From: Candidatus Zixiibacteriota bacterium
GTDB lineage: Bacteria > Zixibacteria > MSB-5A5 > GN15 > JAAZOE01
Length of the DNA stretch: 64,000 nucleotides
Assembly (NCBI GenBank): GCA_036480375.1
Contig: JAZGGI010000028.1
Span: 124,001-188,000, forward strand
Direction: 5' to 3'
The translations under genes and the position numbers were made by a program. Of this stretch, positions 1 to 64,000 are shown in pieces (the first letter of the stretch is position 1; each line of letters begins with the position of its first letter). Below the pieces are notes generated by a model. The model searched no databases and had not been told where the DNA came from. It saw only the letters and a program-made list of their open reading frames with translations.

Positions 1-1310
1 TCGAAGCTGGCGCATCCGGGCGAAAGAAGGACCGTATCTCCGGGGTGCGACAGGTCGAATGATTTTCGCACGGCGTCAGCCATTGAATCAGCCATGACCG
101 CCGGAAAATGACGGCCCAGTTGATCAAATATTTTTTCCCGGGCTTCGCCAAGAAGAATCAAATGATTGACTTTACCCTCCGCGTAAGGCAGGAGACGAAT
201 AAAATCGCCCTCTTTATCGCGCCCTCCGGCGATAAGATTAATATTTCCGGGAATAGACTGCAGGGCGACAACAACGGCATCAACATTAGTGCCTTTGGAA
301 TCGTTTATAAACGAAACTCCCCCGATGGTATTGACATATTCGAGGCGATGCTCGACTCCGGAAAATCTCTCGAGAACGGAAGCGATTACATCGGTATCAA
401 TACCGCATATCAGCGCCGCGGCTGCGGCCGCCGAGGCATTGGATAAATTATGCGGGCCGGGGATTCCGATTTTGTCGGAGACCATAATATCGTATTCTCT
501 GCCGGCCAACTTCCCGAACAGTCTCTTCCCCCTCTGGGAGACACCATCCGGGAGTTGGCCGATACTGGTGCTATCCTGGATTGAATATTTAATGACACGG
601 CCTTGGTATGGAAAAGGCCGCCGCGAAATTTCATTATCGTCGGCATTGAGCACGGCATAATGTTCGGCCGTTTGGTTTTCGAATATTTTGTATTTGGCGG
701 CGCAGTAATTATCAAATGATTTGTATCGATCGAGATGATCGGGTGTCAGGTTTAACAGAATGCCAACGTATGGCGCGAATTGCTCAATCCGATCCAATTG
801 GAATGAAGAAATTTCAATGACTGCCAAGCCATCATCAGGTACATCCCGCGCAATTTGTGAAAACGGGGTTCCGATATTTCCTCCTACCGCCGTTGGTATT
901 CCCGAGGCTTTGCATATTTCTCCCAGCAATGTCGTTGTCGTAGTCTTGCCGTTGGAGCCGGTTATTGCCAGAACTCTCCCCCGACAAACCCAGTAAGCCA
1001 ACTCAATTTCCGAAAGAATCGGAATTCCGGCACTCGATGCCTTTTGAAGGATATCAATCGTACCCGATACACCGGGCGAACATATCAGATAATCGCTTTC
1101 GAGTAATTTTTCGCTATGTCCGCCGTATTCAAACGCGATGCTATCTTTTTCGAGAATTGCGATTTCCTCAGACAAATCCTTTTCCGGCATGACGTCCGAA
1201 ACCAGCGGTAGACCACCCAGTTGCTTAACTAATTTCGCGGCGGCAATTCCCGACCGGGCCATGCCGATTATGCCGACTTTTCTTCCTTGTATGCGATCAA
1301 TTCTGTTCAT
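1..1310 (-). CDS. murD: UDP-N-acetylmuramoyl-L-alanine:D-glutamate ligase (MurD), C-terminus beyond window
   Basis: MurD adds D-glutamate to UDP-MurNAc-L-Ala in the cytoplasm using ATP. Translating the minus strand from the ATG at 1310 gives an open frame of about 436 residues that runs off the left edge. It opens with a Rossmann-like segment (KVGIIGMARSGIAAAKLV), then has the Mur-ligase P-loop ITGSNGKTTTT, a central domain with an NLTPDHLDRY motif, and C-terminal-domain sequence including the NDSKGTN motif. Its start overlaps the mraY stop as ATGA, so the two are translationally coupled. Only the last few residues should be missing, since MurD is usually about 450 residues. The family call is firm. 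Confidence 0.95.
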   Translation of the reverse strand, partial: MNRIDRIQGRKVGIIGMARSGIAAAKLVKQLGGLPLVSDVMPEKDLSEEIAILEKDSIAFEYGGHSEKLLESDYLICSPGVSGTIDILQKASSAGIPILSEIELAYWVCRGRVLAITGSNGKTTTTTLLGEICKASGIPTAVGGNIGTPFSQIARDVPDDGLAVIEISSFQLDRIEQFAPYVGILLNLTPDHLDRYKSFDNYCAAKYKIFENQTAEHYAVLNADDNEISRRPFPYQGRVIKYSIQDSTSIGQLPDGVSQRGKRLFGKLAGREYDIMVSDKIGIPGPHNLSNASAAAAAALICGIDTDVIASVLERFSGVEHRLEYVNTIGGVSFINDSKGTNVDAVVVALQSIPGNINLIAGGRDKEGDFIRLLPYAEGKVNHLILLGEAREKIFDQLGRHFPAVMADSMADAVRKSFDLSHPGDTVLLSPGCASF

Positions 1311-2392
1311 CGTATTTTCAATGTACTTAGGGTTAAGAGTGCACATATAGCGCCTATTATCCAAAACCGGACGACAATTTTTGATTCATCCCATCCTAAT
1401 AATTCAAAGTGATGATGCAACGGAGCCATTTTGAAGATTCGCTTGCCTCTTAGTCGATAAGACATTACCTGAATTATGACCGACAGCGCTTCGGCCACGA
1501 ATACTCCTCCAACGATAACAAGCAAAAGTTCTTTCTTAATTAAGAGCGCGATGGCTCCCAAAGCTCCCCCCAACGCTAACGCTCCGGTATCACCCATGAA
1601 TACCTGGGCGGGGTGAGAATTAAACCACAAGAATCCCAACGAGGCGCCGATTACAGCAGCGCAATAAACCGCTAATTCTCCGGAACCGGGCATATACTCA
1701 ATAGCCAGATAGGAGGAATAGTCCGCGCGTCCGGCCAGGTAGGTCAATCCGGCGAAAGCGATAAAGCAAAATGCCGAAAGCCCTATTGCCAAACCATCAA
1801 GACCATCGGATAGGTTTACCGCGTTAGATGTACCGGTAATGACCACGATTATAAACGGAACGTAGAGAATGCCCAAATTAAGAATATAGTTTTTGAAAAA
1901 CGGTATATTAGTATGGGTGCTAAACTCACCGCTGGGCGGGAAATAATATAACAGCAGACCAAATAACAGACCGCAGCCAATTTGACCGATCATTTTCTTG
2001 CGTCCGACCAAACCGCGGGCTTGAAGTTTTTTTGCTTTGAGATAATCGTCCATAAATCCGATAGCGCCCATCCAGACGGTGACCATCAGAATTAAGAGAA
2101 TGAACCGATTGGCCAGATCCGCCCAAAGAAGGGTTGGTATTAAAACCGAAAAGAGGATCATGACCCCGCCCATCGTTGGAGTGCCTTCCTTGGATTTATG
2201 GGTGCTGGGGCCTTCGTCCCTGATTTTTTCCTTAACCTGATAGCGATGCAAAATCCTAAGAAACATGGGACCGAATAATATTGATATGAGAAGCGCGGTT
2301 ACCGAGGCCGCAACAGCTCGAGTGGTGATATAACGGAACAGATTCAGACCGGAGATGTATTGTGTTAATTCTATGAGCAAATAGTACAGCAT
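1307..2392 (-). CDS. mraY: Phospho-N-acetylmuramoyl-pentapeptide-transferase (MraY)
   Basis: MraY transfers phospho-MurNAc-pentapeptide from UDP to undecaprenyl phosphate, forming lipid I in the inner membrane. The 361-residue product has the family length and about ten hydrophobic segments. Visible landmarks are the Asp pair in FMDDYLK, NLSDGLDGLA, the loop HPAQVFMGDTGALALGG, and the triple-His APLHHHFELLGW near the C-terminus. The ATG at 2392 follows the murF stop directly and the 3' end overlaps murD by four bases. It is part of the dcw transcription unit and no internal promoter is evident. Confidence 0.97.
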   Translation of the reverse strand: MLYYLLIELTQYISGLNLFRYITTRAVAASVTALLISILFGPMFLRILHRYQVKEKIRDEGPSTHKSKEGTPTMGGVMILFSVLIPTLLWADLANRFILLILMVTVWMGAIGFMDDYLKAKKLQARGLVGRKKMIGQIGCGLLFGLLLYYFPPSGEFSTHTNIPFFKNYILNLGILYVPFIIVVITGTSNAVNLSDGLDGLAIGLSAFCFIAFAGLTYLAGRADYSSYLAIEYMPGSGELAVYCAAVIGASLGFLWFNSHPAQVFMGDTGALALGGALGAIALLIKKELLLVIVGGVFVAEALSVIIQVMSYRLRGKRIFKMAPLHHHFELLGWDESKIVVRFWIIGAICALLTLSTLKIR

Positions 2393-2393
2393 C

Positions 2394-3791
2394 TTAATTG
2401 TTTTTAAAAGCCGTTCCCTTCAATCCGGCGACGATTTTTTCAATTCGCATGCCACGAGACCCCTTGAACAAAATCAGGTCACCTCGACGTATGATTTTCA
2501 GTAATTGGTTAAGCAATTCGTTATGATCCCGGCAATGCATCGCTTGTTTGTCGGACAAGCCTTTGAAAATTGCTTCTTCGACCGTAATTGAAGTCAACGG
2601 TCCCAGACATAACAGAAAATCCAATCCTGATTCGGCGGCGATAGCCCCGATACTTTTATGAAACTCTTTCTCATTTTCGCCAAGTTCCAGCATATCTCCC
2701 ATGACCGCAATACGCTTACCTTCGGTGGGTATATTGCTCAACGTCTCGAGCGACGCCGTAACCGATTCGGGATTGGCGTTATAACAGTCGATCAAAAGAT
2801 GCAATCCCTCAAATGATTCCGAGACCATTCGCATATCCACTGGCTGAAATGATGCGAAACCCTGCTCCCAGTCATCCGGCGGACATTCCCAGACCGTTGC
2901 CGCCGCGATGGCAGCCAGGACATTATAGATATTTACTTTGCCATAAACCGGAACACGGATATTCCGGCCGTTGACGTCACAGGAGTAATTGCCCTTATCA
3001 TCAATCTCTATTCTGGTCGCCCGGATGTCGCAAAAGTTGGAAATCCCAAAGCCGATATATTTGAGATTTCTTCTATGGGCTTCCTTTGTCAGATTTTCAT
3101 CATCGGCATTGAGGATAACTACCGCCCCCACCGGAAGATTATCAACTAATTCGAACTTCGCTTTGACTACATTTTCCATCGTACGCAGCGTATCCAGATG
3201 AGCCGGACCGATATTGGTAATTACCGCGATGTCCGGTTTAATAATCGACGCCAATCGGGCCATTTCCCCCGGAACCGAAATGCCAAGCTCAAAAACGGCA
3301 TAGTCAACATTTGAGGGCATCATGCCTAACGAGAGAGGAAGTCCAAAGAGGTTATTTAAATTTCCCGGAGAGCGAAAGGCATTATGACTCACGTTTATGA
3401 TTGAGTAAAGCATTTCCTTGGTTGTTGTTTTGCCATTGGTGCCGGTGATGCCGGCGAATCGGGCGTCTATCTGGCGGCGAATATAACCGGCCAGGTTTAG
3501 CAGAGCCTCATGGGTATCATCAACGGCGTAAATTAATCCCGGCGGATTGTCGGCAAATTGAGCCAAACGGTTGCGGTTGATAACCGCGGCAGCGGCTCCA
3601 TTTTTAAAGGCGCCGGGGATAAAATCGTGCCCATCGTTATTGTCTCCCTGAATCGCGAAAAACAATTCACCAAATCTGATCGTGCGGCTATCGACGGATA
3701 GTCCGGTAAATTCGGGCATTTTGTCAATTGCCCCGTCGACAATTTCCGAATCAAGAACTTTTTGCAGTATTGACGGATTCAAGTATTTCAC
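2394..3791 (-). CDS. murF: UDP-N-acetylmuramoyl-tripeptide:D-alanyl-D-alanine ligase (MurF)
   Basis: MurF adds the D-Ala-D-Ala dipeptide to complete the UDP-MurNAc-pentapeptide. The 465-residue protein has the three Mur-ligase domains. The N-terminal UDP-binding part carries VDSRTIRFGELFFAI. The ATPase domain has the P-loop ITGTNGKTTTKEML and NIGPAHLDT. The C-terminal domain carries DCYNANPESV. The start is GTG, abutting the murE stop as TAGGTG, and a GGGAGA ribosome-binding site lies inside the end of murE. It lies in the dcw cluster between murE and mraY, the common bacterial order. Confidence 0.96.
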   Translation of the reverse strand: MKYLNPSILQKVLDSEIVDGAIDKMPEFTGLSVDSRTIRFGELFFAIQGDNNDGHDFIPGAFKNGAAAAVINRNRLAQFADNPPGLIYAVDDTHEALLNLAGYIRRQIDARFAGITGTNGKTTTKEMLYSIINVSHNAFRSPGNLNNLFGLPLSLGMMPSNVDYAVFELGISVPGEMARLASIIKPDIAVITNIGPAHLDTLRTMENVVKAKFELVDNLPVGAVVILNADDENLTKEAHRRNLKYIGFGISNFCDIRATRIEIDDKGNYSCDVNGRNIRVPVYGKVNIYNVLAAIAAATVWECPPDDWEQGFASFQPVDMRMVSESFEGLHLLIDCYNANPESVTASLETLSNIPTEGKRIAVMGDMLELGENEKEFHKSIGAIAAESGLDFLLCLGPLTSITVEEAIFKGLSDKQAMHCRDHNELLNQLLKIIRRGDLILFKGSRGMRIEKIVAGLKGTAFKNN

Positions 3792-5255
3792 CTATCTCCC
3801 GTGCCTCATTTTTTCCAAATATTTAATCGCCACATCCTTATCGCTAAACGGATAACGAACGCCGTTGATTTCCTGATATTCTTCCGCCCCTTTGCCTGCC
3901 AGGAGAATGATATCCCCCTGTTCAGAATTTTCTAAGATATGCTTTATGGCTTCTTCACGGTCTTTGATTATTTCGGCCCTGGCCCCGTTCGTAAATCCGG
4001 CCTGGGCATCATTTATTATCTGTTGAGGATCTTCGGAACGAGGATTATCGGATGTGAGAACGCAATAGTCGGAAGATAACGCCACGGCTTCAGCCATCAG
4101 AGGTCGTTTCCCTCGGTCGCGATCTCCACCGCATCCAAAGAGAGTGAGAACGCGGCCAGTACCGATCTCTTTCAATGTCTCAATCGTTCTTTTCAAGGCG
4201 TCGGGAGTATGCGCATAGTCGATAAAAACCGAAAAAGGCGCGTTGCTCTCGATTCTTTCCAGTCTTCCCGGTATTACTCGTGAATTAGCCAATCCGGTAG
4301 CAACCGAATCAATATCGACTCCCGATGCAAGTGATGCTGTCGCAGCCGCCAGGGCGTTATATAAGTTGTACCGTCCCGGTAATTTGAAGTCGATATGCTT
4401 GACACCCATCGGCGTCCGAAGCTCCAAACTCGAACCATCGGGTCGCAACTCAAAATGTTCCAGATAGACATCGGCGCCCGGATCCGAAAGTGAGTAGGTC
4501 ATGTGTGAGCATGTCAGGCGATCGAGAAAACCTCTGAATTCAGGACAGTCATAATTCAGAACCGCCCACTGAGTTTTTGACGTTACGAAGTCGAGCAGTT
4601 TGGCTTTGGCTTCCAGATAATCATTCATATCTTTATGAAAATCGAGATGTTCCCGGGTAAAATTGGTAAACAGCGCCACCTGAATATTCAGGTTTCTAAT
4701 GCGATGCAACATTAACGCATGCGAGGAAACTTCAATAACGGTATTCGTGCAGAAATTATTTTTCATGGCGGTTAGTAACCGAAAGATATCCAGAGATTCC
4801 GGTGTCGTGCGAGAAGCCGTAATCTGGTCGCGCAGAGTGTCATATACCAAAGATGTCACCAAACCGGTTCGCTTACCTCGGGCGTTTAGTATATTTCTTA
4901 TCAAAAAGCATGATGTTGTTTTGCCGTTAGTACCGGTAACGGCGCAAATTTTTATTTTGTTTTTTTCATAATCATAGATGAGTGCGGACAGATCGGCCAA
5001 TGCCATACGAGTGTCGGGAACGATCATTTGCGGGACGGAATAGTCGCCTTCCTTTTCAGTTATAATGGCCACGGCTCCTTTTTCGATGGCATCCTGAGCG
5101 AACAGATTCCCGTCCTGTTGAAAACCGGTTATGGCCACAAAGGCCGAACCCGGTTTAATCATCCCGGAATGATATTCGATACCGGAAATTTCGACATCGT
5201 CATTGCCGGTAATTTCCGCACCCGAAACCGCTCTGGCTAAATCCCGTAAAAGAAT
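3792..5255 (-). CDS. murE: UDP-MurNAc-tripeptide synthetase, meso-DAP type (MurE), probable ATT start
   Basis: MurE adds the third peptide residue to UDP-MurNAc-L-Ala-D-Glu. The P-loop VTGTNGKTTS, the NFTREHLDFH motif and TSDNPRSEDP are visible. DNPR is the signature of enzymes that add meso-diaminopimelate. The reading frame is open upstream to a TTG at 5384, but that would overlap the PBP gene by 127 bases and add about 43 residues with no family counterpart. Homology begins at ILLRDLARAVSG. No ATG, GTG or TTG lies near there. An ATT at 5255-5253 sits seven bases after an AGGAG site that overlaps the PBP stop, so I place the start there, giving 487 residues. The gene identity is certain and the start is inferred. 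Confidence 0.93.
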   Translation of the reverse strand: MLLRDLARAVSGAEITGNDDVEISGIEYHSGMIKPGSAFVAITGFQQDGNLFAQDAIEKGAVAIITEKEGDYSVPQMIVPDTRMALADLSALIYDYEKNKIKICAVTGTNGKTTSCFLIRNILNARGKRTGLVTSLVYDTLRDQITASRTTPESLDIFRLLTAMKNNFCTNTVIEVSSHALMLHRIRNLNIQVALFTNFTREHLDFHKDMNDYLEAKAKLLDFVTSKTQWAVLNYDCPEFRGFLDRLTCSHMTYSLSDPGADVYLEHFELRPDGSSLELRTPMGVKHIDFKLPGRYNLYNALAAATASLASGVDIDSVATGLANSRVIPGRLERIESNAPFSVFIDYAHTPDALKRTIETLKEIGTGRVLTLFGCGGDRDRGKRPLMAEAVALSSDYCVLTSDNPRSEDPQQIINDAQAGFTNGARAEIIKDREEAIKHILENSEQGDIILLAGKGAEEYQEINGVRYPFSDKDVAIKYLEKMRHGR

Positions 5256-5257
5256 GA

Positions 5258-7363
5258 TTACACTCCTGTATTTCGTTTGAACGTCAATTCTACTTTTTCT
5301 CCGGATGCAAGAACACAACCCGCCTCCGGTTTTTGCTTGACAACTCTTCCCGTTCCCCGGTATTTCGCCTCGATTCCATAGCAATCGAAAATGTTTATGG
5401 CTTCACGAATCGTTAAGCCTGTCACATCAGGAACAGTTAAATCTTCACCGGATATCTTGTTGGTGAAACACCGGAGCAATTCTCCCTTTTCAACAAAGGC
5501 ACCATTCGGGGGACATGTAGCTATGACATGCGATCCGCATCCGATAAATTGGGTCTTTAATTTTAGACGACCACAATTATTTGTGACTTTATCACATGAG
5601 AGACCGACTAAAGCCGGTACGCGCACAAAATCTTCAGTAAATGCTTCGGCATTATCCATTTCCTGATTGTCCGCGAATGGCCGGGAATTGATTGTCGAGA
5701 AGCCATAATTATCAATCGCGGCGAATTTTTCAGCGATATTTTTGAAGGCCGGACCCGAAGTATAACCGCCGTAGTGAATAGGTTCCGGTTCATCGAGAAC
5801 GACAATACCAGCTACCAGCGGTGAATCGGCAGGGAAAAACCCGGCAAAGGATGCCATAAATTTGTTTTTGTAATACCCGCCCGTCTCCAGGTTAGGCTTT
5901 TCAGCCGTACCCGTTTTTCCGGCGATTGTCACACCAGCGTCAGCCAACGGGGTACCGGTGCCATTGACAATTACACCGCGCATAAATTCCCGCAGCTGAT
6001 TTACGGTTTCATCATCGAGTACTTTAACCGGCCGACTTTCATGCCGGTTAATGACTTCCCCTTCATGATTTATACACCCGCTGACAAAATATGGTTGATT
6101 TAAAAATCCGCCCGACGCGACTGTCGCATATGCCTGAACCATTTGTAGCGGCGTCACCGATAATCCATGGCCGATGGCGAAGGTCGAAGTCACGAATTTT
6201 GACCATCTTCGAGGCTTTGTAAGGATTCCCCGGCTTTCGCCGTTCATGCCGCAGCGAGTTTTTTGTCCGAATCCAAATTTGCGGGCCATGGCATATACTT
6301 TTTCGCCGCCAATTTCGTTAGCGATTTTGCCAATAGCGATATTGGACGACAATTCAAAAGCGCTTTGAAACGTCAGGGTGTCATACTTATGATCATCCCG
6401 GAGACTATTCCGCCCCAGACGCCAGCGTCCCTGATTGGCGTAAAACTTGTCGCTCGCTTTAATCGATCCATCTTCGAGAACAGCTGCGGCGGTAATAAGT
6501 TTGAAAATTGAACCCGGTTCAAAAGTATCCGCGGCGGCGGATAATTTCATTGGCTTGTCATGATTGGTCTCAGTCGGGCTATATTCTGCGGCGGCAATCA
6601 CAGCTCCGTCGTGCGGATTGACAAATACGGCTACCCCGCCTTTAGCATTGTATTTCTCAACGGCTCGCGCAAGTTCTTCTTCTACAATTTGTTGCTTATC
6701 CCAATCAATAGTCAGTACTACCGAATTGCCTTTAACCGCTTCCTTGAGTGGAATCTCCTGAATCTGATATTCTGTACCAAGACCATCGAGATTTATCAGG
6801 GAACGTCCTTCAATTCCGGCCAGAATATCTTCCATGAACATCTCCACACTCGATTTCCCGATGTTGTCCGAATCAACGAATCCAAGAATAGATCTGCCAA
6901 CCATGTCGTAGGGATAATCACGGGCAGGTTCTTCTTCTATGAAGAGCCCGTATTTTTTCTTACTCGATGTAAAACGAGCATATTCGGAAGCGTTCAATCC
7001 TCGCTTGATGTAACAGAATTTCCGGGGAATTAATATATATTCACGCTTAACAGAATTTTTACTCTTCTTTAGTACATTTGAAATTAAGGTATAAGTCGAT
7101 TCGATAACATCTTTACTTGAGGGGTAAGCGCAAAGAGATTTATACGTTTTATTAATGGCTACCTTTCGACCTTTACTGTCGAATATCAAACCGCGCTCGG
7201 CTCGAATTGATTTGGATTGTAAATACAATTTCCGGGCCGTTTCTCGATAATCGCCTCCGCGCACAACCTGAAAAAGAATCACACGGCCCAGAAAGATCGA
7301 GAAAATCAGGGTAAATGTCATCAGAACCAGTCCGGCCCGTATTTTTGAATAATGTACTTTCAC
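5258..7363 (-). CDS. ftsI: Class B penicillin-binding protein with C-terminal PASTA domains (FtsI/SpoVD type)
   Basis: This is a peptidoglycan D,D-transpeptidase of the septal class, anchored by one N-terminal membrane helix (about residues 11-34) with the catalytic part in the periplasm. A dimerisation domain covers roughly 50-210. The transpeptidase domain has the nucleophile motif S285-I-F-K288, the SSN motif at 339-341 and KTGT at 483-486. Two PASTA repeats follow (about 575-700, with VPALVGLSCDKV and VPDVTGLTIREA). At 701 residues it resembles SpoVD/PBP2x more than E. coli FtsI. The start overlaps the ftsL-like stop (ATGA). The location in the dcw cluster supports a role in cell division. 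Confidence 0.93.
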   Translation of the reverse strand: MKVHYSKIRAGLVLMTFTLIFSIFLGRVILFQVVRGGDYRETARKLYLQSKSIRAERGLIFDSKGRKVAINKTYKSLCAYPSSKDVIESTYTLISNVLKKSKNSVKREYILIPRKFCYIKRGLNASEYARFTSSKKKYGLFIEEEPARDYPYDMVGRSILGFVDSDNIGKSSVEMFMEDILAGIEGRSLINLDGLGTEYQIQEIPLKEAVKGNSVVLTIDWDKQQIVEEELARAVEKYNAKGGVAVFVNPHDGAVIAAAEYSPTETNHDKPMKLSAAADTFEPGSIFKLITAAAVLEDGSIKASDKFYANQGRWRLGRNSLRDDHKYDTLTFQSAFELSSNIAIGKIANEIGGEKVYAMARKFGFGQKTRCGMNGESRGILTKPRRWSKFVTSTFAIGHGLSVTPLQMVQAYATVASGGFLNQPYFVSGCINHEGEVINRHESRPVKVLDDETVNQLREFMRGVIVNGTGTPLADAGVTIAGKTGTAEKPNLETGGYYKNKFMASFAGFFPADSPLVAGIVVLDEPEPIHYGGYTSGPAFKNIAEKFAAIDNYGFSTINSRPFADNQEMDNAEAFTEDFVRVPALVGLSCDKVTNNCGRLKLKTQFIGCGSHVIATCPPNGAFVEKGELLRCFTNKISGEDLTVPDVTGLTIREAINIFDCYGIEAKYRGTGRVVKQKPEAGCVLASGEKVELTFKRNTGV

Positions 7364-7815
7364 TTTACCTCAAATAGCTGGTTTGCTTCCGCTTCACTCG
7401 GTGCTATGAAGGGAATACCCTCTTTTAACTTATCAAAAGCCTTAAAGAAACCGGCGTAGCGTCCCCGGTCCTCGTACAGCACCGGATTGACAATCAAATT
7501 CTGATGCGGCATAGTTGGCTGAAGGCCAAGTTTGTGAACGGCGATAGCTTTCTCGACATTTATCAAAGTTGACGCTTCAATCCAATCAATTTTCAATTCA
7601 GAAAGAAATTCTTCGGCCAGTTCATTCTTTTTCTGTAATTTTTTTATCTCATTATCAAGTTCTCGAACCCAAACCCGCTGATAAATGTAAACCGACGCGA
7701 GAAAAACGACTGTCAACGTAAAGAGGATAAGGCGGACAAACCGATTGACGGGCAGGTTGTTTTTGCGTGAGGAGCGTCTTTTAGTTTTGTAGCGGCGGGG
7801 TATCTTCATTTTCAT
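7360..7815 (-). CDS. ftsL: FtsL-like division protein, single-pass membrane
   Basis: This 151-residue protein has a very basic cytoplasmic N-terminus (KIPRRYKTKRRSSRKN), one hydrophobic segment at about 27-47, then a predicted coiled coil (RELDNEIKKLQKKNELAEEF). This is the layout of FtsL, the divisome scaffold that works with FtsB and FtsQ. FtsL sequences diverge strongly, so the call rests on topology plus position between rsmH and the PBP, where ftsL is normally found. A C-terminal tail of about 60 residues is longer than usual. Four-base ATGA overlaps join it to both neighbours. Confidence 0.8.
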   Translation of the reverse strand: MKMKIPRRYKTKRRSSRKNNLPVNRFVRLILFTLTVVFLASVYIYQRVWVRELDNEIKKLQKKNELAEEFLSELKIDWIEASTLINVEKAIAVHKLGLQPTMPHQNLIVNPVLYEDRGRYAGFFKAFDKLKEGIPFIAPSEAEANQLFEVK

Positions 7816-8702
7816 ATTTTCTCAGCAGCCCTCAATTTGACTGAACGGGAGCGAGGGTTTGAATCCTTTTCTTGGTCTTTGGCGATTAGCGGTTTTTTGG
7901 TGAGGATTTGTAGATCCCCGTTTTGTTTGCGTTCGCGGAATATATTTTTAACCAGACGGTCTTCCAAGCTGTGATATGATAGTACTACTATTCTCCCGGC
8001 GGGAGCCAATAGTCCAATCGCGACTTGCAGCCCCTTATTCAGACTCTCTATCTCTTCATTGACGACTATTCGAATAGCCTGAAAACAGCGCGATAAAGTT
8101 TTATTCAAATATCTGGGATTAGTTACCGATTTTATGATTTTGACTAATTCAAAGGTGGTCGTGATTTCTTTTTTTGTTCTCGAATTGGAAATTACCGAGG
8201 CTATGCGGCGCGCGTTTTTTTCTTCGCCTAAAGTATAAAAAATATTATTAAGTTTTTCCTGAGGGTAATTGTTAATAATATCCGCGGCGGTTAATCCTTG
8301 TGAACGATCCATGCGAAAATCGAGCGGTCCGTCCTGCCGATAAGAAAAACCCCTTTCGGCACAATCGAATTGATGCCCGGAAACTCCCAGATCAAAAACG
8401 ACTCCGTCAATGGCTGTAATTCCAACCGTAGATGCTAAATTGGCCATGTCGCTGAAATTCCCCTGAGTAATATCCACATGCGATAAAAGCTCCCTGTTTC
8501 TCTCCCTGGTTTGCTCAACTGCTTCAACATCCCTGTCAATTGCCAAAAGCCTTCCCGAAGGTCCCAGTTGGGATGCAATAATAACTGTGTATCCCCCTCC
8601 ACCTGCGGTAGCGTCTATGTAGTTACCAGCGGGACGGATATTCAATAAACCGACAGCCTCATCAACCATTACCGGCTGATGATAACCATCAGTCAGGGTC
8701 AT
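7812..8702 (-). CDS. rsmH: 16S rRNA (cytosine-1402-N4)-methyltransferase (RsmH/MraW)
   Basis: RsmH methylates N4 of C1402 in the ribosomal P site using S-adenosylmethionine. The 296-residue product shows the family opening YHQPVMVDEAVGLLNI, the SAM-binding loop DATAGGGGYT, DLGVSGHQFDCAERGFSYR, and the C-terminal VLSYHSLEDRLVKNIFRE. The ATG at 8702 overlaps the 3' end of mraZ by 14 bases. It is the second gene of the dcw cluster, in the usual order mraZ-rsmH-ftsL. Confidence 0.97.
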   Translation of the reverse strand: MTLTDGYHQPVMVDEAVGLLNIRPAGNYIDATAGGGGYTVIIASQLGPSGRLLAIDRDVEAVEQTRERNRELLSHVDITQGNFSDMANLASTVGITAIDGVVFDLGVSGHQFDCAERGFSYRQDGPLDFRMDRSQGLTAADIINNYPQEKLNNIFYTLGEEKNARRIASVISNSRTKKEITTTFELVKIIKSVTNPRYLNKTLSRCFQAIRIVVNEEIESLNKGLQVAIGLLAPAGRIVVLSYHSLEDRLVKNIFRERKQNGDLQILTKKPLIAKDQEKDSNPRSRSVKLRAAEKI

Positions 8703-9162
8703 CTTTAAACAATTCTTCGGCTACGTCTTCCAGCGAGCGGCCATAGTTTTCCGTATAAGCGTGATATCGTTCGGGATCCCAGACTTCAATCGTCTGATTG
8801 GCTCCTATAACCAGAACTTCCTTGCTTATTCCCGCCTGAGTTCGTAATATTTCCGGTAAATGAATTCGGCCTGATTTGTCAATTTTCTCGACTGACGTGT
8901 ATTGGTGGAGGCGTCGATTGACATAGCGGAAATCTCTAAGAGTAAAGGATTTGGATTGAAGGCGCTCCTGCACCTTTTTCCATTCATCAACCGGATACAA
9001 TGATAGGCAACCATCGAGACCCTGAGATACAACCAGTTTATCTCCCGACGGAATACTCTTCTCCTTTGATTTCTCCGGATCTCCGGGCCTGATTTTAGCC
9101 GGAATGGAAAGACGACCTTTGTCGTCAATGGTGCAAGTATAAGAGCCGCAAAATCCGAGCAA
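8689..9162 (-). CDS. mraZ: Transcriptional regulator / SpoVT-AbrB-like MraZ, TTG start
   Basis: MraZ is a DNA-binding protein with two AbrB-like half-domains and autoregulates the dcw cluster in characterised bacteria. Both signature loops are present: CTIDDKGRLSIPAKIR and KIDKSGRIHLPEILR. Family alignment puts the N-terminus at (M)LLGFCGSYTCTIDDKG. That is a TTG at 9162, six bases after an AAAGG ribosome-binding site, giving 157 residues. The frame continues upstream to 9285, but that extension would translate the operator boxes and promoter, so I reject it. It is the first gene of the cluster. Confidence 0.93.
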   Translation of the reverse strand: MLGFCGSYTCTIDDKGRLSIPAKIRPGDPEKSKEKSIPSGDKLVVSQGLDGCLSLYPVDEWKKVQERLQSKSFTLRDFRYVNRRLHQYTSVEKIDKSGRIHLPEILRTQAGISKEVLVIGANQTIEVWDPERYHAYTENYGRSLEDVAEELFKDDPD

Positions 9163-9186
9163 AACGCGCCTTTCTAAAAAAAATTT

Positions 9187-9211
9187 ACCCATTTTATCCC
9201 ACCGCACCCCA
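9187..9211 (-). promoter_or_regulatory. MraZ operator: three TGGGN boxes at 10-bp spacing
   Basis: On the minus strand TGGG occurs at 9211-9208, 9201-9198 and 9191-9188, i.e. three TGGGN direct repeats each separated by exactly five bases. This is the known MraZ recognition pattern. The array lies 25-50 bases before the mraZ start codon and should be bound by MraZ itself. Assignment combines the visible sequence with family knowledge. Confidence 0.85.
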
Positions 9212-9240
9212 ATATTGCCCATGTATCTGAAAAAAGTCAA
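9211..9240 (-). promoter_or_regulatory. Candidate promoter for the dcw cluster
   Basis: On the minus strand TTGACT (9240-9235) is followed after 17-18 bases by a weak -10 (CAATAT or AATATT, around 9217-9211). Transcription would start inside the MraZ boxes, which fits repression by MraZ. The -10 match is only moderate. Confidence 0.45.
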
Positions 9241-9578
9241 GGAAAATATTAAAAAAAAAGACCGCCCTAATTTAATATCAATCAATAAGTAAGAATGGAT
9301 TTTTTTTCATTTTTTTGTATTTCCTTGAACCAAAAAATGTCACAGCCCTCAACAAAATTTTCAGGATTATTAATTTTCTCAATTGATGAGAATCGACTGA
9401 GTATTGTGGCCTTACCATATAATTCCTGAAAACTATTTGGACTAATTCCTGAACTATAACACCCACCTCTAACCAAATACTAAGCAATAACTTATAAACC
9501 GCGAAAATTCCTCAAAAAGCTCCTTCAAAGGCATCTCTCTTGCGTTTTATCAGATTGATTCGAAAAGGAACAAGCGAG

Positions 9579-11924
9579 ATGATAATGAAAGTTTTGACTA
9601 TTTTAATAACGGCCTTGATCTTAGCCGTCGGAAACGCGTTTTCCGCCGATGCCATTGAGTTAATTAAATTCGATCTGGAAAAATTAGTAATAGATGGACA
9701 AAAAGGTGAAATTAGCCTTTCGGGACTGGAAACTATCAGCATTGAGGGATATCCGTCCTTACCGATAACTCAGCTTAAATATCATTCCTATCTTAATCAA
9801 GATGAGGAAACGCTGTTTTTGCGAGTTATTGAAAGCGATACAATTCAGATCGATTTTCAAATTTCAAAAAATAAGGCCGATATTCCCACCAGCGCATTGA
9901 ACAAAGAAATCGAAAACCCAAGATATTTCTCCAGAGTATACAACATTTATCCTTCCGCTCCCGGGAAAATCGAACAGATATTTATGAGTAATTATTCGAT
10001 CTGGTCGATCACTGTTTTCCCGATTCAGTTTTTGGGTGAGGATAAAATAGTTTTCAATCACGTTATTGAAATTTCATCATCGAATAATAGAGCGAAAATT
10101 TATGAAGGGCTTCCCAATTCAATTGAAAATAATAAATCTAAGTCCGCCTTGGACCGCTTATCTTCCGGATCCGGAATTGACGGCTGTCCCCTGGGTAATG
10201 AATTCGTGGTCGTCACATCCCCCGAATTTGTCGACGCCTTTAAGGTTTTTATAGACTTGAAACGATCTACGGGATACAACGCGGCATTAGCCATTACCGA
10301 TTCCATTTACGCGAATTACTCGGGAATTGACGAAGCCGAAGCCCTCAGAAATTATCTCCATGATTTTTATAATAATGGCGGGAAATATGTTTTACTCGGA
10401 GGGGATGAAAACCAGGTCCCGGTTAGATACGCGTATTTCTATAATACGACAATCATTCCTGCTCTTTACGATCTAATGATCTGCGACTTATATTTTGCCG
10501 ATTTTGATGGCGACTGGGATTTTGACGGCGATGGTGTCTGGGGTGAGCCGACTCAGGATCATCCAGATCTGGGAGCGGAAGTATTAATAGGTCGGTTGCC
10601 GTTTTCTCAAGCCTCTCAGGTAATCGCATACACAGAAAAATTGAGGGATTATTTATTCAATCCCGGAAGCGGCGATACGGATTATCTTAAGAAATCCGTA
10701 TTTTTTTCATCAGATCAGATGCGCGATTATTTTGAGGGCGGCCAGCAATACCGGGTAGCCGAATCATTCCCGGCACATATAGACAATGACTGTGAGCGGT
10801 TAGCCGAAGATCCGAACGGTAATGATCCGGCTCCCACCGGCCCCTATGCCGATGATGCTCTCAGCGGTTTGTCACAGGGTTACGGTTTCGTAAATATTTT
10901 GGCTCATGGACGCCCTGACGGTTTCGTATTAAGTTCCAGAGAGTATAATCAATTTCCCAAGCAATATCTGTTTACCGCCGAAGGTATTGATGGTGACTAT
11001 TTTTCCAGCATGGAGGATAACAATAAAATCGGGTTTTATTATTCGGTGTCTTGCGACCAGGCTTCATTTGATCTTGAAACATTATACGGCCAAACGGTTC
11101 CTTCGGTCGCGGAGGAGCTTTTATCTCTGGAAAATTCCGGACCGGTCGGCATGATTGCCTTTACTCGATGGGGTTGGGTTGGATCCAGCTACAAATTAAT
11201 GGCATCGTTTTATGGCCATCTCTTTGATGCCGCCGAAGGCAATCCGGTCGAGGCGATGTACCGCTCATGGATAGATTTTCCATATTATCGCGACCAGATA
11301 TACGGACAAAATTATTATGGCGACCCCTCAATTGAATTGTATCTCGACCGTCCGGAAGAAATAAATATTTCCGGTCCGTATGCCTACCCGATTGGTGGAG
11401 AACTCAGCATCCATGTTGACGTAAATGACGTTCCTTTGGCCGGGAAAACCGTAGTTATAAATAACGCCAATGATATCTATCTATTCGCAACCACAGATTT
11501 GCATGGGATTGCTACATTTTCCATCCCCGATGACTGGACCGAAATTATCACCGTAACCGTTAACGGTCATGGATATATATCTTCAGAAATCACGCTCAGT
11601 CCGTCTATCGCTTCCGATGTTGATGATAACGACTTGCCGATTCCGTTAAGGTTTTCATTGGTACAAAACTACCCCAATCCCTTCAATCCGACTACAACCA
11701 TTGAATTTATGACTTCACAATCCGGCCGGGTTGAACTTACGATATATAATATCCTCGGAAATGTAATTGACGAACCGGTTGCCGAATACCTGCCGGCCGG
11801 TATTCATCAAATCATTTGGGAAGGTACCGACATGAATAACAATTCCGCCCCTTCGGGAATTTATTTTTATCGATTGAAAACCGCAGAGGGAATTATCACG
11901 CGAAAAATGGCGCTGGTTAAATAA
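9579..11924 (+). CDS. Secreted gingipain-type C25 cysteine peptidase with C-terminal sorting domain
   Basis: From the ATG at 9579 the protein has 781 residues. It begins with a signal peptide (MKVLTILITALILAVGNAFSADA), then has a propeptide-like region and a C25 catalytic domain. The catalytic pair is visible as His443 in NILAHGRPDGF and Cys492 in YYSVSCDQASFD, the arrangement of gingipains and caspase-fold relatives. A small Ig-like domain (about 600-690) precedes a sorting module with NYPNPFNPTT and a Gly-Ile-Tyr-Phe-Tyr-Arg-Leu strand. Such modules direct export or surface attachment through type IX secretion or serve as FlgD-like domains. The frame also opens at a TTG at 9540, which would disrupt the signal peptide. 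No T9SS genes lie in the window. Protease function is likely and the substrate is unknown. Confidence 0.88.
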   Translation: MIMKVLTILITALILAVGNAFSADAIELIKFDLEKLVIDGQKGEISLSGLETISIEGYPSLPITQLKYHSYLNQDEETLFLRVIESDTIQIDFQISKNKADIPTSALNKEIENPRYFSRVYNIYPSAPGKIEQIFMSNYSIWSITVFPIQFLGEDKIVFNHVIEISSSNNRAKIYEGLPNSIENNKSKSALDRLSSGSGIDGCPLGNEFVVVTSPEFVDAFKVFIDLKRSTGYNAALAITDSIYANYSGIDEAEALRNYLHDFYNNGGKYVLLGGDENQVPVRYAYFYNTTIIPALYDLMICDLYFADFDGDWDFDGDGVWGEPTQDHPDLGAEVLIGRLPFSQASQVIAYTEKLRDYLFNPGSGDTDYLKKSVFFSSDQMRDYFEGGQQYRVAESFPAHIDNDCERLAEDPNGNDPAPTGPYADDALSGLSQGYGFVNILAHGRPDGFVLSSREYNQFPKQYLFTAEGIDGDYFSSMEDNNKIGFYYSVSCDQASFDLETLYGQTVPSVAEELLSLENSGPVGMIAFTRWGWVGSSYKLMASFYGHLFDAAEGNPVEAMYRSWIDFPYYRDQIYGQNYYGDPSIELYLDRPEEINISGPYAYPIGGELSIHVDVNDVPLAGKTVVINNANDIYLFATTDLHGIATFSIPDDWTEIITVTVNGHGYISSEITLSPSIASDVDDNDLPIPLRFSLVQNYPNPFNPTTTIEFMTSQSGRVELTIYNILGNVIDEPVAEYLPAGIHQIIWEGTDMNNNSAPSGIYFYRLKTAEGIITRKMALVK

Positions 11925-12816
11925 TTTTTCGAATCAAGTGATATGCCGACCTTGGAATCGCGGCAACGAATAGAAGAAAAGAAACTATACCTAAAAGCAG
12001 ATAGCGTGATACTTTTACCGGCAATTCCGATCGGTCCAACTTCTCATACTTGGCAAAGTACTTTATCATACTTAGATGCGAGAGCCAGACCATTTTGGGC
12101 TTTTGTCTGGAAACTGACGCTCCTCCGTAATGCTCAATGACGGCGTCGAAGCAATAATAATTTCTATATCCATTTATCCACAACCGTTTGCATAAATCAA
12201 CATCGTTTAGAAATATCGGGAAGGATTCATCCATCATCCCCACTTTATCGATTCGATCTCGCTTGATAAGTATGGCGGCCCCCATCGGCTGTTCAATTAC
12301 GGCTGAGGTCAAATGATCAAAGTCGCCCATTTTCCAGCCGTTAAATAATTTCGACCGAGGGAATAGCTTTGAAAGTCCACACAGCTCAAAGAGGATATGA
12401 TGATAAAGCGGGAAGCGGCGGCAGTATTTCTGGAGAGCGCCGTCAAAACCTACAAGTCGCGGGCCTGCCATTCCGGCATCGCCATGGTCTGAATAATAAT
12501 TAAGTAATGTTTGGGCGCATCCTTTTCGAACGCGAATATCCTGATTTAATATCCAAATATATTCACATTTCGCCCGTGCGATCCCCTGATTGACAGCCCC
12601 GGCGAATCCAAGATTTTCTGAATTTTTTATAAGGTTTACATTCGGAAAATCTCGTTCAATAATTTCGATCGTGTTATCAGTTGAATGATTATCAATGATA
12701 ATTATTTCATGCCTATAATCCATGAGATCATCTTGAAGCGTACGCAGGCAATCGGAAATAAAATCCTTTCCGTTATAGGAAATAACTACAGCAGAAATTT
12801 CAGATTTATCAGGCAT
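11917..12816 (-). CDS. Family 2 glycosyltransferase (rhamnosyltransferase-like)
   Basis: This GT-A fold transferase of about 299 residues probably adds a sugar to a surface polysaccharide or glycolipid at the cytoplasmic membrane. It has the nucleotide-sugar-binding opening SAVVISYNGKDFI, IIIIDNHSTDNT, the NLGFAGAVNQG motif, a DxD-like WILNQDIRV, and acceptor-domain sequence PIFLNDVDLCKRLW. A C-terminal hydrophobic stretch may anchor it. I place the start at the ATG at 12816, which overlaps the upstream gene's stop (ATGCCTGA). Its 3' end overlaps the convergent C25 gene by eight bases. Donor and acceptor cannot be read from sequence. Confidence 0.88.
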   Translation of the reverse strand: MPDKSEISAVVISYNGKDFISDCLRTLQDDLMDYRHEIIIIDNHSTDNTIEIIERDFPNVNLIKNSENLGFAGAVNQGIARAKCEYIWILNQDIRVRKGCAQTLLNYYSDHGDAGMAGPRLVGFDGALQKYCRRFPLYHHILFELCGLSKLFPRSKLFNGWKMGDFDHLTSAVIEQPMGAAILIKRDRIDKVGMMDESFPIFLNDVDLCKRLWINGYRNYYCFDAVIEHYGGASVSRQKPKMVWLSHLSMIKYFAKYEKLDRSELPVKVSRYLLLGIVSFLLFVAAIPRSAYHLIRKII

Positions 12817-14050
12817 CAAGAATTCTCTCAAAAACATTGATGAATTGTTTCGCGGTATGCAATCGGGTTAGAGTATCAAGTCCGGATTTTTCCCATTTTT
12901 CGCCGTTTTGCCATCGGCGAAATAATTCCTCCATCGCTTTGGCCAGCCCACTTATGTCATTTGGCGATGCGAACAATCCGCCCTTATGCCGTTCAATCAT
13001 CTTAGCCGCTTCTCCTTCAGGCGGCACGGCTCCAAGAATTGGCGCTTTGAGCCCCAAATAATCAAAAATCTTACCGGTCAAAATATCCTCATGATTTTCA
13101 GCGGCACTGAGTAATAATACCCCAGCGGACGCGGCTTTCGAGAGAGCATCGCGATGCGGCCGATAATCAATGACTTCTATCCTATCGGTCATTTCAAATT
13201 TCCCCGCAAGACGCATGATATCATTCTTATCGTTGGCTCCGATAAACGTGAATTTATATTTTGCTCGAAATTCGCTATTTTTACACGCTAAATCATGAGC
13301 CGCATTTAGAAAAGGTTCAATAGGATGGAGGCCACTAATCGTCCCCAGGTAACATAGATTAAATTTCCCGTCATCGCCAACAGCCCGCAGCGATGCAAAA
13401 TCATCAGGATCATATCCGCCCGGTATGGAAACGGCAGTTGAGGATATTTGGGATGCTATTGTATTATTGATGGCTGATACCGCCGACGCTTTTAGACCGA
13501 TTTGATTCAGTAGATCATAAGATTTTTTTATAAGCAACTCATCCTTATACATCATTTCCGGTCCGCGCGATTCCCAGATATCTCGGAAGTCGGCAACCCA
13601 CGGAATTTGAAATTTCTCCGATATTTCCATAGCCACGATATGAGCGGTAATGGGAGGTGAAGATGATAGGATCAAATCAATATCATGCTTATTAATCACC
13701 TCAGATGCTTTTCCAATCGCATACTTTTTCCAGCCGATTTTTGAATCGGGCCAGATCATTCCGGCTTTTTTGGCCTTTTGTGAAATGTCTTTTAGGCCAG
13801 TCAGTGGCAGAGGTAAATATCGAGCCAGCCGCGCCGGATCGGATGAACCTGAACGATACATCCTGACCGAATCAGGGAGTTCTTCAAGCAGAGAATTATC
13901 ATAGGCAGGATATTTGATTGGTTTTACGGTTAGCACATGGACATTGTAACCCAATTGAGGAAGATATTTCGTCAGTTTGGCAATCCGCTGCACGCCCCCC
14001 ATGGCCAGAGGTGGAAAATAGTATGCGATTATCAGAATGGATCTGTTCAT
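12809..14050 (-). CDS. GT4-type glycosyltransferase (GT-B fold)
   Basis: This protein of about 413 residues has a GT-B layout. The N-terminal domain opens ILIIAYYFPPLAMGGVQRIAKL with the glycine-rich loop typical of GT4 enzymes. The C-terminal nucleotide-sugar domain has LCYLGTISGLHPIEPFLNAA and a C-terminal KIFDYLGLKAPILG segment corresponding to the E-x7-E region. Its closest functional class is the WcaI/colanic-acid-like transferases. The ATG at 14050 overlaps the preceding gene's stop as ATGA. It belongs to a three-glycosyltransferase run with an acyltransferase, suggesting exopolysaccharide or O-antigen-like assembly (inference). Confidence 0.87.
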   Translation of the reverse strand: MNRSILIIAYYFPPLAMGGVQRIAKLTKYLPQLGYNVHVLTVKPIKYPAYDNSLLEELPDSVRMYRSGSSDPARLARYLPLPLTGLKDISQKAKKAGMIWPDSKIGWKKYAIGKASEVINKHDIDLILSSSPPITAHIVAMEISEKFQIPWVADFRDIWESRGPEMMYKDELLIKKSYDLLNQIGLKASAVSAINNTIASQISSTAVSIPGGYDPDDFASLRAVGDDGKFNLCYLGTISGLHPIEPFLNAAHDLACKNSEFRAKYKFTFIGANDKNDIMRLAGKFEMTDRIEVIDYRPHRDALSKAASAGVLLLSAAENHEDILTGKIFDYLGLKAPILGAVPPEGEAAKMIERHKGGLFASPNDISGLAKAMEELFRRWQNGEKWEKSGLDTLTRLHTAKQFINVFERILDA

Positions 14051-15114
14051 TCGCACGAAATATCCAGAAATAGTTTTTTCAGCTTTGACATATTATCCTG
14101 CCAGATTGCCTTTTCCTGAATTAATGATCGATTTATTTGAGCAATGCGGTCAAAATCTATTTTCCCTTTTAAAACTTCCGTTAGCTTTTCCGTCAATGAT
14201 GCGACATTTCCAGTTTCGAAAAGATATCCGTTATGATAATCTGTAATCCATTCTCGATTACCGGGGATATCGCTAACGACGGGCAGCAAACCCACCGACA
14301 TCGCCTCCAGCAATGAGACCGAGGTGGAATCCGACCGAGATGCCGACAAATAAATATCGTAATCCGACAATGATTTTTCAAATTCCTCTCGGGGTAGACG
14401 ATTTTTTATTTTAATATGGCTGGAAAGATTTCGATCTTCAATTATTGCCGAATATTTCTCAATATTCGAACTGTCCCCAAGCATATCAATGTGAAACCGG
14501 AATTTCTCTTTAAGCCTCTCGGCAGCCGCAATGATTGTTTCCGGATTATACACTGGCTGAAAACCACGGGGCGACAGGATTCGGATGATTTCATTATTGC
14601 CATAATCCTTTTTCACGCGATATTCAAAAAACTCTCTGCCAATCCCCATAATGATTTTTATTATTTTTTGTGCGTCAATATATTCGTTGGCGGCTTCAAA
14701 TAAATTATGTGAATCGACGGTACAATAATGGGCCTGGCTAAGCGCCTGTGCCACCCGCCGCTTTTGCATTTTTGATTTTTGAGGAACTATAAGGAGATCG
14801 CTGCCCCATGCGGTCACAATCACGGGGCATTTATCGGTATGCGAAGCCAACCAACCGTATGAATTCACGTAATGGGCGTTTATAATATCGGGGTTGAATG
14901 ATTCGACGACTATGCGGAAATGGTTTTTTGCCAGTGAATAATCAATTAGCCCCCGCCCGGTTGGGCGACTCCCCTGATATTTAATTTTTGGGCCTAAAAT
15001 TGAAATCTCCTCGAGTGAAAACAAGGCGACTTCAAAATCATTTTGCTCAAAATATCGGCACCAGCGTTCTGTATGAATCGAGCGTCCGTCGGATAATACC
15101 AGGAGTTTTTTCAT
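14047..15114 (-). CDS. GT4-type glycosyltransferase
   Basis: A 355-residue GT-B enzyme. The N-terminus MKKLLVLSDGRSIHTERWCRY and the segment NAHYVNSYGWLAS are typical of N-terminal GT4 domains. The C-terminal domain shows SLSDYDIYLSASRSDSTSVSLLEAMSVG, containing the E-x7-E-like donor-site signature, and GLLPVVSDIPGNREWI. It lies two bases after the acyltransferase gene and overlaps the next GT4 gene, so the three are almost certainly co-transcribed. The sugar specificity cannot be assigned. Confidence 0.9.
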   Translation of the reverse strand: MKKLLVLSDGRSIHTERWCRYFEQNDFEVALFSLEEISILGPKIKYQGSRPTGRGLIDYSLAKNHFRIVVESFNPDIINAHYVNSYGWLASHTDKCPVIVTAWGSDLLIVPQKSKMQKRRVAQALSQAHYCTVDSHNLFEAANEYIDAQKIIKIIMGIGREFFEYRVKKDYGNNEIIRILSPRGFQPVYNPETIIAAAERLKEKFRFHIDMLGDSSNIEKYSAIIEDRNLSSHIKIKNRLPREEFEKSLSDYDIYLSASRSDSTSVSLLEAMSVGLLPVVSDIPGNREWITDYHNGYLFETGNVASLTEKLTEVLKGKIDFDRIAQINRSLIQEKAIWQDNMSKLKKLFLDISCE

Positions 15115-15115
15115 C

Positions 15116-16069
15116 CTAACGCCCCAATAATTTCCTAAGCTTCGATTTATTGGTCAGGATTGGATATTTGAATTTGCGGCCGCCCCAACGTTCTTTAAAA
15201 AACACTAATCCTTCCGCGTCGGCGGGTGAGGCACCCAGATTAACCGTCAGCACTCCCTGGTTTCGATTATATTTTATTGCATCATAAAGGAGCCGATAGT
15301 CGGGGCGGAAATTTCTTTTATCGAAATCCGAAACCGCCTGCCAGTAATATTGAGCCTTGTTATGGATGAAATGAATTTGTGATCCGATTAGCCGATCTTT
15401 GACAATTAATCCATTCCAATACAAATTATCAGAGTCTTTCAATTTTTCTACTATCGCTTCATAAAATCTCTTTTCATAAAGCGGCCTGCTTCGTCCATGC
15501 CTTAGTTCATTTCTGAGATAAAGAGCGTAGTATTCTTCAAGCCAATGATCATCAGTAATCCTGATGACCTCGCCTCTCGCTTTCTCACCGATTTTGATTT
15601 CAGTCATGACTTTTTTGGGAGGAGAAAAATCATTTTCACCGCGAAGATCGAGAATATGGGTTGAGTTCGATTCTGAAGAAAAGCGGCGATTTTGCCAGAA
15701 TCCGAGGCTATTAGCGTAATCGACAATTATTACCTGGGAAAAACTGTTTTCCGTAAAATAATCAATTAGTCCTCGTCCAAATTGTTCCCTATGATCACTA
15801 AGTATATCTTCCGACCAAAGAACCGCTCCATAGGTTCCGTTGGGCATGGAATAAAATGATTTGGCACCCATCCGCCGGGAAATTATTGCGGGCATTCCAC
15901 ACAGAAGTGAATCATTCTCATATCCGCACACAAAAATTCCCCGCCCGGGAATTCCTTTTGCGCATATATCTACCCACTGTAAAGTATGGTAAAAAGATCC
16001 GCGCCGCGCCAAGTTCTCCCAACTCGGTTCATCGAGGTAGCGGCGATCTATAATTCGAATTTCTATCAT
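15116..16069 (-). CDS. FemAB/BioF2-like GNAT acyltransferase (Acetyltransf_6 type)
   Basis: A 317-residue protein with the double-GNAT pattern of FemAB-like enzymes. The first half includes SFYHTLQWVDICAKG and the second has the Acetyltransf_6-like core from about residue 170 to 300 (NLYWNGLIVKDRLIGSQIHF, then YYWQAVSDFDKRNFRPDYRL). Relatives transfer aminoacyl or acyl groups to cell-wall precursors or to polysaccharide sugars. No FemX substrate-specific motif is recognised. The ATG at 16069 overlaps the propeller gene's stop (ATGA), and the glycosyltransferases follow, so acylation of a surface glycan is plausible but inferred. Confidence 0.75.
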   Translation of the reverse strand: MIEIRIIDRRYLDEPSWENLARRGSFYHTLQWVDICAKGIPGRGIFVCGYENDSLLCGMPAIISRRMGAKSFYSMPNGTYGAVLWSEDILSDHREQFGRGLIDYFTENSFSQVIIVDYANSLGFWQNRRFSSESNSTHILDLRGENDFSPPKKVMTEIKIGEKARGEVIRITDDHWLEEYYALYLRNELRHGRSRPLYEKRFYEAIVEKLKDSDNLYWNGLIVKDRLIGSQIHFIHNKAQYYWQAVSDFDKRNFRPDYRLLYDAIKYNRNQGVLTVNLGASPADAEGLVFFKERWGGRKFKYPILTNKSKLRKLLGR

Positions 16070-18273
16070 TCGCGGATTAGAAAAATTTTCCCTCGCCCCA
16101 CTTCACCGTCGCGGGCGGTGATTGTAAATAGATATACTCCGGACGCTACCGGTTGACCGGCGCTATTAAGCCCATCCCACATACCGGTTACGGGAATCTC
16201 ACGAATCAATTCGCCGGCCGAGGAAAAGATTCTTATCTCGGATAACCCCGAATAATTAAAACGTACTGTTTCATTACCGGTTCGGATAGTATAAGGGTTA
16301 GGATAGGCCAGCACTTCATCAACATTATCGGCAGCCAATCTGGCCGGCAGCATCATTTTCGAAATTCCGGCCGGAGTCGAAATCCATAACGCCTTATCAT
16401 CGGAATCATAATAGATATCGTTGATTACATCCGAGACCAGCCCTGAATTTTTCTCAGTGATATGTTCATAATTTCCGGTCGCTATATCGCGTATCGCTAT
16501 ACCCCGCCCGGAACCGGAATACAGTGTCCCCTGACCGTCAAAACTAATCGCGGTAGTCTCCGGCCCAAAATCAATGGGCAATGTCTCATTGGTGAAGATT
16601 ACTTCCCCCAGAGATTGATATGACAATCCGAATGCTGTTCCGACCCAAAGCGAATCATATCCATCGACTTTCAAATATTGAATAATATCCGAACCGATAC
16701 CTGAATTTGCCGAAGTGAATTGCCAGGTAAAATCATCGGCGGCGTAAAACGGCGAGCCATTATACAGGCGAGCGAATATGCCATTATTAGCCGAACCGAT
16801 ATATACCGTTCCCTGACCGCTGGTCACCGTCTCTACCCATTCGGCCTGAATGCCTCCGGTCAATATATAACTTTGCCATTGCTCAAGGTCATAAGGATTA
16901 ACCGCAGCCAGTTCGCCTTCGGCGGCGCGCAGATTAGCAAACCAGATTGCGTCTCCTGAAAAATGAATATCGGCTACAACAACGAATTGGGGAGCCTCGG
17001 CAATACCCGATAAGGCTGAATTATGGTAAGTGAAATGTATAATACTGTCGCCGAGGATACGAAAGGCACCGTTCCCCCAGGTGCCGGCCCAGATTTCACC
17101 GAAAGGACCGACTCCAAGACTATATATCCCTCCTACCACAGAATCTACCGAAGTCCAAATACCGTTTTCCAGATACGCCAACCCCGCATTCCAAAAGGCA
17201 CCCCAGATTTTTCCCTGAGCCGCGACTATTTGACGGCAATCATTGGAGGGCAGACTCCCCACCGGAAAAGGAGTCAATTCATTGCCCTGCTGATAAAAAA
17301 TACCGTCAACTAATCCCCCATGCCAATAAAGATTATTCGCGTCAATCGTTCCGCACGTAGCATGCGGTATCGATAAGCCGGCTGTCGGCAATCCGGAAAC
17401 GACGCCATTATAATATATAGAGGAACCGCGAGTGCTATTTATCATGATCGAATCGCCAATAGCCGACAGGTTATAGATCAAAGGATTACCGTACAAATTC
17501 AGGTTCGTAAATTCGGGGATAGACTGATTAAATTGATAAACTCCAGCCGGGGTGCCAACGAAGATTTCCCCATTTTTAATAGTTAGCGCTTTTATTGAAT
17601 CAAACGTGGGGCCGGATAAATCAGATGGCAGATATGATGTCCATCCGGTCGGAGCTTTCAGTTGCCTGATATCAAATCGCGACCCCACCGCCAGCCCGGC
17701 ATCGGAACCGATCCAGATATTATCTTCATCCAGCGCTATCGTTCGAACCGGTGTATCCCGGTCAATATCTCCAAATCGATTATAAGTATCTAAAACCAAA
17801 CCTTCTGTCAAATTGTCACCGGGCAGAAAAAGTATTAATCCAGCGCGACTGGCCAACCACAATGAATCACCTCCGGTGACCCCGTCAATATCCTCAATAT
17901 CGAGAAGAACGCCGTCATTATCGGTAAATAAATATCCATCGGGATTATTCGGATTGGTGAAGTTAACAAGCCGTCCGTGCCCTCCAACCCATAATCTGTT
18001 TTTATCATCTATATACAGGCTAAAAAGCTGATTTGTCTGAAGACCGTCGATATTGGAATACGTTTCAAAAGACATATCCTCTGGGTTGATGCGGACCAGA
18101 CCACCGGTGGTCGCGAACCATATATCCCCATTATATATTACAGCGTCCCTGGTATTACCAAAAGACGTATAAGTTGTCCATTCTCTTATCTCAGCCTTTA
18201 ATTTTATTGAAAAAAGGCAAATCACCAAGAGCGAGAAAATTACTATCAGGCAGAGGCTTTTTCTTTTATCCAT
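16066..18273 (-). CDS. Secreted two-component-regulator-type beta-propeller protein with FlgD-like C-terminal domain
   Basis: The 735-residue product starts with a basic n-region and a hydrophobic signal sequence (about 6-27). It then has repeated blades of the Reg_prop type such as GDIWFATTGGLVRINPED, DDKNRLWVGGHGRLVNF and IWIGSDAGLAVG, as in the sensory propellers of hybrid histidine kinases, but no kinase domain follows. The C-terminus (about 655-735) is a sorting/FlgD-like module with VLAYPNPYTIRTGNETVRF and ASGVYLFTI. It is therefore probably a cell-surface or periplasmic protein. It overlaps lnt by 28 bases and the acyltransferase gene by four. Its function is unknown; similar proteins are often annotated PorZ-like. 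Confidence 0.75.
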   Translation of the reverse strand: MDKRKSLCLIVIFSLLVICLFSIKLKAEIREWTTYTSFGNTRDAVIYNGDIWFATTGGLVRINPEDMSFETYSNIDGLQTNQLFSLYIDDKNRLWVGGHGRLVNFTNPNNPDGYLFTDNDGVLLDIEDIDGVTGGDSLWLASRAGLILFLPGDNLTEGLVLDTYNRFGDIDRDTPVRTIALDEDNIWIGSDAGLAVGSRFDIRQLKAPTGWTSYLPSDLSGPTFDSIKALTIKNGEIFVGTPAGVYQFNQSIPEFTNLNLYGNPLIYNLSAIGDSIMINSTRGSSIYYNGVVSGLPTAGLSIPHATCGTIDANNLYWHGGLVDGIFYQQGNELTPFPVGSLPSNDCRQIVAAQGKIWGAFWNAGLAYLENGIWTSVDSVVGGIYSLGVGPFGEIWAGTWGNGAFRILGDSIIHFTYHNSALSGIAEAPQFVVVADIHFSGDAIWFANLRAAEGELAAVNPYDLEQWQSYILTGGIQAEWVETVTSGQGTVYIGSANNGIFARLYNGSPFYAADDFTWQFTSANSGIGSDIIQYLKVDGYDSLWVGTAFGLSYQSLGEVIFTNETLPIDFGPETTAISFDGQGTLYSGSGRGIAIRDIATGNYEHITEKNSGLVSDVINDIYYDSDDKALWISTPAGISKMMLPARLAADNVDEVLAYPNPYTIRTGNETVRFNYSGLSEIRIFSSAGELIREIPVTGMWDGLNSAGQPVASGVYLFTITARDGEVGRGKIFLIRE

Positions 18274-19793
18274 AGTCCAAATAATATAATGCTCAATAAT
18301 CCAATTAACAACAGGCCAAATTGCCCCAGGATGGGGCCGGTTTTATTAAAAACAGTCAATCCTTGTACCGGTTTCAATTGACCACGGACGATTGTTTTTT
18401 CGTACAAATTACTCTTATTGTATATTCGCCCGAAATTATCAACGAAATACGTAAAACCGCTATTAGCGGTGCGGGCAATATAAATATTGTTTTCTATCGC
18501 GCGAAATACTGCCATTCCGGCATGTTGATACGGCCCCGATGAATATCCGTACCAGGTATCATTGGTTATATTGACCAGGAAATCAGCGCCGTTTCTAACG
18601 TACTGATTGACCAGCTCAGGGAAAACCACTTCATAACATATCAAAACGCCATACCCGCCAAATTCGCTTTCATATACGGGAAGCTCAGTGCCGTGCTCAA
18701 AATCAGACCAGCCCAACGAAAGATTCGCCAGCCAGGGAACATATTCACTATAGGGTACCGTTTCAGCGAACGGAACCAATTTATTTTTGTGATACGGTTT
18801 GTCATGAGAACCGTCGGCGTTAAAGTGTACTGCCGCGTTATAGCTTTTTACGTTGTCTTTATCCATCCTCGTAAAATCGAGCGTGCCGACCAGCATTGGC
18901 GTTTCAACTTTCCGTGCCGTTTGCGCCACCATTCGCGTCAGGCGATATTCCGATAATAAATATGCCGGCGCTGCCGTCTCGGGCCAAATAATTAAATCAG
19001 GTTTGCTCTGGGAGAAATCCGAAACGGCTTCAACCGCCAGGGAATCATACAGGAAAAAACTGTACTCCTTATTATCAGGATCCCATTTTTCCTCAATACT
19101 CAAACTCCCCTGCAAAAGCGCAACTTTAATTGGACCCTCATTACTCGGCTCCGCCTGAGATAAAACTATTGCCCCATAAATTGTCGGAAGCCCGATCAGA
19201 AGTCCGACGATGAAAACGTATAATGGCTTCTTATTTTTCCATGCCTGCCAGAGCAAAATATTGACAACGACCAGGATTATCGTAATGCCGGCGTCCCCGG
19301 TGAATTTGCATATCTGTATAAAAGCGGTGTATGCGCCTTGAGTGTAAGACAGGTTTGACCACGGGAAAGCAATCTCCAGTAAAGTTCTGAAGTATTCGAC
19401 GCCTGCCCACAGAAACGGCAATAATATTAACGCCACTTTTTTTGATTTTCGATAAAGAGCCGAATAAAGAGCAAGCACAAAGGCCGAATAGGAAGAAATA
19501 ATTCCGATGGCCGCGATTGTTCCCGGAATGGTCACCCAGCCAATCCAATAAAGCGAAAAGCAATGATAGAAAAACGAATAATAATAACCCTGCTTAAACG
19601 CCGACCCAAATGGCTTTCCGGATATTATATCCAGAGGCTTAATCAACGCGATCACGGCCAGAAATCCCAGAGGTAAAGGCGGCCAGGCGGCGGCCAAAAG
19701 AGCCGCAAAGAATAGTAAATATAATCTTTCCTGGCGCAGGGTTAAATCATCAGGCCAGATAGATTTGGCAATATAATGGAAAATCTTCGGCAC
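18246..19793 (-). CDS. lnt: Apolipoprotein N-acyltransferase (Lnt)
   Basis: Lnt transfers a fatty acid to the N-terminal cysteine of lipoproteins at the periplasmic face of the inner membrane. The 515-residue protein has six or more N-terminal membrane helices, the nitrilase domain from about 220 to 480 and a last helix at about 490-508. The catalytic triad is visible as Glu272 (IIWPETAAPAYL), Lys336 (YHKNKLVPFAE) and Cys386 (GVLICYEVVFPE), matching E. coli E267, K335 and C387. The start is GTG, four bases after the gpmI stop. The enzyme implies triacylated lipoproteins and supports a diderm envelope. Confidence 0.95.
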   Translation of the reverse strand: MPKIFHYIAKSIWPDDLTLRQERLYLLFFAALLAAAWPPLPLGFLAVIALIKPLDIISGKPFGSAFKQGYYYSFFYHCFSLYWIGWVTIPGTIAAIGIISSYSAFVLALYSALYRKSKKVALILLPFLWAGVEYFRTLLEIAFPWSNLSYTQGAYTAFIQICKFTGDAGITIILVVVNILLWQAWKNKKPLYVFIVGLLIGLPTIYGAIVLSQAEPSNEGPIKVALLQGSLSIEEKWDPDNKEYSFFLYDSLAVEAVSDFSQSKPDLIIWPETAAPAYLLSEYRLTRMVAQTARKVETPMLVGTLDFTRMDKDNVKSYNAAVHFNADGSHDKPYHKNKLVPFAETVPYSEYVPWLANLSLGWSDFEHGTELPVYESEFGGYGVLICYEVVFPELVNQYVRNGADFLVNITNDTWYGYSSGPYQHAGMAVFRAIENNIYIARTANSGFTYFVDNFGRIYNKSNLYEKTIVRGQLKPVQGLTVFNKTGPILGQFGLLLIGLLSIILFGLWIKEKASA

Positions 19794-19796
19794 CAG

Positions 19797-21320
19797 CTAA
19801 ATTAACAGCGACTCGCCGTCCATTTCAATAGGTTTTTTTATATTTAATAGCTGAAGCATTGTCGGAGCGATATCGGCCAATTTCCCTCCCGACCGTAATT
19901 TTGCGCCATCAGGTCCGTTGATGAGATGGCAGGGGACAAGATTAGTCGTATGAGCGGTATGGGGCCCGCCGTTTTCGGGATCAACCATCATCTCCGCGTT
20001 ACCGTGATCTGCAGTTAAGATTCCCATTCCGCCCTTTGATATAAGAGTATCTAATACTTTGCCGACGCAATCGTCAACCGTTTCGACCGCCTTGACCGCG
20101 GCTTCAATTATTCCGGTATGTCCGACCATATCACAGTTGGCGAAATTGAGGACAATGACTTCGTATTTGTCAGATTCGATTGCTTCAATAACTCTGGAAG
20201 TCACTTCAAGCGCCGACATTTCCGGCTGTAAATCATAAGTGGCGACTTTCGGCGATTGAATCAATTCGCGGTCTTCGCCCGGAAATGGCGTTTCATTTCC
20301 ACCATTGAAGAAATAAGTGACATGCGCGTATTTTTCGGTTTCGGCAATTCGTAATTGTTTGAGATTATTCTCCGCCAGCAATTCGCCCAACAGCCGTTTC
20401 ATCCTCCGGGGAGAAAAAGCAATCTCGGGAGTTTTCAATTTCTCATCATAGATGGTCATATTGACGAGATTAACTTTCAGGCCATTATCGGTATCGAGCG
20501 TTGGCAAAAATTGGTTGCCTTCAAAGACATGATTAAGTTGCCGCACCCGGTCGGCCCGGAAATTGAAAAACAAAGCCAAATCGCCCGATTGTACCTTGCC
20601 GCCTCGGTCATCATAATTCAATACTGTCGGTTCGACGAATTCATCGGTTACGCCCGCCTTATACGAGTCTTTAATCGCCTGAATGGGATTATCGACTTTT
20701 TTCCCTTCGCCTAAGGCAATCGCTCGATAAGCCCGTTCAATCCGATCCCAGCGTTTATCCCGGTCCATCCCCCAGTATCGTCCCATAATCGTCGCGATAG
20801 AACCAATTTGATATTTTTCAAACATATCCAGCGCCTGCTGAACAAATCCAGCACCGGAAGTCGGCGACGTATCCCGACCATCGAGGAAAGCATGCAGATA
20901 CAATTCCGGCGTGTTCAAATCCCGGGCTAAACGAATCAGCGCGTCGAGATGATTCATGGAGCTATGCACACAGCCATCTGAAACAAGTCCGATAAGATGC
21001 ACCGCTTTACCAGCATTTGCGGTTTTCTTGATTGACGATACCAAAACCTCATTCTTGAAGAATGAACCGTCGTCAATGGATTTATCAATCCGAGTAATAT
21101 CCTGATAGACGACCCGTCCGGCGCCAAGATTCAGATGCCCAACCTCGCTATTACCCATTTGGCCTTTGGGCAATCCCACCGCCAACCCTGAACCATCAAT
21201 TGGTTCGCCTGGCCACGTGGCAAAAATTTTATCCAGATTCGGTTTTCGGGCCGCAGCCACAGCATTATTTTCTTTTTCGGAACGGAGTCCGAAACCGTCT
21301 AAAATGCAGAGTAAAATCAT
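19797..21320 (-). CDS. gpmI: 2,3-bisphosphoglycerate-independent phosphoglycerate mutase (GpmI)
   Basis: GpmI interconverts 3- and 2-phosphoglycerate through a phosphoserine intermediate with two Mn ions. The 507-residue sequence has the metal-binding start LLCILDGFGLRSE, the active serine Ser58 in GQMGNSEVGHLNLGAGR, HAFLDGRDTSP, and the alkaline-phosphatase-type metal motifs NCDMVGHTG and LTADHGNAEMM. Its length is normal. It starts at ATG 21320 and is followed closely by lnt on the same strand, a neighbour with no obvious metabolic link. Confidence 0.97.
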   Translation of the reverse strand: MILLCILDGFGLRSEKENNAVAAARKPNLDKIFATWPGEPIDGSGLAVGLPKGQMGNSEVGHLNLGAGRVVYQDITRIDKSIDDGSFFKNEVLVSSIKKTANAGKAVHLIGLVSDGCVHSSMNHLDALIRLARDLNTPELYLHAFLDGRDTSPTSGAGFVQQALDMFEKYQIGSIATIMGRYWGMDRDKRWDRIERAYRAIALGEGKKVDNPIQAIKDSYKAGVTDEFVEPTVLNYDDRGGKVQSGDLALFFNFRADRVRQLNHVFEGNQFLPTLDTDNGLKVNLVNMTIYDEKLKTPEIAFSPRRMKRLLGELLAENNLKQLRIAETEKYAHVTYFFNGGNETPFPGEDRELIQSPKVATYDLQPEMSALEVTSRVIEAIESDKYEVIVLNFANCDMVGHTGIIEAAVKAVETVDDCVGKVLDTLISKGGMGILTADHGNAEMMVDPENGGPHTAHTTNLVPCHLINGPDGAKLRSGGKLADIAPTMLQLLNIKKPIEMDGESLLI

Positions 21321-21369
21321 AATTGAATACTATACGTCCGATAAAAGGATGTTTAGAGAAACTTTACTT

Positions 21370-22410
21370 CTATTTAATGACAACTTCACGAACGCCCTTT
21401 TCAACTTCCCCGATTCGATAAAATTCCTGGTTAAGATTCGAAAGGGTTTTCTCGGTTTTGCCCGTGTCAGACTCGTCGACTACCACAATATACCCGATGC
21501 CCATATTAAAGGCATCAAACATATCGTTATCGGCAACACTGCCTTGCTTTTGAAGATATTCAAAAATCGGTAAATCAGGCCAACTTTCCACTTTCAGCAC
21601 AGCCCTGAGATTTTCCGGAATAATCCTGATAAGATTTCCAGCGATACCGCCGCCGGTAATATGAGCCATCCCCTTAACATCAATTTCTTTCATCAGTCGG
21701 GTAACCGGTTTTAAATAACTGCGATGTACATTCAATAGCTCCGGGCCGATTTTTCCTTTGATTTCTTCGACATAGGAATCAGCCTGCAATCCGGCCATCT
21801 CAAAACATATTTTCCGCGCCAGGGAATAGCCGTTGGTATGCAGTCCCACCGAGGGCAGACCATAGATAATATTGCCAGCAGTGATTGTCAAACCGTCAAC
21901 GATTTTATCCCGGTCAACCATGCCGACAATCGTCCCCACCAGGTCATATTCGCCGGGATTATAAAAACCGGGAAGCTCGGCGGTTTCACCACCCAGAAGG
22001 GGCATATCGTTTTCACGACAGGCAATTGTCAATCCTTCTACAATCTGTGCCACGACTTCGGGTTTTAACACCCCGACTCCAATATAATCCATGAAAAACA
22101 AAGGCATCGCTCCCTGAACCAGGATATCATTGACGCAATGATTGACGATGCACTGGCCGACAGTGTTATGAATTCCGGTCATAAACGCCAGCTTCAATTT
22201 CGTTCCGACGCTGTCGGTCGATGATACCAGAACCGGATTTTCGAATTTCTCTAATGGCGGTTTATATAAGCCTCCGAATGATCCAATATCCGAAAGCACG
22301 TTGTCATTGAAAGTCGTCCGCGCCAGCTTCTTTATTTTATTCAGCGCTTCATCGGCGGCCTGAAGGTCCACTCCCGCCGACGCATAATCGATCTTATTTT
22401 TATTTTCCAT
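21370..22410 (-). CDS. purM: Phosphoribosylformylglycinamidine cyclo-ligase (PurM)
   Basis: PurM (AIR synthetase) closes the imidazole ring in purine synthesis using ATP. The frame is open to a TTG at 22449, but the family start is MENKNKIDYASAGVDL, an ATG at 22410, giving 346 residues. Landmarks are YASAGVDLQAAD, SSTDSVGTKLKLAF, the HCVNDILVQGAMPLFFMDY loop, LLGGETAELPGFY and the C-terminal AHITGGGIAGNLIRIIP. It is transcribed away from the methyltransferase gene. A gap of 49 bases separates it from gpmI on the same strand. Confidence 0.97.
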   Translation of the reverse strand: MENKNKIDYASAGVDLQAADEALNKIKKLARTTFNDNVLSDIGSFGGLYKPPLEKFENPVLVSSTDSVGTKLKLAFMTGIHNTVGQCIVNHCVNDILVQGAMPLFFMDYIGVGVLKPEVVAQIVEGLTIACRENDMPLLGGETAELPGFYNPGEYDLVGTIVGMVDRDKIVDGLTITAGNIIYGLPSVGLHTNGYSLARKICFEMAGLQADSYVEEIKGKIGPELLNVHRSYLKPVTRLMKEIDVKGMAHITGGGIAGNLIRIIPENLRAVLKVESWPDLPIFEYLQKQGSVADNDMFDAFNMGIGYIVVVDESDTGKTEKTLSNLNQEFYRIGEVEKGVREVVIK

Positions 22411-22477
22411 AGTACCCGCCAAAGTAGTCGCATATAGGTGACTTGTCAAGATAGTAAAAATTCCCGATTGAATAGGT

Positions 22478-22506
22478 TTTTCAAATTTCTAAATAAGTAG
22501 TATATT
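22478..22506 (+). promoter_or_regulatory. Candidate promoter for the methyltransferase gene
   Basis: TTTTCA at 22478 and TATATT at 22501 are separated by 17 bases, and a GAGAGG ribosome-binding site follows at 22521. The -10 match is good and the -35 is weak. The gap between divergent genes is short, so a promoter must lie here. Confidence 0.4.
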
Positions 22507-22532
22507 GCACTCGATTATTAGAGAGGACGTAT

Positions 22533-23360
22533 ATGCCTGATCAAAAAAAAGAAAAAGACGTTGACCTTGAAAAGCCCCGTCAAACTTATACTCTCCCACA
22601 AATATATGATATCGCTTTTGATTTTCGCGACGTATCCGAAGAGGTTGACTTCCTTTTGGGAATCTCTGAGAAACAGATCGGTCGAAAAGTAAAGTCCGCC
22701 TTTGAGATGGCCTGCGGTCCGGCCTATCATACCCGGGAAATCGCACGAAGAGGCGTTGTTTCGGTCGGTTTGGATATCGAACCGGCCATGGTGAAATACA
22801 CACAAGAATTAATCGCAAAAGAAAATATCAAAGCGGATATTTTTGTAGGCGACATGCGGTCGTTTAAAAGCGATAAGAAATACGATCTCGTATATATGCT
22901 GATGGCTTCCTTTGCCCAGCTTTTGACAAATAAAGATATCATTGATAATTTCAATTGCGCAGCCAACTTATTAACTGATGGAGGCATTTATATTATTTCC
23001 ACCGCTCATCCCCGCGATTTTTATGGGGATGAAAAACCAACTGTCAAGAATACCTGGGAAATGACTCGCGGTGATATAAAGGTCATGACCGACTGGGGCG
23101 GAGATGATCAAAAATTCGATGCCTTGACCGAGATTGATGATATTGTTGTTTCATTCGATGTGACTACGCCGGAAGGGAAAAAACGATATGAATTCCCTGA
23201 TCGATACCGGCGTTGTTCAATTAAGACTTTTGAAGCATTCGTTGAGCTATCGGGCAGATTTGAAATAGTAGATCGCTACGGTGCGGTAGATCCGAAAATA
23301 AAACTGTCAAATGCTTCCGAATCCTGGCGATTTGTCCCTATTTTGAAAAAAGTCAAATAA
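22533..23360 (+). CDS. Class I SAM-dependent methyltransferase
   Basis: A 275-residue protein with a Rossmann-type SAM-binding core. Motif I is FEMACGPAYHTREIARRG (about 52-69), followed by the acidic VGLDIEPAMV, then IFVGDMRSFKSDKKYDLVYML for motifs II-III. The C-terminal part may bind substrate but shows no family-defining motif, so the methyl acceptor is unknown. A GAGAGG site precedes the ATG. It is a single gene between divergent purM and the convergent rluD-type gene, with only five bases between the two stop ends. Confidence 0.85.
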   Translation: MPDQKKEKDVDLEKPRQTYTLPQIYDIAFDFRDVSEEVDFLLGISEKQIGRKVKSAFEMACGPAYHTREIARRGVVSVGLDIEPAMVKYTQELIAKENIKADIFVGDMRSFKSDKKYDLVYMLMASFAQLLTNKDIIDNFNCAANLLTDGGIYIISTAHPRDFYGDEKPTVKNTWEMTRGDIKVMTDWGGDDQKFDALTEIDDIVVSFDVTTPEGKKRYEFPDRYRRCSIKTFEAFVELSGRFEIVDRYGAVDPKIKLSNASESWRFVPILKKVK

Positions 23361-23365
23361 TAAAT

Positions 23366-24379
23366 TTAGGCTGCGCAGAATTCCCGTAAATATTTCAATA
23401 ACCGATCCATGTCTTCAGGTAGATTACTTGAGACAAATATTTTCTTATTCATAATCGGATGAATAAATTCAAGCGATTTGGCGTGCAATGCTTGACGGTC
23501 AATCAAAGACAGCAAATGTTTACCGGTTTTTCTGTGGGACGGGTCAATTCCTTTTAACCATTTTTGTCCACCGCCATAATCCGGATCTCCCAGTACCGGC
23601 CGGTTAAAATGAGCTAAGTGAACGCGTATTTGATGAGTTCGTCCGGTTTCCAGCCTGATTTCGACATAATCATTTATCCAAAACCTCTTCAGAACTCTAT
23701 AATGAGTAATTGCATTTCGTGATTTCAAATTTGTAACCGCCATTTTTTTCCGATCGCGCAGAGAACGGCCGATAGGAAGTTCAATCGTGCCTTCTTCTTC
23801 GGGCATGTGACCGCAAGTTATGGCATGATATATTTTCTCGACTTCCCGGGCCGCGAATTGCTCTCGCAACCTCCGCGCGGATAAGTCATCTTTGGCGATT
23901 ACTATTAATCCTGAAGTATCCTTATCGAGGCGATGGATGATTCCCGGGCGATTAAACGAATCATGATCGGATAGCCCCTTAAAATGATAAAGCAAAGCGT
24001 TAACGAGAGTATGTGATTTGTTGCCCGCTCCGGGATGAACAACCAGTCCGGCCGGTTTATTGACAACCGCGAGATGTTCATCGTCATAGACAATATCAAG
24101 CGGAATATCTACAGGGGTTAAATCCAATTTTTCCGGCGGAGGAATTTGAATAACAATCGTCTCGCCGCCTTTTAATTTATAATTTTTCGATACCGTCTTA
24201 TCATTAACCCGGACATAATTGGAACTAATCAGATTCTGGATATAAGCTCGCGACAATTCCAGATCTTCCCGAGATGCCAGATACTTATCCAATCTTTGAG
24301 GTCTGGATAATTCCTCGGTATTGATTTTTTTTAATTCCGCAGATGTACTCATAAATTGAAGATATGGATTTCCGCCCAT
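23366..24379 (-). CDS. rluD: RluA-family 23S rRNA pseudouridine synthase (RluD-like)
   Basis: This enzyme isomerises uridines to pseudouridine in large-subunit rRNA. The 337-residue protein has an N-terminal S4 RNA-binding domain (about 28-85, RLDKYLASREDLELSRAYIQ) and a catalytic domain with the RluA signature GIIHRLDKDTSGLIVIAK, whose Asp is the nucleophile, plus RTHQIRVHLAHFNRPVLGD. The S4 domain plus this length fits RluD better than RluA, but the target positions are inferred. An alternative ATG at 24352 would shorten it by nine residues. Confidence 0.88.
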   Translation of the reverse strand: MGGNPYLQFMSTSAELKKINTEELSRPQRLDKYLASREDLELSRAYIQNLISSNYVRVNDKTVSKNYKLKGGETIVIQIPPPEKLDLTPVDIPLDIVYDDEHLAVVNKPAGLVVHPGAGNKSHTLVNALLYHFKGLSDHDSFNRPGIIHRLDKDTSGLIVIAKDDLSARRLREQFAAREVEKIYHAITCGHMPEEEGTIELPIGRSLRDRKKMAVTNLKSRNAITHYRVLKRFWINDYVEIRLETGRTHQIRVHLAHFNRPVLGDPDYGGGQKWLKGIDPSHRKTGKHLLSLIDRQALHAKSLEFIHPIMNKKIFVSSNLPEDMDRLLKYLREFCAA

Positions 24380-24404
24380 TCAAGGCAAGAAATTATGGGC
24401 GATA

Positions 24405-25196
24405 TTAAAGCTGTTGAAATATGGTATCCGCCAATTCTATGAAAGCGTCGAGTTCGAGTTGCTCGGCTCTGGTAGTTGATGAATTTGTCAGCTTTACAAT
24501 TATTTTTTCCAGTTCTGCTCGGGGCAAAGGATACGCTGAATTAAGATTATTCAAAAGAGATTTGCGCTTTCCCGAAAAACTATTTCGGACGAATTTCTCA
24601 AACCGCTTTATATCCGAAATCTGATACCGGGAGTCATGCCGGGTAAATCTTACGACTGTCGAATCGACTTTTGGGGGAGGACGAAAAGAGTCGGGAGGCA
24701 CCGGGCAAATTATTTCGCTATCGAAATACAATGATGTCAAAACCGATATCGTCGAACGAGCTTTTTTGCCCGGCGGTGAGGTCACCCTGTCGGCGACTTC
24801 CTTTTGCATCATAAAAACGGCACGGTTGATTTGGGCATGATACATCATCAGCCAATCCATTATCGGAGTCGTGATATTATATGGCAAATTGCCGATGACG
24901 GCGAAAATATCCAGTCCCGCTTCCTGCGGATTAACCGTCAGGATATCGGTTTCGCGAACTCGAAAATTTTCTTTGCCCGAAAATTTTTTGGCGAGTCCGG
25001 GAGCCAGTCGCCGATCGAGCTCAACCGCGACAATATCGGCTCCGGAATTCACGAGAGGCAATGTAAGCACCCCTTCCCCAGGACCTATTTCCAAAATGGT
25101 TTCACCGGGCTGAGGATTTAGCGCCTCGATAATTTGATTGATAATCAGGGGATCGATAAGAAAATGTTGCCCGAGAGATTTCTTGGCTTTAGTCAT
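24405..25196 (-). CDS. rsmA: 16S rRNA dimethyladenosine transferase (RsmA/KsgA)
   Basis: RsmA dimethylates two adjacent adenosines near the 3' end of 16S rRNA, a late step in small-subunit assembly. The 263-residue product has the opening AKKSLGQHFLIDPLI, SAM motif LEIGPGEGVLTLPL, and the NLPYNITTPIMDWL catalytic motif (NLPY). The C-terminal part has FRPPPKVDSTVVRF. The start codon overlaps the tatD stop (TAATG), so the two genes are coupled. Confidence 0.97.
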   Translation of the reverse strand: MTKAKKSLGQHFLIDPLIINQIIEALNPQPGETILEIGPGEGVLTLPLVNSGADIVAVELDRRLAPGLAKKFSGKENFRVRETDILTVNPQEAGLDIFAVIGNLPYNITTPIMDWLMMYHAQINRAVFMMQKEVADRVTSPPGKKARSTISVLTSLYFDSEIICPVPPDSFRPPPKVDSTVVRFTRHDSRYQISDIKRFEKFVRNSFSGKRKSLLNNLNSAYPLPRAELEKIIVKLTNSSTTRAEQLELDAFIELADTIFQQL

Positions 25197-25966
25197 TACT
25201 CAAACATTTCTACCAGCCGAAATAGTTTTTCGGCATTACGAGTCGTTATCTTATCCGCTTCTTCAATACTAATATCTCTCAGTTCAGCCAATCTTTCGCA
25301 GACTAATTTAACATAAGCCGGACAATTTCTCTTGCCTCTGTGAGGAACTGGCGTCAAATACGGGCAATCGGTTTCAATTAATATTTTTGTCAAATCGATT
25401 TCCCGACCGATATGTGCCATTTTGGAATTTTTGTAGGTCATAACGCCATTGACCGAGACATGAAATCCCACGGAAATTACCCATTCGGCCTGTTCAACTG
25501 TTCCCGGAAAACAATGAAACACCCCGGATAACCGGCCAATATAGTTGGATATTATTTCAAAGGCGTCATCGAGCGCTTCGCGAACATGAATAACAACCGG
25601 CATTTTGAGCTCAGCGGCGAGGTCAAGCTGTTTTATATAGGCCGCGCGCTGAATCTTGCGCGGCGATAAATCCCGATAGTAATCAAGGCCGATTTCGCCG
25701 ATGCCAACGACTTTGGGATTCTCGGCCATTTTTCTCATTTCCGTCAGGAATTCATCGGTCAGGGTTTTGGCGTCATGCGGGTGTATTCCCACTGTACAGA
25801 ATACATTATCGTATTCATTTGCCAGTCGGAATGACCTCCGGGTCGAGTCCATGTCAGCCCCGATATTAATTAGTCGGTCAACTCCGTATTCGGAGGCACG
25901 TACGATAACGTCTTCCCTGTCATTATCAAAATCCCGGAAATCAATATGGCAATGAGTATCTATCAT
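25196..25966 (-). CDS. tatD: TatD-family metal-dependent deoxyribonuclease
   Basis: A 256-residue TIM-barrel metallohydrolase. The family metal ligands are all visible: IDTHCHIDF, IGEIGLDYYRD, MPVVIHVRE, VFHCFPGTVEQA and IETDCPYLTP. TatD proteins are Mg-dependent 3'-5' exonucleases with proposed roles in DNA repair or turnover; the metabolic role in this organism is not known. It sits between metG and rsmA on the same strand, a common bacterial arrangement. Confidence 0.95.
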   Translation of the reverse strand: MIDTHCHIDFRDFDNDREDVIVRASEYGVDRLINIGADMDSTRRSFRLANEYDNVFCTVGIHPHDAKTLTDEFLTEMRKMAENPKVVGIGEIGLDYYRDLSPRKIQRAAYIKQLDLAAELKMPVVIHVREALDDAFEIISNYIGRLSGVFHCFPGTVEQAEWVISVGFHVSVNGVMTYKNSKMAHIGREIDLTKILIETDCPYLTPVPHRGKRNCPAYVKLVCERLAELRDISIEEADKITTRNAEKLFRLVEMFE

Positions 25967-25984
25967 AAGAGAATCGAAAATTTA

Positions 25985-27910
25985 TCAACTTATGCCGGCG
26001 CCGGGTTTCATCTCTCCGTCAACCGTAACCAGCCTCAGCACACCGTCCTTCCTGGCGGCCAGAAGCATGCCGTTTGATTCTAAACCTCTGATTTTGGCTG
26101 GTTTTAAATTGGCGACGAGGATAATATTTTTTCCGATTATTTCTTCCGGATTATAATGCTCGGCGATCCCCGCCACAATCTGCCGTTGTTCCGAACCTAA
26201 ATCAATTTGCAGTTTTAACAACTTATCCGCCTTCTCAACTTTTTCGGCTATAATCACTCTGGCGACCCGTAGGTTCACTTTGACAAAATCATCAATCTCG
26301 ATTAGTCCCGATTCATCCGGGGGTTCATTTTCGGATTGTTGTGCTTTGACCAATGTTGGGACCTTTTTGGCATCCAGCCGGGGAAAGATTGAGCCCTTGA
26401 TATTTATTTTATTCCCACTGGGCAAATCAAACCAGGTACTGGCGGAACGCAACGTCAGGGTATCATCGCTAAGCCCGAAAACTTCCCGGACCTCTCTCAT
26501 TTTGGCCGGCATTATCGGATACAATAATATACTGGCGATTCGTATCAATTCTGCAGCGGTGTATAATACTCCGCCAACGATATCGAGTTTTCCTTCCCTG
26601 GCCAGCTTCCACGGGGCGGCGTTTTCGATAAATTTATTGGTCGCCCGAACCAGGTTCAAAGAATTGTTGATTGCATCGGTTATCCTGAAATTCCGAACAT
26701 GATCATAGACGGTTCCCGCAAGTTTCTCGGCCATCTCCATCACTTTTTGCTGACCGGGCGTTTCATCGGACGGTTTGGGAATTATGCCGTCGCAGAACTG
26801 CTCTGTCATTTTGGCAACTCGCGATACTAAATTGCCCAGGTCATTAGCCAGATCGGCGTTATAGCGAATGACGAATTCCTTTTCTTTTACATCACCGTCA
26901 ACTCCAAACGGATATTGATTCAATAGCAAGTAACGGGTACCGTCGACGCCGTAAATATCGACCATCGCTTTGGGATCAATCATGTTTCCGGCTGATTTGC
27001 CCATCTTTTCGCCATTAACTGTAAAGAAGCCGTGAAGAAAAATCCGGTCCGGCAATTTAATTTTCGCCGCCATGAGCATCGCCGGCCAAAATATTGTATG
27101 AAACTTGAGAATTTCTTTGGCCATCAAATGCACGACCTCAGCTTGATTCCACCAGGTATCAAACTGTTCCTGATTATCTTCATAACCAATGGCCGAAATA
27201 TAATTGGGGAGGGCATCAATCCAAACATAGGCAATTTGTTTAGGATCGAATGGCAGCGGAACACCCCATTTAACGGTTTCACGCGAAATTGAAAAATCAG
27301 GCAGATCAATATTTAATAGACCGAGAACTTCTTTGCGCCTCTCTTCCGGCAGAATTACCAGTTCATTCTTTTCGACCATTTGTTTGAGAATCGGGATATA
27401 CGGTTTGAGGTGGAAAAAGTAATTGCGTTCTTTGAGCGGAGTCGCCGGTTTTTTATGTATTGAGCAATTCCCGTTATCCAAATCCGTTTCCGTCACAAAT
27501 TTCTCGCAACCGGTGCAGTATAAACCTTCATAGACGCCTTCATAAATAACATCCTGACCATCGGGGGTCCTGGCCTCTTTGAGAATTGTAAGTAGTTTTT
27601 GGACCGCCTTAATATGCCGCTCATCTGTCGTCCTGACGAAATAATCATGCTCCAGTCCCAACGTTTTCCAGGTTTCCTTGAAATGCTTAACCACTTCATC
27701 GCAAAACTCCTGCGTCGATTTCCCCACGGCCGCGGCCGTATCGGCGACTTTGGAACCATGTTCATCAGTACCGGTCAGGAAAAACGATTTTCTTCCGGCG
27801 ATTTTGTGAAATCGTGAGAAAAAATCAGCGGCGATTGAAGTATAAGCATGTCCTATATGCGGTTTATCGTTTACATAATAAATCGGCGTGGTGACATAAA
27901 AATTTTTCAA
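25985..27910 (-). CDS. metG: Methionyl-tRNA synthetase (MetG) with C-terminal tRNA-binding domain
   Basis: MetG charges tRNA-Met. The 641-residue sequence has the class I HIGH motif in NDKPHIGHAYTS and a KMSKS variant in GEKMGKSAGNMID. A connective-peptide zinc knuckle shows only one CxxC pair clearly (YCTGCEKF). A C-terminal OB-fold tRNA-binding domain (about 535-641, VNLRVARVIIAEKVEKADKL) is of the type used for dimerisation. The start is TTG at 27910, with GGAAAG upstream. It lies in the run ricT-metG-tatD-rsmA. Confidence 0.96.
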   Translation of the reverse strand: MKNFYVTTPIYYVNDKPHIGHAYTSIAADFFSRFHKIAGRKSFFLTGTDEHGSKVADTAAAVGKSTQEFCDEVVKHFKETWKTLGLEHDYFVRTTDERHIKAVQKLLTILKEARTPDGQDVIYEGVYEGLYCTGCEKFVTETDLDNGNCSIHKKPATPLKERNYFFHLKPYIPILKQMVEKNELVILPEERRKEVLGLLNIDLPDFSISRETVKWGVPLPFDPKQIAYVWIDALPNYISAIGYEDNQEQFDTWWNQAEVVHLMAKEILKFHTIFWPAMLMAAKIKLPDRIFLHGFFTVNGEKMGKSAGNMIDPKAMVDIYGVDGTRYLLLNQYPFGVDGDVKEKEFVIRYNADLANDLGNLVSRVAKMTEQFCDGIIPKPSDETPGQQKVMEMAEKLAGTVYDHVRNFRITDAINNSLNLVRATNKFIENAAPWKLAREGKLDIVGGVLYTAAELIRIASILLYPIMPAKMREVREVFGLSDDTLTLRSASTWFDLPSGNKINIKGSIFPRLDAKKVPTLVKAQQSENEPPDESGLIEIDDFVKVNLRVARVIIAEKVEKADKLLKLQIDLGSEQRQIVAGIAEHYNPEEIIGKNIILVANLKPAKIRGLESNGMLLAARKDGVLRLVTVDGEMKPGAGIS

Positions 27911-27935
27911 CGCTACTTTCCTTCCCTTTTAATTT

Positions 27936-28772
27936 TTAATCGCGCCAGTTATTGAAAAATGATTTTTTATGGCGTTCTTTTATACGGATATCGTTAAGTG
28001 TGATTTTTTCCATTTCACCGTTTTCATGTTTGACCAGCATATATTTTTCAAAAATATTTATTGCCTCGACAATTCCAGTGCCTTTATCGGTAGTATATTC
28101 ATCGCCCTGCTGCGGAAACTTACTGATAATCTCCTTATAATGTTCCGTTTCATAGGTCAAACAACATAAAAGTCTCCCGCAATTTCCCGAAATCTTCGCG
28201 GGATTGAGGGATAAATTCTGCTCGCGGGCAAATTGGGTTGATATCGGATCGAATTTATGTAAGAACGTACAACAACACTGCACTAACCCGCAAACTCCGA
28301 ATCCGCCCAGTCTGCGTGCCGCGTCGCGTACTCCGATTTGGCGTAATTCTATGCGGGTTTTATAGATAGCGGCAAGATCCCGTACCAGAGCACGAAAATC
28401 AACACGCTCGTCGGCAGTGAAGTAAAATGTCAGCTTATTTCTATCATGCTGATATTCCGTATCAATTAATTTCATCTGGAGATTATGCTTGGCTACCAGT
28501 TTTTCACAACGCACAATGGCGCTTTTTTCATCCCGAGCATTTTCCTCCTGATTTTTAAAATCTCCAGCCGAAGCTGGCCTGAGGATAGATAATGGTTTCT
28601 CTTCGGGACCAATATAGTCTTCATTAGGCACTTTTTCGGATATTGTTCCTAAGTCCTCTCCCCTTTCGGCCTCGACGATTACTTTATTGCCTTTTTCAAG
28701 ACTGTGATAGTAAGTATTGAAATAGTAACCCCGCCGATATCCTTTGAATGCAACTATATATAAATCAGGCAT
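27936..28772 (-). CDS. ricT: PSP1-domain protein, RicT/YaaT family
   Basis: RicT (YaaT) is part of the Ric complex that in Bacillus binds iron-sulfur clusters and affects RNase Y-dependent RNA processing. The 278-residue product has the PSP1 domain and the family's cysteine cluster: GFGVCGLVQCCCTFLHKF followed by SGNCGRLLCCLTYE. I chose the ATG at 28772 because an AGGAG site lies directly upstream; the frame extends to 28820 only through a weaker start. Adjacent metG and tatD genes often accompany this family. Its role outside Firmicutes is less established. Confidence 0.9.
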   Translation of the reverse strand: MPDLYIVAFKGYRRGYYFNTYYHSLEKGNKVIVEAERGEDLGTISEKVPNEDYIGPEEKPLSILRPASAGDFKNQEENARDEKSAIVRCEKLVAKHNLQMKLIDTEYQHDRNKLTFYFTADERVDFRALVRDLAAIYKTRIELRQIGVRDAARRLGGFGVCGLVQCCCTFLHKFDPISTQFAREQNLSLNPAKISGNCGRLLCCLTYETEHYKEIISKFPQQGDEYTTDKGTGIVEAINIFEKYMLVKHENGEMEKITLNDIRIKERHKKSFFNNWRD

Positions 28773-28920
28773 ATTTGCTCCTAAACCGAATAGTATGATA
28801 TAATCATCCACAGAAGTCAACAGGAAAGCGGTGATTGGCGGTATTGGTTATGGGGCAAATTGGAATTGTTTTTTAATTGGAGACTATTTTACTATTGATT
28901 TTGAAAACTATTTATATAGA

Positions 28921-28934
28921 TTCTTGTACAAGAA
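28921..28934. promoter_or_regulatory. 14-bp perfect palindrome, candidate operator of the cytochrome gene
   Basis: TTCTTGTACAAGAA is its own reverse complement. It directly follows a TATATAGA that could be a -10 element (28913-28920) and lies 54 bases before the triheme cytochrome start. A dimeric repressor binding near the transcription start is plausible. No regulator gene is nearby. Confidence 0.5.
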
Positions 28935-28987
28935 AGTAGCGAAGATAATGATTTCACCGCAAGGGAAAAAGTAAAAGGAGTAGGCAT

Positions 28988-29485
28988 ATGCGTTTAAAAG
29001 GTATCATTGCTATCATCATCTTGATTCTTGTCGGCGGAACGTTTGTACTGGTGGGCGCCGATGAAGCCAAAAAGCATGAGTACGTTGGTGTAAAAAAATG
29101 CAAAGTTTGTCATAAAAAGGACGGCATCTTTGAATCATGGTCTGCAACTACCCACGCGACAGTATACGACAAGCTTACCGATGCTGATAAGGCCAAAGAT
29201 GAATACAAAAAATATTATACAACTGGTGTTGACGTCAAGGGAGTTCTACTGGAAGAAGTTCAATGTGAAGCCTGTCATGGCGCCGGATCTGATTATAAGA
29301 AGAAAGCAATTATGGAAGATCGCGAAAAGGCGGTCGCCAACGGCCTGGTAATCCCCGATGAGAAAACCTGTAAAAAATGTCACAACGAAAAAGCCCCGGG
29401 TAAGCTTGGCGAAACCGGCAAAACATTTGATTTTGTCAAGATGAAAGCCAAGGGCGTTCACGCTATGCGCGAAAAGAAGAAATAA
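28988..29485 (+). CDS. Secreted triheme c-type cytochrome (cytochrome c554-like)
   Basis: A 165-residue protein with an N-terminal signal or anchor helix (about 5-24) and three heme-binding CXXCH motifs: CKVCH (38-42), CEACH (93-97) and CKKCH (128-132). A distal His in the SWSATTHATVY segment could be a heme ligand. The arrangement resembles part of the cytochrome c554/multiheme electron-transfer family, though c554 itself has four hemes. It probably works as a periplasmic electron carrier. A strong AAAAGGAG site precedes the ATG and a clear terminator follows, so it is a single-gene transcript. The redox partner is unknown. Confidence 0.9.
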   Translation: MRLKGIIAIIILILVGGTFVLVGADEAKKHEYVGVKKCKVCHKKDGIFESWSATTHATVYDKLTDADKAKDEYKKYYTTGVDVKGVLLEEVQCEACHGAGSDYKKKAIMEDREKAVANGLVIPDEKTCKKCHNEKAPGKLGETGKTFDFVKMKAKGVHAMREKKK

Positions 29486-29495
29486 ATATCACGTC

Positions 29496-29524
29496 AAAAC
29501 GCCCCGAACGGGGCGTTTTTTTTT
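29496..29524 (+). terminator. Rho-independent terminator after the cytochrome gene
   Basis: AACGCCCC pairs with GGGGCGTT around a GAAC loop, followed by a run of nine T. It lies 12 bases after the cytochrome stop codon. Confidence 0.92.
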
Positions 29525-29635
29525 GCATGTTATTCAGTTATTCGCTCCCCAATTACAATATTGCATCAGTTGACATTATCCGCAATTCTATATAAATTTG
29601 AACTCTAACCAAATATCACAGATTGGAGAGTCGCC

Positions 29636-32600
29636 TTGAAACAATCAGCCAGTATTTTTGGAACCCTTCTTATTTTTTTAATTTCATTTACAATCTTAAC
29701 GGTTGCCGAAGATATCAAATACGCGAGATATCCTGCCTTATCTCCCGACGGATCGACCATAGCTTTTTCATATTTTGGAGATATCTGGACGGTACCGTCC
29801 GGAGGAGGGGAAGCTACCCGCCTGACAATACATGACGCGGTTGATGCTCGGCCGTTTTATTCACCTGACGGAAAATATATCTTATTTACCTCATGGAGAT
29901 TTAACAATGCCGATGCTTTTATTATCCCCGCCGAAGGGGGCCAGGCCCGGCAAATCACCTTTCATACATCCTACGATTACGGCAGCGGATGGACCCCGGA
30001 AGGCGACTCGGTAATAATCAATTCGGGCCGGGAAGGAAGATACGATATATACAAGGTTGACTTAACCGGCGGTACACCCATCAAGTTGACCGGTTATCAT
30101 TATGCGTCAGAATACAACGGACGAATTACTCCCGATGGCAAGTATCTCATCTTTAACGTCGGCTCTACCCGATGGTGGCGGCGAGACTTAAAAGCCAGCA
30201 TTCCCGCCAATATTTATATCCAGGATCGCACCAAAGAAAAATTTACATCAAGGCGTCTAACCAATGAGCCACGCCATAATTTCTGGCCCGCTTATAATGC
30301 CGAACGAAGTGAAGTTTATTATGTTTCATGCCCGGGTAATTGGGCGCAAGTCTGGAAAATTCCTTTCGGCGGAGGCGAAGCGGAGGCACTAACTAACTTT
30401 AAAGGTGACGGCGTTCAATGGTTAAACTCCAATCCGCAGGGCACCAAGCTTGTATTTGAACAGGGGTTTGATATATGGCTGTTTGATCCAGCCGACGGCA
30501 AACCAAAACGTATTCCAATATCTATTCGTTCCGATGAGCGATTTAATCTGGTCGAAACAAAATTATTCAAAAGTGATATCGATTGGTATTCGATTTCCCC
30601 GGATGAGAAAAAGATCGCCACCATAATTCACGGTGAAATTTTTATACTTCCGGCCAAGGACCCTGAGGACGGATTTAGAATCACTAATACGCCGGCCCGG
30701 GAAATTACGCCGGTATGGGGAAGCGATTCTAAAACTCTATATTATTCATCCGATCGCAACGGCAACTATGATTTATATAGCGTTGATGTCACTACAAAAG
30801 AAGAAAAACAATTAACCTCATCCGATGAAAACGATGTCAAGCCGCTGGTGTCCCCCGATGGCAAATATCTCGCCTTTTATCGCGGATTGAACAAATTAAT
30901 GCGGTACGATATTGAATCCGGAAGCGAAACGACCTGGATTGAAGGCAATTTTTATGATTTGAGCCTTGAACCGGATTTTGAGTATGATTGGTCGCCCGAT
31001 TCGAAATGGCTCACTTTTACGATGACTGGCCCCACCTATGAAATGCATATTTACGCCATTACGCTTGATGGTGAGCCTCAGCTTTTGTCCAAATCCTCCG
31101 GATGGAGCTTTGCTCCTCGCTTCTCAAAAGATGGTAAAATTGTGTACTTTTCAAACTATTTTGAAGGCGATGTCAATACATATAAAATTGATTTGCAGCA
31201 TGAACCTCTCGAGTTCTACGAATCATCCTTCGATTCTCTGTTTATCGAAGAGCCTGAAGACAAAAAGAAAGAAAACGGCAAAGATAAAAAGGATAAAAAA
31301 GACAAGGATGATAAGGACAAGTCAGCCGAAGAAACTATAATCGATTTTACTCGCATTGAAAAGAGAAGGTCTTTGGCCTTTAACTTATCCGGTTCCAGTA
31401 GATCACCCGTTTTAGCCCCCGACGGCGAAAAATACGTGTTTGTCGCGTCTCTATTAGGGGAACCCGAACTATGGTCGGTCAATACTGAAGATAAAATAAA
31501 TCTGAAACAGCTGACTCATTCAAAATCGCGAAAGTCTCTTCTTCGCGTATCAGAAGATTCAAAATCCGTTTTTTACCTTGAGGATGATAAGATTAAGAAA
31601 ATCGGAATAGATGGTAACAAGAAGAGTACCGTCAGCTTCTCGGCAGTCATGGATATTGATCTTCAGGAGCTCAATCGGCAAAAATTCCGCGAATCCTGGC
31701 AAATGCTGAATTCATTTTTTTATGATAAGGAATTCCACGGTACCGACTGGGATGACGTTCGTAAAAAATATGAACCTTTGGTGGATCATGTTCGCTCCGA
31801 CCGGGAATTCAGAGATGTGGTTCTTGAGATGATGGGTGAACTACGGGCCTCTCATTTAAATATTTACTCTCGCGACCCCGGAACGAATCGTCATATCGTA
31901 ACCACTGAAACAGGTATTTTGCTCGATTATGAGGAGTTGGATGAAAACGGCGAATTTCGAATTGGACGCATTGTTCCCGAATCCCCGGCGGCAATCGCGG
32001 GAATTAAAGCCGGACAATATATCGTCAAAATTGATGATCATAAATTAAAATCAGGCGATAATTTCTTTACATATCTATCCGGTAAACGGGGTAAGCGTCT
32101 GACGTTAACAATCGGCAATAAAGCCGGAAAAGAAGATACCAGTATCGTCATTAAGCCGATTTCGAGAGGCGCATTAACTGGGCTAAAATATAATGAAATT
32201 ATAGAAGACCGGCGACGCTTGGTAGATTCGCTTTCCGACAAACGATTGGCATATATCCATATTTCGGCGATGTCGAGCACCTGGCTCCGGCGTTTCAAGC
32301 AGGAGTTAATCGCTTATGCCGAAGAAAAAGATGGGTTGATTATCGATGTGCGTGACAATGGCGGCGGTAATATCGCGGTTCATCTTTTGGGGATGCTGGC
32401 CAGAAAACCATTTTTCATCAGGAGCTTCCGCGATTTCCCGACAACTTCTGAAACCAAATATCGCTCTAAAGCGTTCGAAAAACCAATGAACGTTCTTATA
32501 AATGGCGGGTCGGCGTCCAATTCTGAGATTTTTGCCGAAGGTTTCAGAGAATTGGGATTGGGTAAAGTTATCGGGGAACCGACCGCCGGAGCAGTTATCG

Positions 32601-32797
32601 GAACGGGCAGTTATTACTTGATTGATGGTACTCGCATTCGCCGCCCATCAACCGGAGCCTATACAGTAGATATGGAAGATACCGACTTAGCTCCCCGGCA
32701 GCCGGATATTCTGGTGGAACGCCTTCCGGATGATTTTATGAACGGCAGAGACCCACAATTAGTCCGGGCCGTAAAGGAACTTCTTAAAGAACTGTGA
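29636..32797 (+). CDS. Tricorn-protease-like S41 peptidase, secreted
   Basis: A 1053-residue protein with a signal peptide (about 1-25) and two beta-propeller sections of WD40/TolB-like blades (for example SPDGSTIAFSYFGDIWTV). A lysine/aspartate-rich linker follows (about 543-562). The core has a C1 region, a PDZ domain (VPESPAAIAGIKAGQYIVKI) and a C-terminal S41 domain. Catalytic positions by analogy with archaeal Tricorn are Ser739-His740 (RASHLNI) and Ser961 in GGSASNSEIF; the usual following Asp is Asn962. The start is TTG with GGAGAG five bases upstream. The signal peptide implies a periplasmic or extracellular role rather than Tricorn's cytosolic one. Proteolytic activity is likely but not certain. 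Confidence 0.87.
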   Translation: MKQSASIFGTLLIFLISFTILTVAEDIKYARYPALSPDGSTIAFSYFGDIWTVPSGGGEATRLTIHDAVDARPFYSPDGKYILFTSWRFNNADAFIIPAEGGQARQITFHTSYDYGSGWTPEGDSVIINSGREGRYDIYKVDLTGGTPIKLTGYHYASEYNGRITPDGKYLIFNVGSTRWWRRDLKASIPANIYIQDRTKEKFTSRRLTNEPRHNFWPAYNAERSEVYYVSCPGNWAQVWKIPFGGGEAEALTNFKGDGVQWLNSNPQGTKLVFEQGFDIWLFDPADGKPKRIPISIRSDERFNLVETKLFKSDIDWYSISPDEKKIATIIHGEIFILPAKDPEDGFRITNTPAREITPVWGSDSKTLYYSSDRNGNYDLYSVDVTTKEEKQLTSSDENDVKPLVSPDGKYLAFYRGLNKLMRYDIESGSETTWIEGNFYDLSLEPDFEYDWSPDSKWLTFTMTGPTYEMHIYAITLDGEPQLLSKSSGWSFAPRFSKDGKIVYFSNYFEGDVNTYKIDLQHEPLEFYESSFDSLFIEEPEDKKKENGKDKKDKKDKDDKDKSAEETIIDFTRIEKRRSLAFNLSGSSRSPVLAPDGEKYVFVASLLGEPELWSVNTEDKINLKQLTHSKSRKSLLRVSEDSKSVFYLEDDKIKKIGIDGNKKSTVSFSAVMDIDLQELNRQKFRESWQMLNSFFYDKEFHGTDWDDVRKKYEPLVDHVRSDREFRDVVLEMMGELRASHLNIYSRDPGTNRHIVTTETGILLDYEELDENGEFRIGRIVPESPAAIAGIKAGQYIVKIDDHKLKSGDNFFTYLSGKRGKRLTLTIGNKAGKEDTSIVIKPISRGALTGLKYNEIIEDRRRLVDSLSDKRLAYIHISAMSSTWLRRFKQELIAYAEEKDGLIIDVRDNGGGNIAVHLLGMLARKPFFIRSFRDFPTTSETKYRSKAFEKPMNVLINGGSASNSEIFAEGFRELGLGKVIGEPTAGAVIGTGSYYLIDGTRIRRPSTGAYTVDMEDTDLAPRQPDILVERLPDDFMNGRDPQLVRAVKELLKEL

Positions 32798-32812
32798 TGG
32801 GTTTATATCAAT

Positions 32813-32848
32813 AAAAAAGCCCTGAACAAAAAATTCGGGGCCTTTTTT
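32813..32848. terminator. Bidirectional terminator between the two convergent Tricorn-like genes
   Basis: GCCCTGAA pairs with TTCGGGGC (one G-T pair), flanked by an A run on one side and a T run on the other. It lies between two convergent stop codons and can serve both. Confidence 0.82.
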
Positions 32849-32861
32849 AATTATCCTTTGA

Positions 32862-35800
32862 TTATCTTTCTTCGGGGATTCCCGGGTGAGGCGGCAGCGC
32901 TACCGGTTCCTCCTTAATCTTTTTCAAAAGCATTTCTATTGCTTCCGATAATTGATCATCGTATCCTTTTGCCAATCGCTCGGGTGTATTATCTACCTCA
33001 ATATCCGGAATAACGCCTTCATTTTCCATGACCCATTCGCTGTTCATTGAATATTTGGCGAATTGCGGAACATATATATACCCTCCGTCAGGTAATCGGC
33101 GTAAACCGGTTATACCGACGACTCCTCCCCAGGTCCTCATACCCATGACGGTTCCCAGCTTATAATACTTGAAAAAGTACGGGAAGTTATCACCGTCGGA
33201 GCAAGAGAATTGATTGCACAGAGTTATCATATGTGCCGTAACCGCGGTTCCCGGACGGGGGCTGGGATTTCCGTTACGGGATGTATTAACGCCAGAGAGT
33301 TTTTCCTTTAAGCGATCGAGAACCAATTGTGAAACGAAACCGCCTCCATTCCAGCGTACATCTATGATAAGTCCTTCTTTGCGCAACTGATGATAAAACA
33401 TCTGATTGAATCGCACCAAACCATAACTGCCCATATCAGGCAAATGAATATATCCGATTTTGCCACCGGAAACTGAATCGACATAAGCCCTGTTGGATTC
33501 GACCCAATTATAATACCGTAAGTCACCTTCCGATGCCAGCGGGTCAATTACGACTTCGCGAGCGTCATCCAAACTCGGCCGATCATTTACCGTCAAAGTA
33601 ATCTTTTGATTCGCCTTATTTTGGGTCAATTTATAAGGATTCGTATCCGCCCTAATCTCCTCGCCGTCGATGGCCAAAAGATAATCTCCCTCATTTATAT
33701 CAACATGCGTTTCCGTCAACGGAGACCTCAATTGTCCGCTCCAGTTTTCACCTTCAAGAATATTAACCATTTTAATGCGGTCATTCTTTTCATCTATCTC
33801 AAAATCACAACCAAGCAGCGCAACTCGGCTCGAAGGCGGTTGATAATAATCTCCTCCCCCGGTATATGTGTGTGAGCAACATAACTCGCCTCGCATTTCC
33901 CCAATGAGATAAGTCAAATCGAAGCGGTGAGCGACATACGGAATTAAGGCCCCATATCTTTCCCGCATGAGTTCCCAATCCACACCATGCATATTGGTAT
34001 CATAAAAGAAATCGCGGTCGCGCCGCCAGGACTCATGAAACATTTGAGCGTATTCGTCCCTGCGATCCAGCTTCATATTCATCTGTGAAGTATTTAACTG
34101 ATTGTCCTCAAAGCTCGCTTTACTGCCTGAAATATCCACGATATGATAAGCGCCGCCGCGAATGAGAAGCATGTTTTTGCCCTGGGCGTCGAGAACATAC
34201 CCGCCGATATTTTTTGCGAAGCTGTGGTTTTCCTTTTCGGCAATATCATATTTATACAAGGTGCGCTCGCCGTCGGTGATACTTCCCCGCAAGCCTCTCA
34301 GAGGATTGGATACATAAAATACTGCTTCCGAAGCAGCCGCCAAACCGGAATAATTCCCGGCCGGTAAATCGAACGCAATCTGGCGATCATATATTCCCTC
34401 GAAATCAATCCTGATTTCCTTGGAATCCTCATCCGATTTACCGTTATTATCTTTTTTGCCTTTCTTATCTTCTTTCTTATCCTTTTCTTCATCTTCATTT
34501 TCATCTTCATCCTCATCCTCATCCTCATCTTTTGCAACAGCGACTTCGTCGCTTTCAGGCAAGAACGGAGATTTGTCATCTGCATGGAGAAGAATTAAAT
34601 ATAAATTGGTTATCGCTGTATTTACGTATTGAAATTCGTAACTTCCCAGGAGAGGATTGAAAGATCGCTGTGAAAGGAAATAGATATATTTTCCGTCGGG
34701 ATCAAATACGGGGTTGTAGTCTTCAGTATAACCGGGCGTGATCTGCCGGGCGCTCCCATCATCAATGGCATACACAAAAATGGCCCGAATATTATTCTCA
34801 AGATTCTTGTCATAGACTATGTAACGGCTATCGGGTGACCAGTCGTGGCCGCCAATTCCATTTTTATCATGGTCTATAAGCGTGATTTTTTTACTTTCGA
34901 TATCGACATAATACAGCTTATTATTTTTATCTTCAAAAGTCAGCATTTTGCTGTCCGGCGACCAGGTTCCCATGTAACGGAAACAATGACCATCGTTTGT
35001 TAAGCGAACCTTTTCCTTCCCATCCTGGGATATCAAATAAAGTTCATCTTCCCCGGTCTCATCCGATAAATAAGCGATCCACTTCCCGTCGGGCGACCAA
35101 ATCGGCGCTTTATCATGCGCCCCGGAACTATTAGTCAAATTCCGAGTATTCCCTTCTTTAGCCGGAACCGTAAAAACATCGCCCCTGGCCGAAAAAACAG
35201 CGCGTTTTGCATCCGGGGAAAGATTGAAGTCATTAATACTGTTACCCACCGAAATAAATTCCGGTCGGATAGAGTTATAATCGGATATCATATCGATTGA
35301 GATTTTTTTAACGGTTTCACTTGGTAATTCCAGTAAGTATATATATCCGCCGTTTTCAAAGGCGATGGCATCCGGTCCCAGGCTTGGCCAGCGAACGTCA
35401 AAATCGGAAAAATTCGTTACGGCTCGGGTTTCACCGGTGGCAATATCATAACAATAGAGGTTCAGCCGTCCATTCCTATCGGAATTATAATAGATTTTAT
35501 CTCCGAACCACATCGGCATATTGTCGGTACCGACCCAATCGGTTATCTTTTGAGCCTCAAGGCTTTCCAGATCAAAAATCCAGACATCCTGAGCCATTCC
35601 GCCTTTATACCTTTTCCATGTTCGAAAATCACGGAACTTGGGACAATAAACGACTTTTTTGGCATCAGGAGAAAAACTAGTAAATCCGGCCCATGCCATC
35701 GGTAACGGTTCAGGCAATCCGCCCGAGGTTTTAACCAGGTACGCTCGGCCCTGCCAGACGTCGAGCTCGGCTTTTCGGGAACGGAACAATATCGATTGGC

Positions 35801-36191
35801 CGTCCGGGTGCCAACCCATTACTATGTTTTCTGGTCCCATGCGCTCGGAAGTTCGCGCCACCCCCGGATGGAAAGTTAGCTTCGTTGGCAGGCCTCCCTC
35901 AAGAGGCATGTAATAAACGGAGAAATCGCCGTCATATTGCCCTGTAAAAGCGATTTTGCTGCCGTCGGGCGAAAATTTAGGAAATAATTCCAATCCTTCA
36001 TCCGCAGTCAAGCGCATTGCCGGGCCGCCGTCTCGATCAACAGTATAAATATCACCGGCATAAGCGATAGCGATCTTATCCTTACTTACATCAGGGAAAC
36101 GCAAAAGTCGATCTTCATCCGCATAAGAATAAACCCCCAACATTGTCACAATCAATAGCCCCAGGAAAATTGCCAGGCGTGACTTAATCAT
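32862..36191 (-). CDS. Tricorn protease homologue, secreted
   Basis: A 1109-residue protein with a signal peptide (about 1-24), six- and seven-blade-type propellers rich in SPDGKWIAYLSD-like repeats, then a highly acidic and lysine-rich linker (about 555-590). PDZ and S41 domains follow. The Tricorn active-site residues are all present: Ser773-His774 (ELCCSHTYTGG), Ser998-Asp999 (FSCSDGDNFPYFF) and a Glu in VMENEGVIPD. It is the more canonical of the two Tricorn-like proteins here. A GAGGAGG site precedes the ATG. The two genes are convergent and not simple duplicates, because the sequences differ widely outside the motifs. Confidence 0.9.
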   Translation of the reverse strand: MIKSRLAIFLGLLIVTMLGVYSYADEDRLLRFPDVSKDKIAIAYAGDIYTVDRDGGPAMRLTADEGLELFPKFSPDGSKIAFTGQYDGDFSVYYMPLEGGLPTKLTFHPGVARTSERMGPENIVMGWHPDGQSILFRSRKAELDVWQGRAYLVKTSGGLPEPLPMAWAGFTSFSPDAKKVVYCPKFRDFRTWKRYKGGMAQDVWIFDLESLEAQKITDWVGTDNMPMWFGDKIYYNSDRNGRLNLYCYDIATGETRAVTNFSDFDVRWPSLGPDAIAFENGGYIYLLELPSETVKKISIDMISDYNSIRPEFISVGNSINDFNLSPDAKRAVFSARGDVFTVPAKEGNTRNLTNSSGAHDKAPIWSPDGKWIAYLSDETGEDELYLISQDGKEKVRLTNDGHCFRYMGTWSPDSKMLTFEDKNNKLYYVDIESKKITLIDHDKNGIGGHDWSPDSRYIVYDKNLENNIRAIFVYAIDDGSARQITPGYTEDYNPVFDPDGKYIYFLSQRSFNPLLGSYEFQYVNTAITNLYLILLHADDKSPFLPESDEVAVAKDEDEDEDEDENEDEEKDKKEDKKGKKDNNGKSDEDSKEIRIDFEGIYDRQIAFDLPAGNYSGLAAASEAVFYVSNPLRGLRGSITDGERTLYKYDIAEKENHSFAKNIGGYVLDAQGKNMLLIRGGAYHIVDISGSKASFEDNQLNTSQMNMKLDRRDEYAQMFHESWRRDRDFFYDTNMHGVDWELMRERYGALIPYVAHRFDLTYLIGEMRGELCCSHTYTGGGDYYQPPSSRVALLGCDFEIDEKNDRIKMVNILEGENWSGQLRSPLTETHVDINEGDYLLAIDGEEIRADTNPYKLTQNKANQKITLTVNDRPSLDDAREVVIDPLASEGDLRYYNWVESNRAYVDSVSGGKIGYIHLPDMGSYGLVRFNQMFYHQLRKEGLIIDVRWNGGGFVSQLVLDRLKEKLSGVNTSRNGNPSPRPGTAVTAHMITLCNQFSCSDGDNFPYFFKYYKLGTVMGMRTWGGVVGITGLRRLPDGGYIYVPQFAKYSMNSEWVMENEGVIPDIEVDNTPERLAKGYDDQLSEAIEMLLKKIKEEPVALPPHPGIPEER

Positions 36192-36286
36192 TGGTTCCTC
36201 CTCAACCGAAAGAATAATTCCGCACTTAATAGTCCTGTGCTAATAACTATACCATCAAAAAAATAAACCTAAATCTATATCAATGC

Positions 36287-36387
36287 GGCGGGATTGGCAA
36301 CCCGTGAGCAATAAAAATATTTTTAATTCGATAAAAATAAAAATGGTCGATGGAGAGAGCACGAACTCCATCGACCCGAATCCCGCC
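36287..36387 (-). ncRNA. Possible structured leader or small RNA
   Basis: An 11-bp perfect stem GGTCGATGGAG / CTCCATCGACC (36345-36355 with 36366-36376) is nested inside a longer-range 9-bp stem GGCGGGATT / AATCCCGCC (36287-36295 with 36379-36387). It lies 96-196 bases upstream of the Tricorn homologue start codon, so on that strand it could be part of a leader. No known riboswitch class is recognised. Confidence 0.35.
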
Positions 36388-36597
36388 ATTAATGCCATCC
36401 CATGAGGGGAAGAAGTAACGACGAGAATTATTTTTCTGATTTACTATTTGAAACGCACTTGATTGTCAAATCTTTGATATTTTAATGTGCTCTGCCCCGA
36501 TAAACGTCTCCCTCTATTAAATAACCCTCCCCATTAATCGCTATCGACAATATAAGTTATTATCCCTTTTTTGCCAAATAATTTTTATTTTTTTGAC

Positions 36598-36638
36598 AAA
36601 AAAAGGGATTCAGCCCTCATTATCTGAATCCCTTTTTT
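36598..36638. terminator. Strong terminator after the vWA gene
   Basis: AAAAAGGGATTCAG pairs with CTGAATCCCTTTTT over about 15 bp, with a 10-base loop and A/T runs on both sides. On the minus strand it follows the vWA stop codon by five bases. Confidence 0.92.
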
Positions 36639-36642
36639 AATT

Positions 36643-38604
36643 TTATCTTTCGGCTAACTCATCTTCAAGCCTTTGAGTCGCCAAAATCATTCTTAAAAGC
36701 TCAACAATTCCAAAAATTTCAGAATTTCTTTTTATCCTGCGAGCGATTCTATAAACGTCTTCCAGACGTGACTCCTTGGCCCAGTAGGACTTACGAAGAA
36801 TTTCCGCCAATTCGGCCGAAACCGCGGCCAATTGAAATTCCGGAGAGGCCGCTGCAAAATGCCTGCGAATCATCTTTCGATTTATCCGTTTGCTGAACTC
36901 AGTAACTTCGAAACCGACCGGATCTTTATACCTGATATAAACTTTACCGATTGGGCCATGGTTTTTGTACTTATGGAATTTAATTTCATACAGAGCCGTA
37001 ACGGTATGGCCAGCCCCAATTTCACCGCCGTCTTCTTTGTCGTCACGGAATTTATTGTCAGCGACATCCCTGTTTTCATATCCCAGCAAACGATAACTGC
37101 GGACAACATCAGGATTGAAATCGACCTGAATCTTGACGTCACGGGCAATAACTTGCAGATTACCGGTTAAATTCTCGACAAAAACACGATGAGCCTCCTT
37201 GAGGTTATCCACATAGGCATAGTGGCCATTGCCTTTATTCCCCAGTTTCTCCATCAGGATATCATTGTAATTGCCCATCCCAAAACCGATTGCCGAAAGC
37301 GTAATCCCAAAATCAGCATATTCTTTAATTTGTTCCAGGATGGCATCAGGGCCGCTCCTGCCGACATTGGCCACCCCGTCACTGCAAAGGATAACCCGGT
37401 TAATTTTACCCTTTTCAAAATTCCGCCGGGCCATTTGATATCCGAGGACTATACCTTCTTCGGCGTTGGTCGCACCACCGGGTTGGAGGCACTTAATTGC
37501 CCTTTCAATCTCCTGGCGATACCGGATTGACGTCGGCTGAAGAATTTCACGCCCGTGATTACCGTAAACGACAATACCGACTTTATCGTCGCGGCGGAGT
37601 TCATCGAGAAGCATGAGAAGCGACCTTTTTACCAATCGGAGGCGATTTTCTCGTTTCATTGACCCGGAAATATCGATGACAAAAACGAGATTGGCCGGTT
37701 TCCTCATTTCATCCGGGATTTCCAAACCCTTAATGCCGATCCGTAAGAGAGTACAGTTTTGACCGAATTCGGAGGGGGCCCCTTCGATATTGACGGCGAA
37801 AGTCTTTTCAAACGGAGCCGGATAGCGATAATCAAAATGATTGATAAATTCCTCGACTCGGATGGCATCGACCGGGGGCAGCTCACCCCGATTCAAATAT
37901 GACCGAGCCATAATAAACGATGCATCATCGACGTCGGTGGCAAAAGTCGAAAGATGATCGTCTTCGGTATCGACAAACGGATTGACGCCGTAATTTTTGA
38001 AGAACATGGCATCGAAAGGCTCATCATTGACAATCGAAGATCCTCCATGAACCGGCGGAATTTGTACTTCCCGACAATAACCCTGAGGCCCGCCATTATA
38101 ATGTACCTTGCTGCGTGAAGCGCTAATTGCATCACTGGATGGTTGATAATCGGCTGACGGAATTCTAATTTCATGGATGGACCCAGAGGGCTTTACAGAA
38201 ATTGTTCCGGTCTGATTAAAATCAATCCCTTTACGCTTGCCCGTTACGGTGACGACTTTTCCAATCTCTGATTTACCCGGCTTCATCTTAATATCCCGCT
38301 CGGTAACTTTTCCCGCTGTTACTTGAACATCTGTCATCTCAACCGTCTCGAATCCGGCGGATGAAAAAACAAGAGTGTAGGTTCCCGGCGGAACCGAGAG
38401 AATAAGGAATTTTCCGTCCAAATCGGTTTTGGCTCCCATCGTTGTGCCTTTGATTTGAACCGATACTCCGGCGAGGGGATCGCCGGTTTTGGCGTCAATA
38501 ACGGTTCCTTTGATCTTTCCGGCATCTCCGGCGGCGGCGAAAAACACTGTGACGGTGAGGAGAAGGGTGAGGATCAGATGTGGTATGCATGATTTGATAC
38601 GCAT
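36643..38604 (-). CDS. Secreted von Willebrand factor A protein, YfbK-like, with carboxypeptidase-regulatory-like domain
   Basis: The 653-residue protein has a signal peptide (1-26) and a CarboxypepD_reg-like beta-sandwich (about 28-110, GTVIDAKTGDPLAGVSVQIKG). A YfbK-type N-terminal segment follows (STFATDVDDASFIMARSYL). The vWA domain has an intact MIDAS motif Asp311-x-Ser313-x-Ser315 (FVIDISGSMKRENRL), and a C-terminal DUF3520-like part ends the protein. MIDAS domains bind a divalent metal and a protein ligand, so adhesion or protein scaffolding at the envelope is expected. The function of YfbK proteins is not known. It is a single gene with its own terminator. Confidence 0.85.
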   Translation of the reverse strand: MRIKSCIPHLILTLLLTVTVFFAAAGDAGKIKGTVIDAKTGDPLAGVSVQIKGTTMGAKTDLDGKFLILSVPPGTYTLVFSSAGFETVEMTDVQVTAGKVTERDIKMKPGKSEIGKVVTVTGKRKGIDFNQTGTISVKPSGSIHEIRIPSADYQPSSDAISASRSKVHYNGGPQGYCREVQIPPVHGGSSIVNDEPFDAMFFKNYGVNPFVDTEDDHLSTFATDVDDASFIMARSYLNRGELPPVDAIRVEEFINHFDYRYPAPFEKTFAVNIEGAPSEFGQNCTLLRIGIKGLEIPDEMRKPANLVFVIDISGSMKRENRLRLVKRSLLMLLDELRRDDKVGIVVYGNHGREILQPTSIRYRQEIERAIKCLQPGGATNAEEGIVLGYQMARRNFEKGKINRVILCSDGVANVGRSGPDAILEQIKEYADFGITLSAIGFGMGNYNDILMEKLGNKGNGHYAYVDNLKEAHRVFVENLTGNLQVIARDVKIQVDFNPDVVRSYRLLGYENRDVADNKFRDDKEDGGEIGAGHTVTALYEIKFHKYKNHGPIGKVYIRYKDPVGFEVTEFSKRINRKMIRRHFAAASPEFQLAAVSAELAEILRKSYWAKESRLEDVYRIARRIKRNSEIFGIVELLRMILATQRLEDELAER

Positions 38605-38771
38605 AATCCACCTCCATGAGCTTAAGTGTTATAACGATGTTCTGAGGGGATTACACTTATAAGACGTTTTTCTTCCCGAAAATGTTTAGTTGCTACGAAA
38701 TTTTACATCTTATTGATTTAAGATCGTAAGGAATCGAATGTTATGCTTTCCCCTAAATCCCGCCCTTTTAG

Positions 38772-38800
38772 TTGACTTCGGTATTGCGAGCCTCTACCAT
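38772..38800 (+). promoter_or_regulatory. Promoter of the QueG-like operon
   Basis: TTGACT (38772-38777) and TACCAT (38795-38800) are separated by 17 bases. A transcript would start at about 38806-38808, immediately before the ATG at 38809, giving a leaderless mRNA. There is no ribosome-binding site upstream of that ATG. Confidence 0.6.
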
Positions 38801-38808
38801 ATAAAACT

Positions 38809-39492
38809 ATGAATTTGGCTCAGGTTAAGAACAATTTGAGAGATCTGGTTATGGAACTCGGCGCGTCTGCGTTCGGGATCTGCGAATTCGGCGACCTGGT
38901 TGAGAATTTTCACCCTGAAATCAGAGACAAAGCCAAAAAACTGCCTTTTGCGATTTCAATCGGTGTTTCTCTGCGTAAGGCAGTCATGGATACGCTCGTT
39001 GATCGCCCCAACGATATCTACAAATCGCATTACCGCACAGCCAACGCTGTTATGGATAATATCACGTTTCATTTAGCCAAACGTATCGCCGAAATGGACC
39101 GGAGCGCGATTCCGATTCCGGCTTCGATGATTGTCACCCGCTATCCCCTTCTGGCTCATGTCAATCACCGGGAAATTGCATGGAAAGCCGGGCTCGGTTG
39201 GCGGGGGAAAAATAACCTTCTTATAAATCCCCGATACGGTGGACGGATTCGGCTAACGACGATTCTGACCGATTTGGAGCTTGAACCGGATGAGATTATC
39301 GAAAATGACTGCGGCGATTGCAAAGCCTGCATAAAGAAATGTCCAGCCGGGGCAATTGGTGATTCGGTGGATAACTTTTCTCTGGAAAAGTGTCAGGAGC
39401 AAGTCGTTTATTTCTCGAAGCAAAATAATTTCGGACAGCTTATTTGCGGCCTATGTCTTAACTTTTGTCCCCATGCACAAAAGAGTGAATAA
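38809..39492 (+). CDS. 4Fe-4S double-cluster protein, epoxyqueuosine-reductase-related (short)
   Basis: At 227 residues this is much shorter than QueG (about 380). It keeps the QueG-like N-terminal fold (MELGASAFGICEFGDL, then REIAWKAGLGWRGKNNLLI). It also has two cysteine motifs for 4Fe-4S clusters, CGDCKACIKKCPAGAI and CGLCLNFCPHAQ. The C-terminal HEAT-like part of QueG is absent. Proteins of this kind are often annotated as epoxyqueuosine reductase but the activity is unproven; a redox role is safe. The gene begins without a ribosome-binding site, three bases before DUF4416. Confidence 0.75.
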   Translation: MNLAQVKNNLRDLVMELGASAFGICEFGDLVENFHPEIRDKAKKLPFAISIGVSLRKAVMDTLVDRPNDIYKSHYRTANAVMDNITFHLAKRIAEMDRSAIPIPASMIVTRYPLLAHVNHREIAWKAGLGWRGKNNLLINPRYGGRIRLTTILTDLELEPDEIIENDCGDCKACIKKCPAGAIGDSVDNFSLEKCQEQVVYFSKQNNFGQLICGLCLNFCPHAQKSE

Positions 39493-39495
39493 AAG

Positions 39496-40032
39496 ATGAC
39501 GAAAAAAACTAATATCGAACCGGTGAAGCTGTTCGCGGGATTCATCTACAGCGATATCGAAACTTTGAAACAGGTTTTGGAAATACTCGAAAATAAATTT
39601 GGGCCGGTGGAGTTTGAATCGGAGCATTTCGATTTTTCGCATACAGTGTATTATAAAAAAGAAATGGGCGCGGATTTGAAACGCCTGTTTGTATCGTTTG
39701 AAAAACCGGTCATGCCCGACAATCTCAAGGATATTAAAAACGAGACTAATTCCATTGAACGCAAATTCGTCAATGCCGACGGCGGGCGTTTGGTCAATAT
39801 CGACCCGGGATTGATTGGTTTGGCTAATGTAATCCTTGCCTCAACCAAGGAATATTCACACAGAATTTATTTGGGCAACGGAATTTTTGGCGAAATAACG
39901 CTTCTATATGAAGATAACTCTTATCGTCCCTTAAAATGGACTTATCCGGATTACCGTACCGCCGATACAATCGATTTTTTGCAGCGCGTTCGGGAATCAT
40001 TGAAGGATTTTATAATTAAATTCAGGCAATAA
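39496..40032 (+). CDS. DUF4416 family protein
   Basis: This 178-residue protein matches the DUF4416 pattern throughout (PVKLFAGFIYSDIETLKQ, FDFSHTVYYKKEMG, NIDPGLIGLANVILASTK). Members occur in thermophiles, deltaproteobacteria and FCB relatives and are sometimes labelled GTP-binding, without evidence. No catalytic motif can be read with confidence. It is co-directional and three bases from the iron-sulfur gene, so they are probably one transcript. The function is unknown. Confidence 0.8.
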   Translation: MTKKTNIEPVKLFAGFIYSDIETLKQVLEILENKFGPVEFESEHFDFSHTVYYKKEMGADLKRLFVSFEKPVMPDNLKDIKNETNSIERKFVNADGGRLVNIDPGLIGLANVILASTKEYSHRIYLGNGIFGEITLLYEDNSYRPLKWTYPDYRTADTIDFLQRVRESLKDFIIKFRQ

Positions 40033-40095
40033 GAAAATTAGCGTACACCTTTTTGATATAAATATTGTATAACTTGTATGGGGTAGGAAAAAACT

Positions 40096-41358
40096 ATGGA
40101 TAAATTCTTAATACGCGGTAACAAACCTCTTTCGGGAAAAATAAAAGTGCAGGGCGCCAAGAACGCGGCCCTGCCGATAATAGCCGGATCACTTCTTGTC
40201 AAGAAAGGTGAAACGGTCCTCAAAAACATCCCCCCTCTCAGAGATATCGATACCCTGACGGCCATGTTGACTCATTTGGGCGCGAAGGTGAGCTATGACC
40301 GCAATGAAGGGGTTATGACCATTGACGCCTCAAATCTTACCAGCAATAAAGCGCCTTATGATCTCATGCGTAAAATGCGGGCCTCGTTTTTGGTACTGGG
40401 CCCTATCCTGCAGAGAATGGGCGAGGCAAGAGTTTCTCTCCCCGGTGGATGTGCCCTGGGACCGCGGCCGGTCGATTATCATATCAAGGGATTCGCCGGA
40501 CTAGGCGCCGAAATTTCAGAGCAAAAGGGATACGTCATCGCTCGCGCAAAACGTTTGAAAGGCAATGCTATTTATTTTGATCGTCCCAGCCATACCGGAA
40601 CTGAAAATATCATGTTCGGCGCGGTTATGGCTAAGGGAACGACACATATCATAAACGCCGCCTGCGATCCGGAGGTGGTAGATTTATCTAAATTCTTAAC
40701 CAGGGCCGGCGCGAAAATAAAAGGCGCGGGGACACCCCGTATGACTATAGAAGGGGTCGCGCAATTAAAGCCCGTTAAACATACCGTCATGGGAGACCGT
40801 CTTGAAGCTGGTACCTTTTTGATGGCTGCTATGGCCACAGGAGGCAACATCATTGTTAGCGGTGCGGAAACATCTCACCTCGAAATAGTGTTAAAGAAAT
40901 TAGTGGAGGCAGGCGCTGAAATCAAGGATATAAAAAATGGTATTAAACTTGCCGCCCCGAAAAAAATAAAATCTGTTGACGTGGTTACTTTCCCGTTTCC
41001 CGGGTTTCCCACCGATTTACAGGCCTGCATGACCGCTCTTTTATCGAAAGGTGATGGAATCAGCCGTGTCCGCGAGACTGTTTTTCAAGATGCTTTCACG
41101 TACGTGATGGAATTAAACCGCCTGGGAGCCGATATCAGCGTCACCGCCAACGAAGCCGCCATAACCGGCGTAAAAAAATTGACGGGAGCCTCAGTTATGG
41201 CTCCGCATATACGGGCCGGAGCCGGGTTGGTTTTAGCCGGGCTGGCCGCCTCAGGGCAGACTGAGGTATTGAGAGTGTATCATATTGATCGGGGATACTA
41301 TCGATTGGAGGAAAAGTTGCGGGCGCTGGGCGCCGATATTAATAGAATAAGCGACTGA
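40096..41358 (+). CDS. murA: UDP-N-acetylglucosamine 1-carboxyvinyltransferase (MurA)
   Basis: MurA transfers enolpyruvate from phosphoenolpyruvate to UDP-GlcNAc, the first committed step of peptidoglycan synthesis. The 420-residue protein has the opening GNKPLSGKIKVQGAKNAALP, the fosfomycin-target cysteine Cys119 in LPGGCALGPRPVDYH, and the C-terminal IRAGAGLVLAGLAASG. An AGGA site lies upstream of the ATG. It is separate from the dcw cluster, as in many bacteria. The Cys at 119 predicts fosfomycin sensitivity of the enzyme itself. Confidence 0.97.
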   Translation: MDKFLIRGNKPLSGKIKVQGAKNAALPIIAGSLLVKKGETVLKNIPPLRDIDTLTAMLTHLGAKVSYDRNEGVMTIDASNLTSNKAPYDLMRKMRASFLVLGPILQRMGEARVSLPGGCALGPRPVDYHIKGFAGLGAEISEQKGYVIARAKRLKGNAIYFDRPSHTGTENIMFGAVMAKGTTHIINAACDPEVVDLSKFLTRAGAKIKGAGTPRMTIEGVAQLKPVKHTVMGDRLEAGTFLMAAMATGGNIIVSGAETSHLEIVLKKLVEAGAEIKDIKNGIKLAAPKKIKSVDVVTFPFPGFPTDLQACMTALLSKGDGISRVRETVFQDAFTYVMELNRLGADISVTANEAAITGVKKLTGASVMAPHIRAGAGLVLAGLAASGQTEVLRVYHIDRGYYRLEEKLRALGADINRISD

Positions 41359-41377
41359 TTCTGAAAGGATGATCAAA

Positions 41378-44300
41378 ATGAGATATATCGCGGTAATTAC
41401 TGCAGTGCTGCTTATTTGCGGCTTTTCTATAGCTGGGGCACAGGACACATACTTTGGCAAGAACAAAGTACAGTATCGAAATTTCGACTGGAATTATATT
41501 CAGTCGGAACATTTTGATATTTATTTTTATGACGGTGAATATGACCTCGCCAGGTTTGCCGCCGAAGAATTGGAAAAATCTTATTTAATAATTTCAGAAC
41601 AGCTCAAGTATTTTGTTGCCCGTCGGATACCGGTATTCATTTATAGTTCGCATAATGACTTTCAACAAACAAATATAATCGGCCAGGATATCTCCGAGGG
41701 TATTCAAGGTTTTACTGAAGTCTTCAAAAACCGCATGGTTGTACATTTCATGGGCTCATATGCCGAATTAAGGCATTTACTTCACCATGAATTATCGCAC
41801 GCGGTCGCTTATGATATGATTTACGGGCAGTTTTTCAAATCTCTAATCAGTTCTTCCCGTCTTTTTGTAATCCCCTTGTGGCTGGCCGAAGGATACGCTG
41901 AATATACTTCCAACGGCGGCTGGACGGCTGAGGCGGATATGATGGTCCGCGACGCCACCGTTCACGGATATTTACAACCTCTGGGATATATGGGAGGACT
42001 CGCCTACACCGAGGGGTTTGCTTTCGTCAAGTATATTGTTGACAATTACGGTATTGAAAAAACCGGTGAAATATTCAAAAAAGGAAAAGCGCTAATCTCA
42101 ATCGATAAAGCCCTGAAATCATCTCTGGGATTGGATTCCAAGGAGCTATTTGAAAAATTCAATAAGGAAATGAAAAAGAGATACTGGCCCGATATCGCAT
42201 CTCGCGAGGAACCCAGAGATTTTGCCAAACAATTAACTCATCAAGGGAAAGATGGCTCCTTTTACAATGAAAAACCGGTATTTTCACCGGACGGCCGTCT
42301 CCTGGCTATATTCACTAACCGTAACGGATATTCTGAGATTTATTTAATCTCACCCATCGACGGAAAAGAAATCGCTCGGCTGGTAAAGGGAGAGCGCAAC
42401 TCCGCTCTTGAATCGCTGCGCTGGTACACATCAGGCATGTCATTTTCACCCAACAGCGAAAATTTGGTCTTCGTCGCCAAATCCAAAGGCGAAGACGCCC
42501 TAAACTTTTTGAAGATCCGAGGCAAAGACATATTTCTATCAAAGAAATTCGGACTCAAATCAATAATTTCTCCTGCCTGGTCACCTGATGGGAAAATGGT
42601 CGCCTTTACGGCCCTGGATAACGCCAGCCGCAATATCTATTTATATCATCTGGAGCAGGATCGGTTATTGCAATTAACCAATGATCTTTACGACGATATT
42701 GATATTGCCTGGTATCCAGATAGCAAGAGAATTATTTTCAGCTCTGATCGACCCCATCCTGAAAATGGTGTCGAGATATCTGACGAGGAAATGATTTTTG
42801 GCTATTATAATCTTCATTCCTTAAATCTGGATAATGGAGACATTACCACGATAAATGTCGGCCCTGGAAATAATCGGGAACCGGTCATTTCGGCCGACGG
42901 CAAAAAGATTGCATTTATATCCGGCCGCAACGGCATTGACAATATCTATGTACATTATGTTGATTCTGCTCGTTCATTGGCGGTAACCGATGCTATTACC
43001 GGATTAGCCTCTCCGAGCTGGAATGACAAAGGAGACAAATTAGCTATCTCGACTTTTTATAAGGGCGGTTTCGATGTTTATGTGATGTCAAGAATGGAGC
43101 CCAAAGGTGAAAATGGTATCCTGACCTTAACGGATTTTGCCAAAGGCAAGTTCGACAACACCGTTGAATGGGCTCGCAAAAAACCGGAAAGTGAACATGT
43201 AGAATTAAGTCACATCGGATTGGCGGCAACGGATGAATCCCCGGTTGATCCGGATTATCCCATAAAACCGGACGAAGGACTATCAGAATTTACGCAGATT
43301 AATCCCGATGAAAGTGAATTATTAAATGCCTCTGCCGCAGGAGAGGATGATCCGAATAAAACGGACAGTGCTACCGATAGTTCCCATACTGCAATTCCTC
43401 CCGCGGAAGGGCCCTCATCCGATTCAGCCATTGTCCGCGATAAAACCGAGGAAACCGGAGAAGAAGATATCTATGTTTATCACGCTCCTCCCTCGGACGA
43501 ATCTGTTTTTTCGCCTTCCGGTAAAATAATGACTGAAGACGGACAAGAACTGTTTGATGAAGAACCGGTCGATAGTCTTCTGGAAGTTGAGCTAAACAAT
43601 AAATTGCCGGATGGAGAGTTTAGGATACGACCGTATAAAACTAAATTTACCCCGGATATAATTTCGGGCGGATTGCAATATGACACTTTTTTTGGCTTCC
43701 GGGGTCAGACCGTTTTCCTGTTTTCCGATTATCTCGGCGACCATGAAATTGTTATCGCGACGGATCTGATAAATACTATTGACCAATCGAACATCCAGGC
43801 TTTTTACAATTATAAACGACACCGGATAAATTTCGGAGGCGGTTTATTCCATACCAAGAATTTCTATATCAACGGCCGTAACGAATTATTTTCTGACCGG
43901 TTCTACGGCTTTGTGGGTTTGGTCTCGTGGCCGCGGTCGCGCTTTACTCGCCTTGACTTGAATTTAGCCACGTTTTTCGTCGACCGCCACAATTATGATA
44001 ATCCCTTTGAGGAAAAAAGTAATATACGTTTATCCACGGCTTCATTAAGCTGGACGCATGATAACGTTTTGTGGGGCCTCACCGGTCCTGTCAAAGGTCG
44101 ACGATTCAAATTTAGTGTGGAGGGAACTACTCCCGTTTTTGGTACCGAATCATTGGAATATTATTCGAGTGAGGTTGATTATAGGCACTATTTCCCGCTA
44201 AGCCGTTCATTTACATTCGCGTTCCGATATTCGGGCGGTTTTTCGAACGGGGCCTTTCCCAAGAATTATTATCTGGGCGGAAACGTCAACAATATCGGAT

Positions 44301-44722
44301 CGGTATCGGTTGACAATAGCGTTTATGATGTTGAGAACCTCTATTTCTCCAACCTGATAACGCCTTTGCGAGGCTATGATTATTACGATCTGGTGGGTGA
44401 CCGGTATAGCGTGGTGAACATGGAAATACGTTTCCCGTTTATTGACTATTTCGTCATGCGTTATCCTTTGAGCCTGGGAATTGCCCGGATACAGGGTGCG
44501 TTATTTTTGGATATGGGCGCCGCCTGGAACAAAGGCGACGACACCTTTACCTTTAAGGCCGCTAACGGCACCAAGTTGATCGGCATAAAAAGCGGGTTTG
44601 GGTTTGGAGCCCGCGCCAATCTTGGCTTTATTTTACTGCGTTACGATCTTGCCTGGCGAACCGATTTTGATTCCGTCGAGCCCCATACCAAACATTACTT
44701 CTCGCTGGGAGCCGATTTTTAA
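41378..44722 (+). CDS. Large envelope protein: MA-type metallopeptidase-like domain, TolB propeller and outer-membrane barrel
   Basis: From the ATG at 41378 (a GAAAGG site lies eight bases upstream) the protein has 1114 residues with a signal peptide (AVITAVLLICGFSIAGAQ). Counting from the upstream ATG at 41369, a gluzincin-like zinc site is visible: His140-Glu141-x-x-His144 in LLHHELSHAV with a downstream WLAEGYAEY. TolB/WD40-type repeats (FSPDGRLLAIFTN) fill about 290-600. A low-complexity Asp/Glu/Ser-rich stretch follows. The last 350 residues look like a BamA/Omp85-type or surface-antigen barrel (AFRYSGGFSNGAFPKNYYLGGN). Fusion of protease, propeller and barrel suggests a surface-exposed enzyme or secretion device. 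Function unknown. Confidence 0.75.
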   Translation: MRYIAVITAVLLICGFSIAGAQDTYFGKNKVQYRNFDWNYIQSEHFDIYFYDGEYDLARFAAEELEKSYLIISEQLKYFVARRIPVFIYSSHNDFQQTNIIGQDISEGIQGFTEVFKNRMVVHFMGSYAELRHLLHHELSHAVAYDMIYGQFFKSLISSSRLFVIPLWLAEGYAEYTSNGGWTAEADMMVRDATVHGYLQPLGYMGGLAYTEGFAFVKYIVDNYGIEKTGEIFKKGKALISIDKALKSSLGLDSKELFEKFNKEMKKRYWPDIASREEPRDFAKQLTHQGKDGSFYNEKPVFSPDGRLLAIFTNRNGYSEIYLISPIDGKEIARLVKGERNSALESLRWYTSGMSFSPNSENLVFVAKSKGEDALNFLKIRGKDIFLSKKFGLKSIISPAWSPDGKMVAFTALDNASRNIYLYHLEQDRLLQLTNDLYDDIDIAWYPDSKRIIFSSDRPHPENGVEISDEEMIFGYYNLHSLNLDNGDITTINVGPGNNREPVISADGKKIAFISGRNGIDNIYVHYVDSARSLAVTDAITGLASPSWNDKGDKLAISTFYKGGFDVYVMSRMEPKGENGILTLTDFAKGKFDNTVEWARKKPESEHVELSHIGLAATDESPVDPDYPIKPDEGLSEFTQINPDESELLNASAAGEDDPNKTDSATDSSHTAIPPAEGPSSDSAIVRDKTEETGEEDIYVYHAPPSDESVFSPSGKIMTEDGQELFDEEPVDSLLEVELNNKLPDGEFRIRPYKTKFTPDIISGGLQYDTFFGFRGQTVFLFSDYLGDHEIVIATDLINTIDQSNIQAFYNYKRHRINFGGGLFHTKNFYINGRNELFSDRFYGFVGLVSWPRSRFTRLDLNLATFFVDRHNYDNPFEEKSNIRLSTASLSWTHDNVLWGLTGPVKGRRFKFSVEGTTPVFGTESLEYYSSEVDYRHYFPLSRSFTFAFRYSGGFSNGAFPKNYYLGGNVNNIGSVSVDNSVYDVENLYFSNLITPLRGYDYYDLVGDRYSVVNMEIRFPFIDYFVMRYPLSLGIARIQGALFLDMGAAWNKGDDTFTFKAANGTKLIGIKSGFGFGARANLGFILLRYDLAWRTDFDSVEPHTKHYFSLGADF

Positions 44723-44740
44723 TAATCTTAAAAGGCTATA

Positions 44741-44770
44741 AAAAAAGCCCGCGACAATGCGGGCTTTTTT
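44741..44770. terminator. Bidirectional terminator
   Basis: AAAAAAGCCCGC pairs with GCGGGCTTTTTT around a six-base loop (GACAAT). It lies between the convergent barrel-fusion gene and the histone-like gene and can terminate both. Confidence 0.93.
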
Positions 44771-44789
44771 GTTTCATCCAATTTGAATT

Positions 44790-45182
44790 TTAGCGGCGTT
44801 TGATTTTGCGTTTGGGCGCGGCTTTTCTTTTCATTGCCGTCATCCTTTTACGAGCCGTCTTTTTCTTAGCAGTCGCTTTTTTCTTTGGCACGGCCCTTTT
44901 AGGTGTAGCCGCTTTCTTCAAAGAAAGAGCAACCGCTTTGGATCGTACGGAACTCAGGGTTCTCTTCAGAGCTTTCGCGATTTGAGGATTGGGAGTCTTT
45001 TTGTACAGCTTTTTTAATTCGCGAATCTCAGCCGGTGTCCAGAGTTTGGCTTTCTTGACTACTTTTCTAGTAGTTTTTTTCGGAGCCGCTTTCTTCCAGG
45101 TTGTACGGGCTGGCTTTCGAGCGACCTTTCTAGTCGTAGTCTTCTTTCTGGGAGATGCTTTCTTTTTTGTAGGTTTTCGCAC
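44790..45182 (-). CDS. Lysine-rich histone-H1-like protein with Myb/SANT-like core
   Basis: A very basic 130-residue protein. Lysine/arginine/alanine/proline-rich tails (1-46 and 91-130) resemble eukaryotic and bacterial H1-like proteins (HctB or AlgP type). The middle (48-90) is a helix-turn-helix candidate of the SANT/Myb kind, with WTPAEIRELKKLYKK and PNPQIAKALKRTLSSVRSKA. It probably binds DNA without strong sequence preference, as a nucleoid-associated protein. The start is GTG, eight bases after a GGAGG site. A Trp-initiated core with spaced hydrophobics supports a folded domain rather than just a tail. No homologue is named, so the function is inferred. Confidence 0.75.
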   Translation of the reverse strand: MRKPTKKKASPRKKTTTRKVARKPARTTWKKAAPKKTTRKVVKKAKLWTPAEIRELKKLYKKTPNPQIAKALKRTLSSVRSKAVALSLKKAATPKRAVPKKKATAKKKTARKRMTAMKRKAAPKRKIKRR

Positions 45183-45490
45183 GGAAAAACCCTCCTATCA
45201 ATTCCTCGCATCAATTATGGGAATGCGAGTGTGGTTAATGGTGTGTGAACTCTTTACTGTATTAAAAGTAATTCTTTTTCCTATCAAGTCAATACTAAAA
45301 ACATCATCACATCATTTTTTTATCCGGCCGACATATCTTGCGCACATTTCGATGAATACTAATTCAAACGTCATGTTAAACGACGAAGATTCTCTATCGT
45401 TTGTATCAAACTTAATCGAGGAATCAATTATTCACTTATTATGATAAAGAACGCAAGCAAAGCGTCCCGATACATCATTATGCCTTTTGT
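45183..45490. other. Intergenic region between the histone-like gene and the Lon-like gene
   Basis: It holds one copy of the 23-bp repeat at 45230-45252 and otherwise AT-rich DNA. I see no gene. A short minus-strand promoter for the histone-like gene should lie here. Confidence 0.6.
45230..45252 (+). repeat. 23-bp perfect repeat, copy 1
   Basis: TGTGGTTAATGGTGTGTGAA followed by CTC. The identical 23 bases recur at 53957-53979 in the same orientation; the flanks differ. It lies 48 bases upstream of the histone-like gene. Confidence 0.85.
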
Positions 45491-47911
45491 CTACTTTATA
45501 TAATCGCGCCAGGTATCGGCGAGCTCCCGAAGCTTTATGTCAGCCAGATAATTGATGGTATCTTCCGGATAATCGCCATCATCATTTATCTCGCCAGCGG
45601 GAATGCCGGTCAACAACTCTATCCCTTCGTCGATATTTTCGACAGCGTAGATATGAAATTTATTTTTCTCAACTGCTTCGATAATTTCATCTTTCAGCAT
45701 TAATTCGGGTTCATTCTGTTTGGGAATCATGACTCCCTGCTCACCGGTAAGGCCGTTAATCATACAAGTATCAAAATAACCCTCAATCTTCTGATTGACT
45801 CCTCCGATTGGCTGAATCTCCCCCTTTTGATTTACCGAACCGGTTACCGCCAATGATTGATTAATCGGTTTGCCGGACAAGGCCGAAAGCAGGGCGTAAA
45901 TTTCCGTTGATGAAGCTGAGTCACCGTCAACTCCGGAATATGACTGCTCAAAACAAAGCGATGCCGTAAATACCAGAGGACGTTTACTCCCGAAGCGATG
46001 GCGCATGAAACCGGTTAAAATCAAAACACCCTTATCATACAAGCGACCCGATAGCGAGGCTTCACGCTCTATATTTATAATGCCGTCCGCTCCCGGTGAA
46101 AGAGAAGCGGTGATTCGGGTCGGCCGCCCGAAAGAATGCTCTCCCAGGTCATAGACCGACAAACCGTTGATTTGACCGATTTCCCAACCGGTCACGTCAA
46201 TAAGATATAACGCCCGCTGATACATCTCATGCATCTTGGTCTCGATAAGATTGACTCGGTTTTTCTGCATGAGAATGGTTTCTTTTATGATTTCACGATC
46301 AATTTTGCTTTTGCCGTTTTTTCGCGCCAGCCATGATGATTCTCGAATGACATCGGCGATATTGGTAAAGCGAGTCGATAAACGGTCGTGACGCCCGGAT
46401 AGTTTCACGCCAAATTCCAGGAGTGCTGCCAATCCCGAATGATTCACATCCATCAAATCATCTTCATAAACGATCTTTTTGACAAATTGAGCATATTGAT
46501 TAATCCCCGACTCATCATTTTTCATAACATTATCAAACTCGGCTTTGACTTTGAAGACTTTCTTAAAATCGGCGTCGGCTCGAAACAATGTATCATACAC
46601 CCGGCTTTCGCCAATCAAAATCACCTTGACATCCAAATCGATTTTTTCCGGTTTCAGACCGCTGCCGCTCATAAACGGCGTATCAATATTTGAAATAACG
46701 AGATGCCCGGAGCGCAGAGTCCGTTTCAGCATAGGCCATAATTGAGGATCATTAAACAGGTCAATCGCATTTAGAACTAAATAACCGCCGTTGGCTTCAA
46801 GAATAGAGCCACTCCTGATGCGAGTAAAATCGGATCTCCATCCCGAACCCGATGAATACACCCGCTCAATCGAACCAAAAAGATTCTTGTAAGTTGGAAA
46901 TTCTTCTATAATGATCGGGCGTTTATTGAAACCATTGTTATCGACTAATAGATTCACGGTAAAAGCATTAAACAACGAACGGATTTTGGTCGCGCCATCT
47001 TGTTCAGCATTCTCCGCATCAGTTCCCCGAAACAAATCAAGTTCCTCAATCAGGATTTCGTTCAAGTCTGACAGGTATTCGCGTGTTTTTTCATCATCAT
47101 AAAGATTTTTTAGAGTTTCTATTTTATCATTTACCAGGGGAACCACCAACGACGTATCAAGCTTATTTAACTCCTCTTCCAAATCGGATGAAATCTTTTT
47201 ACTTTGGCCGGAAATTACTTCAAACTGCTTCGATAATTTTTCATATTCCGCTTTCAATTCCTTTAAATTGATTTCAGGGAATTTCCCCTCATCGGTTAAT
47301 TTCTCCAATTCATTCAAAGACACCGGTTCATTATTGATAAACGGATGAAGGTCCGGCCGTACCGTTTGGCCAAATTGAAGCTGTACCAGAACAAATCCTT
47401 TTTCCTTAAGGTCTTTTTCAAAATCCTTAAACAACTCCTTTTGACGCGTCTCAAACTCGGTGATAATTCGCTCGCGTCGCTGTCGATAATTCTCGCCCGA
47501 AAATATTTTGGGAATAATCGTTACCAGGGAATCTATCAGATACGAAACGGCCTTTTTGAATTTGCGCCCTTCACCGGCGGCAAAGTACAACACCCGCGGA
47601 GAGTCGGGCATTTTGAAATTGTTCACATAGCAAATATCCTTAAGTTCAACCGTTTCGTCTTTTTCAATTTCATCCAGAAGAAGCTTTACGGCGGTAGTCC
47701 GTCCGGTACCGGGCAAGCCGGTTACGAAAATATTGTATCCTTTTGATTTTATCTCAAGCCCCAGTTCAACAGCGGAAATCGCTCGATCCTGCCCTATTAT
47801 CCCGCAGCACGGTTCAATCTCATCCAAAGGCGTATGCTCAACCTTCTTCTCATCAAAACGGAAACGAAGTTTCTCAACCGGAATCCGCCATTTGTTATTT
47901 ATTTCTGACAT
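45491..47911 (-). CDS. Lon-family ATP-dependent protease (LonB-like, AAA_32 type)
   Basis: An 806-residue protein with an N-terminal P-loop (VTGLPGTGRTTAVKLLL, about 61-77) in an AAA-type ATPase. A long coiled-coil insertion follows (about 140-300). The C-terminal Lon protease domain has the catalytic Ser665 (VDGDSASSTE) and Lys708 (GVNQKIEGYFD), 43 residues apart as in E. coli Lon (S679, K722). It lacks the classical Lon N-domain, as in LonB and related ATP-dependent proteases. It probably degrades specific regulators. A perfect GGAGG site precedes the ATG. Downstream of the hem cluster on the same strand, it could be co-transcribed but 126 bases separate them. Confidence 0.92.
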   Translation of the reverse strand: MSEINNKWRIPVEKLRFRFDEKKVEHTPLDEIEPCCGIIGQDRAISAVELGLEIKSKGYNIFVTGLPGTGRTTAVKLLLDEIEKDETVELKDICYVNNFKMPDSPRVLYFAAGEGRKFKKAVSYLIDSLVTIIPKIFSGENYRQRRERIITEFETRQKELFKDFEKDLKEKGFVLVQLQFGQTVRPDLHPFINNEPVSLNELEKLTDEGKFPEINLKELKAEYEKLSKQFEVISGQSKKISSDLEEELNKLDTSLVVPLVNDKIETLKNLYDDEKTREYLSDLNEILIEELDLFRGTDAENAEQDGATKIRSLFNAFTVNLLVDNNGFNKRPIIIEEFPTYKNLFGSIERVYSSGSGWRSDFTRIRSGSILEANGGYLVLNAIDLFNDPQLWPMLKRTLRSGHLVISNIDTPFMSGSGLKPEKIDLDVKVILIGESRVYDTLFRADADFKKVFKVKAEFDNVMKNDESGINQYAQFVKKIVYEDDLMDVNHSGLAALLEFGVKLSGRHDRLSTRFTNIADVIRESSWLARKNGKSKIDREIIKETILMQKNRVNLIETKMHEMYQRALYLIDVTGWEIGQINGLSVYDLGEHSFGRPTRITASLSPGADGIINIEREASLSGRLYDKGVLILTGFMRHRFGSKRPLVFTASLCFEQSYSGVDGDSASSTEIYALLSALSGKPINQSLAVTGSVNQKGEIQPIGGVNQKIEGYFDTCMINGLTGEQGVMIPKQNEPELMLKDEIIEAVEKNKFHIYAVENIDEGIELLTGIPAGEINDDGDYPEDTINYLADIKLRELADTWRDYIK

Positions 47912-48037
47912 TGATAATCCTCCTTATTCGCACGAAGTATAATCGATTGTACACACAAACGCAAAACCCGCATCAGATATTCCATAAATTAATATACGCG
48001 AATAATAGTGAGTATTCAATTTTTGGGTTAGTAAATC

Positions 48038-49069
48038 TTATTTGTTATTGCAATTAAAGGCGTGAACCGTATCGACTAAAAGACGAACATTTTCAACCGG
48101 AGTTTCCGGCAATATGCCGTGTCCCAGATTAAAAATAAATCCATCCATATTTGCCGTCGCCTCAAGAATACGAGTAGCTTCGCGGCACACTAATTCACCG
48201 GGCCCAAATAGAATATGCGGATCGAGATTGCCCTGGAGAGCCTTTCCATCGAGTATTGTCGCCGCTGTTTTTATATCGGTCCTCCAGTCAACCCCGATCA
48301 CCTCGCATTCAAGCTCGGCAATAATTTCCAGATAAGGGGAAGTATTATTCAAATAAAGTATGCGAGGGATACCTTCGGTTTTACAAATTTCAAATACGGT
48401 TTTTATAAATGGCAGAGAGTATTTTCTGTAAGCCTCGGGAGGTAAGGCCAGCCCCCAGGAATCAAATAGTTGCACCGCGTCAGCTCCGGCTTCAATTTGC
48501 GCCTTCAGATATTTTCCGGTTACTTCAGCCAGGTGACTCAATAAAGCTGTCGCTTCCGTTGGATAATTATAGACAAATTTCTTGGTTTCTGTAAAATTCA
48601 GTGTTCCGCTACCTTCAATTAAGTAGCAAGCTAAAGTAAAAGGGGCACCGCAAAAACCGATAAGCGGGGCGCGACCATCGAGACGTTTTTTTATCTCCTT
48701 TATCCCCTGTAAAGGATAAACCAGTTCATCGAGGGGGTTATAATTTTTGAGATCCTTAACATCTTGCGGTGAGCGTACGGTAGGCGATACCTGGGGGCCC
48801 CCCTTATCAAATGAGACATTCACCCCCAGCGGCTCCAAGGGAATCAAGATATCGGAAAATAGTATTGCGGCATCGAATCCGAAAATATCAATCGGCTGCA
48901 AAGTTACTTCGGTCATGTGCTCGGGAGAACGGCACAAATCCATAAATGAAATCTGCTCCCTAACGGCGCGGAACTCAGGAAGATATCGACCGGCCTGGCG
49001 CATTACCCAGATAGGCACGCTCTCATGAGGTTGACCAAATGCGGCTTGGATAAATTTATAATTCGACAA
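48038..49069 (-). CDS. hemE: Uroporphyrinogen decarboxylase (HemE)
   Basis: HemE decarboxylates uroporphyrinogen III to coproporphyrinogen III, the branch point toward heme. The 343-residue protein has the invariant opening PIWVMRQAGRYLPEFR (substrate-binding Arg), the DILIPLEPLGV segment, GFCGAPFTLACYLIEG, and the C-terminal NLGHGILPETPVENV. The start is TTG, with GGAGT upstream. It is the last hem gene of the cluster, 22 bases from hemL. Confidence 0.97.
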   Translation of the reverse strand: MSNYKFIQAAFGQPHESVPIWVMRQAGRYLPEFRAVREQISFMDLCRSPEHMTEVTLQPIDIFGFDAAILFSDILIPLEPLGVNVSFDKGGPQVSPTVRSPQDVKDLKNYNPLDELVYPLQGIKEIKKRLDGRAPLIGFCGAPFTLACYLIEGSGTLNFTETKKFVYNYPTEATALLSHLAEVTGKYLKAQIEAGADAVQLFDSWGLALPPEAYRKYSLPFIKTVFEICKTEGIPRILYLNNTSPYLEIIAELECEVIGVDWRTDIKTAATILDGKALQGNLDPHILFGPGELVCREATRILEATANMDGFIFNLGHGILPETPVENVRLLVDTVHAFNCNNK

Positions 49070-49091
49070 TGAATACTCCGTATAATATCAA

Positions 49092-50369
49092 TTATGCTTT
49101 GACCGCCTGACCTATTTTCTTTGCCGCTTCATCAAGCATATCGGCAGTATGCGCCAGCGATACGAACATTACTTCATAGCCTGAGGGAGGCAAATAAACT
49201 CCGCTATCCAGGATTTTCCGATGCACCAAATTATATTTCTCGATCGCGCCTGAATCAATCGCATCAGCGCGACGAGGAACTTCGGACTGGAACCATATCC
49301 AGATAATCGATCCCTGGCGAATAATGGAACAAACGATACCGTCCAGATTCTGCTTTAAGGCCTTTTTAAAATGTGAACCGAGATTTTCAAGTTTTGTATA
49401 ACCGTCCCGATTCTCAAGGATATTAAGAGTTTCCAATCCCGCGGCCATCGCTACCGGATTTCCCGATAGCGTTCCGGCCTGATAAACAGATCCTAAAGGC
49501 GCCAGTTTATACATTATTTCACTCCGGCCGCCGAAAGCTCCAACCGGCATACCGCCGCCAATGACTTTGCCGAACGTCATCAGGTCAGGAACGATATCAT
49601 ACAACTCCGCGGCCCCGCCCCAACCTACACGAAAACCGGATATGACTTCATCAAATATCAGGAGTGACCCATTTTTTTCGGTTATATCGCGCAAAAACCG
49701 CAGGAATTCACGACGCTGTAAGAGCAAGCCATTATTGGCTGGTATCGGTTCAATCACGACGCACGCGATTTCATTTCCGTATTTATCAAAATATCCTTTA
49801 ACCGATTCTTCATCATCGAGGTCTGCAATCAGCGTATGCTTGGCGAAATCGGCCGGTACACCTCCCGAAGACGGTTCACCCAGCGTCGCCAGCCCGGAAC
49901 CGGCTTTTACCAGTAGATAGTCGCTGTGACCGTGATAGCATCCGTTAAATTTGATAATCTTGTCCCGACCGGTAAAACCGCGCGCCAGGCGAATCGCTGA
50001 CATAACCGCTTCCGTCCCCGACGAAACGAACCTGATACTTTCTATCGGGTTGATTTTCCCAACGATTTTCTCGGCCAGCTGAACTTCCAACTTAGTCGTC
50101 GCTCCAAAACTGGTGCCCTTCTCAGCCGTTTTCTTAATTGCCTCTATGACTTCGGGGCAGGCATGACCCAAAATGAGCGGACCCCAGCTACAGCAAAAAT
50201 CTATGTACTTGTTTCCATCATAGTCGTATAGATACGCGCCCTCGCCTCGTTCTATAAAGGGAGGATTACCTCCCACCGCCGAAAATGCCCGAACCGGTGA
50301 ATTGACCCCGCCGGGTGTTACTTTTATAGCGCGACTGAACAACTCTTCAGATTTGTGATAATCAGACAA
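49092..50369 (-). CDS. hemL: Glutamate-1-semialdehyde 2,1-aminomutase (HemL)
   Basis: HemL converts glutamate-1-semialdehyde to 5-aminolevulinate using pyridoxal phosphate; it is the second C5-pathway step. The 425-residue protein has PGGVNSPVRAFSAVGG, SSGTEAVMSAIRLARG, the pyridoxal-phosphate lysine segment MTFGKVIGGGMPVGAFGG, and GSVYQAGTLSGNPVAMAAG. The start is TTG, overlapping the hemB stop by eight bases, and a GGAGA site lies within hemB. The enzyme follows hemA in the pathway although the gene is third after it. Confidence 0.97.
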   Translation of the reverse strand: MSDYHKSEELFSRAIKVTPGGVNSPVRAFSAVGGNPPFIERGEGAYLYDYDGNKYIDFCCSWGPLILGHACPEVIEAIKKTAEKGTSFGATTKLEVQLAEKIVGKINPIESIRFVSSGTEAVMSAIRLARGFTGRDKIIKFNGCYHGHSDYLLVKAGSGLATLGEPSSGGVPADFAKHTLIADLDDEESVKGYFDKYGNEIACVVIEPIPANNGLLLQRREFLRFLRDITEKNGSLLIFDEVISGFRVGWGGAAELYDIVPDLMTFGKVIGGGMPVGAFGGRSEIMYKLAPLGSVYQAGTLSGNPVAMAAGLETLNILENRDGYTKLENLGSHFKKALKQNLDGIVCSIIRQGSIIWIWFQSEVPRRADAIDSGAIEKYNLVHRKILDSGVYLPPSGYEVMFVSLAHTADMLDEAAKKIGQAVKA

Positions 50370-51342
50370 ACCATTCTCCTGTTAAGGCATCACGTAAATG
50401 ATAAGTCAAAATTATATCAGCTCCGGCTCGGGTAATTGCCGTCAAATTTTCCAAAACTAATTGACTTTCCTCGACTATATTTTCTCTGGCCATCACCTTA
50501 ACCATTGTATACTCGCCCGAAACATTATAGGCCGCTACGGGGAGTTCGCAATTATTTCGAAAATCTGAGATAATATCCAGATACGCCAGAGCCGGCTTCA
50601 CCATGACGATATCGGCCCCTTCTTCAACATCCAGAGAAAGCTCAACTATCGCTTCACGGCGATTACGCCAATCCATTTGATAACCTTTACGATCTCCCTT
50701 GTCGGGAGCTGAATCGCAGGCGTCCCGAAACGGACCATAGTACGATGACGCGTATTTAGCGGTATATGCCATAATCAACGTATTAGAAAATCCATTTTCT
50801 TCCAGAGCCTCTCGAATAAAACCAATCCGACCATCCATCATATCCGAAGGTCCCAGGCAATCACATCCCGCTTTAGCCAATGATAACGCCATCAGCCCCA
50901 GCACAGGCAGAGTTTTATCATTGTCAATTTCACCGTTGGTAATTAGACCGCAATGCCCGCTATCGGTGTAGGCGCATAAACATACATCGGCGGCGACAAA
51001 AAGGTCATCCCCATATTTATCTTTTAATGAACGAACCGCCTGAGTGGCTATCGAGTCATCACCCAAAGCCGAGGATGCCTCGGCGTCTTTATAATCCGGA
51101 ACGCCAAACAGCATTATCCGGCGGATACCCAGTTTATAATCTTCATCAATCGACTTTAATAGAGAATCAAGAGACTCGCGATATATTCCGGGCATCGACT
51201 CGATCTCATGTTTTATGCCCCTACCGTCGCATACGAAATAAGGCTGAATCATTCCATCGACATTCAATCTCGTTTCGGCGAAAGTATCTCTGATAAGGTG
51301 AGTTCGCCTTAATCGGCGTGGCCTATATAAAAAATCAATCAT
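50362..51342 (-). CDS. hemB: Delta-aminolevulinic acid dehydratase (HemB), zinc type
   Basis: HemB condenses two 5-aminolevulinates to porphobilinogen. From the ATG at 51342, five bases after GGAGG, the protein has 326 residues. Zinc-ligand cysteines are present in DVCLCAYTDSGHCG (C-x-C-x7-C), so this is a zinc-dependent enzyme. The two Schiff-base lysines are in AYTAKYASSYYGPFRDA and VMVKPALAYLD. The frame also opens upstream at a TTG (51360), which I reject. Confidence 0.97.
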   Translation of the reverse strand: MIDFLYRPRRLRRTHLIRDTFAETRLNVDGMIQPYFVCDGRGIKHEIESMPGIYRESLDSLLKSIDEDYKLGIRRIMLFGVPDYKDAEASSALGDDSIATQAVRSLKDKYGDDLFVAADVCLCAYTDSGHCGLITNGEIDNDKTLPVLGLMALSLAKAGCDCLGPSDMMDGRIGFIREALEENGFSNTLIMAYTAKYASSYYGPFRDACDSAPDKGDRKGYQMDWRNRREAIVELSLDVEEGADIVMVKPALAYLDIISDFRNNCELPVAAYNVSGEYTMVKVMARENIVEESQLVLENLTAITRAGADIILTYHLRDALTGEWFV

Positions 51343-51398
51343 ATTTTCCTCCGGCCCCAATTATCCTTTATTTGTATACGCTCTAAAATACGGTCATT

Positions 51399-52301
51399 TT
51401 AGGCTTTTAATAAACGATATGCTTCTTCAATCATTGCGGCTATATCGCTTCCCGATACATCGGCTCGATTCAATCCTGCCCATTTTTGATTTTCTTCCAG
51501 TCCATAAACCGCGCACAACCGATAATTATTGCTTTCAATCCGGGAAAAAGCGCCCAAAGGAAGCTGACACCCTCCCTCCATTCGCTTCATTAAACCCCGT
51601 TCCAGATCGGTCTGAATGCGAGCCGTTGTATCATTCAATTGCGACACAATATCGATAACCGGCTTATCGCCGGTGCGGGTCTGGAGCCCAAGCATTCCCT
51701 GAGCCGGGGCCGGCAGAAAAAATTCCTCATCCAGAAGTTCCAGATGCAAATCGGACAGGTTTAGTTCGAGTCTTTTAATTCCGGCGTGGGCAATAATGAT
51801 CGCGTCATAAAGTTCCTCGCGTAGTTTGCCCACCCGGGTCGGGATATTTCCGCGCAAATCCTTCATTTGCAAATCAGGCTGGATATGAGCGATTTGACAC
51901 AACCGCCGAACCGAAGAACTGCCGATTATTCCTCCCGATTTCACTTTTAGCGGATTATCCGGAGAAAACGATTCTTTTCTGATGAGTAACGCTTCGCGAT
52001 TATCTTCACGAAACCCAACCGCGGTCAGAGCCAACCCTTCCGGCATAACCGTCTGCAAATCCTTCAGAGAGTGTACCGCCAGATCGACGTCTTTATTGAG
52101 CAGAGCATCCTCAAGCTCTTTGGTAAAAAATCCCTTACCTTCCATCTTACTGAAAGACAGATTGGTGATCTTATCGCCCTGCGTCTTAATAATTTTCAGG
52201 ATTACGGGAAGCTCGGTAATGCTTTCCAATCGGCTCTTGATAAAATTGGCCTGCCACAGGGCCAGATCAGAACCCCGGGTACCAATCCTTATTTCCCGCA
52301 C
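51399..52301 (-). CDS. hemC: Porphobilinogen deaminase (HemC)
   Basis: HemC polymerises four porphobilinogens into hydroxymethylbilane on a dipyrromethane cofactor. The 300-residue protein has the opening IRIGTRGSDLALWQANF, HSLKDLQTVMPEGL, LRGNIPTRVGKL, and the cofactor-attaching cysteine in RMEGGCQLPLGAF. The start is GTG, directly after the hemA stop (TAGGTG), with GGAG five bases upstream. No hemD (uroporphyrinogen III synthase) follows, so that step is encoded elsewhere or by an unrecognised gene. Confidence 0.96.
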   Translation of the reverse strand: MREIRIGTRGSDLALWQANFIKSRLESITELPVILKIIKTQGDKITNLSFSKMEGKGFFTKELEDALLNKDVDLAVHSLKDLQTVMPEGLALTAVGFREDNREALLIRKESFSPDNPLKVKSGGIIGSSSVRRLCQIAHIQPDLQMKDLRGNIPTRVGKLREELYDAIIIAHAGIKRLELNLSDLHLELLDEEFFLPAPAQGMLGLQTRTGDKPVIDIVSQLNDTTARIQTDLERGLMKRMEGGCQLPLGAFSRIESNNYRLCAVYGLEENQKWAGLNRADVSGSDIAAMIEEAYRLLKA

Positions 52302-53624
52302 CTACGCTCCTTTACGAAATGTCTCAACATGAACAAATTGTCCATGCTGAGCGGGCATTAATTCGGCGCCGGTGTCAGAATCACTCCTCGAGGATATTCT
52401 ATCGGCCATTGTCCGGGCCGGTAGAAAGGTCGAATAACTTACCAATTTATTTACCAGATGGGTAATCCGATCCCGGTCTGACTCCTCAAGGTGAGACAAA
52501 TTCTTATTGAATAGATTTTCCAGACCTTTTTCGGCGTACTCTCTGGCTAGCTGATACGATAAATTGAAAACCGGTTTCAACTCATTTTCAATCAAACTCT
52601 GATGATATCGAATCACCTCGGTAGAAATAATGGCACGCGCCTTATCCACATCACGGAACCGCTGTTTCCGATTTTGTTCCGAAATTGTCTTTAAGGTCGA
52701 AATATTATAAATTTTGGGCCGATTATCAACAGATTTTTCCAGGTCAATATCAACATCACAGGGAATCGCCAAATCTACAAAAAGTAATTCATTGTTATGA
52801 GTCAAGAGATTTTCCGTGGAAGTCCTGGTAAAAATCGGATCGGTGCTCGAAGTAGCCGTACAGATAATTCGTACGTCGGGCGGACTATTCAAAAAGTCAT
52901 TAAGCGAGATTGCCCGCCCGCCGTACTTTTCTACAAACGATTGCGCGTTGTTAACCGTGCGATTAACAAATACCAAATCGCTGACTTCATTATCGATTAA
53001 AAAGCCAGCCAGCTTGCGAGACATTTCACCGACGCCTACCAAAGCCACGGGCACATTGCCCTCTTTTTCAACTATATCTTTTATAAGGGAAGTAACTAAC
53101 GACACCATCGAAACCGATTTTTTGCCCATCTCGGTTTCGGTACGAATTTTCCTGGCAACCCGGAACGCTTGTTGAAATATCCGCCCCAGGCTATCTCCGG
53201 CCAAATTATTCTCCAACGCATAGAAATAAGCATTTTTAACCTGACCCAAAATCTGAGACTCACCGATTACTAAGGAATCAATTGCGCTGGCGACGGAGAA
53301 TAAATGGCGAACCGCCTCGAGACCAAATTTGCAGTATAAATCATTGGGAGAAATACTTTGGCTGCCTTTGCTCTGGGAAAAGAAATCAAGTATTCTATTG
53401 CGAACCTCATTGACTCCGGCTAAATTTGAGGTAGTAAAAACAAATTCAACTCTATTACAGGTCGCCAAATAAACCAGTTCGTCAATTCCGGCCAGTTTTT
53501 TAAGGTCATTCAGCTTTTCATCTCTGTTTTTAGGGTCTATTGTCAACTCCCCCATAAGCTTAACGCTCTGGGCTCCACATCCCTCGGTGCAAATGCTAAC
53601 TCCGACAACTCCAATAAACTGCAT
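52302..53624 (-). CDS. hemA: Glutamyl-tRNA reductase (HemA)
   Basis: HemA reduces glutamyl-tRNA to glutamate-1-semialdehyde with NADPH, the first committed C5-pathway step. From the ATG at 53624 (GAGGG seven bases upstream) the protein has 440 residues; the frame extends to 53696 but homology does not. The catalytic cysteine is Cys56 in YLATCNRVEFVF, and AVRHLFSVASAIDSLVIGESQILGQV is conserved. The N-terminus is unusual: the common HxTAPVxxRE motif is replaced by GVSICTEGCGAQS, yet the Cys and the later His are kept. The NADPH and dimerisation domains look normal. Confidence 0.93.
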   Translation of the reverse strand: MQFIGVVGVSICTEGCGAQSVKLMGELTIDPKNRDEKLNDLKKLAGIDELVYLATCNRVEFVFTTSNLAGVNEVRNRILDFFSQSKGSQSISPNDLYCKFGLEAVRHLFSVASAIDSLVIGESQILGQVKNAYFYALENNLAGDSLGRIFQQAFRVARKIRTETEMGKKSVSMVSLVTSLIKDIVEKEGNVPVALVGVGEMSRKLAGFLIDNEVSDLVFVNRTVNNAQSFVEKYGGRAISLNDFLNSPPDVRIICTATSSTDPIFTRTSTENLLTHNNELLFVDLAIPCDVDIDLEKSVDNRPKIYNISTLKTISEQNRKQRFRDVDKARAIISTEVIRYHQSLIENELKPVFNLSYQLAREYAEKGLENLFNKNLSHLEESDRDRITHLVNKLVSYSTFLPARTMADRISSRSDSDTGAELMPAQHGQFVHVETFRKGA

Positions 53625-53904
53625 TAAATCGCCCTCAAAGTCTGCAATACCTGTTTCATGGCAGAAAGTTATGATTTTCGGGATCAATATTGTCATGAAT
53701 TTGTCACATTCTTGGGTATTTGGGGACTTTTTTAAGAAAAATTATGGCTCGCCTGGGAAAATTCTATCAGCTTAAGTCATTTGGAGATAGAAGGTTCTCA
53801 AACGAGACGGTTTTAATCGAATATTCGATTGTCCCGCAACATCTTAGTCATCCGAATTTTAAACTCAATCCCAAATATTGTCATTAGATTTTAAGACAAG
53901 ATTA

Positions 53905-53932
53905 TTGACATTAACCAAAATGACCGTATATT
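53905..53932 (+). promoter_or_regulatory. Promoter of tRNA-Glu
   Basis: TTGACA at 53905-53910 and TATATT at 53927-53932 with a 16-base spacer, both close to consensus. Transcription would start at about 53939, 90 bases before the tRNA, so the precursor leader contains the 23-bp repeat and the hairpin. Confidence 0.65.
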
Positions 53933-53956
53933 TGAATACCCTCCGATGTGGTTAGA

Positions 53957-53979
53957 TGTGGTTAATGGTGTGTGAACTC
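53957..53979 (+). repeat. 23-bp perfect repeat, copy 2
   Basis: Identical to 45230-45252, same orientation. It is preceded here by GTGGTTAGA. It lies in the predicted leader of the tRNA-Glu transcript. Confidence 0.85.
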
Positions 53980-53995
53980 CACAAAGGAAGGTCAC

Positions 53996-54017
53996 GCCCG
54001 GGCTTTAAAGTCCGGGC
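53996..54017. other. Palindromic hairpin upstream of tRNA-Glu
   Basis: GCCCGGGCTTT and AAAGTCCGGGC pair over 11 positions with one G-T pair, and six A follow. It ends 11 bases before the tRNA. It could be a leader-processing structure or attenuator-like element, and on the minus strand it is not followed by a T run. Confidence 0.45.
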
Positions 54018-54028
54018 AAAAAATTTAC

Positions 54029-54100
54029 GGCGGTATCGTCTAGTGGTTAGGACGGGTGGTTCTCAGCCATCAAACCGGGGTTCGATTCCCCGTACCGCTG
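54029..54100 (+). tRNA. tRNA-Glu, anticodon CUC
   Basis: The 72-base cloverleaf is clear. The acceptor arm GGCGGTA/TACCGCT has a first G-T pair. The D arm includes CTAGTGGTTAGG, the anticodon stem GGTGG/CCATC has the loop TTCTCAG, and the T arm has GGTTCGATTCC. CTC at 34-36 reads GAG codons. No CCA is encoded, so it is added after transcription. The position directly upstream of divergent hemA is notable because charged tRNA-Glu is the HemA substrate. Confidence 0.93.
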
Positions 54101-54101
54101 C
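54086..54101 (+). repeat. 16-nt tRNA 3' end repeat, left copy (candidate attL)
   Basis: TTCCCCGTACCGCTGC covers the last part of the T arm and acceptor 3' strand of tRNA-Glu. The same 16 bases recur at 57302-57317. tRNA 3' ends are classical integration sites, so this is a candidate attachment site. Confidence 0.6.
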
Positions 54102-54110
54102 TTTTTTGGC

Positions 54111-54138
54111 AAAAGGCTGGAAGAGATTCCGGCCTTTT
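54111..54138. terminator. Terminator after tRNA-Glu
   Basis: AAAAGGCTGG pairs with CCGGCCTTTT (one G-T pair) around AAGAGATT. It is preceded by a T run directly after the tRNA. It may also terminate the dockerin gene arriving from the other side. Confidence 0.75.
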
Positions 54139-54168
54139 GATTTATCAAATGAACTCAGATTACCGTAA

Positions 54169-54759
54169 TCACGGACAGCACGGCTCCCTCGGTGGATCGC
54201 CGCCTTTAAAAACGTGGTTTATCAAATAGACAGCGTCGCCGACATTTACTCCGTCGTCATCATTTGCATCGCCGCTACATACCGGATCGGGTGCGGGACC
54301 ACCTTTGAAAACATGATTTATAATGAATACTGCGTCGCCAACGTTGACATAGTCATCGCCATTGGCATCACCACATATATAGGGAGCCGGAGATTCTCCA
54401 GACTCCTTCCAAAAACCGTGGTTGAGGTCATAGCTGGTCGATGAGCCAAAGCCGACGGCGGTCTGCCCGGCGGTGCCGATGAGGGTGTAGGTTGTAGACG
54501 TGCTTTTTCCACTGCCTGATGAAATCACCTGCCATTTGATCTGCTCGCCGGACTCTGGTTCTGTCGGAGATAGCAGAGGAGTCGATGGCTGAATCTTGTC
54601 CTGAGTAGTCGGCTGCGCCGTATCCTTGATCTTTTTGACAGTGGTTACTTTAACTCTTATAGGCTCCTTAGATTTATCTCCGGCCACGGAATCTGCGACC
54701 GCCACCGGAAACACAAAGGCCGCCACCGTTACGATATTTATATAAAATTGCCTCTTCAT
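54169..54759 (-). CDS. Secreted protein with dockerin-type repeat pair
   Basis: A 196-residue protein with an N-terminal signal sequence (about 1-26), then a Thr/Pro-rich stretch. A segment follows (residues 74-118) resembling the short extracellular modules with ISSGSGKSTSTTYTLIGTAGQ. Two near-identical repeats complete it, 129-153 (CGDANGDDYVNVGDAVFIIN) and 161-186 (CSGDANDDDGVNVGDAVYLI), with the calcium-loop pattern of type I dockerins. Dockerins normally dock onto cohesins, but no cohesin is visible here. The ATG overlaps the adhesin stop by four bases (ATGA), so the two are coupled. Confidence 0.82.
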   Translation of the reverse strand: MKRQFYINIVTVAAFVFPVAVADSVAGDKSKEPIRVKVTTVKKIKDTAQPTTQDKIQPSTPLLSPTEPESGEQIKWQVISSGSGKSTSTTYTLIGTAGQTAVGFGSSTSYDLNHGFWKESGESPAPYICGDANGDDYVNVGDAVFIINHVFKGGPAPDPVCSGDANDDDGVNVGDAVYLINHVFKGGDPPREPCCP

Positions 54760-56864
54760 TTCGCTCCCTCCAGAGAGCCCAGTGGTGCCTCACCAGGCTG
54801 ACCTTTCGACACAGCTGGCTGATATGCCATGGCCGGTCTTATCACCTGATAATCCTCATGGCCTTTCCTGACAGCCATGACAATAAAGTCAAAATCGTAA
54901 GTACCCTCTCCGTTACTGAGTTCGCGGACAACAAATCGATCAGGGCTTTTTTCCACCACTGCCAGTCCTCTGGATTCAGCAGAAAGGGGCGTAAGCTGAA
55001 TCGTGATTCCCTCAGACACCGCAACAGCCCCGAAATGTTCAGGAAGAGTGACTTTCGCTATTCCATTTTCCAGATGCCCGGTTCCTCGCACATAGGCGGC
55101 TGCCTCCGGGCCTTCGGGGCAAGCATACCTGATATCAGTTCCTGGCTGGTCGGGATTCGCCACACGGAAACCCTTGACTTGGGCTTCGATCTCACCAAAG
55201 CCGTCACCATTCACAAACAGGCGTGCCAGAGGTTCTCCGAGGTCATTTATTATACTTATTTCCCCGTTGCCAATATCATCCACAAACATGTTTGCCCGAG
55301 GAAACCCATCGGCACCTCCTACAGATATAAAACCATGGTCAGGGTTATCCCGAAGGTCGCTCAACAGTATATTAAGATTGCCGTTCGGGCCGAACGTCGC
55401 CATTGCGCCGCCGCCCGCTTCCCCGTCTGCAATTCCGCAAATCATTCTACCGGTCGCCGGATCAAACGTTTGAATACTGCCTCCTCCATCCTGCGTAGGA
55501 GATATCAGACAAAGATTGTCTCCGTCGGCATTAGTTTGCAGGATATTCCCTTGAACAGTAAGCTGTTCCGGGGTAATTGCGGTGCCGATACCTACACCTC
55601 CCGAAGCCTGTATCAGGAACTGGAAGTCACCGGTCGAAGCGAAACCAAGCGGGTCCATGTCTGACCATACGAAGGTTCCATTATGAATCGCTCGGGCGTT
55701 TTGGCCTGCGGCAAAAGAATACGATCCAGCTGCAGTATTGTTCTCCCCCCCGGGGACTGTGCTGCCCGTGCCGCTGGCGGTGTTGTTACCCCCGCCGCCG
55801 ACGGTACTCGCAAAGCCGTTGGCTGTGTTCCACCCCCCGCCGGCGACTGTACACGAATCATTACTGGCAATATTGTGACCGCCGCCACCGACAGTGCTGG
55901 CAGGGCCGCTGGCGGTGTTTTCAGATCCGCCGCCGACAAATCCGTGGTCAAGGATTACAGTATTCCCCTCCCCCCCCGCGATGGAGCCACCATTGCCAGC
56001 GACAAGATTTCTTCTGCCCCCACCGATGGCAGAATAGTCGCCCTCTGCCGTGTTTCCATTCTCGAATTCCCCTCCACCACCGCTGATAACAGAGCTTTCA
56101 CCCACGGCGTCGTTTCCGGCGCCGCCGCCAACAGTACTGGCAGGGCCGCTGGCGGTGTTTTCAGATCCGCCGCCGACAAACCCTTGGTCAAGGGTTACGG
56201 TATTCCACTCGCCCCCCGCGATGGAGCCACCATTGCCAGCGACAAGATTTCTTCTGCCTCCGCCGATGGCGGAATGGTCGCCCTCTACGGTATTGTGTGA
56301 TCCGCCAGCAATTGTCGACCAATTGCCGGTCACGATGTTGCGGTTACCGGCGACGAAGGCAAAACCGCCCGTATTAGTATGGCCCGGGCCAATGGTGGCC
56401 TTGCCGGATACACCGGTTACAGTAAGGTCGCCTTGAATTGATACGTCGCTGGATATGATGCCGCCTGCGGCGCCATCAACAGTGGCGACCCGGTGCGCAT
56501 AGGGGGCAGAGGTCAGTCGCGTTCGGGGTATTAGTTCATCGGGGTCGGGGAGGACGCGAATGCCAAGCCAACGATCAGGCCCGTCAAACTCAGCATCCGA
56601 TATGGGATTCAATATACCCAGGATGACGTTGAATCCCCCGTTGTCGTCCGGGTCGATAATCCGCTCTTGAGCCCAGCACTCATCGGCGTCTGGCGTCGGG
56701 AGAGTCCAAATGGTAAACACCACGTTGACCGGGTCAATCACCGGTTCGCCGTTGGCGGCCGCCAAGAAGCCCTGGAAGTTGATGAGCTGCGGCACCTCAG
56801 CCGTGATGAACGACGCCATGACCAGAATAGCCAGCAGGATTAGCAAAATGTTAATTTTTCGCAT
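54756..56864 (-). CDS. Repeat-rich secreted surface protein (trimeric-adhesin-head-like)
   Basis: The 702-residue protein has a signal peptide (about 1-22) and an N-terminal domain (QLINFQGFLAAANGEPVIDP). Residues about 150-390 are GGGxxNxAxG-type repeats, like the left-handed beta-roll heads of YadA/Hep_Hag adhesins (STVGGGAGNDAVGESSVISG). Later parts contain beta-rich domains and a C-terminal domain of unknown type. There is no YadA anchor, so it is not a classical trimeric autotransporter. Two tracts about 160 bp long recur 240 bp apart with few differences, a recent in-frame duplication of 80 residues. With the dockerin partner, surface assembly is plausible. Confidence 0.78.
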   Translation of the reverse strand: MRKINILLILLAILVMASFITAEVPQLINFQGFLAAANGEPVIDPVNVVFTIWTLPTPDADECWAQERIIDPDDNGGFNVILGILNPISDAEFDGPDRWLGIRVLPDPDELIPRTRLTSAPYAHRVATVDGAAGGIISSDVSIQGDLTVTGVSGKATIGPGHTNTGGFAFVAGNRNIVTGNWSTIAGGSHNTVEGDHSAIGGGRRNLVAGNGGSIAGGEWNTVTLDQGFVGGGSENTASGPASTVGGGAGNDAVGESSVISGGGGEFENGNTAEGDYSAIGGGRRNLVAGNGGSIAGGEGNTVILDHGFVGGGSENTASGPASTVGGGGHNIASNDSCTVAGGGWNTANGFASTVGGGGNNTASGTGSTVPGGENNTAAGSYSFAAGQNARAIHNGTFVWSDMDPLGFASTGDFQFLIQASGGVGIGTAITPEQLTVQGNILQTNADGDNLCLISPTQDGGGSIQTFDPATGRMICGIADGEAGGGAMATFGPNGNLNILLSDLRDNPDHGFISVGGADGFPRANMFVDDIGNGEISIINDLGEPLARLFVNGDGFGEIEAQVKGFRVANPDQPGTDIRYACPEGPEAAAYVRGTGHLENGIAKVTLPEHFGAVAVSEGITIQLTPLSAESRGLAVVEKSPDRFVVRELSNGEGTYDFDFIVMAVRKGHEDYQVIRPAMAYQPAVSKGQPGEAPLGSLEGAK
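55891..56292. repeat. Direct duplication inside the surface-protein gene
   Basis: Bases 55891-56052 and 56131-56292 are near-identical, offset by exactly 240 bp (80 codons). They encode the repeated segment starting with an ENTASGPASTVGGG-type motif. The similarity at DNA level implies recent duplication or gene conversion. Confidence 0.85.
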
Positions 56865-57498
56865 GATTACCCCCTGTAGGGAATTAGAGATTAAATTGTT
56901 GATTTCTGAGAACCTTGCTATCAGTCCGTGAAAATATCCTCTATCTGCAGGACACCTGGATGATTTATGCTGTACTTAGGAAGAACCCTAAAAATATAAA
57001 ATAATATTCCTGCAATTGATTATATCCCTTTTATGTAACATTGTCAACCTATTTCTTGATATTTCACTGACGGCGGAAAAGCCGTCTCGGTGTGCGTCGT
57101 ATTGGCCATACGAGGGTCTAATTTGTGTCCAGATTAAGGCAAAATGGGAAAATCACTGAAATCACTATTTGCTCGGAATATTCTCAGGGTGTATATATGT
57201 GGCCAACCAATTTGCAATGGATTAAGCTGATTCCCGAAGCCTTCTGGCTGTTGGCGGGCGGTAAATATTTATTGGAATCGAAAAGTGTAATAATGTTACA
57301 TTTCCCCGTACCGCTGCCAAACATTAGGGACGCGGGGAGTTCAAGACCACAAAAAAGTTCTAATTCCTCGCGTACCTCATAGATGATTTGATCTGACACT
57401 TTAGAGTAGCCTACTGCAAACGGTTCGCCCGCTATTTGCTTCAAAATGCGCTTCTATTTGGAATTAGATTCAGAGTAAAAATATGGAGGTCGTATTAG
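56865..57498. other. Non-coding accessory stretch between the surface-protein gene and the IS481 remnant
   Basis: This 634-bp region holds the promoter region of the surface protein (minus strand, not resolved), and two small hairpins at about 57068-57085 (GACGGC/GCCGTC) and 57098-57113 (TCGTAT/ATACGA). It also holds the 16-nt tRNA-end copy at 57302-57317. A minus-strand open frame of 86 codons at 57184-57444 starts at TTG and resembles nothing I know; I do not call it a gene. Confidence 0.55.
57302..57317 (+). repeat. 16-nt tRNA 3' end repeat, right copy (candidate attR)
   Basis: Identical to 54086-54101 at the end of tRNA-Glu. Upstream bases do not continue the tRNA, so only the 3' end was copied, as in attachment sites. 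Confidence 0.6.
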
Positions 57499-58421
57499 GT
57501 AACAAAAGCACAACGAGATATTGGCCGGAAGCTTCGGATACTAAATCATGCTAAGGAAACAGGAAATGTTTCAAAAACTTGCCGTTATTTTGGTATATCT
57601 CATGAGATTTTTTACCAGTGGAGAAGGTATTGCGAGAAGTACGGTGAAGAGAGCTTAATAAATAGTAAGCCATGTCCTCAGAATCCGAAATTACGATTTG
57701 CCTCTGAAATTGAGAAAAAAATTATTTATCTTCGCAGGAAATATCATTTGGGTCGGCTTTGCATATCTTGGTTTCTGGATCGTTATCATGGGATCAAGGT
57801 TTCCCCCGGCGGTGTTCGAGGAGTATTACAGCGAAATGGATTAAATCGCTTGCCCAGGAACATTAAACCTCGGACAGTTCAGACCCATCGCTACGAAAAA
57901 CAGGTTTCCGGTCATCACTCCAAGTCGGTGTGAAGTTTCCTAAATTTGAAGACAGAGAAGGCAAAAAGATTCGCCGTTTTCAATATACAGCCATTGATGA
58001 TGCCACTCGTATAAGAGCCTTAAAGATATATAGCCGACACATACAGAAAAATGCTATAAAATTTGTTAATTATGTGATTGACAAATTTCCCTTCCGAATT
58101 CATACTGTTCGTACTGACAACGGCCATGAATTTCATGCAAAATTCCACTGGCACTTGGCGGATTTATGGATTCGGCATGTTTATATTAAACCACGAACGC
58201 CTCGGCTTAATGGAAAAGTTGAACGATCTCACGGAACCGATGAAGTCGAATTTTATCAGCTTTTAGAATATACTGGTGATGTTGATCTTAATGAAAAATT
58301 GAAACAATGGGAAGATTACTATAACTTCAATAGACCACATTGTGCATTAAAAGGAAAATCCCCATATAAGGTGCTGAAAGAAAAAATAGATAATCAAAAA
58401 TCTCTGTCAAACGAGGTTTAG
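57499..58421 (+). pseudogene. Decayed IS481-family transposase
   Basis: The frame opening at 57499 reads an HTH region (RILNHAKETGNVSKTCRYFG then SHEIFYQWRRYCEKYGEESL). A linker follows (INSKPCPQNPKLRFASEIEK, IIYLRRKYHLG). The RNase-H-like DDE core runs in another frame from 57930 (FQYTAIDDATRIRALKIYSR, VRTDNGHEFHAKF, LNGKVERSHGTDEVEFYQLL), so Asp, Asp and Glu are all present. Lesions are a one-base shift at about 57925 (HHSKSV then stop instead of reading on into KFPKFE) and no start codon where the family begins, only GTA after a GGAGGT site. A single-ORF transposase is therefore dead. The terminal inverted repeats were not resolved. Confidence 0.85.
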
Positions 58422-58443
58422 CACATCACAGATGAGCAATGAT

Positions 58444-59931
58444 TCAGGGAAAATTGCAGCGCAGCTGGGTGTTATAGTACTCGGCTCTTTTTCCCGACAC
58501 ACCGCCAACAGATATATATACAACGATTCCGTCCGCCTCGAGGAATGAACTGAGGTGGAGTCCTTTTGCTTCTTCACCTGTGAGTCTGTTCATTGATTCG
58601 ACAAATAGATATGCAAAACGCATGTCGGAACGTAGAAGCAATGCGGCTTCCTCTATGCTACTCAACTGCTTGATATCTGACCGCCAATACCAGGCTGTAT
58701 TGGCAACATAATTCCAACGAGGATTGCCGGGGTGAACAAATATGCCGTAGCGAGTAGGGTGATCCCGGAGCAACGATTGAAGCGACTCACGGGCATTGTA
58801 GATTTCGGGCGCGCGAACCGTGTGAATCCGTACACCGGCAGCAGTTACTCCCACACCGAGCGAGAGCCATACTATCGCAAATCCTACGGTCAGCCACTGC
58901 ACGTGGTTTTTCTTAAGTAAATAATACAGAGGGAGTGCAATCACAGGGGCCGATAGGGCATAAGCAGGACAGAAGTAATGATGGTACAGCACGGTCGCAG
59001 CGGATGAGAACAGGAAAAACACAATGAGGGTTATGGCTGCCGGAAACAGAAGTATGACTTTCTTTCGCACCATCATGTACATACCGACTGGAAGCAACAC
59101 GATAAACGGCAGATACAACTGGGCAAAGCGATATGTGAAAAACCACCAGCCAGAACCGGTTTGCCCATCACTTCGGATCCAGTGATTCCAGATCTGGTGA
59201 AAGAAGTAGCTTCGGAGAAACACGCCGCCAGCGTAGATCTGATCCATAACGAGGTAGACAGAGACGAGAAGGATAGCTATTCCGGGAATGCACCAGAATC
59301 GATATGATCTTAGCCAATCCCTCCTTATAAAGAGCGCAATGGCCACTAAGGTGGCCCAAACAGGAGCTGAAACCACTCCCTTTGAGAGGAAAGCACAACC
59401 GAGGGCCACACCGGCGATGATGTGTGGTTTCCACCGCAGATTTGAGTTCTGCATCCGGGCGATACCCCACAGGACCACGAGCATGAAAAAACTCAACGGA
59501 ACGTCGAGCAGGCCGGAGTTTCCGTTTTGGATGAAGTTGTAGGTCAACAGCAACACCAATCCCGATAGAAATCCGTATGATTTACCGCCTATTTCCTTTC
59601 CCAGAGAAAAAGCTGCGATGATCGCGCCGAGTGTGCACAGGGCACCGAAAAGTCGGGCTGTACTATCGTTGGCGCCTAACGCGGAAAATACTACTGCATT
59701 GGCCCACATTACAAGAGGTGGATGGGTTACAAAGTCGTTGAGGTAGAAATCGGTGTATGTGGGATTGAACCAACGTCCTTCATCAACCATATTGCGAGCA
59801 ATGACTGAGTATGTAGCGGAATCAAAATTCATTCCGGGTTGTGCAAAGCCGAGACAGAGATAGAGGACAGTCCCCAGAATAAGAACCAAAGCCGGATGAG
59901 AGGCGATCTTATCTTTACCGAGATTTCCCAT
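58444..59931 (-). CDS. Membrane glycosyltransferase of the GT39/ArnT type
   Basis: A 495-residue polytopic protein with about ten hydrophobic segments. It has the GT-C family opening FDSATYSVIARNMVDEGRWF, with acidic residues in the first periplasmic loop, and VTHPPLVMWANAVVFSALG. Relatives (PMT_2, ArnT) move a sugar from a polyprenyl-phosphate donor to lipid A, lipids or proteins in the periplasm. There is a short C-terminal domain with IKQLSSIEEAALLLRSDM. It is flanked by two decayed IS elements and has no co-directional partner, suggesting acquisition within an accessory region. The acceptor is unknown. Confidence 0.85.
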   Translation of the reverse strand: MGNLGKDKIASHPALVLILGTVLYLCLGFAQPGMNFDSATYSVIARNMVDEGRWFNPTYTDFYLNDFVTHPPLVMWANAVVFSALGANDSTARLFGALCTLGAIIAAFSLGKEIGGKSYGFLSGLVLLLTYNFIQNGNSGLLDVPLSFFMLVVLWGIARMQNSNLRWKPHIIAGVALGCAFLSKGVVSAPVWATLVAIALFIRRDWLRSYRFWCIPGIAILLVSVYLVMDQIYAGGVFLRSYFFHQIWNHWIRSDGQTGSGWWFFTYRFAQLYLPFIVLLPVGMYMMVRKKVILLFPAAITLIVFFLFSSAATVLYHHYFCPAYALSAPVIALPLYYLLKKNHVQWLTVGFAIVWLSLGVGVTAAGVRIHTVRAPEIYNARESLQSLLRDHPTRYGIFVHPGNPRWNYVANTAWYWRSDIKQLSSIEEAALLLRSDMRFAYLFVESMNRLTGEEAKGLHLSSFLEADGIVVYISVGGVSGKRAEYYNTQLRCNFP

Positions 59932-59998
59932 ATAGGTGTTTAGAAACCACGATTCACATCTTTCATTATGCCAAATTTACTTAAATCTTCTTTAATTG

Positions 59999-60250
59999 TC
60001 AACGGGCAAAACCTGAACCGAAAAGTTTCCTCTGTTTCATGGTTCGTTTTTTAATTCGATCCCTTTCCTTCAGTATTCGCACCGCCTGGCCAGTATAGAC
60101 ATCGGCCGGGGTCACATTATCCAGCGATTCGTGATATCGCTAATAATTGTAATATTCTACAAAGGATTCAATCTGGGCTTTCAGATCATCCGGTGGATAA
60201 TAGTTGTCCAACAGCAGGATGTTTTTCATCGACCGATGATAGCGCTCGAT
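59999..60250 (-). pseudogene. C-terminal fragment of an IS3-family-like transposase, interrupted
   Basis: On the minus strand the segment reads SIERYHRSMKNILLLDNYYP, then ESFVEYYNY, a stop (TAG), then RYHESLDNVTPADVYTGQ and a basic tail RDRIKKRTMKQRKLF ending at the TGA (59999). It is the end of an integrase-core transposase. It begins exactly at the left end of the next IS element (60251). The 5' part is not found beyond the right end of that element, so it was lost. Confidence 0.8.
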
Positions 60251-60318
60251 TGACCCTCCCCCGGGTTTAGTGGCCACGGAGAAAGGATAGTGTTATGATT
60301 CTTTCAGGAGGTGTTCAG

Positions 60319-60621
60319 ATGTCGGAGAATGGGAATCGTGGCCACTATGATCGGGTTTTCAAAGTTGAAGCAGTTGGTTTAATTGTTGAAGATGGCCGCA
60401 CAGCGACCGAAGTCGCCTGTCATCCTGGCATTCACGTCAATCTGATTTATCTTTGGAAGAAACAATTGGCTGAAGATTCTGAAGAAGCATTTCCGGGTCT
60501 TGGTAAGTTGAGAGCATCCGATGCGGAACTTCGTCGATTGTAACGTGAGCTTACCGATGTCAAAGAAGAGCGCGATATCTTAAAAAAAGCCTTGGCCATT
60601 TTCTCGAAGAAGCCTCGATGA
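60319..60621 (+). pseudogene. IS3 orfA (helix-turn-helix), with premature stop
   Basis: It starts at ATG 60319, seven bases after AGGAGGT. It encodes an HTH protein (HYDRVFKVEAVGLIVEDGRT, NLIYLWKKQLAED), then reads TAA at 60541 where CAA would be expected, followed by RELTDVKEERDILKKALAIF and the normal TGA. The stop probably abolishes the orfAB fusion transposase. Confidence 0.85.
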
Positions 60622-61317
60622 AGTATCAATTTATAGAGGATCGCCGCTCTGAATCGAGAGTAACGAAGATGTGCCGGGCTATGCGAGTATTGAGGAGCGG
60701 TTATTATGATTGGCGAGGTTGCTGTGAGAGTAGGCGGTCGATAGATAATCGTGTTTTGTTGACTCATATTCGGATCGTTCATAAACAGAGTCGAGCGACC
60801 TATGGATCGCCTCGCATGAGGGTAAAATTAAATGAGTCGGGTCTCGCCTGTGGTGAGATTCGAGTTGCTCGATTGATGCGAGAGAACGGGATACGGGCCA
60901 AGAGGATGGGGAAGTTTCGTGCCACGACTAATTCTAAGCATAGTTATCCGTCAATCCCGAATCTTCTAAACCGTCGTTTTGAAGTTACAACTCCCAATAC
61001 GGTCTGGGTTTCGGACATCACCTGACAGCGATCGAGGCCGTCAGTACGCCTCGGACAACTATCAGAAATTGCTGAAAGAGAATCGCATAACCCGCAGTAT
61101 GAGTCGCCGGGGCGATTGTTGGGACAATGCCCCGAGGGATTCATTCTTTGGGACTTTGAAGACGGAACTGATCTATCATGAATAATTTATCAATAGAGAG
61201 GATGCCAGATTGAAAATATTTGATTATATTGAGATGTTTTATAACCGTCAACGCCGCCATTCGAGCCTGGGCTATAAAAGCCCGGTTGATTTCGAAAGGG
61301 CGGCTACCCTAACTTAA
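60618..61317 (+). pseudogene. IS3 orfB (integrase core), internal deletion
   Basis: It starts ATGAAGTATCAATTT overlapping orfA. The N-terminal part runs through KQSRATYGSPRMRVKLNESG to [11 protein letters not shown], the strand bearing the first catalytic Asp. Sequence then jumps to [20 protein letters not shown], so about 80 residues of the core are missing. The catalytic Glu region reads [16 protein letters not shown] with Asp replacing Glu, and a later TAA interrupts the C-terminus (after TELIYHE). Conserved C-terminal sequence [15 protein letters not shown] ends at 61317. It cannot be functional. Confidence 0.87.
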
Positions 61318-61348
61318 CTGAATGTCCACTAAACCGGGGGAAGTGTCA

Positions 61349-61652
61349 GAATCCATGTGCCTTTGATTCGATGCCAGTTTTGGCAATCCTCTCGATATTA
61401 GTTTTCGTTTCGATATTTTCTTATTCGTTTTGGTTTAGGTGTAGCGGACTCTGAGGAATATTTATTTTCTTGTTGACGTGGATTATTTGAGAGACTACAA
61501 TTTTACGAAAGGTTGTTGTTTAATCCAAGGCTAAGGTTGTAATCACGTATTTACCAGGATAATGCTCATAGCGAAAGTGATAAAGCAAACTATTGGAAGC
61601 TTTTCGCATCAATGCCAAGGTTTAATTTACTGTCGTATGAGGAGATACGGGC
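61349..61652. other. Intergenic region with promoter of the DUF4956-CotH operon
   Basis: It contains a strong promoter at 61473-61501 and a leader of about 145 bases before the DUF4956 start. A weak inverted repeat (GCGAAA with TTTTCGC) lies in the leader. I see no gene in the left third. Confidence 0.6.
61473..61501 (+). promoter_or_regulatory. Promoter of DUF4956 and CotH genes
   Basis: TTGACG (61473-61478) and TACAAT (61496-61501) have an ideal 17-base spacer. Both hexamers differ from consensus by one base. Transcription would start at about 61508. Confidence 0.72.
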
Positions 61653-62336
61653 ATGAATAAATTTGACTCATTTCAGCAATTTTTATCGACGCAATCTATC
61701 GAAATAGAAATACTGGGATTCATATTTAATATAATCCTGGCCGGTATTCTGGCGTTAATTCTCGGATATTTGTACCAGCGTTATGGCACATCTTTATCCA
61801 ATCGCAATATGTTCGCCCGCAATTTTCTGATGATAACAATGACAACGATGGTAATAATCACTATTGTCAAATCATCCTTGGCATTATCGCTCGGATTGGT
61901 CGGAGCGTTATCAATCGTTAGATTCAGAGCCGCAATTAAAGAACCGGAAGAATTGGCATATCTGTTCCTGGCGATAGCGGTAGGCTTGGGGCTTGGAGCC
62001 GACCAGCGCAAGATTACAATCATAGCATTCATCCTGATTGGGCTCAGTATAATTATAACTCGGAAATCGCGCAAAAGGATAGATGGAAACAGCATCTATT
62101 TAACCGTAACATCAACCGGTGAGAAGAAACTGGAATTGAAACAGATCATTGATATATTATCAAAATACTGCAAAGGAATAGATCTCAAACGTTCCGACGA
62201 AAACAAGGAATTAACCGAAGCCTCATTTGTAGTTGAATCTGAAGGTTATGATCAGCTTGGAAAAGCCCGCGATGAGCTTTATGGGCTAAACGATAAAATC
62301 CAGATTACTCTTATGGATAACAAAGGTCTGGCATAA
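61653..62336 (+). CDS. DUF4956 membrane protein
   Basis: A 227-residue protein with four predicted membrane helices (about 17-42, 54-74, 75-90 and 100-136) and a cytoplasmic C-terminal alpha/beta part (about 145-227). It has the DUF4956 core LVGALSIVRFRAAIKEPEEL followed by AYLFLAIAVGLGLGA. The RFRAxIKEPEE loop is highly conserved, with charged residues suggesting a catalytic or binding site. The family often sits next to VTC polyphosphate-polymerase and CotH genes (family knowledge). A GGAG site precedes the ATG. The stop abuts the CotH start (TAAATG). Confidence 0.88.
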   Translation: MNKFDSFQQFLSTQSIEIEILGFIFNIILAGILALILGYLYQRYGTSLSNRNMFARNFLMITMTTMVIITIVKSSLALSLGLVGALSIVRFRAAIKEPEELAYLFLAIAVGLGLGADQRKITIIAFILIGLSIIITRKSRKRIDGNSIYLTVTSTGEKKLELKQIIDILSKYCKGIDLKRSDENKELTEASFVVESEGYDQLGKARDELYGLNDKIQITLMDNKGLA

Positions 62337-64000
62337 ATGAAACTCAAAGAACCGCATCCACGAGGCGGCTGGGTTTCCTCTCTATTTGGATATGCAAAAA
62401 CATTTCCACGTTCTCTGAAACTTCTAATTCTAATAGGTATCCATATAGTAGTTCTATTGGGCGTCGGTTTGTCAGGCGCATACTACGGTATGATGTTATT
62501 TAAGCGAGGTGATGCGCATAATTTAGATCATATTGTCGAAAATATTATGCAAACCCGGATCGGAGTGATTGGCAATTATATCAAGGGCCTGTCGTCGCAT
62601 CCCGATTATATTCAGATCGATATAAAGTTTAAGGACTTTCAAAAACTTGTTTATGACAGAGCCGTGGCTCTTGAAAAACAGATATTAATATCAAGCTCCG
62701 ATAATTTTGTCCCTGCGGAAATACGTTATGGGGATGATATTTACCGTGCCAAAATCCGACTCAAAGGCGATTGGACCAAGGACAACCTTCAGGGTGATAA
62801 ATGGTCGTATCGGGTAAAAATTAGAGGCGATAGCGCCCTTTTTGGAATGAAGCAGTTTTCTCTGCATCATCCCCGCGCACGGGATTATGTCTATGAGTGG
62901 CTTTTTCAAAAAGCGCTGGCACGAGAAAAAATCGTCAATCTCAGATATAAATTCGTCAGGGTTTCGCTCAACGGAAAAGATGTCGGCATTTATGCCCTCG
63001 AAGAACATTTTGAAAAAAGATTGATTGAGCATACCGAGAATCGGGAAGGTCCGATAATTAAATTCAATGAAAATCTCTTCTGGCAGGATCTGCAGGCTCA
63101 CTGGCATATCGGAGGGAGCACCGGACTTAGTTCACTCAATGCGGCCAATATTGATATGTTTAAAAGCAATACTATCTTAAATGATCCGATCTTATCCAAA
63201 CAATTTTTCCTGGGGCATTCTCTTTTGGAAAAATTTCGCCATGGAGAACTTCCAGCCAGAGAAGTTTTTGACATACCAAAGACGGCGATGCATCGCGCGT
63301 TGATTGATCTGATGGGTGGAGGGCACGCCCTGTCATGGCATAACCTGAGATTTTATTATAATCCGATTACATCCCGTTTGGAACCGATCGGTTTTGACAA
63401 TGATGCTGGAAATCCGATTTCACATCTGACCTCTACCCATAACTTTCTTGGCGGCCCGTTAAATGATATCGAGCGAAAAATCTTTGCGGATGCCGAAATC
63501 TTCCGTGAATACGTAAAAGTGTTGGAGAAGATTTCGCAAAAAGAATATCTCGATTCGCTTTTGACGGAAGTTGATGATGACCTTCAGGAAAACCTGAGAA
63601 TTATATACAGCGAATTTCCTTATTTTCATTATTCCGAGAGAATACTATATAATAACCAGCAAGTAATTCAAGCGGCTCTACGGCCAACCAAAGCGATCCA
63701 TGCTTATCTAAATTCAAAAAAAGGAACTGAATTGGATCTTGAAATCGGCAATATTCAACTCCTTCCAGTTGAAATTCGTTATTTGTCAAGATTCGGCCAA
63801 AAGATTGCGGAACCTTCCGGCAATACAATCTTCGCCGCAATGGTTAAATCAAAACCGGCGGAATTTCAAAATTTAATATTCAAATTACAGGATAATCTTG
63901 AATGGACCGATTCGACTATCAATGAAATATATCTCAATTATTCAATATTAGGCTCCAGTCGAATCGATTCAATTTCGATTTTTAGCTGGAAACGGATCAA
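62337..64000 (+). CDS. CotH-kinase-like protein, 3' end beyond window
   Basis: This open frame runs from ATG 62337 to the right edge (about 554 residues seen). It has one N-terminal membrane helix (about 28-52), a lipid-independent periplasmic part, and CotH-kinase-like motifs: RIRLKGDWTK-type strand, a KFVRVSLNGKDVGIYALEEH segment, and the active-site-like GFDNDAGN (Asp354-Asn-Asp-Ala-Gly-Asn359). CotH kinases phosphorylate proteins; many CotH-like proteins are of unknown activity. Being coupled to DUF4956, it likely acts with it at the envelope. The RIRLKGDWTK motif is read as KIRLKGDWTKDNLQGDKWSY at residues 139-158. Confidence 0.87.
   Translation, partial: MKLKEPHPRGGWVSSLFGYAKTFPRSLKLLILIGIHIVVLLGVGLSGAYYGMMLFKRGDAHNLDHIVENIMQTRIGVIGNYIKGLSSHPDYIQIDIKFKDFQKLVYDRAVALEKQILISSSDNFVPAEIRYGDDIYRAKIRLKGDWTKDNLQGDKWSYRVKIRGDSALFGMKQFSLHHPRARDYVYEWLFQKALAREKIVNLRYKFVRVSLNGKDVGIYALEEHFEKRLIEHTENREGPIIKFNENLFWQDLQAHWHIGGSTGLSSLNAANIDMFKSNTILNDPILSKQFFLGHSLLEKFRHGELPAREVFDIPKTAMHRALIDLMGGGHALSWHNLRFYYNPITSRLEPIGFDNDAGNPISHLTSTHNFLGGPLNDIERKIFADAEIFREYVKVLEKISQKEYLDSLLTEVDDDLQENLRIIYSEFPYFHYSERILYNNQQVIQAALRPTKAIHAYLNSKKGTELDLEIGNIQLLPVEIRYLSRFGQKIAEPSGNTIFAAMVKSKPAEFQNLIFKLQDNLEWTDSTINEIYLNYSILGSSRIDSISIFSWKRI

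Follow-up and report, generated by a model that had tools for sequence, protein, structure and literature searches.

We find that a DUF4956 membrane protein, a CotH-like protein and a VTC-domain protein are encoded by a three-gene operon at the right edge of the window, the 64,000-nucleotide stretch of DNA that was analysed (G000:C28:124001-188000, from G000, a draft genome of 3.59 Mb and 97% completeness). The trio of families is not new; here it occurs in a genome that lacks PelG. What is new in the operon is its CotH protein, which belongs to a widespread and apparently undescribed version of CotH, here called class B; no description of this subfamily was found in the open-licence literature searched. 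Its strictly conserved change from Asp to His defines a CotH subfamily, and the occurrence of this change in a widespread, predicted exported CotH-fold protein tied to a likely polyphosphate polymerase is what makes the operon most interesting.

A three-gene operon that crosses the window edge

The contig continues past the window edge, and its sequence gives the gene order DUF4956, CotH-like, VTC. Genes beyond the edge are given in the numbering of the L002 stretch (window position = L002 position + 60999).

61473-61501, + strand: promoter-like site TTGACG-17-TACAAT, 10 of 12 consensus matches
61653-62336, + strand: DUF4956 membrane protein, 227 aa (PF16316, E 5.7e-16)
62337-64000 plus 979 bp past the window edge, + strand: CotH class B protein, 880 aa, with residues 1-554 in the window
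L002:3949-4704 (G000:C28:188948-189703), + strand: VTC protein, 251 aa from the first ATG (PF09359, E 7e-22)
L002:4729-5781, - strand: metallophosphoesterase, 350 aa (PF00149, E 5.2e-5)

The first-pass annotation of the window had described a DUF4956 gene coupled by TAAATG to a CotH-like gene, and this is borne out by the junction, at which the CotH ORF begins right behind the DUF4956 stop, and by the PF16316 match (59.1 bits against a cut-off of 30.6). It had also placed a VTC gene off the edge. Reading the sequence to the right located that gene, so the prediction was correct, and the downstream genes did not turn out to be unrelated: VTC is the third member of the operon. The VTC gene starts 948 bp past the window edge and, depending on the ATG chosen, shares its first 20-32 nt with the end of the CotH gene. 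The metallophosphoesterase gene is convergent with the operon and lies 24 bp beyond the VTC end. NCBIfam held no named family for any of the three operon proteins.

The VTC protein is most likely a polyphosphate polymerase

The VTC protein scored 78.6 bits against PF09359 (cut-off 23), and no membrane anchor is predicted for it. With a 24-sequence profile, its best solved relatives were Vtc4 structures (3G3Q, E 4.7e-17). Vtc4 residues K200, R264, R266, E426, K428 and K458 align with K37, R95, R97, E215, K217 and K242, each of which is kept in 24 of 24 sequences; the substitutions R264A/R266A/E426N inactivate yeast VTC (PMC9911596). Where Vtc4 has basic residues that guide polyP away, tripolyphosphatases have Glu (PMC4641920). 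According to our own reading of the alignments and of PMC4641920, three of the four exit-path positions are basic in the bacterial family (R33, K114 and K217) and the fourth is Glu (E35). When the genome was searched for each family, neither PPK1 nor PPK2 was found, which leaves VTC as the only candidate polyphosphate polymerase found there; a Ppx/GppA homologue is present. Because the Vtc4 residues are kept and the genome has no detected PPK1 or PPK2, polymerisation of phosphate is the likeliest activity to judge from sequence.

If the protein were instead a triphosphate tunnel hydrolase, such as a tripolyphosphatase, the operon would be unrelated to polyphosphate synthesis. The tunnel superfamily does include hydrolases, and E35 matches Glu-4 of AtTTM3, a residue that Vtc4 lacks. 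However, the other discriminating positions are basic and not Glu, the equivalent of the catalytic Lys458 is kept in all 24 sequences, and Pfam assigns the protein to VTC rather than to CYTH, so that we regard a hydrolase as very improbable. In the open-licence literature searched, we found no demonstration of polyphosphate synthesis by any bacterial VTC, nor a demonstrated biochemical function for any bacterial VTC or DUF4956 protein.

Class B CotH proteins carry an invariant histidine at an essential aspartate position

PDB searches with single sequences were uninformative, and profiles were needed. PF08757 by itself matched the CotH class B protein only weakly (E 1e-5, residues 140-244); the alignment of the family profile with 5JD9, a B. 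cereus CotH, extended over about 340 positions (E 2.6e-8). In the AF2 model (pLDDT 87.9, pTM 0.62), an N-terminal helix is followed by a kinase-like domain and then by a long beta-helix of right-handed type; these correspond to a membrane anchor at residues 27-45, a CotH kinase fold at about 85-445 and the beta-helix at about 590-860. In Foldseek, the best PDB matches of the model were B. cereus CotH structures, 5JDA (E 6e-13, TMt 0.64), which is CotH with Mg/AMP, and 5JD9 (E 9e-13); the nucleotide-binding fold anticipated in the first-pass annotation is thus present. The next matches were beta-helix proteins, mostly acting on polysaccharides (glucanases, alginate epimerases and polygalacturonases). 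Topology prediction gave one N-terminal anchor, and several Bacteroidota class B CotHs begin with a lipobox-like sequence and look like exported lipoproteins.

The class B protein of the operon carries the signature H330-x3-W-H-N-L-R-F-Y-Y ... D354. In a profile alignment, the HxxxWHN of the family aligned with the NFDGFV-HN loop of 5JD9. Since the two Asp residues of 5JD9 in this stretch are 23 apart, like D228 and D251 of B. subtilis CotH, we equate D228 with His330 and D251 with Asp354. All 32 class B sequences in the alignment have His at the D228 equivalent, as do the 59 motif instances that could be recognised, and canonical CotHs from the same phylum retain Asp here. The equivalent of the metal-binding Asp251, D354, is invariant, as are N336, E222, E223 and R141-x-K143-G-D. 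D228Q abolishes the activity of B. subtilis CotH (PMC7821199). A kinase step may therefore not exist in class B, and we use the name CotH-like class B and not CotH kinase, given that the catalytic Asp228 is replaced by an invariant His330. The earlier reading of the operon as a surface phosphorylation system is accordingly supported by the CotH fold but complicated by an invariant His where canonical CotH has an essential Asp.

In a maximum-likelihood tree, class B and canonical CotHs were separated with support of 100/100, on long stems and with the root unknown. Relatives of the 880-aa protein were found at 49 loci in Zixibacteria, Bacteroidota, Chloroflexota, Planctomycetota, Nitrospinota and others, and the closest include one from a Candidatus Zixiibacteriota genome.

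The uniform His, together with the inactivating effect of D228Q, would also fit a pseudokinase. Class B CotH would then be a structural or sensory subunit that binds polyphosphate or nucleotide without phosphotransfer, that regulates or anchors a VTC-DUF4956 polymerase or organises a surface polymer, and in which the His marks a binding site. There is a precedent in the secretory pseudokinase Fam20A, which activates Fam20C (PMC4421793). Nevertheless, the active-site surroundings of class B are strictly conserved across several phyla and are not decaying, an argument for chemistry, and activity is known from some predicted pseudokinases, such as POMK (PMC5142810). We consider a pseudokinase possible but somewhat unlikely.

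The DUF4956 protein is distantly related to MgtC

A 31-sequence alignment of DUF4956 proteins showed a conserved block, SSLALSLGLVGALSIVRFRxxIKEPEEL, in which R90, R92 and K96 are invariant. The AF2 model (pLDDT 81) has several TM helices followed by a C-terminal alpha/beta domain. This cytosolic domain is ACT/ferredoxin-like, with Foldseek matches to ACT domains of weak E but prob 1.0 and TMt up to 0.70. Against Pfam MgtC (PF02308), the protein in the window scored below cut-off (E 0.5), 23 of 31 relatives matched at E <= 1 (best 2.8e-7), and hhalign of DUF4956 with MgtC gave E 7.5e-6 and a probability of 84%. By these sequence comparisons DUF4956 is a distant relative of MgtC and not a member of that family; PMC12345266 agrees on the MgtC relationship of the DUF4956-type protein. 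An MgtC-like fold need not mean a channel. We rejected assignment of DUF4956 to a known channel, as Foldseek matched the ACT-like domain only and the TM part has no solved relative. By analogy with yeast VTC, DUF4956 might serve as a polyphosphate conduit.

VTC and DUF4956 are genomically coupled

In a survey of the phylum, VTC was present in 6 of 133 genomes and DUF4956 in 7 of 133, with 6 common to both (p ~1e-9). In the seventh DUF4956 genome, G023, the CotH gene (L011) ends in a stretch of undetermined bases, so a VTC gene may have been lost from that sequence. Within 2 kb of class B CotH, the partners at 47 loci, many of them cut by contig ends, were DUF4956 (29), VTC (22) and metallophosphoesterase (14). 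Where no VTC was adjacent, 12 of 13 genomes, many of them Bacteroidota, carried VTC elsewhere. In one class B carrier, G145, no VTC was detected. Canonical CotHs partner VTC-DUF4956 as well; G067:C647 is an example, and its genome also has a class B operon. VTC-DUF4956 therefore seems to be a core with which CotH-type exported partners are exchangeable.

The second type of cluster, VTC-DUF4956 with a canonical-type CotH, was seen at L009:7978-10258, L059 (G067:C647) and L062 (G112:C316). In the phylum of the window, a conserved gene of about 358 aa that has no Pfam match precedes VTC in clusters of this type (representative, L007:2207-3409). At four Flavobacteriales loci (L023, L033, L034 and L052), an inorganic pyrophosphatase, probably a housekeeping neighbour, lies directly upstream of DUF4956-VTC.

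A divergent metallophosphoesterase accompanies some class B loci

One N-terminal membrane anchor is predicted for the metallophosphoesterase beside the operon, which was the sole match in genome G000 to its subfamily profile. With the exception of that at L009, the metallophosphoesterases beside class B fall into a single divergent subfamily in which G-H-x-Y, GD, GNH, H and GD are invariant and whose profile reaches purple acid phosphatases and Rv0805. Of the calcineurin-like ligand motifs (D-x-H, GD, GNH, H and GHxH), these proteins retain GD, GNH and H, but they read G-H-x-Y at motif I and G-D at motif V. Activity of the metallophosphoesterase is uncertain because the Asp of motif I and the GHxH of motif V are not conserved. 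In sister genomes the gene is not beside class B, and there its profile gives much weaker best matches. We rejected it as an obligatory fourth gene of the operon, since it lies within 2 kb at only 14 of the 47 class B loci. The divergent form recurs by class B in several phyla (L016, L025, L027, L031, L036, L042, L050 and others). Active-site residues are altered both in class B CotH and in the neighbouring metallophosphoesterase.

Relation to known systems

The first-pass annotation had seen in the operon a hint of a surface phosphorylation or polyphosphate system of undescribed biochemistry. The VTC protein and the CotH fold are there, but the trio itself has already been described: cotH, a polyphosphate polymerase and DUF4956 are accessory genes of Gram-positive pel operons and are contiguous with pelDEADAFG in streptococci and clostridia (PMC7112168). 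In Streptococcus intermedius, two genes of the trio have deletion phenotypes (PMC12345266): deletion of SIR_1592 (DUF4956-type) or SIR_1594 (CotH-type) reduced aggregation and changed the level of Pel, whereas cells deleted for SIR_1593, the VTC gene, continued to aggregate and to make Pel, with no effect reported in the text consulted. The authors state that they did not find the trio arrangement outside the Pel locus, a statement that the trio described here, outside pel loci, corrects.

The operon resembles the pel accessory genes in comprising the same three families contiguously. It also shares with them, going by the description of SIR_1592-1594 (PMC12345266), a DUF4956-type protein with an MgtC-like TM region and an ACT domain, and a secreted CotH-type protein. 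It differs in the lack of PelG, in occurring in different phyla, in the order DUF4956-CotH-VTC and in the metallophosphoesterase next door; moreover, SIR_1594 is described as CotH plus FN3, whereas the CotH of the operon is class B, with the Asp to His change and a beta-helix. The trio may already have been met outside pel in NELoc-2 of C. perfringens (PMC2879425; CP4_0460-0465), where two VTC-domain genes alternate with genes for membrane proteins of 222-226 aa beside a CotH gene. Unlike in the operon, these membrane proteins are annotated as tubulin/FtsZ and a glycosyltransferase is nearby, but they may be DUF4956 proteins.

The homologous trio seems to act on exopolysaccharide in pel operons, and the operon might likewise regulate or decorate an exopolysaccharide, with polyphosphate being incidental or a signal. 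The contiguity with pelDEADAFG, the altered Pel levels of the two S. intermedius deletion mutants (PMC12345266) and the resemblance of the class B beta-helix to polysaccharide-acting enzymes all favour such a role. We nevertheless think it unlikely: PelG is absent from genome G000, with no pel gene among the operon's flanking ORFs, the 15 kb to the right held no ORF recognisable as a glycan synthase, and the neighbours of class B loci vary from phylum to phylum.

With the yeast VTC complex (Vtc4/Vtc3/Vtc1), the operon shares a tunnel-domain polymerase with the same catalytic residues. The yeast complex couples synthesis to membrane translocation via basic TM residues and a basic channel (PMC9911596). 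The operon's VTC protein, in contrast, lacks both an SPX domain and a fused TM domain; there is a separate MgtC-like partner, and an extracytoplasmic CotH fold is added. The Bacillus CotH spore-coat kinase (5JD9/5JDA; PMC7821199) and class B have in common the fold, the metal-binding Asp (D251 = D354) and the catalytic-loop Asn. Class B differs in having the invariant H330 for D228, a loop one residue longer, a C-terminal beta-helix, a membrane anchor and predicted export, as well as in forming its own clade.

A proposed polyphosphate-linked envelope module

We tentatively propose, as a reading with a reasonable though not an even chance of being right, that the operon is a polyphosphate-linked envelope module in which polyphosphate made in the cytosol is linked, through DUF4956, to the transfer of phosphate or the handling of polyphosphate beyond the membrane. 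Gene order, domain identities, folds, the kept polymerase residues, predicted topology, genomic coupling and the Asp to His change are computational results. We hold back from greater confidence because polyphosphate synthesis and export, the donor outside the cell, the substrate and catalysis by the His form are all points that we infer. In the cytosol, polyphosphate would be built from the gamma-phosphate of ATP by the soluble VTC protein. DUF4956, with its MgtC-like region, ACT-like cytosolic sensor and invariant Arg and Lys residues, could couple synthesis to the membrane as conduit or regulator, a role modelled on the TM domains of yeast VTC. Outside, the membrane-anchored or lipoprotein CotH-fold ectodomain would act on polyphosphate or phosphate and modify a surface polymer or protein, with the beta-helix as a probable glycan-binding or scaffold part; an extracytoplasmic phosphoesterase, where present, might reset the mark.

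A more specific version is that class B CotH is an extracytoplasmic phosphotransferase whose donor is not ATP but VTC-made polyphosphate passed through DUF4956, with the invariant His being catalytic or phospho-accepting. We regard this as a long shot. If true, it would explain how surface phosphorylation by a bacterium can proceed in a place that lacks ATP. The phosphate source for extracytoplasmic kinases is an open question on which the operon bears, and one that PMC7821199 describes as unanswered for spore CotH. The combination of a cytosolic polymerase, a membrane protein and an exported kinase fold in one operon, seen in several phyla, offers a direct and testable hypothesis.

Promoter, leader and upstream neighbourhood

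The first-pass annotation had set the operon under a near-consensus promoter with a 145-base leader. The promoter-like site is there, but carries no evidential weight: such sites numbered 34 against 26.3 +/- 4.3 expected from shuffles, with no clear enrichment. No similarity to the 260 bp upstream of the operon was found in relatives, and the 145-nt leader folded no better than shuffles (z +1.26), being less structured than most of them. The near-consensus promoter is thus true but uninformative. An Rfam scan of the window gave a tRNA as its sole match, and we rejected the promoter and leader as evidence of special regulation.

A broken IS3-type element (HTH_Tnp_1, HTH_21 and rve fragments, with a split integrase core) occupies 60295-61300, about 300 bp upstream of the operon, and a second degraded IS element (rve_3 fragment) lies at 57748-58421. 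The two flank a PMT_2 glycosyltransferase gene. On the - strand, 54756-56864 encodes a repetitive, beta-roll-like surface protein with the repeat GGGxxNTASGxxSTVGGG, followed at 54169-54759 (- strand) by a small dockerin type I protein.
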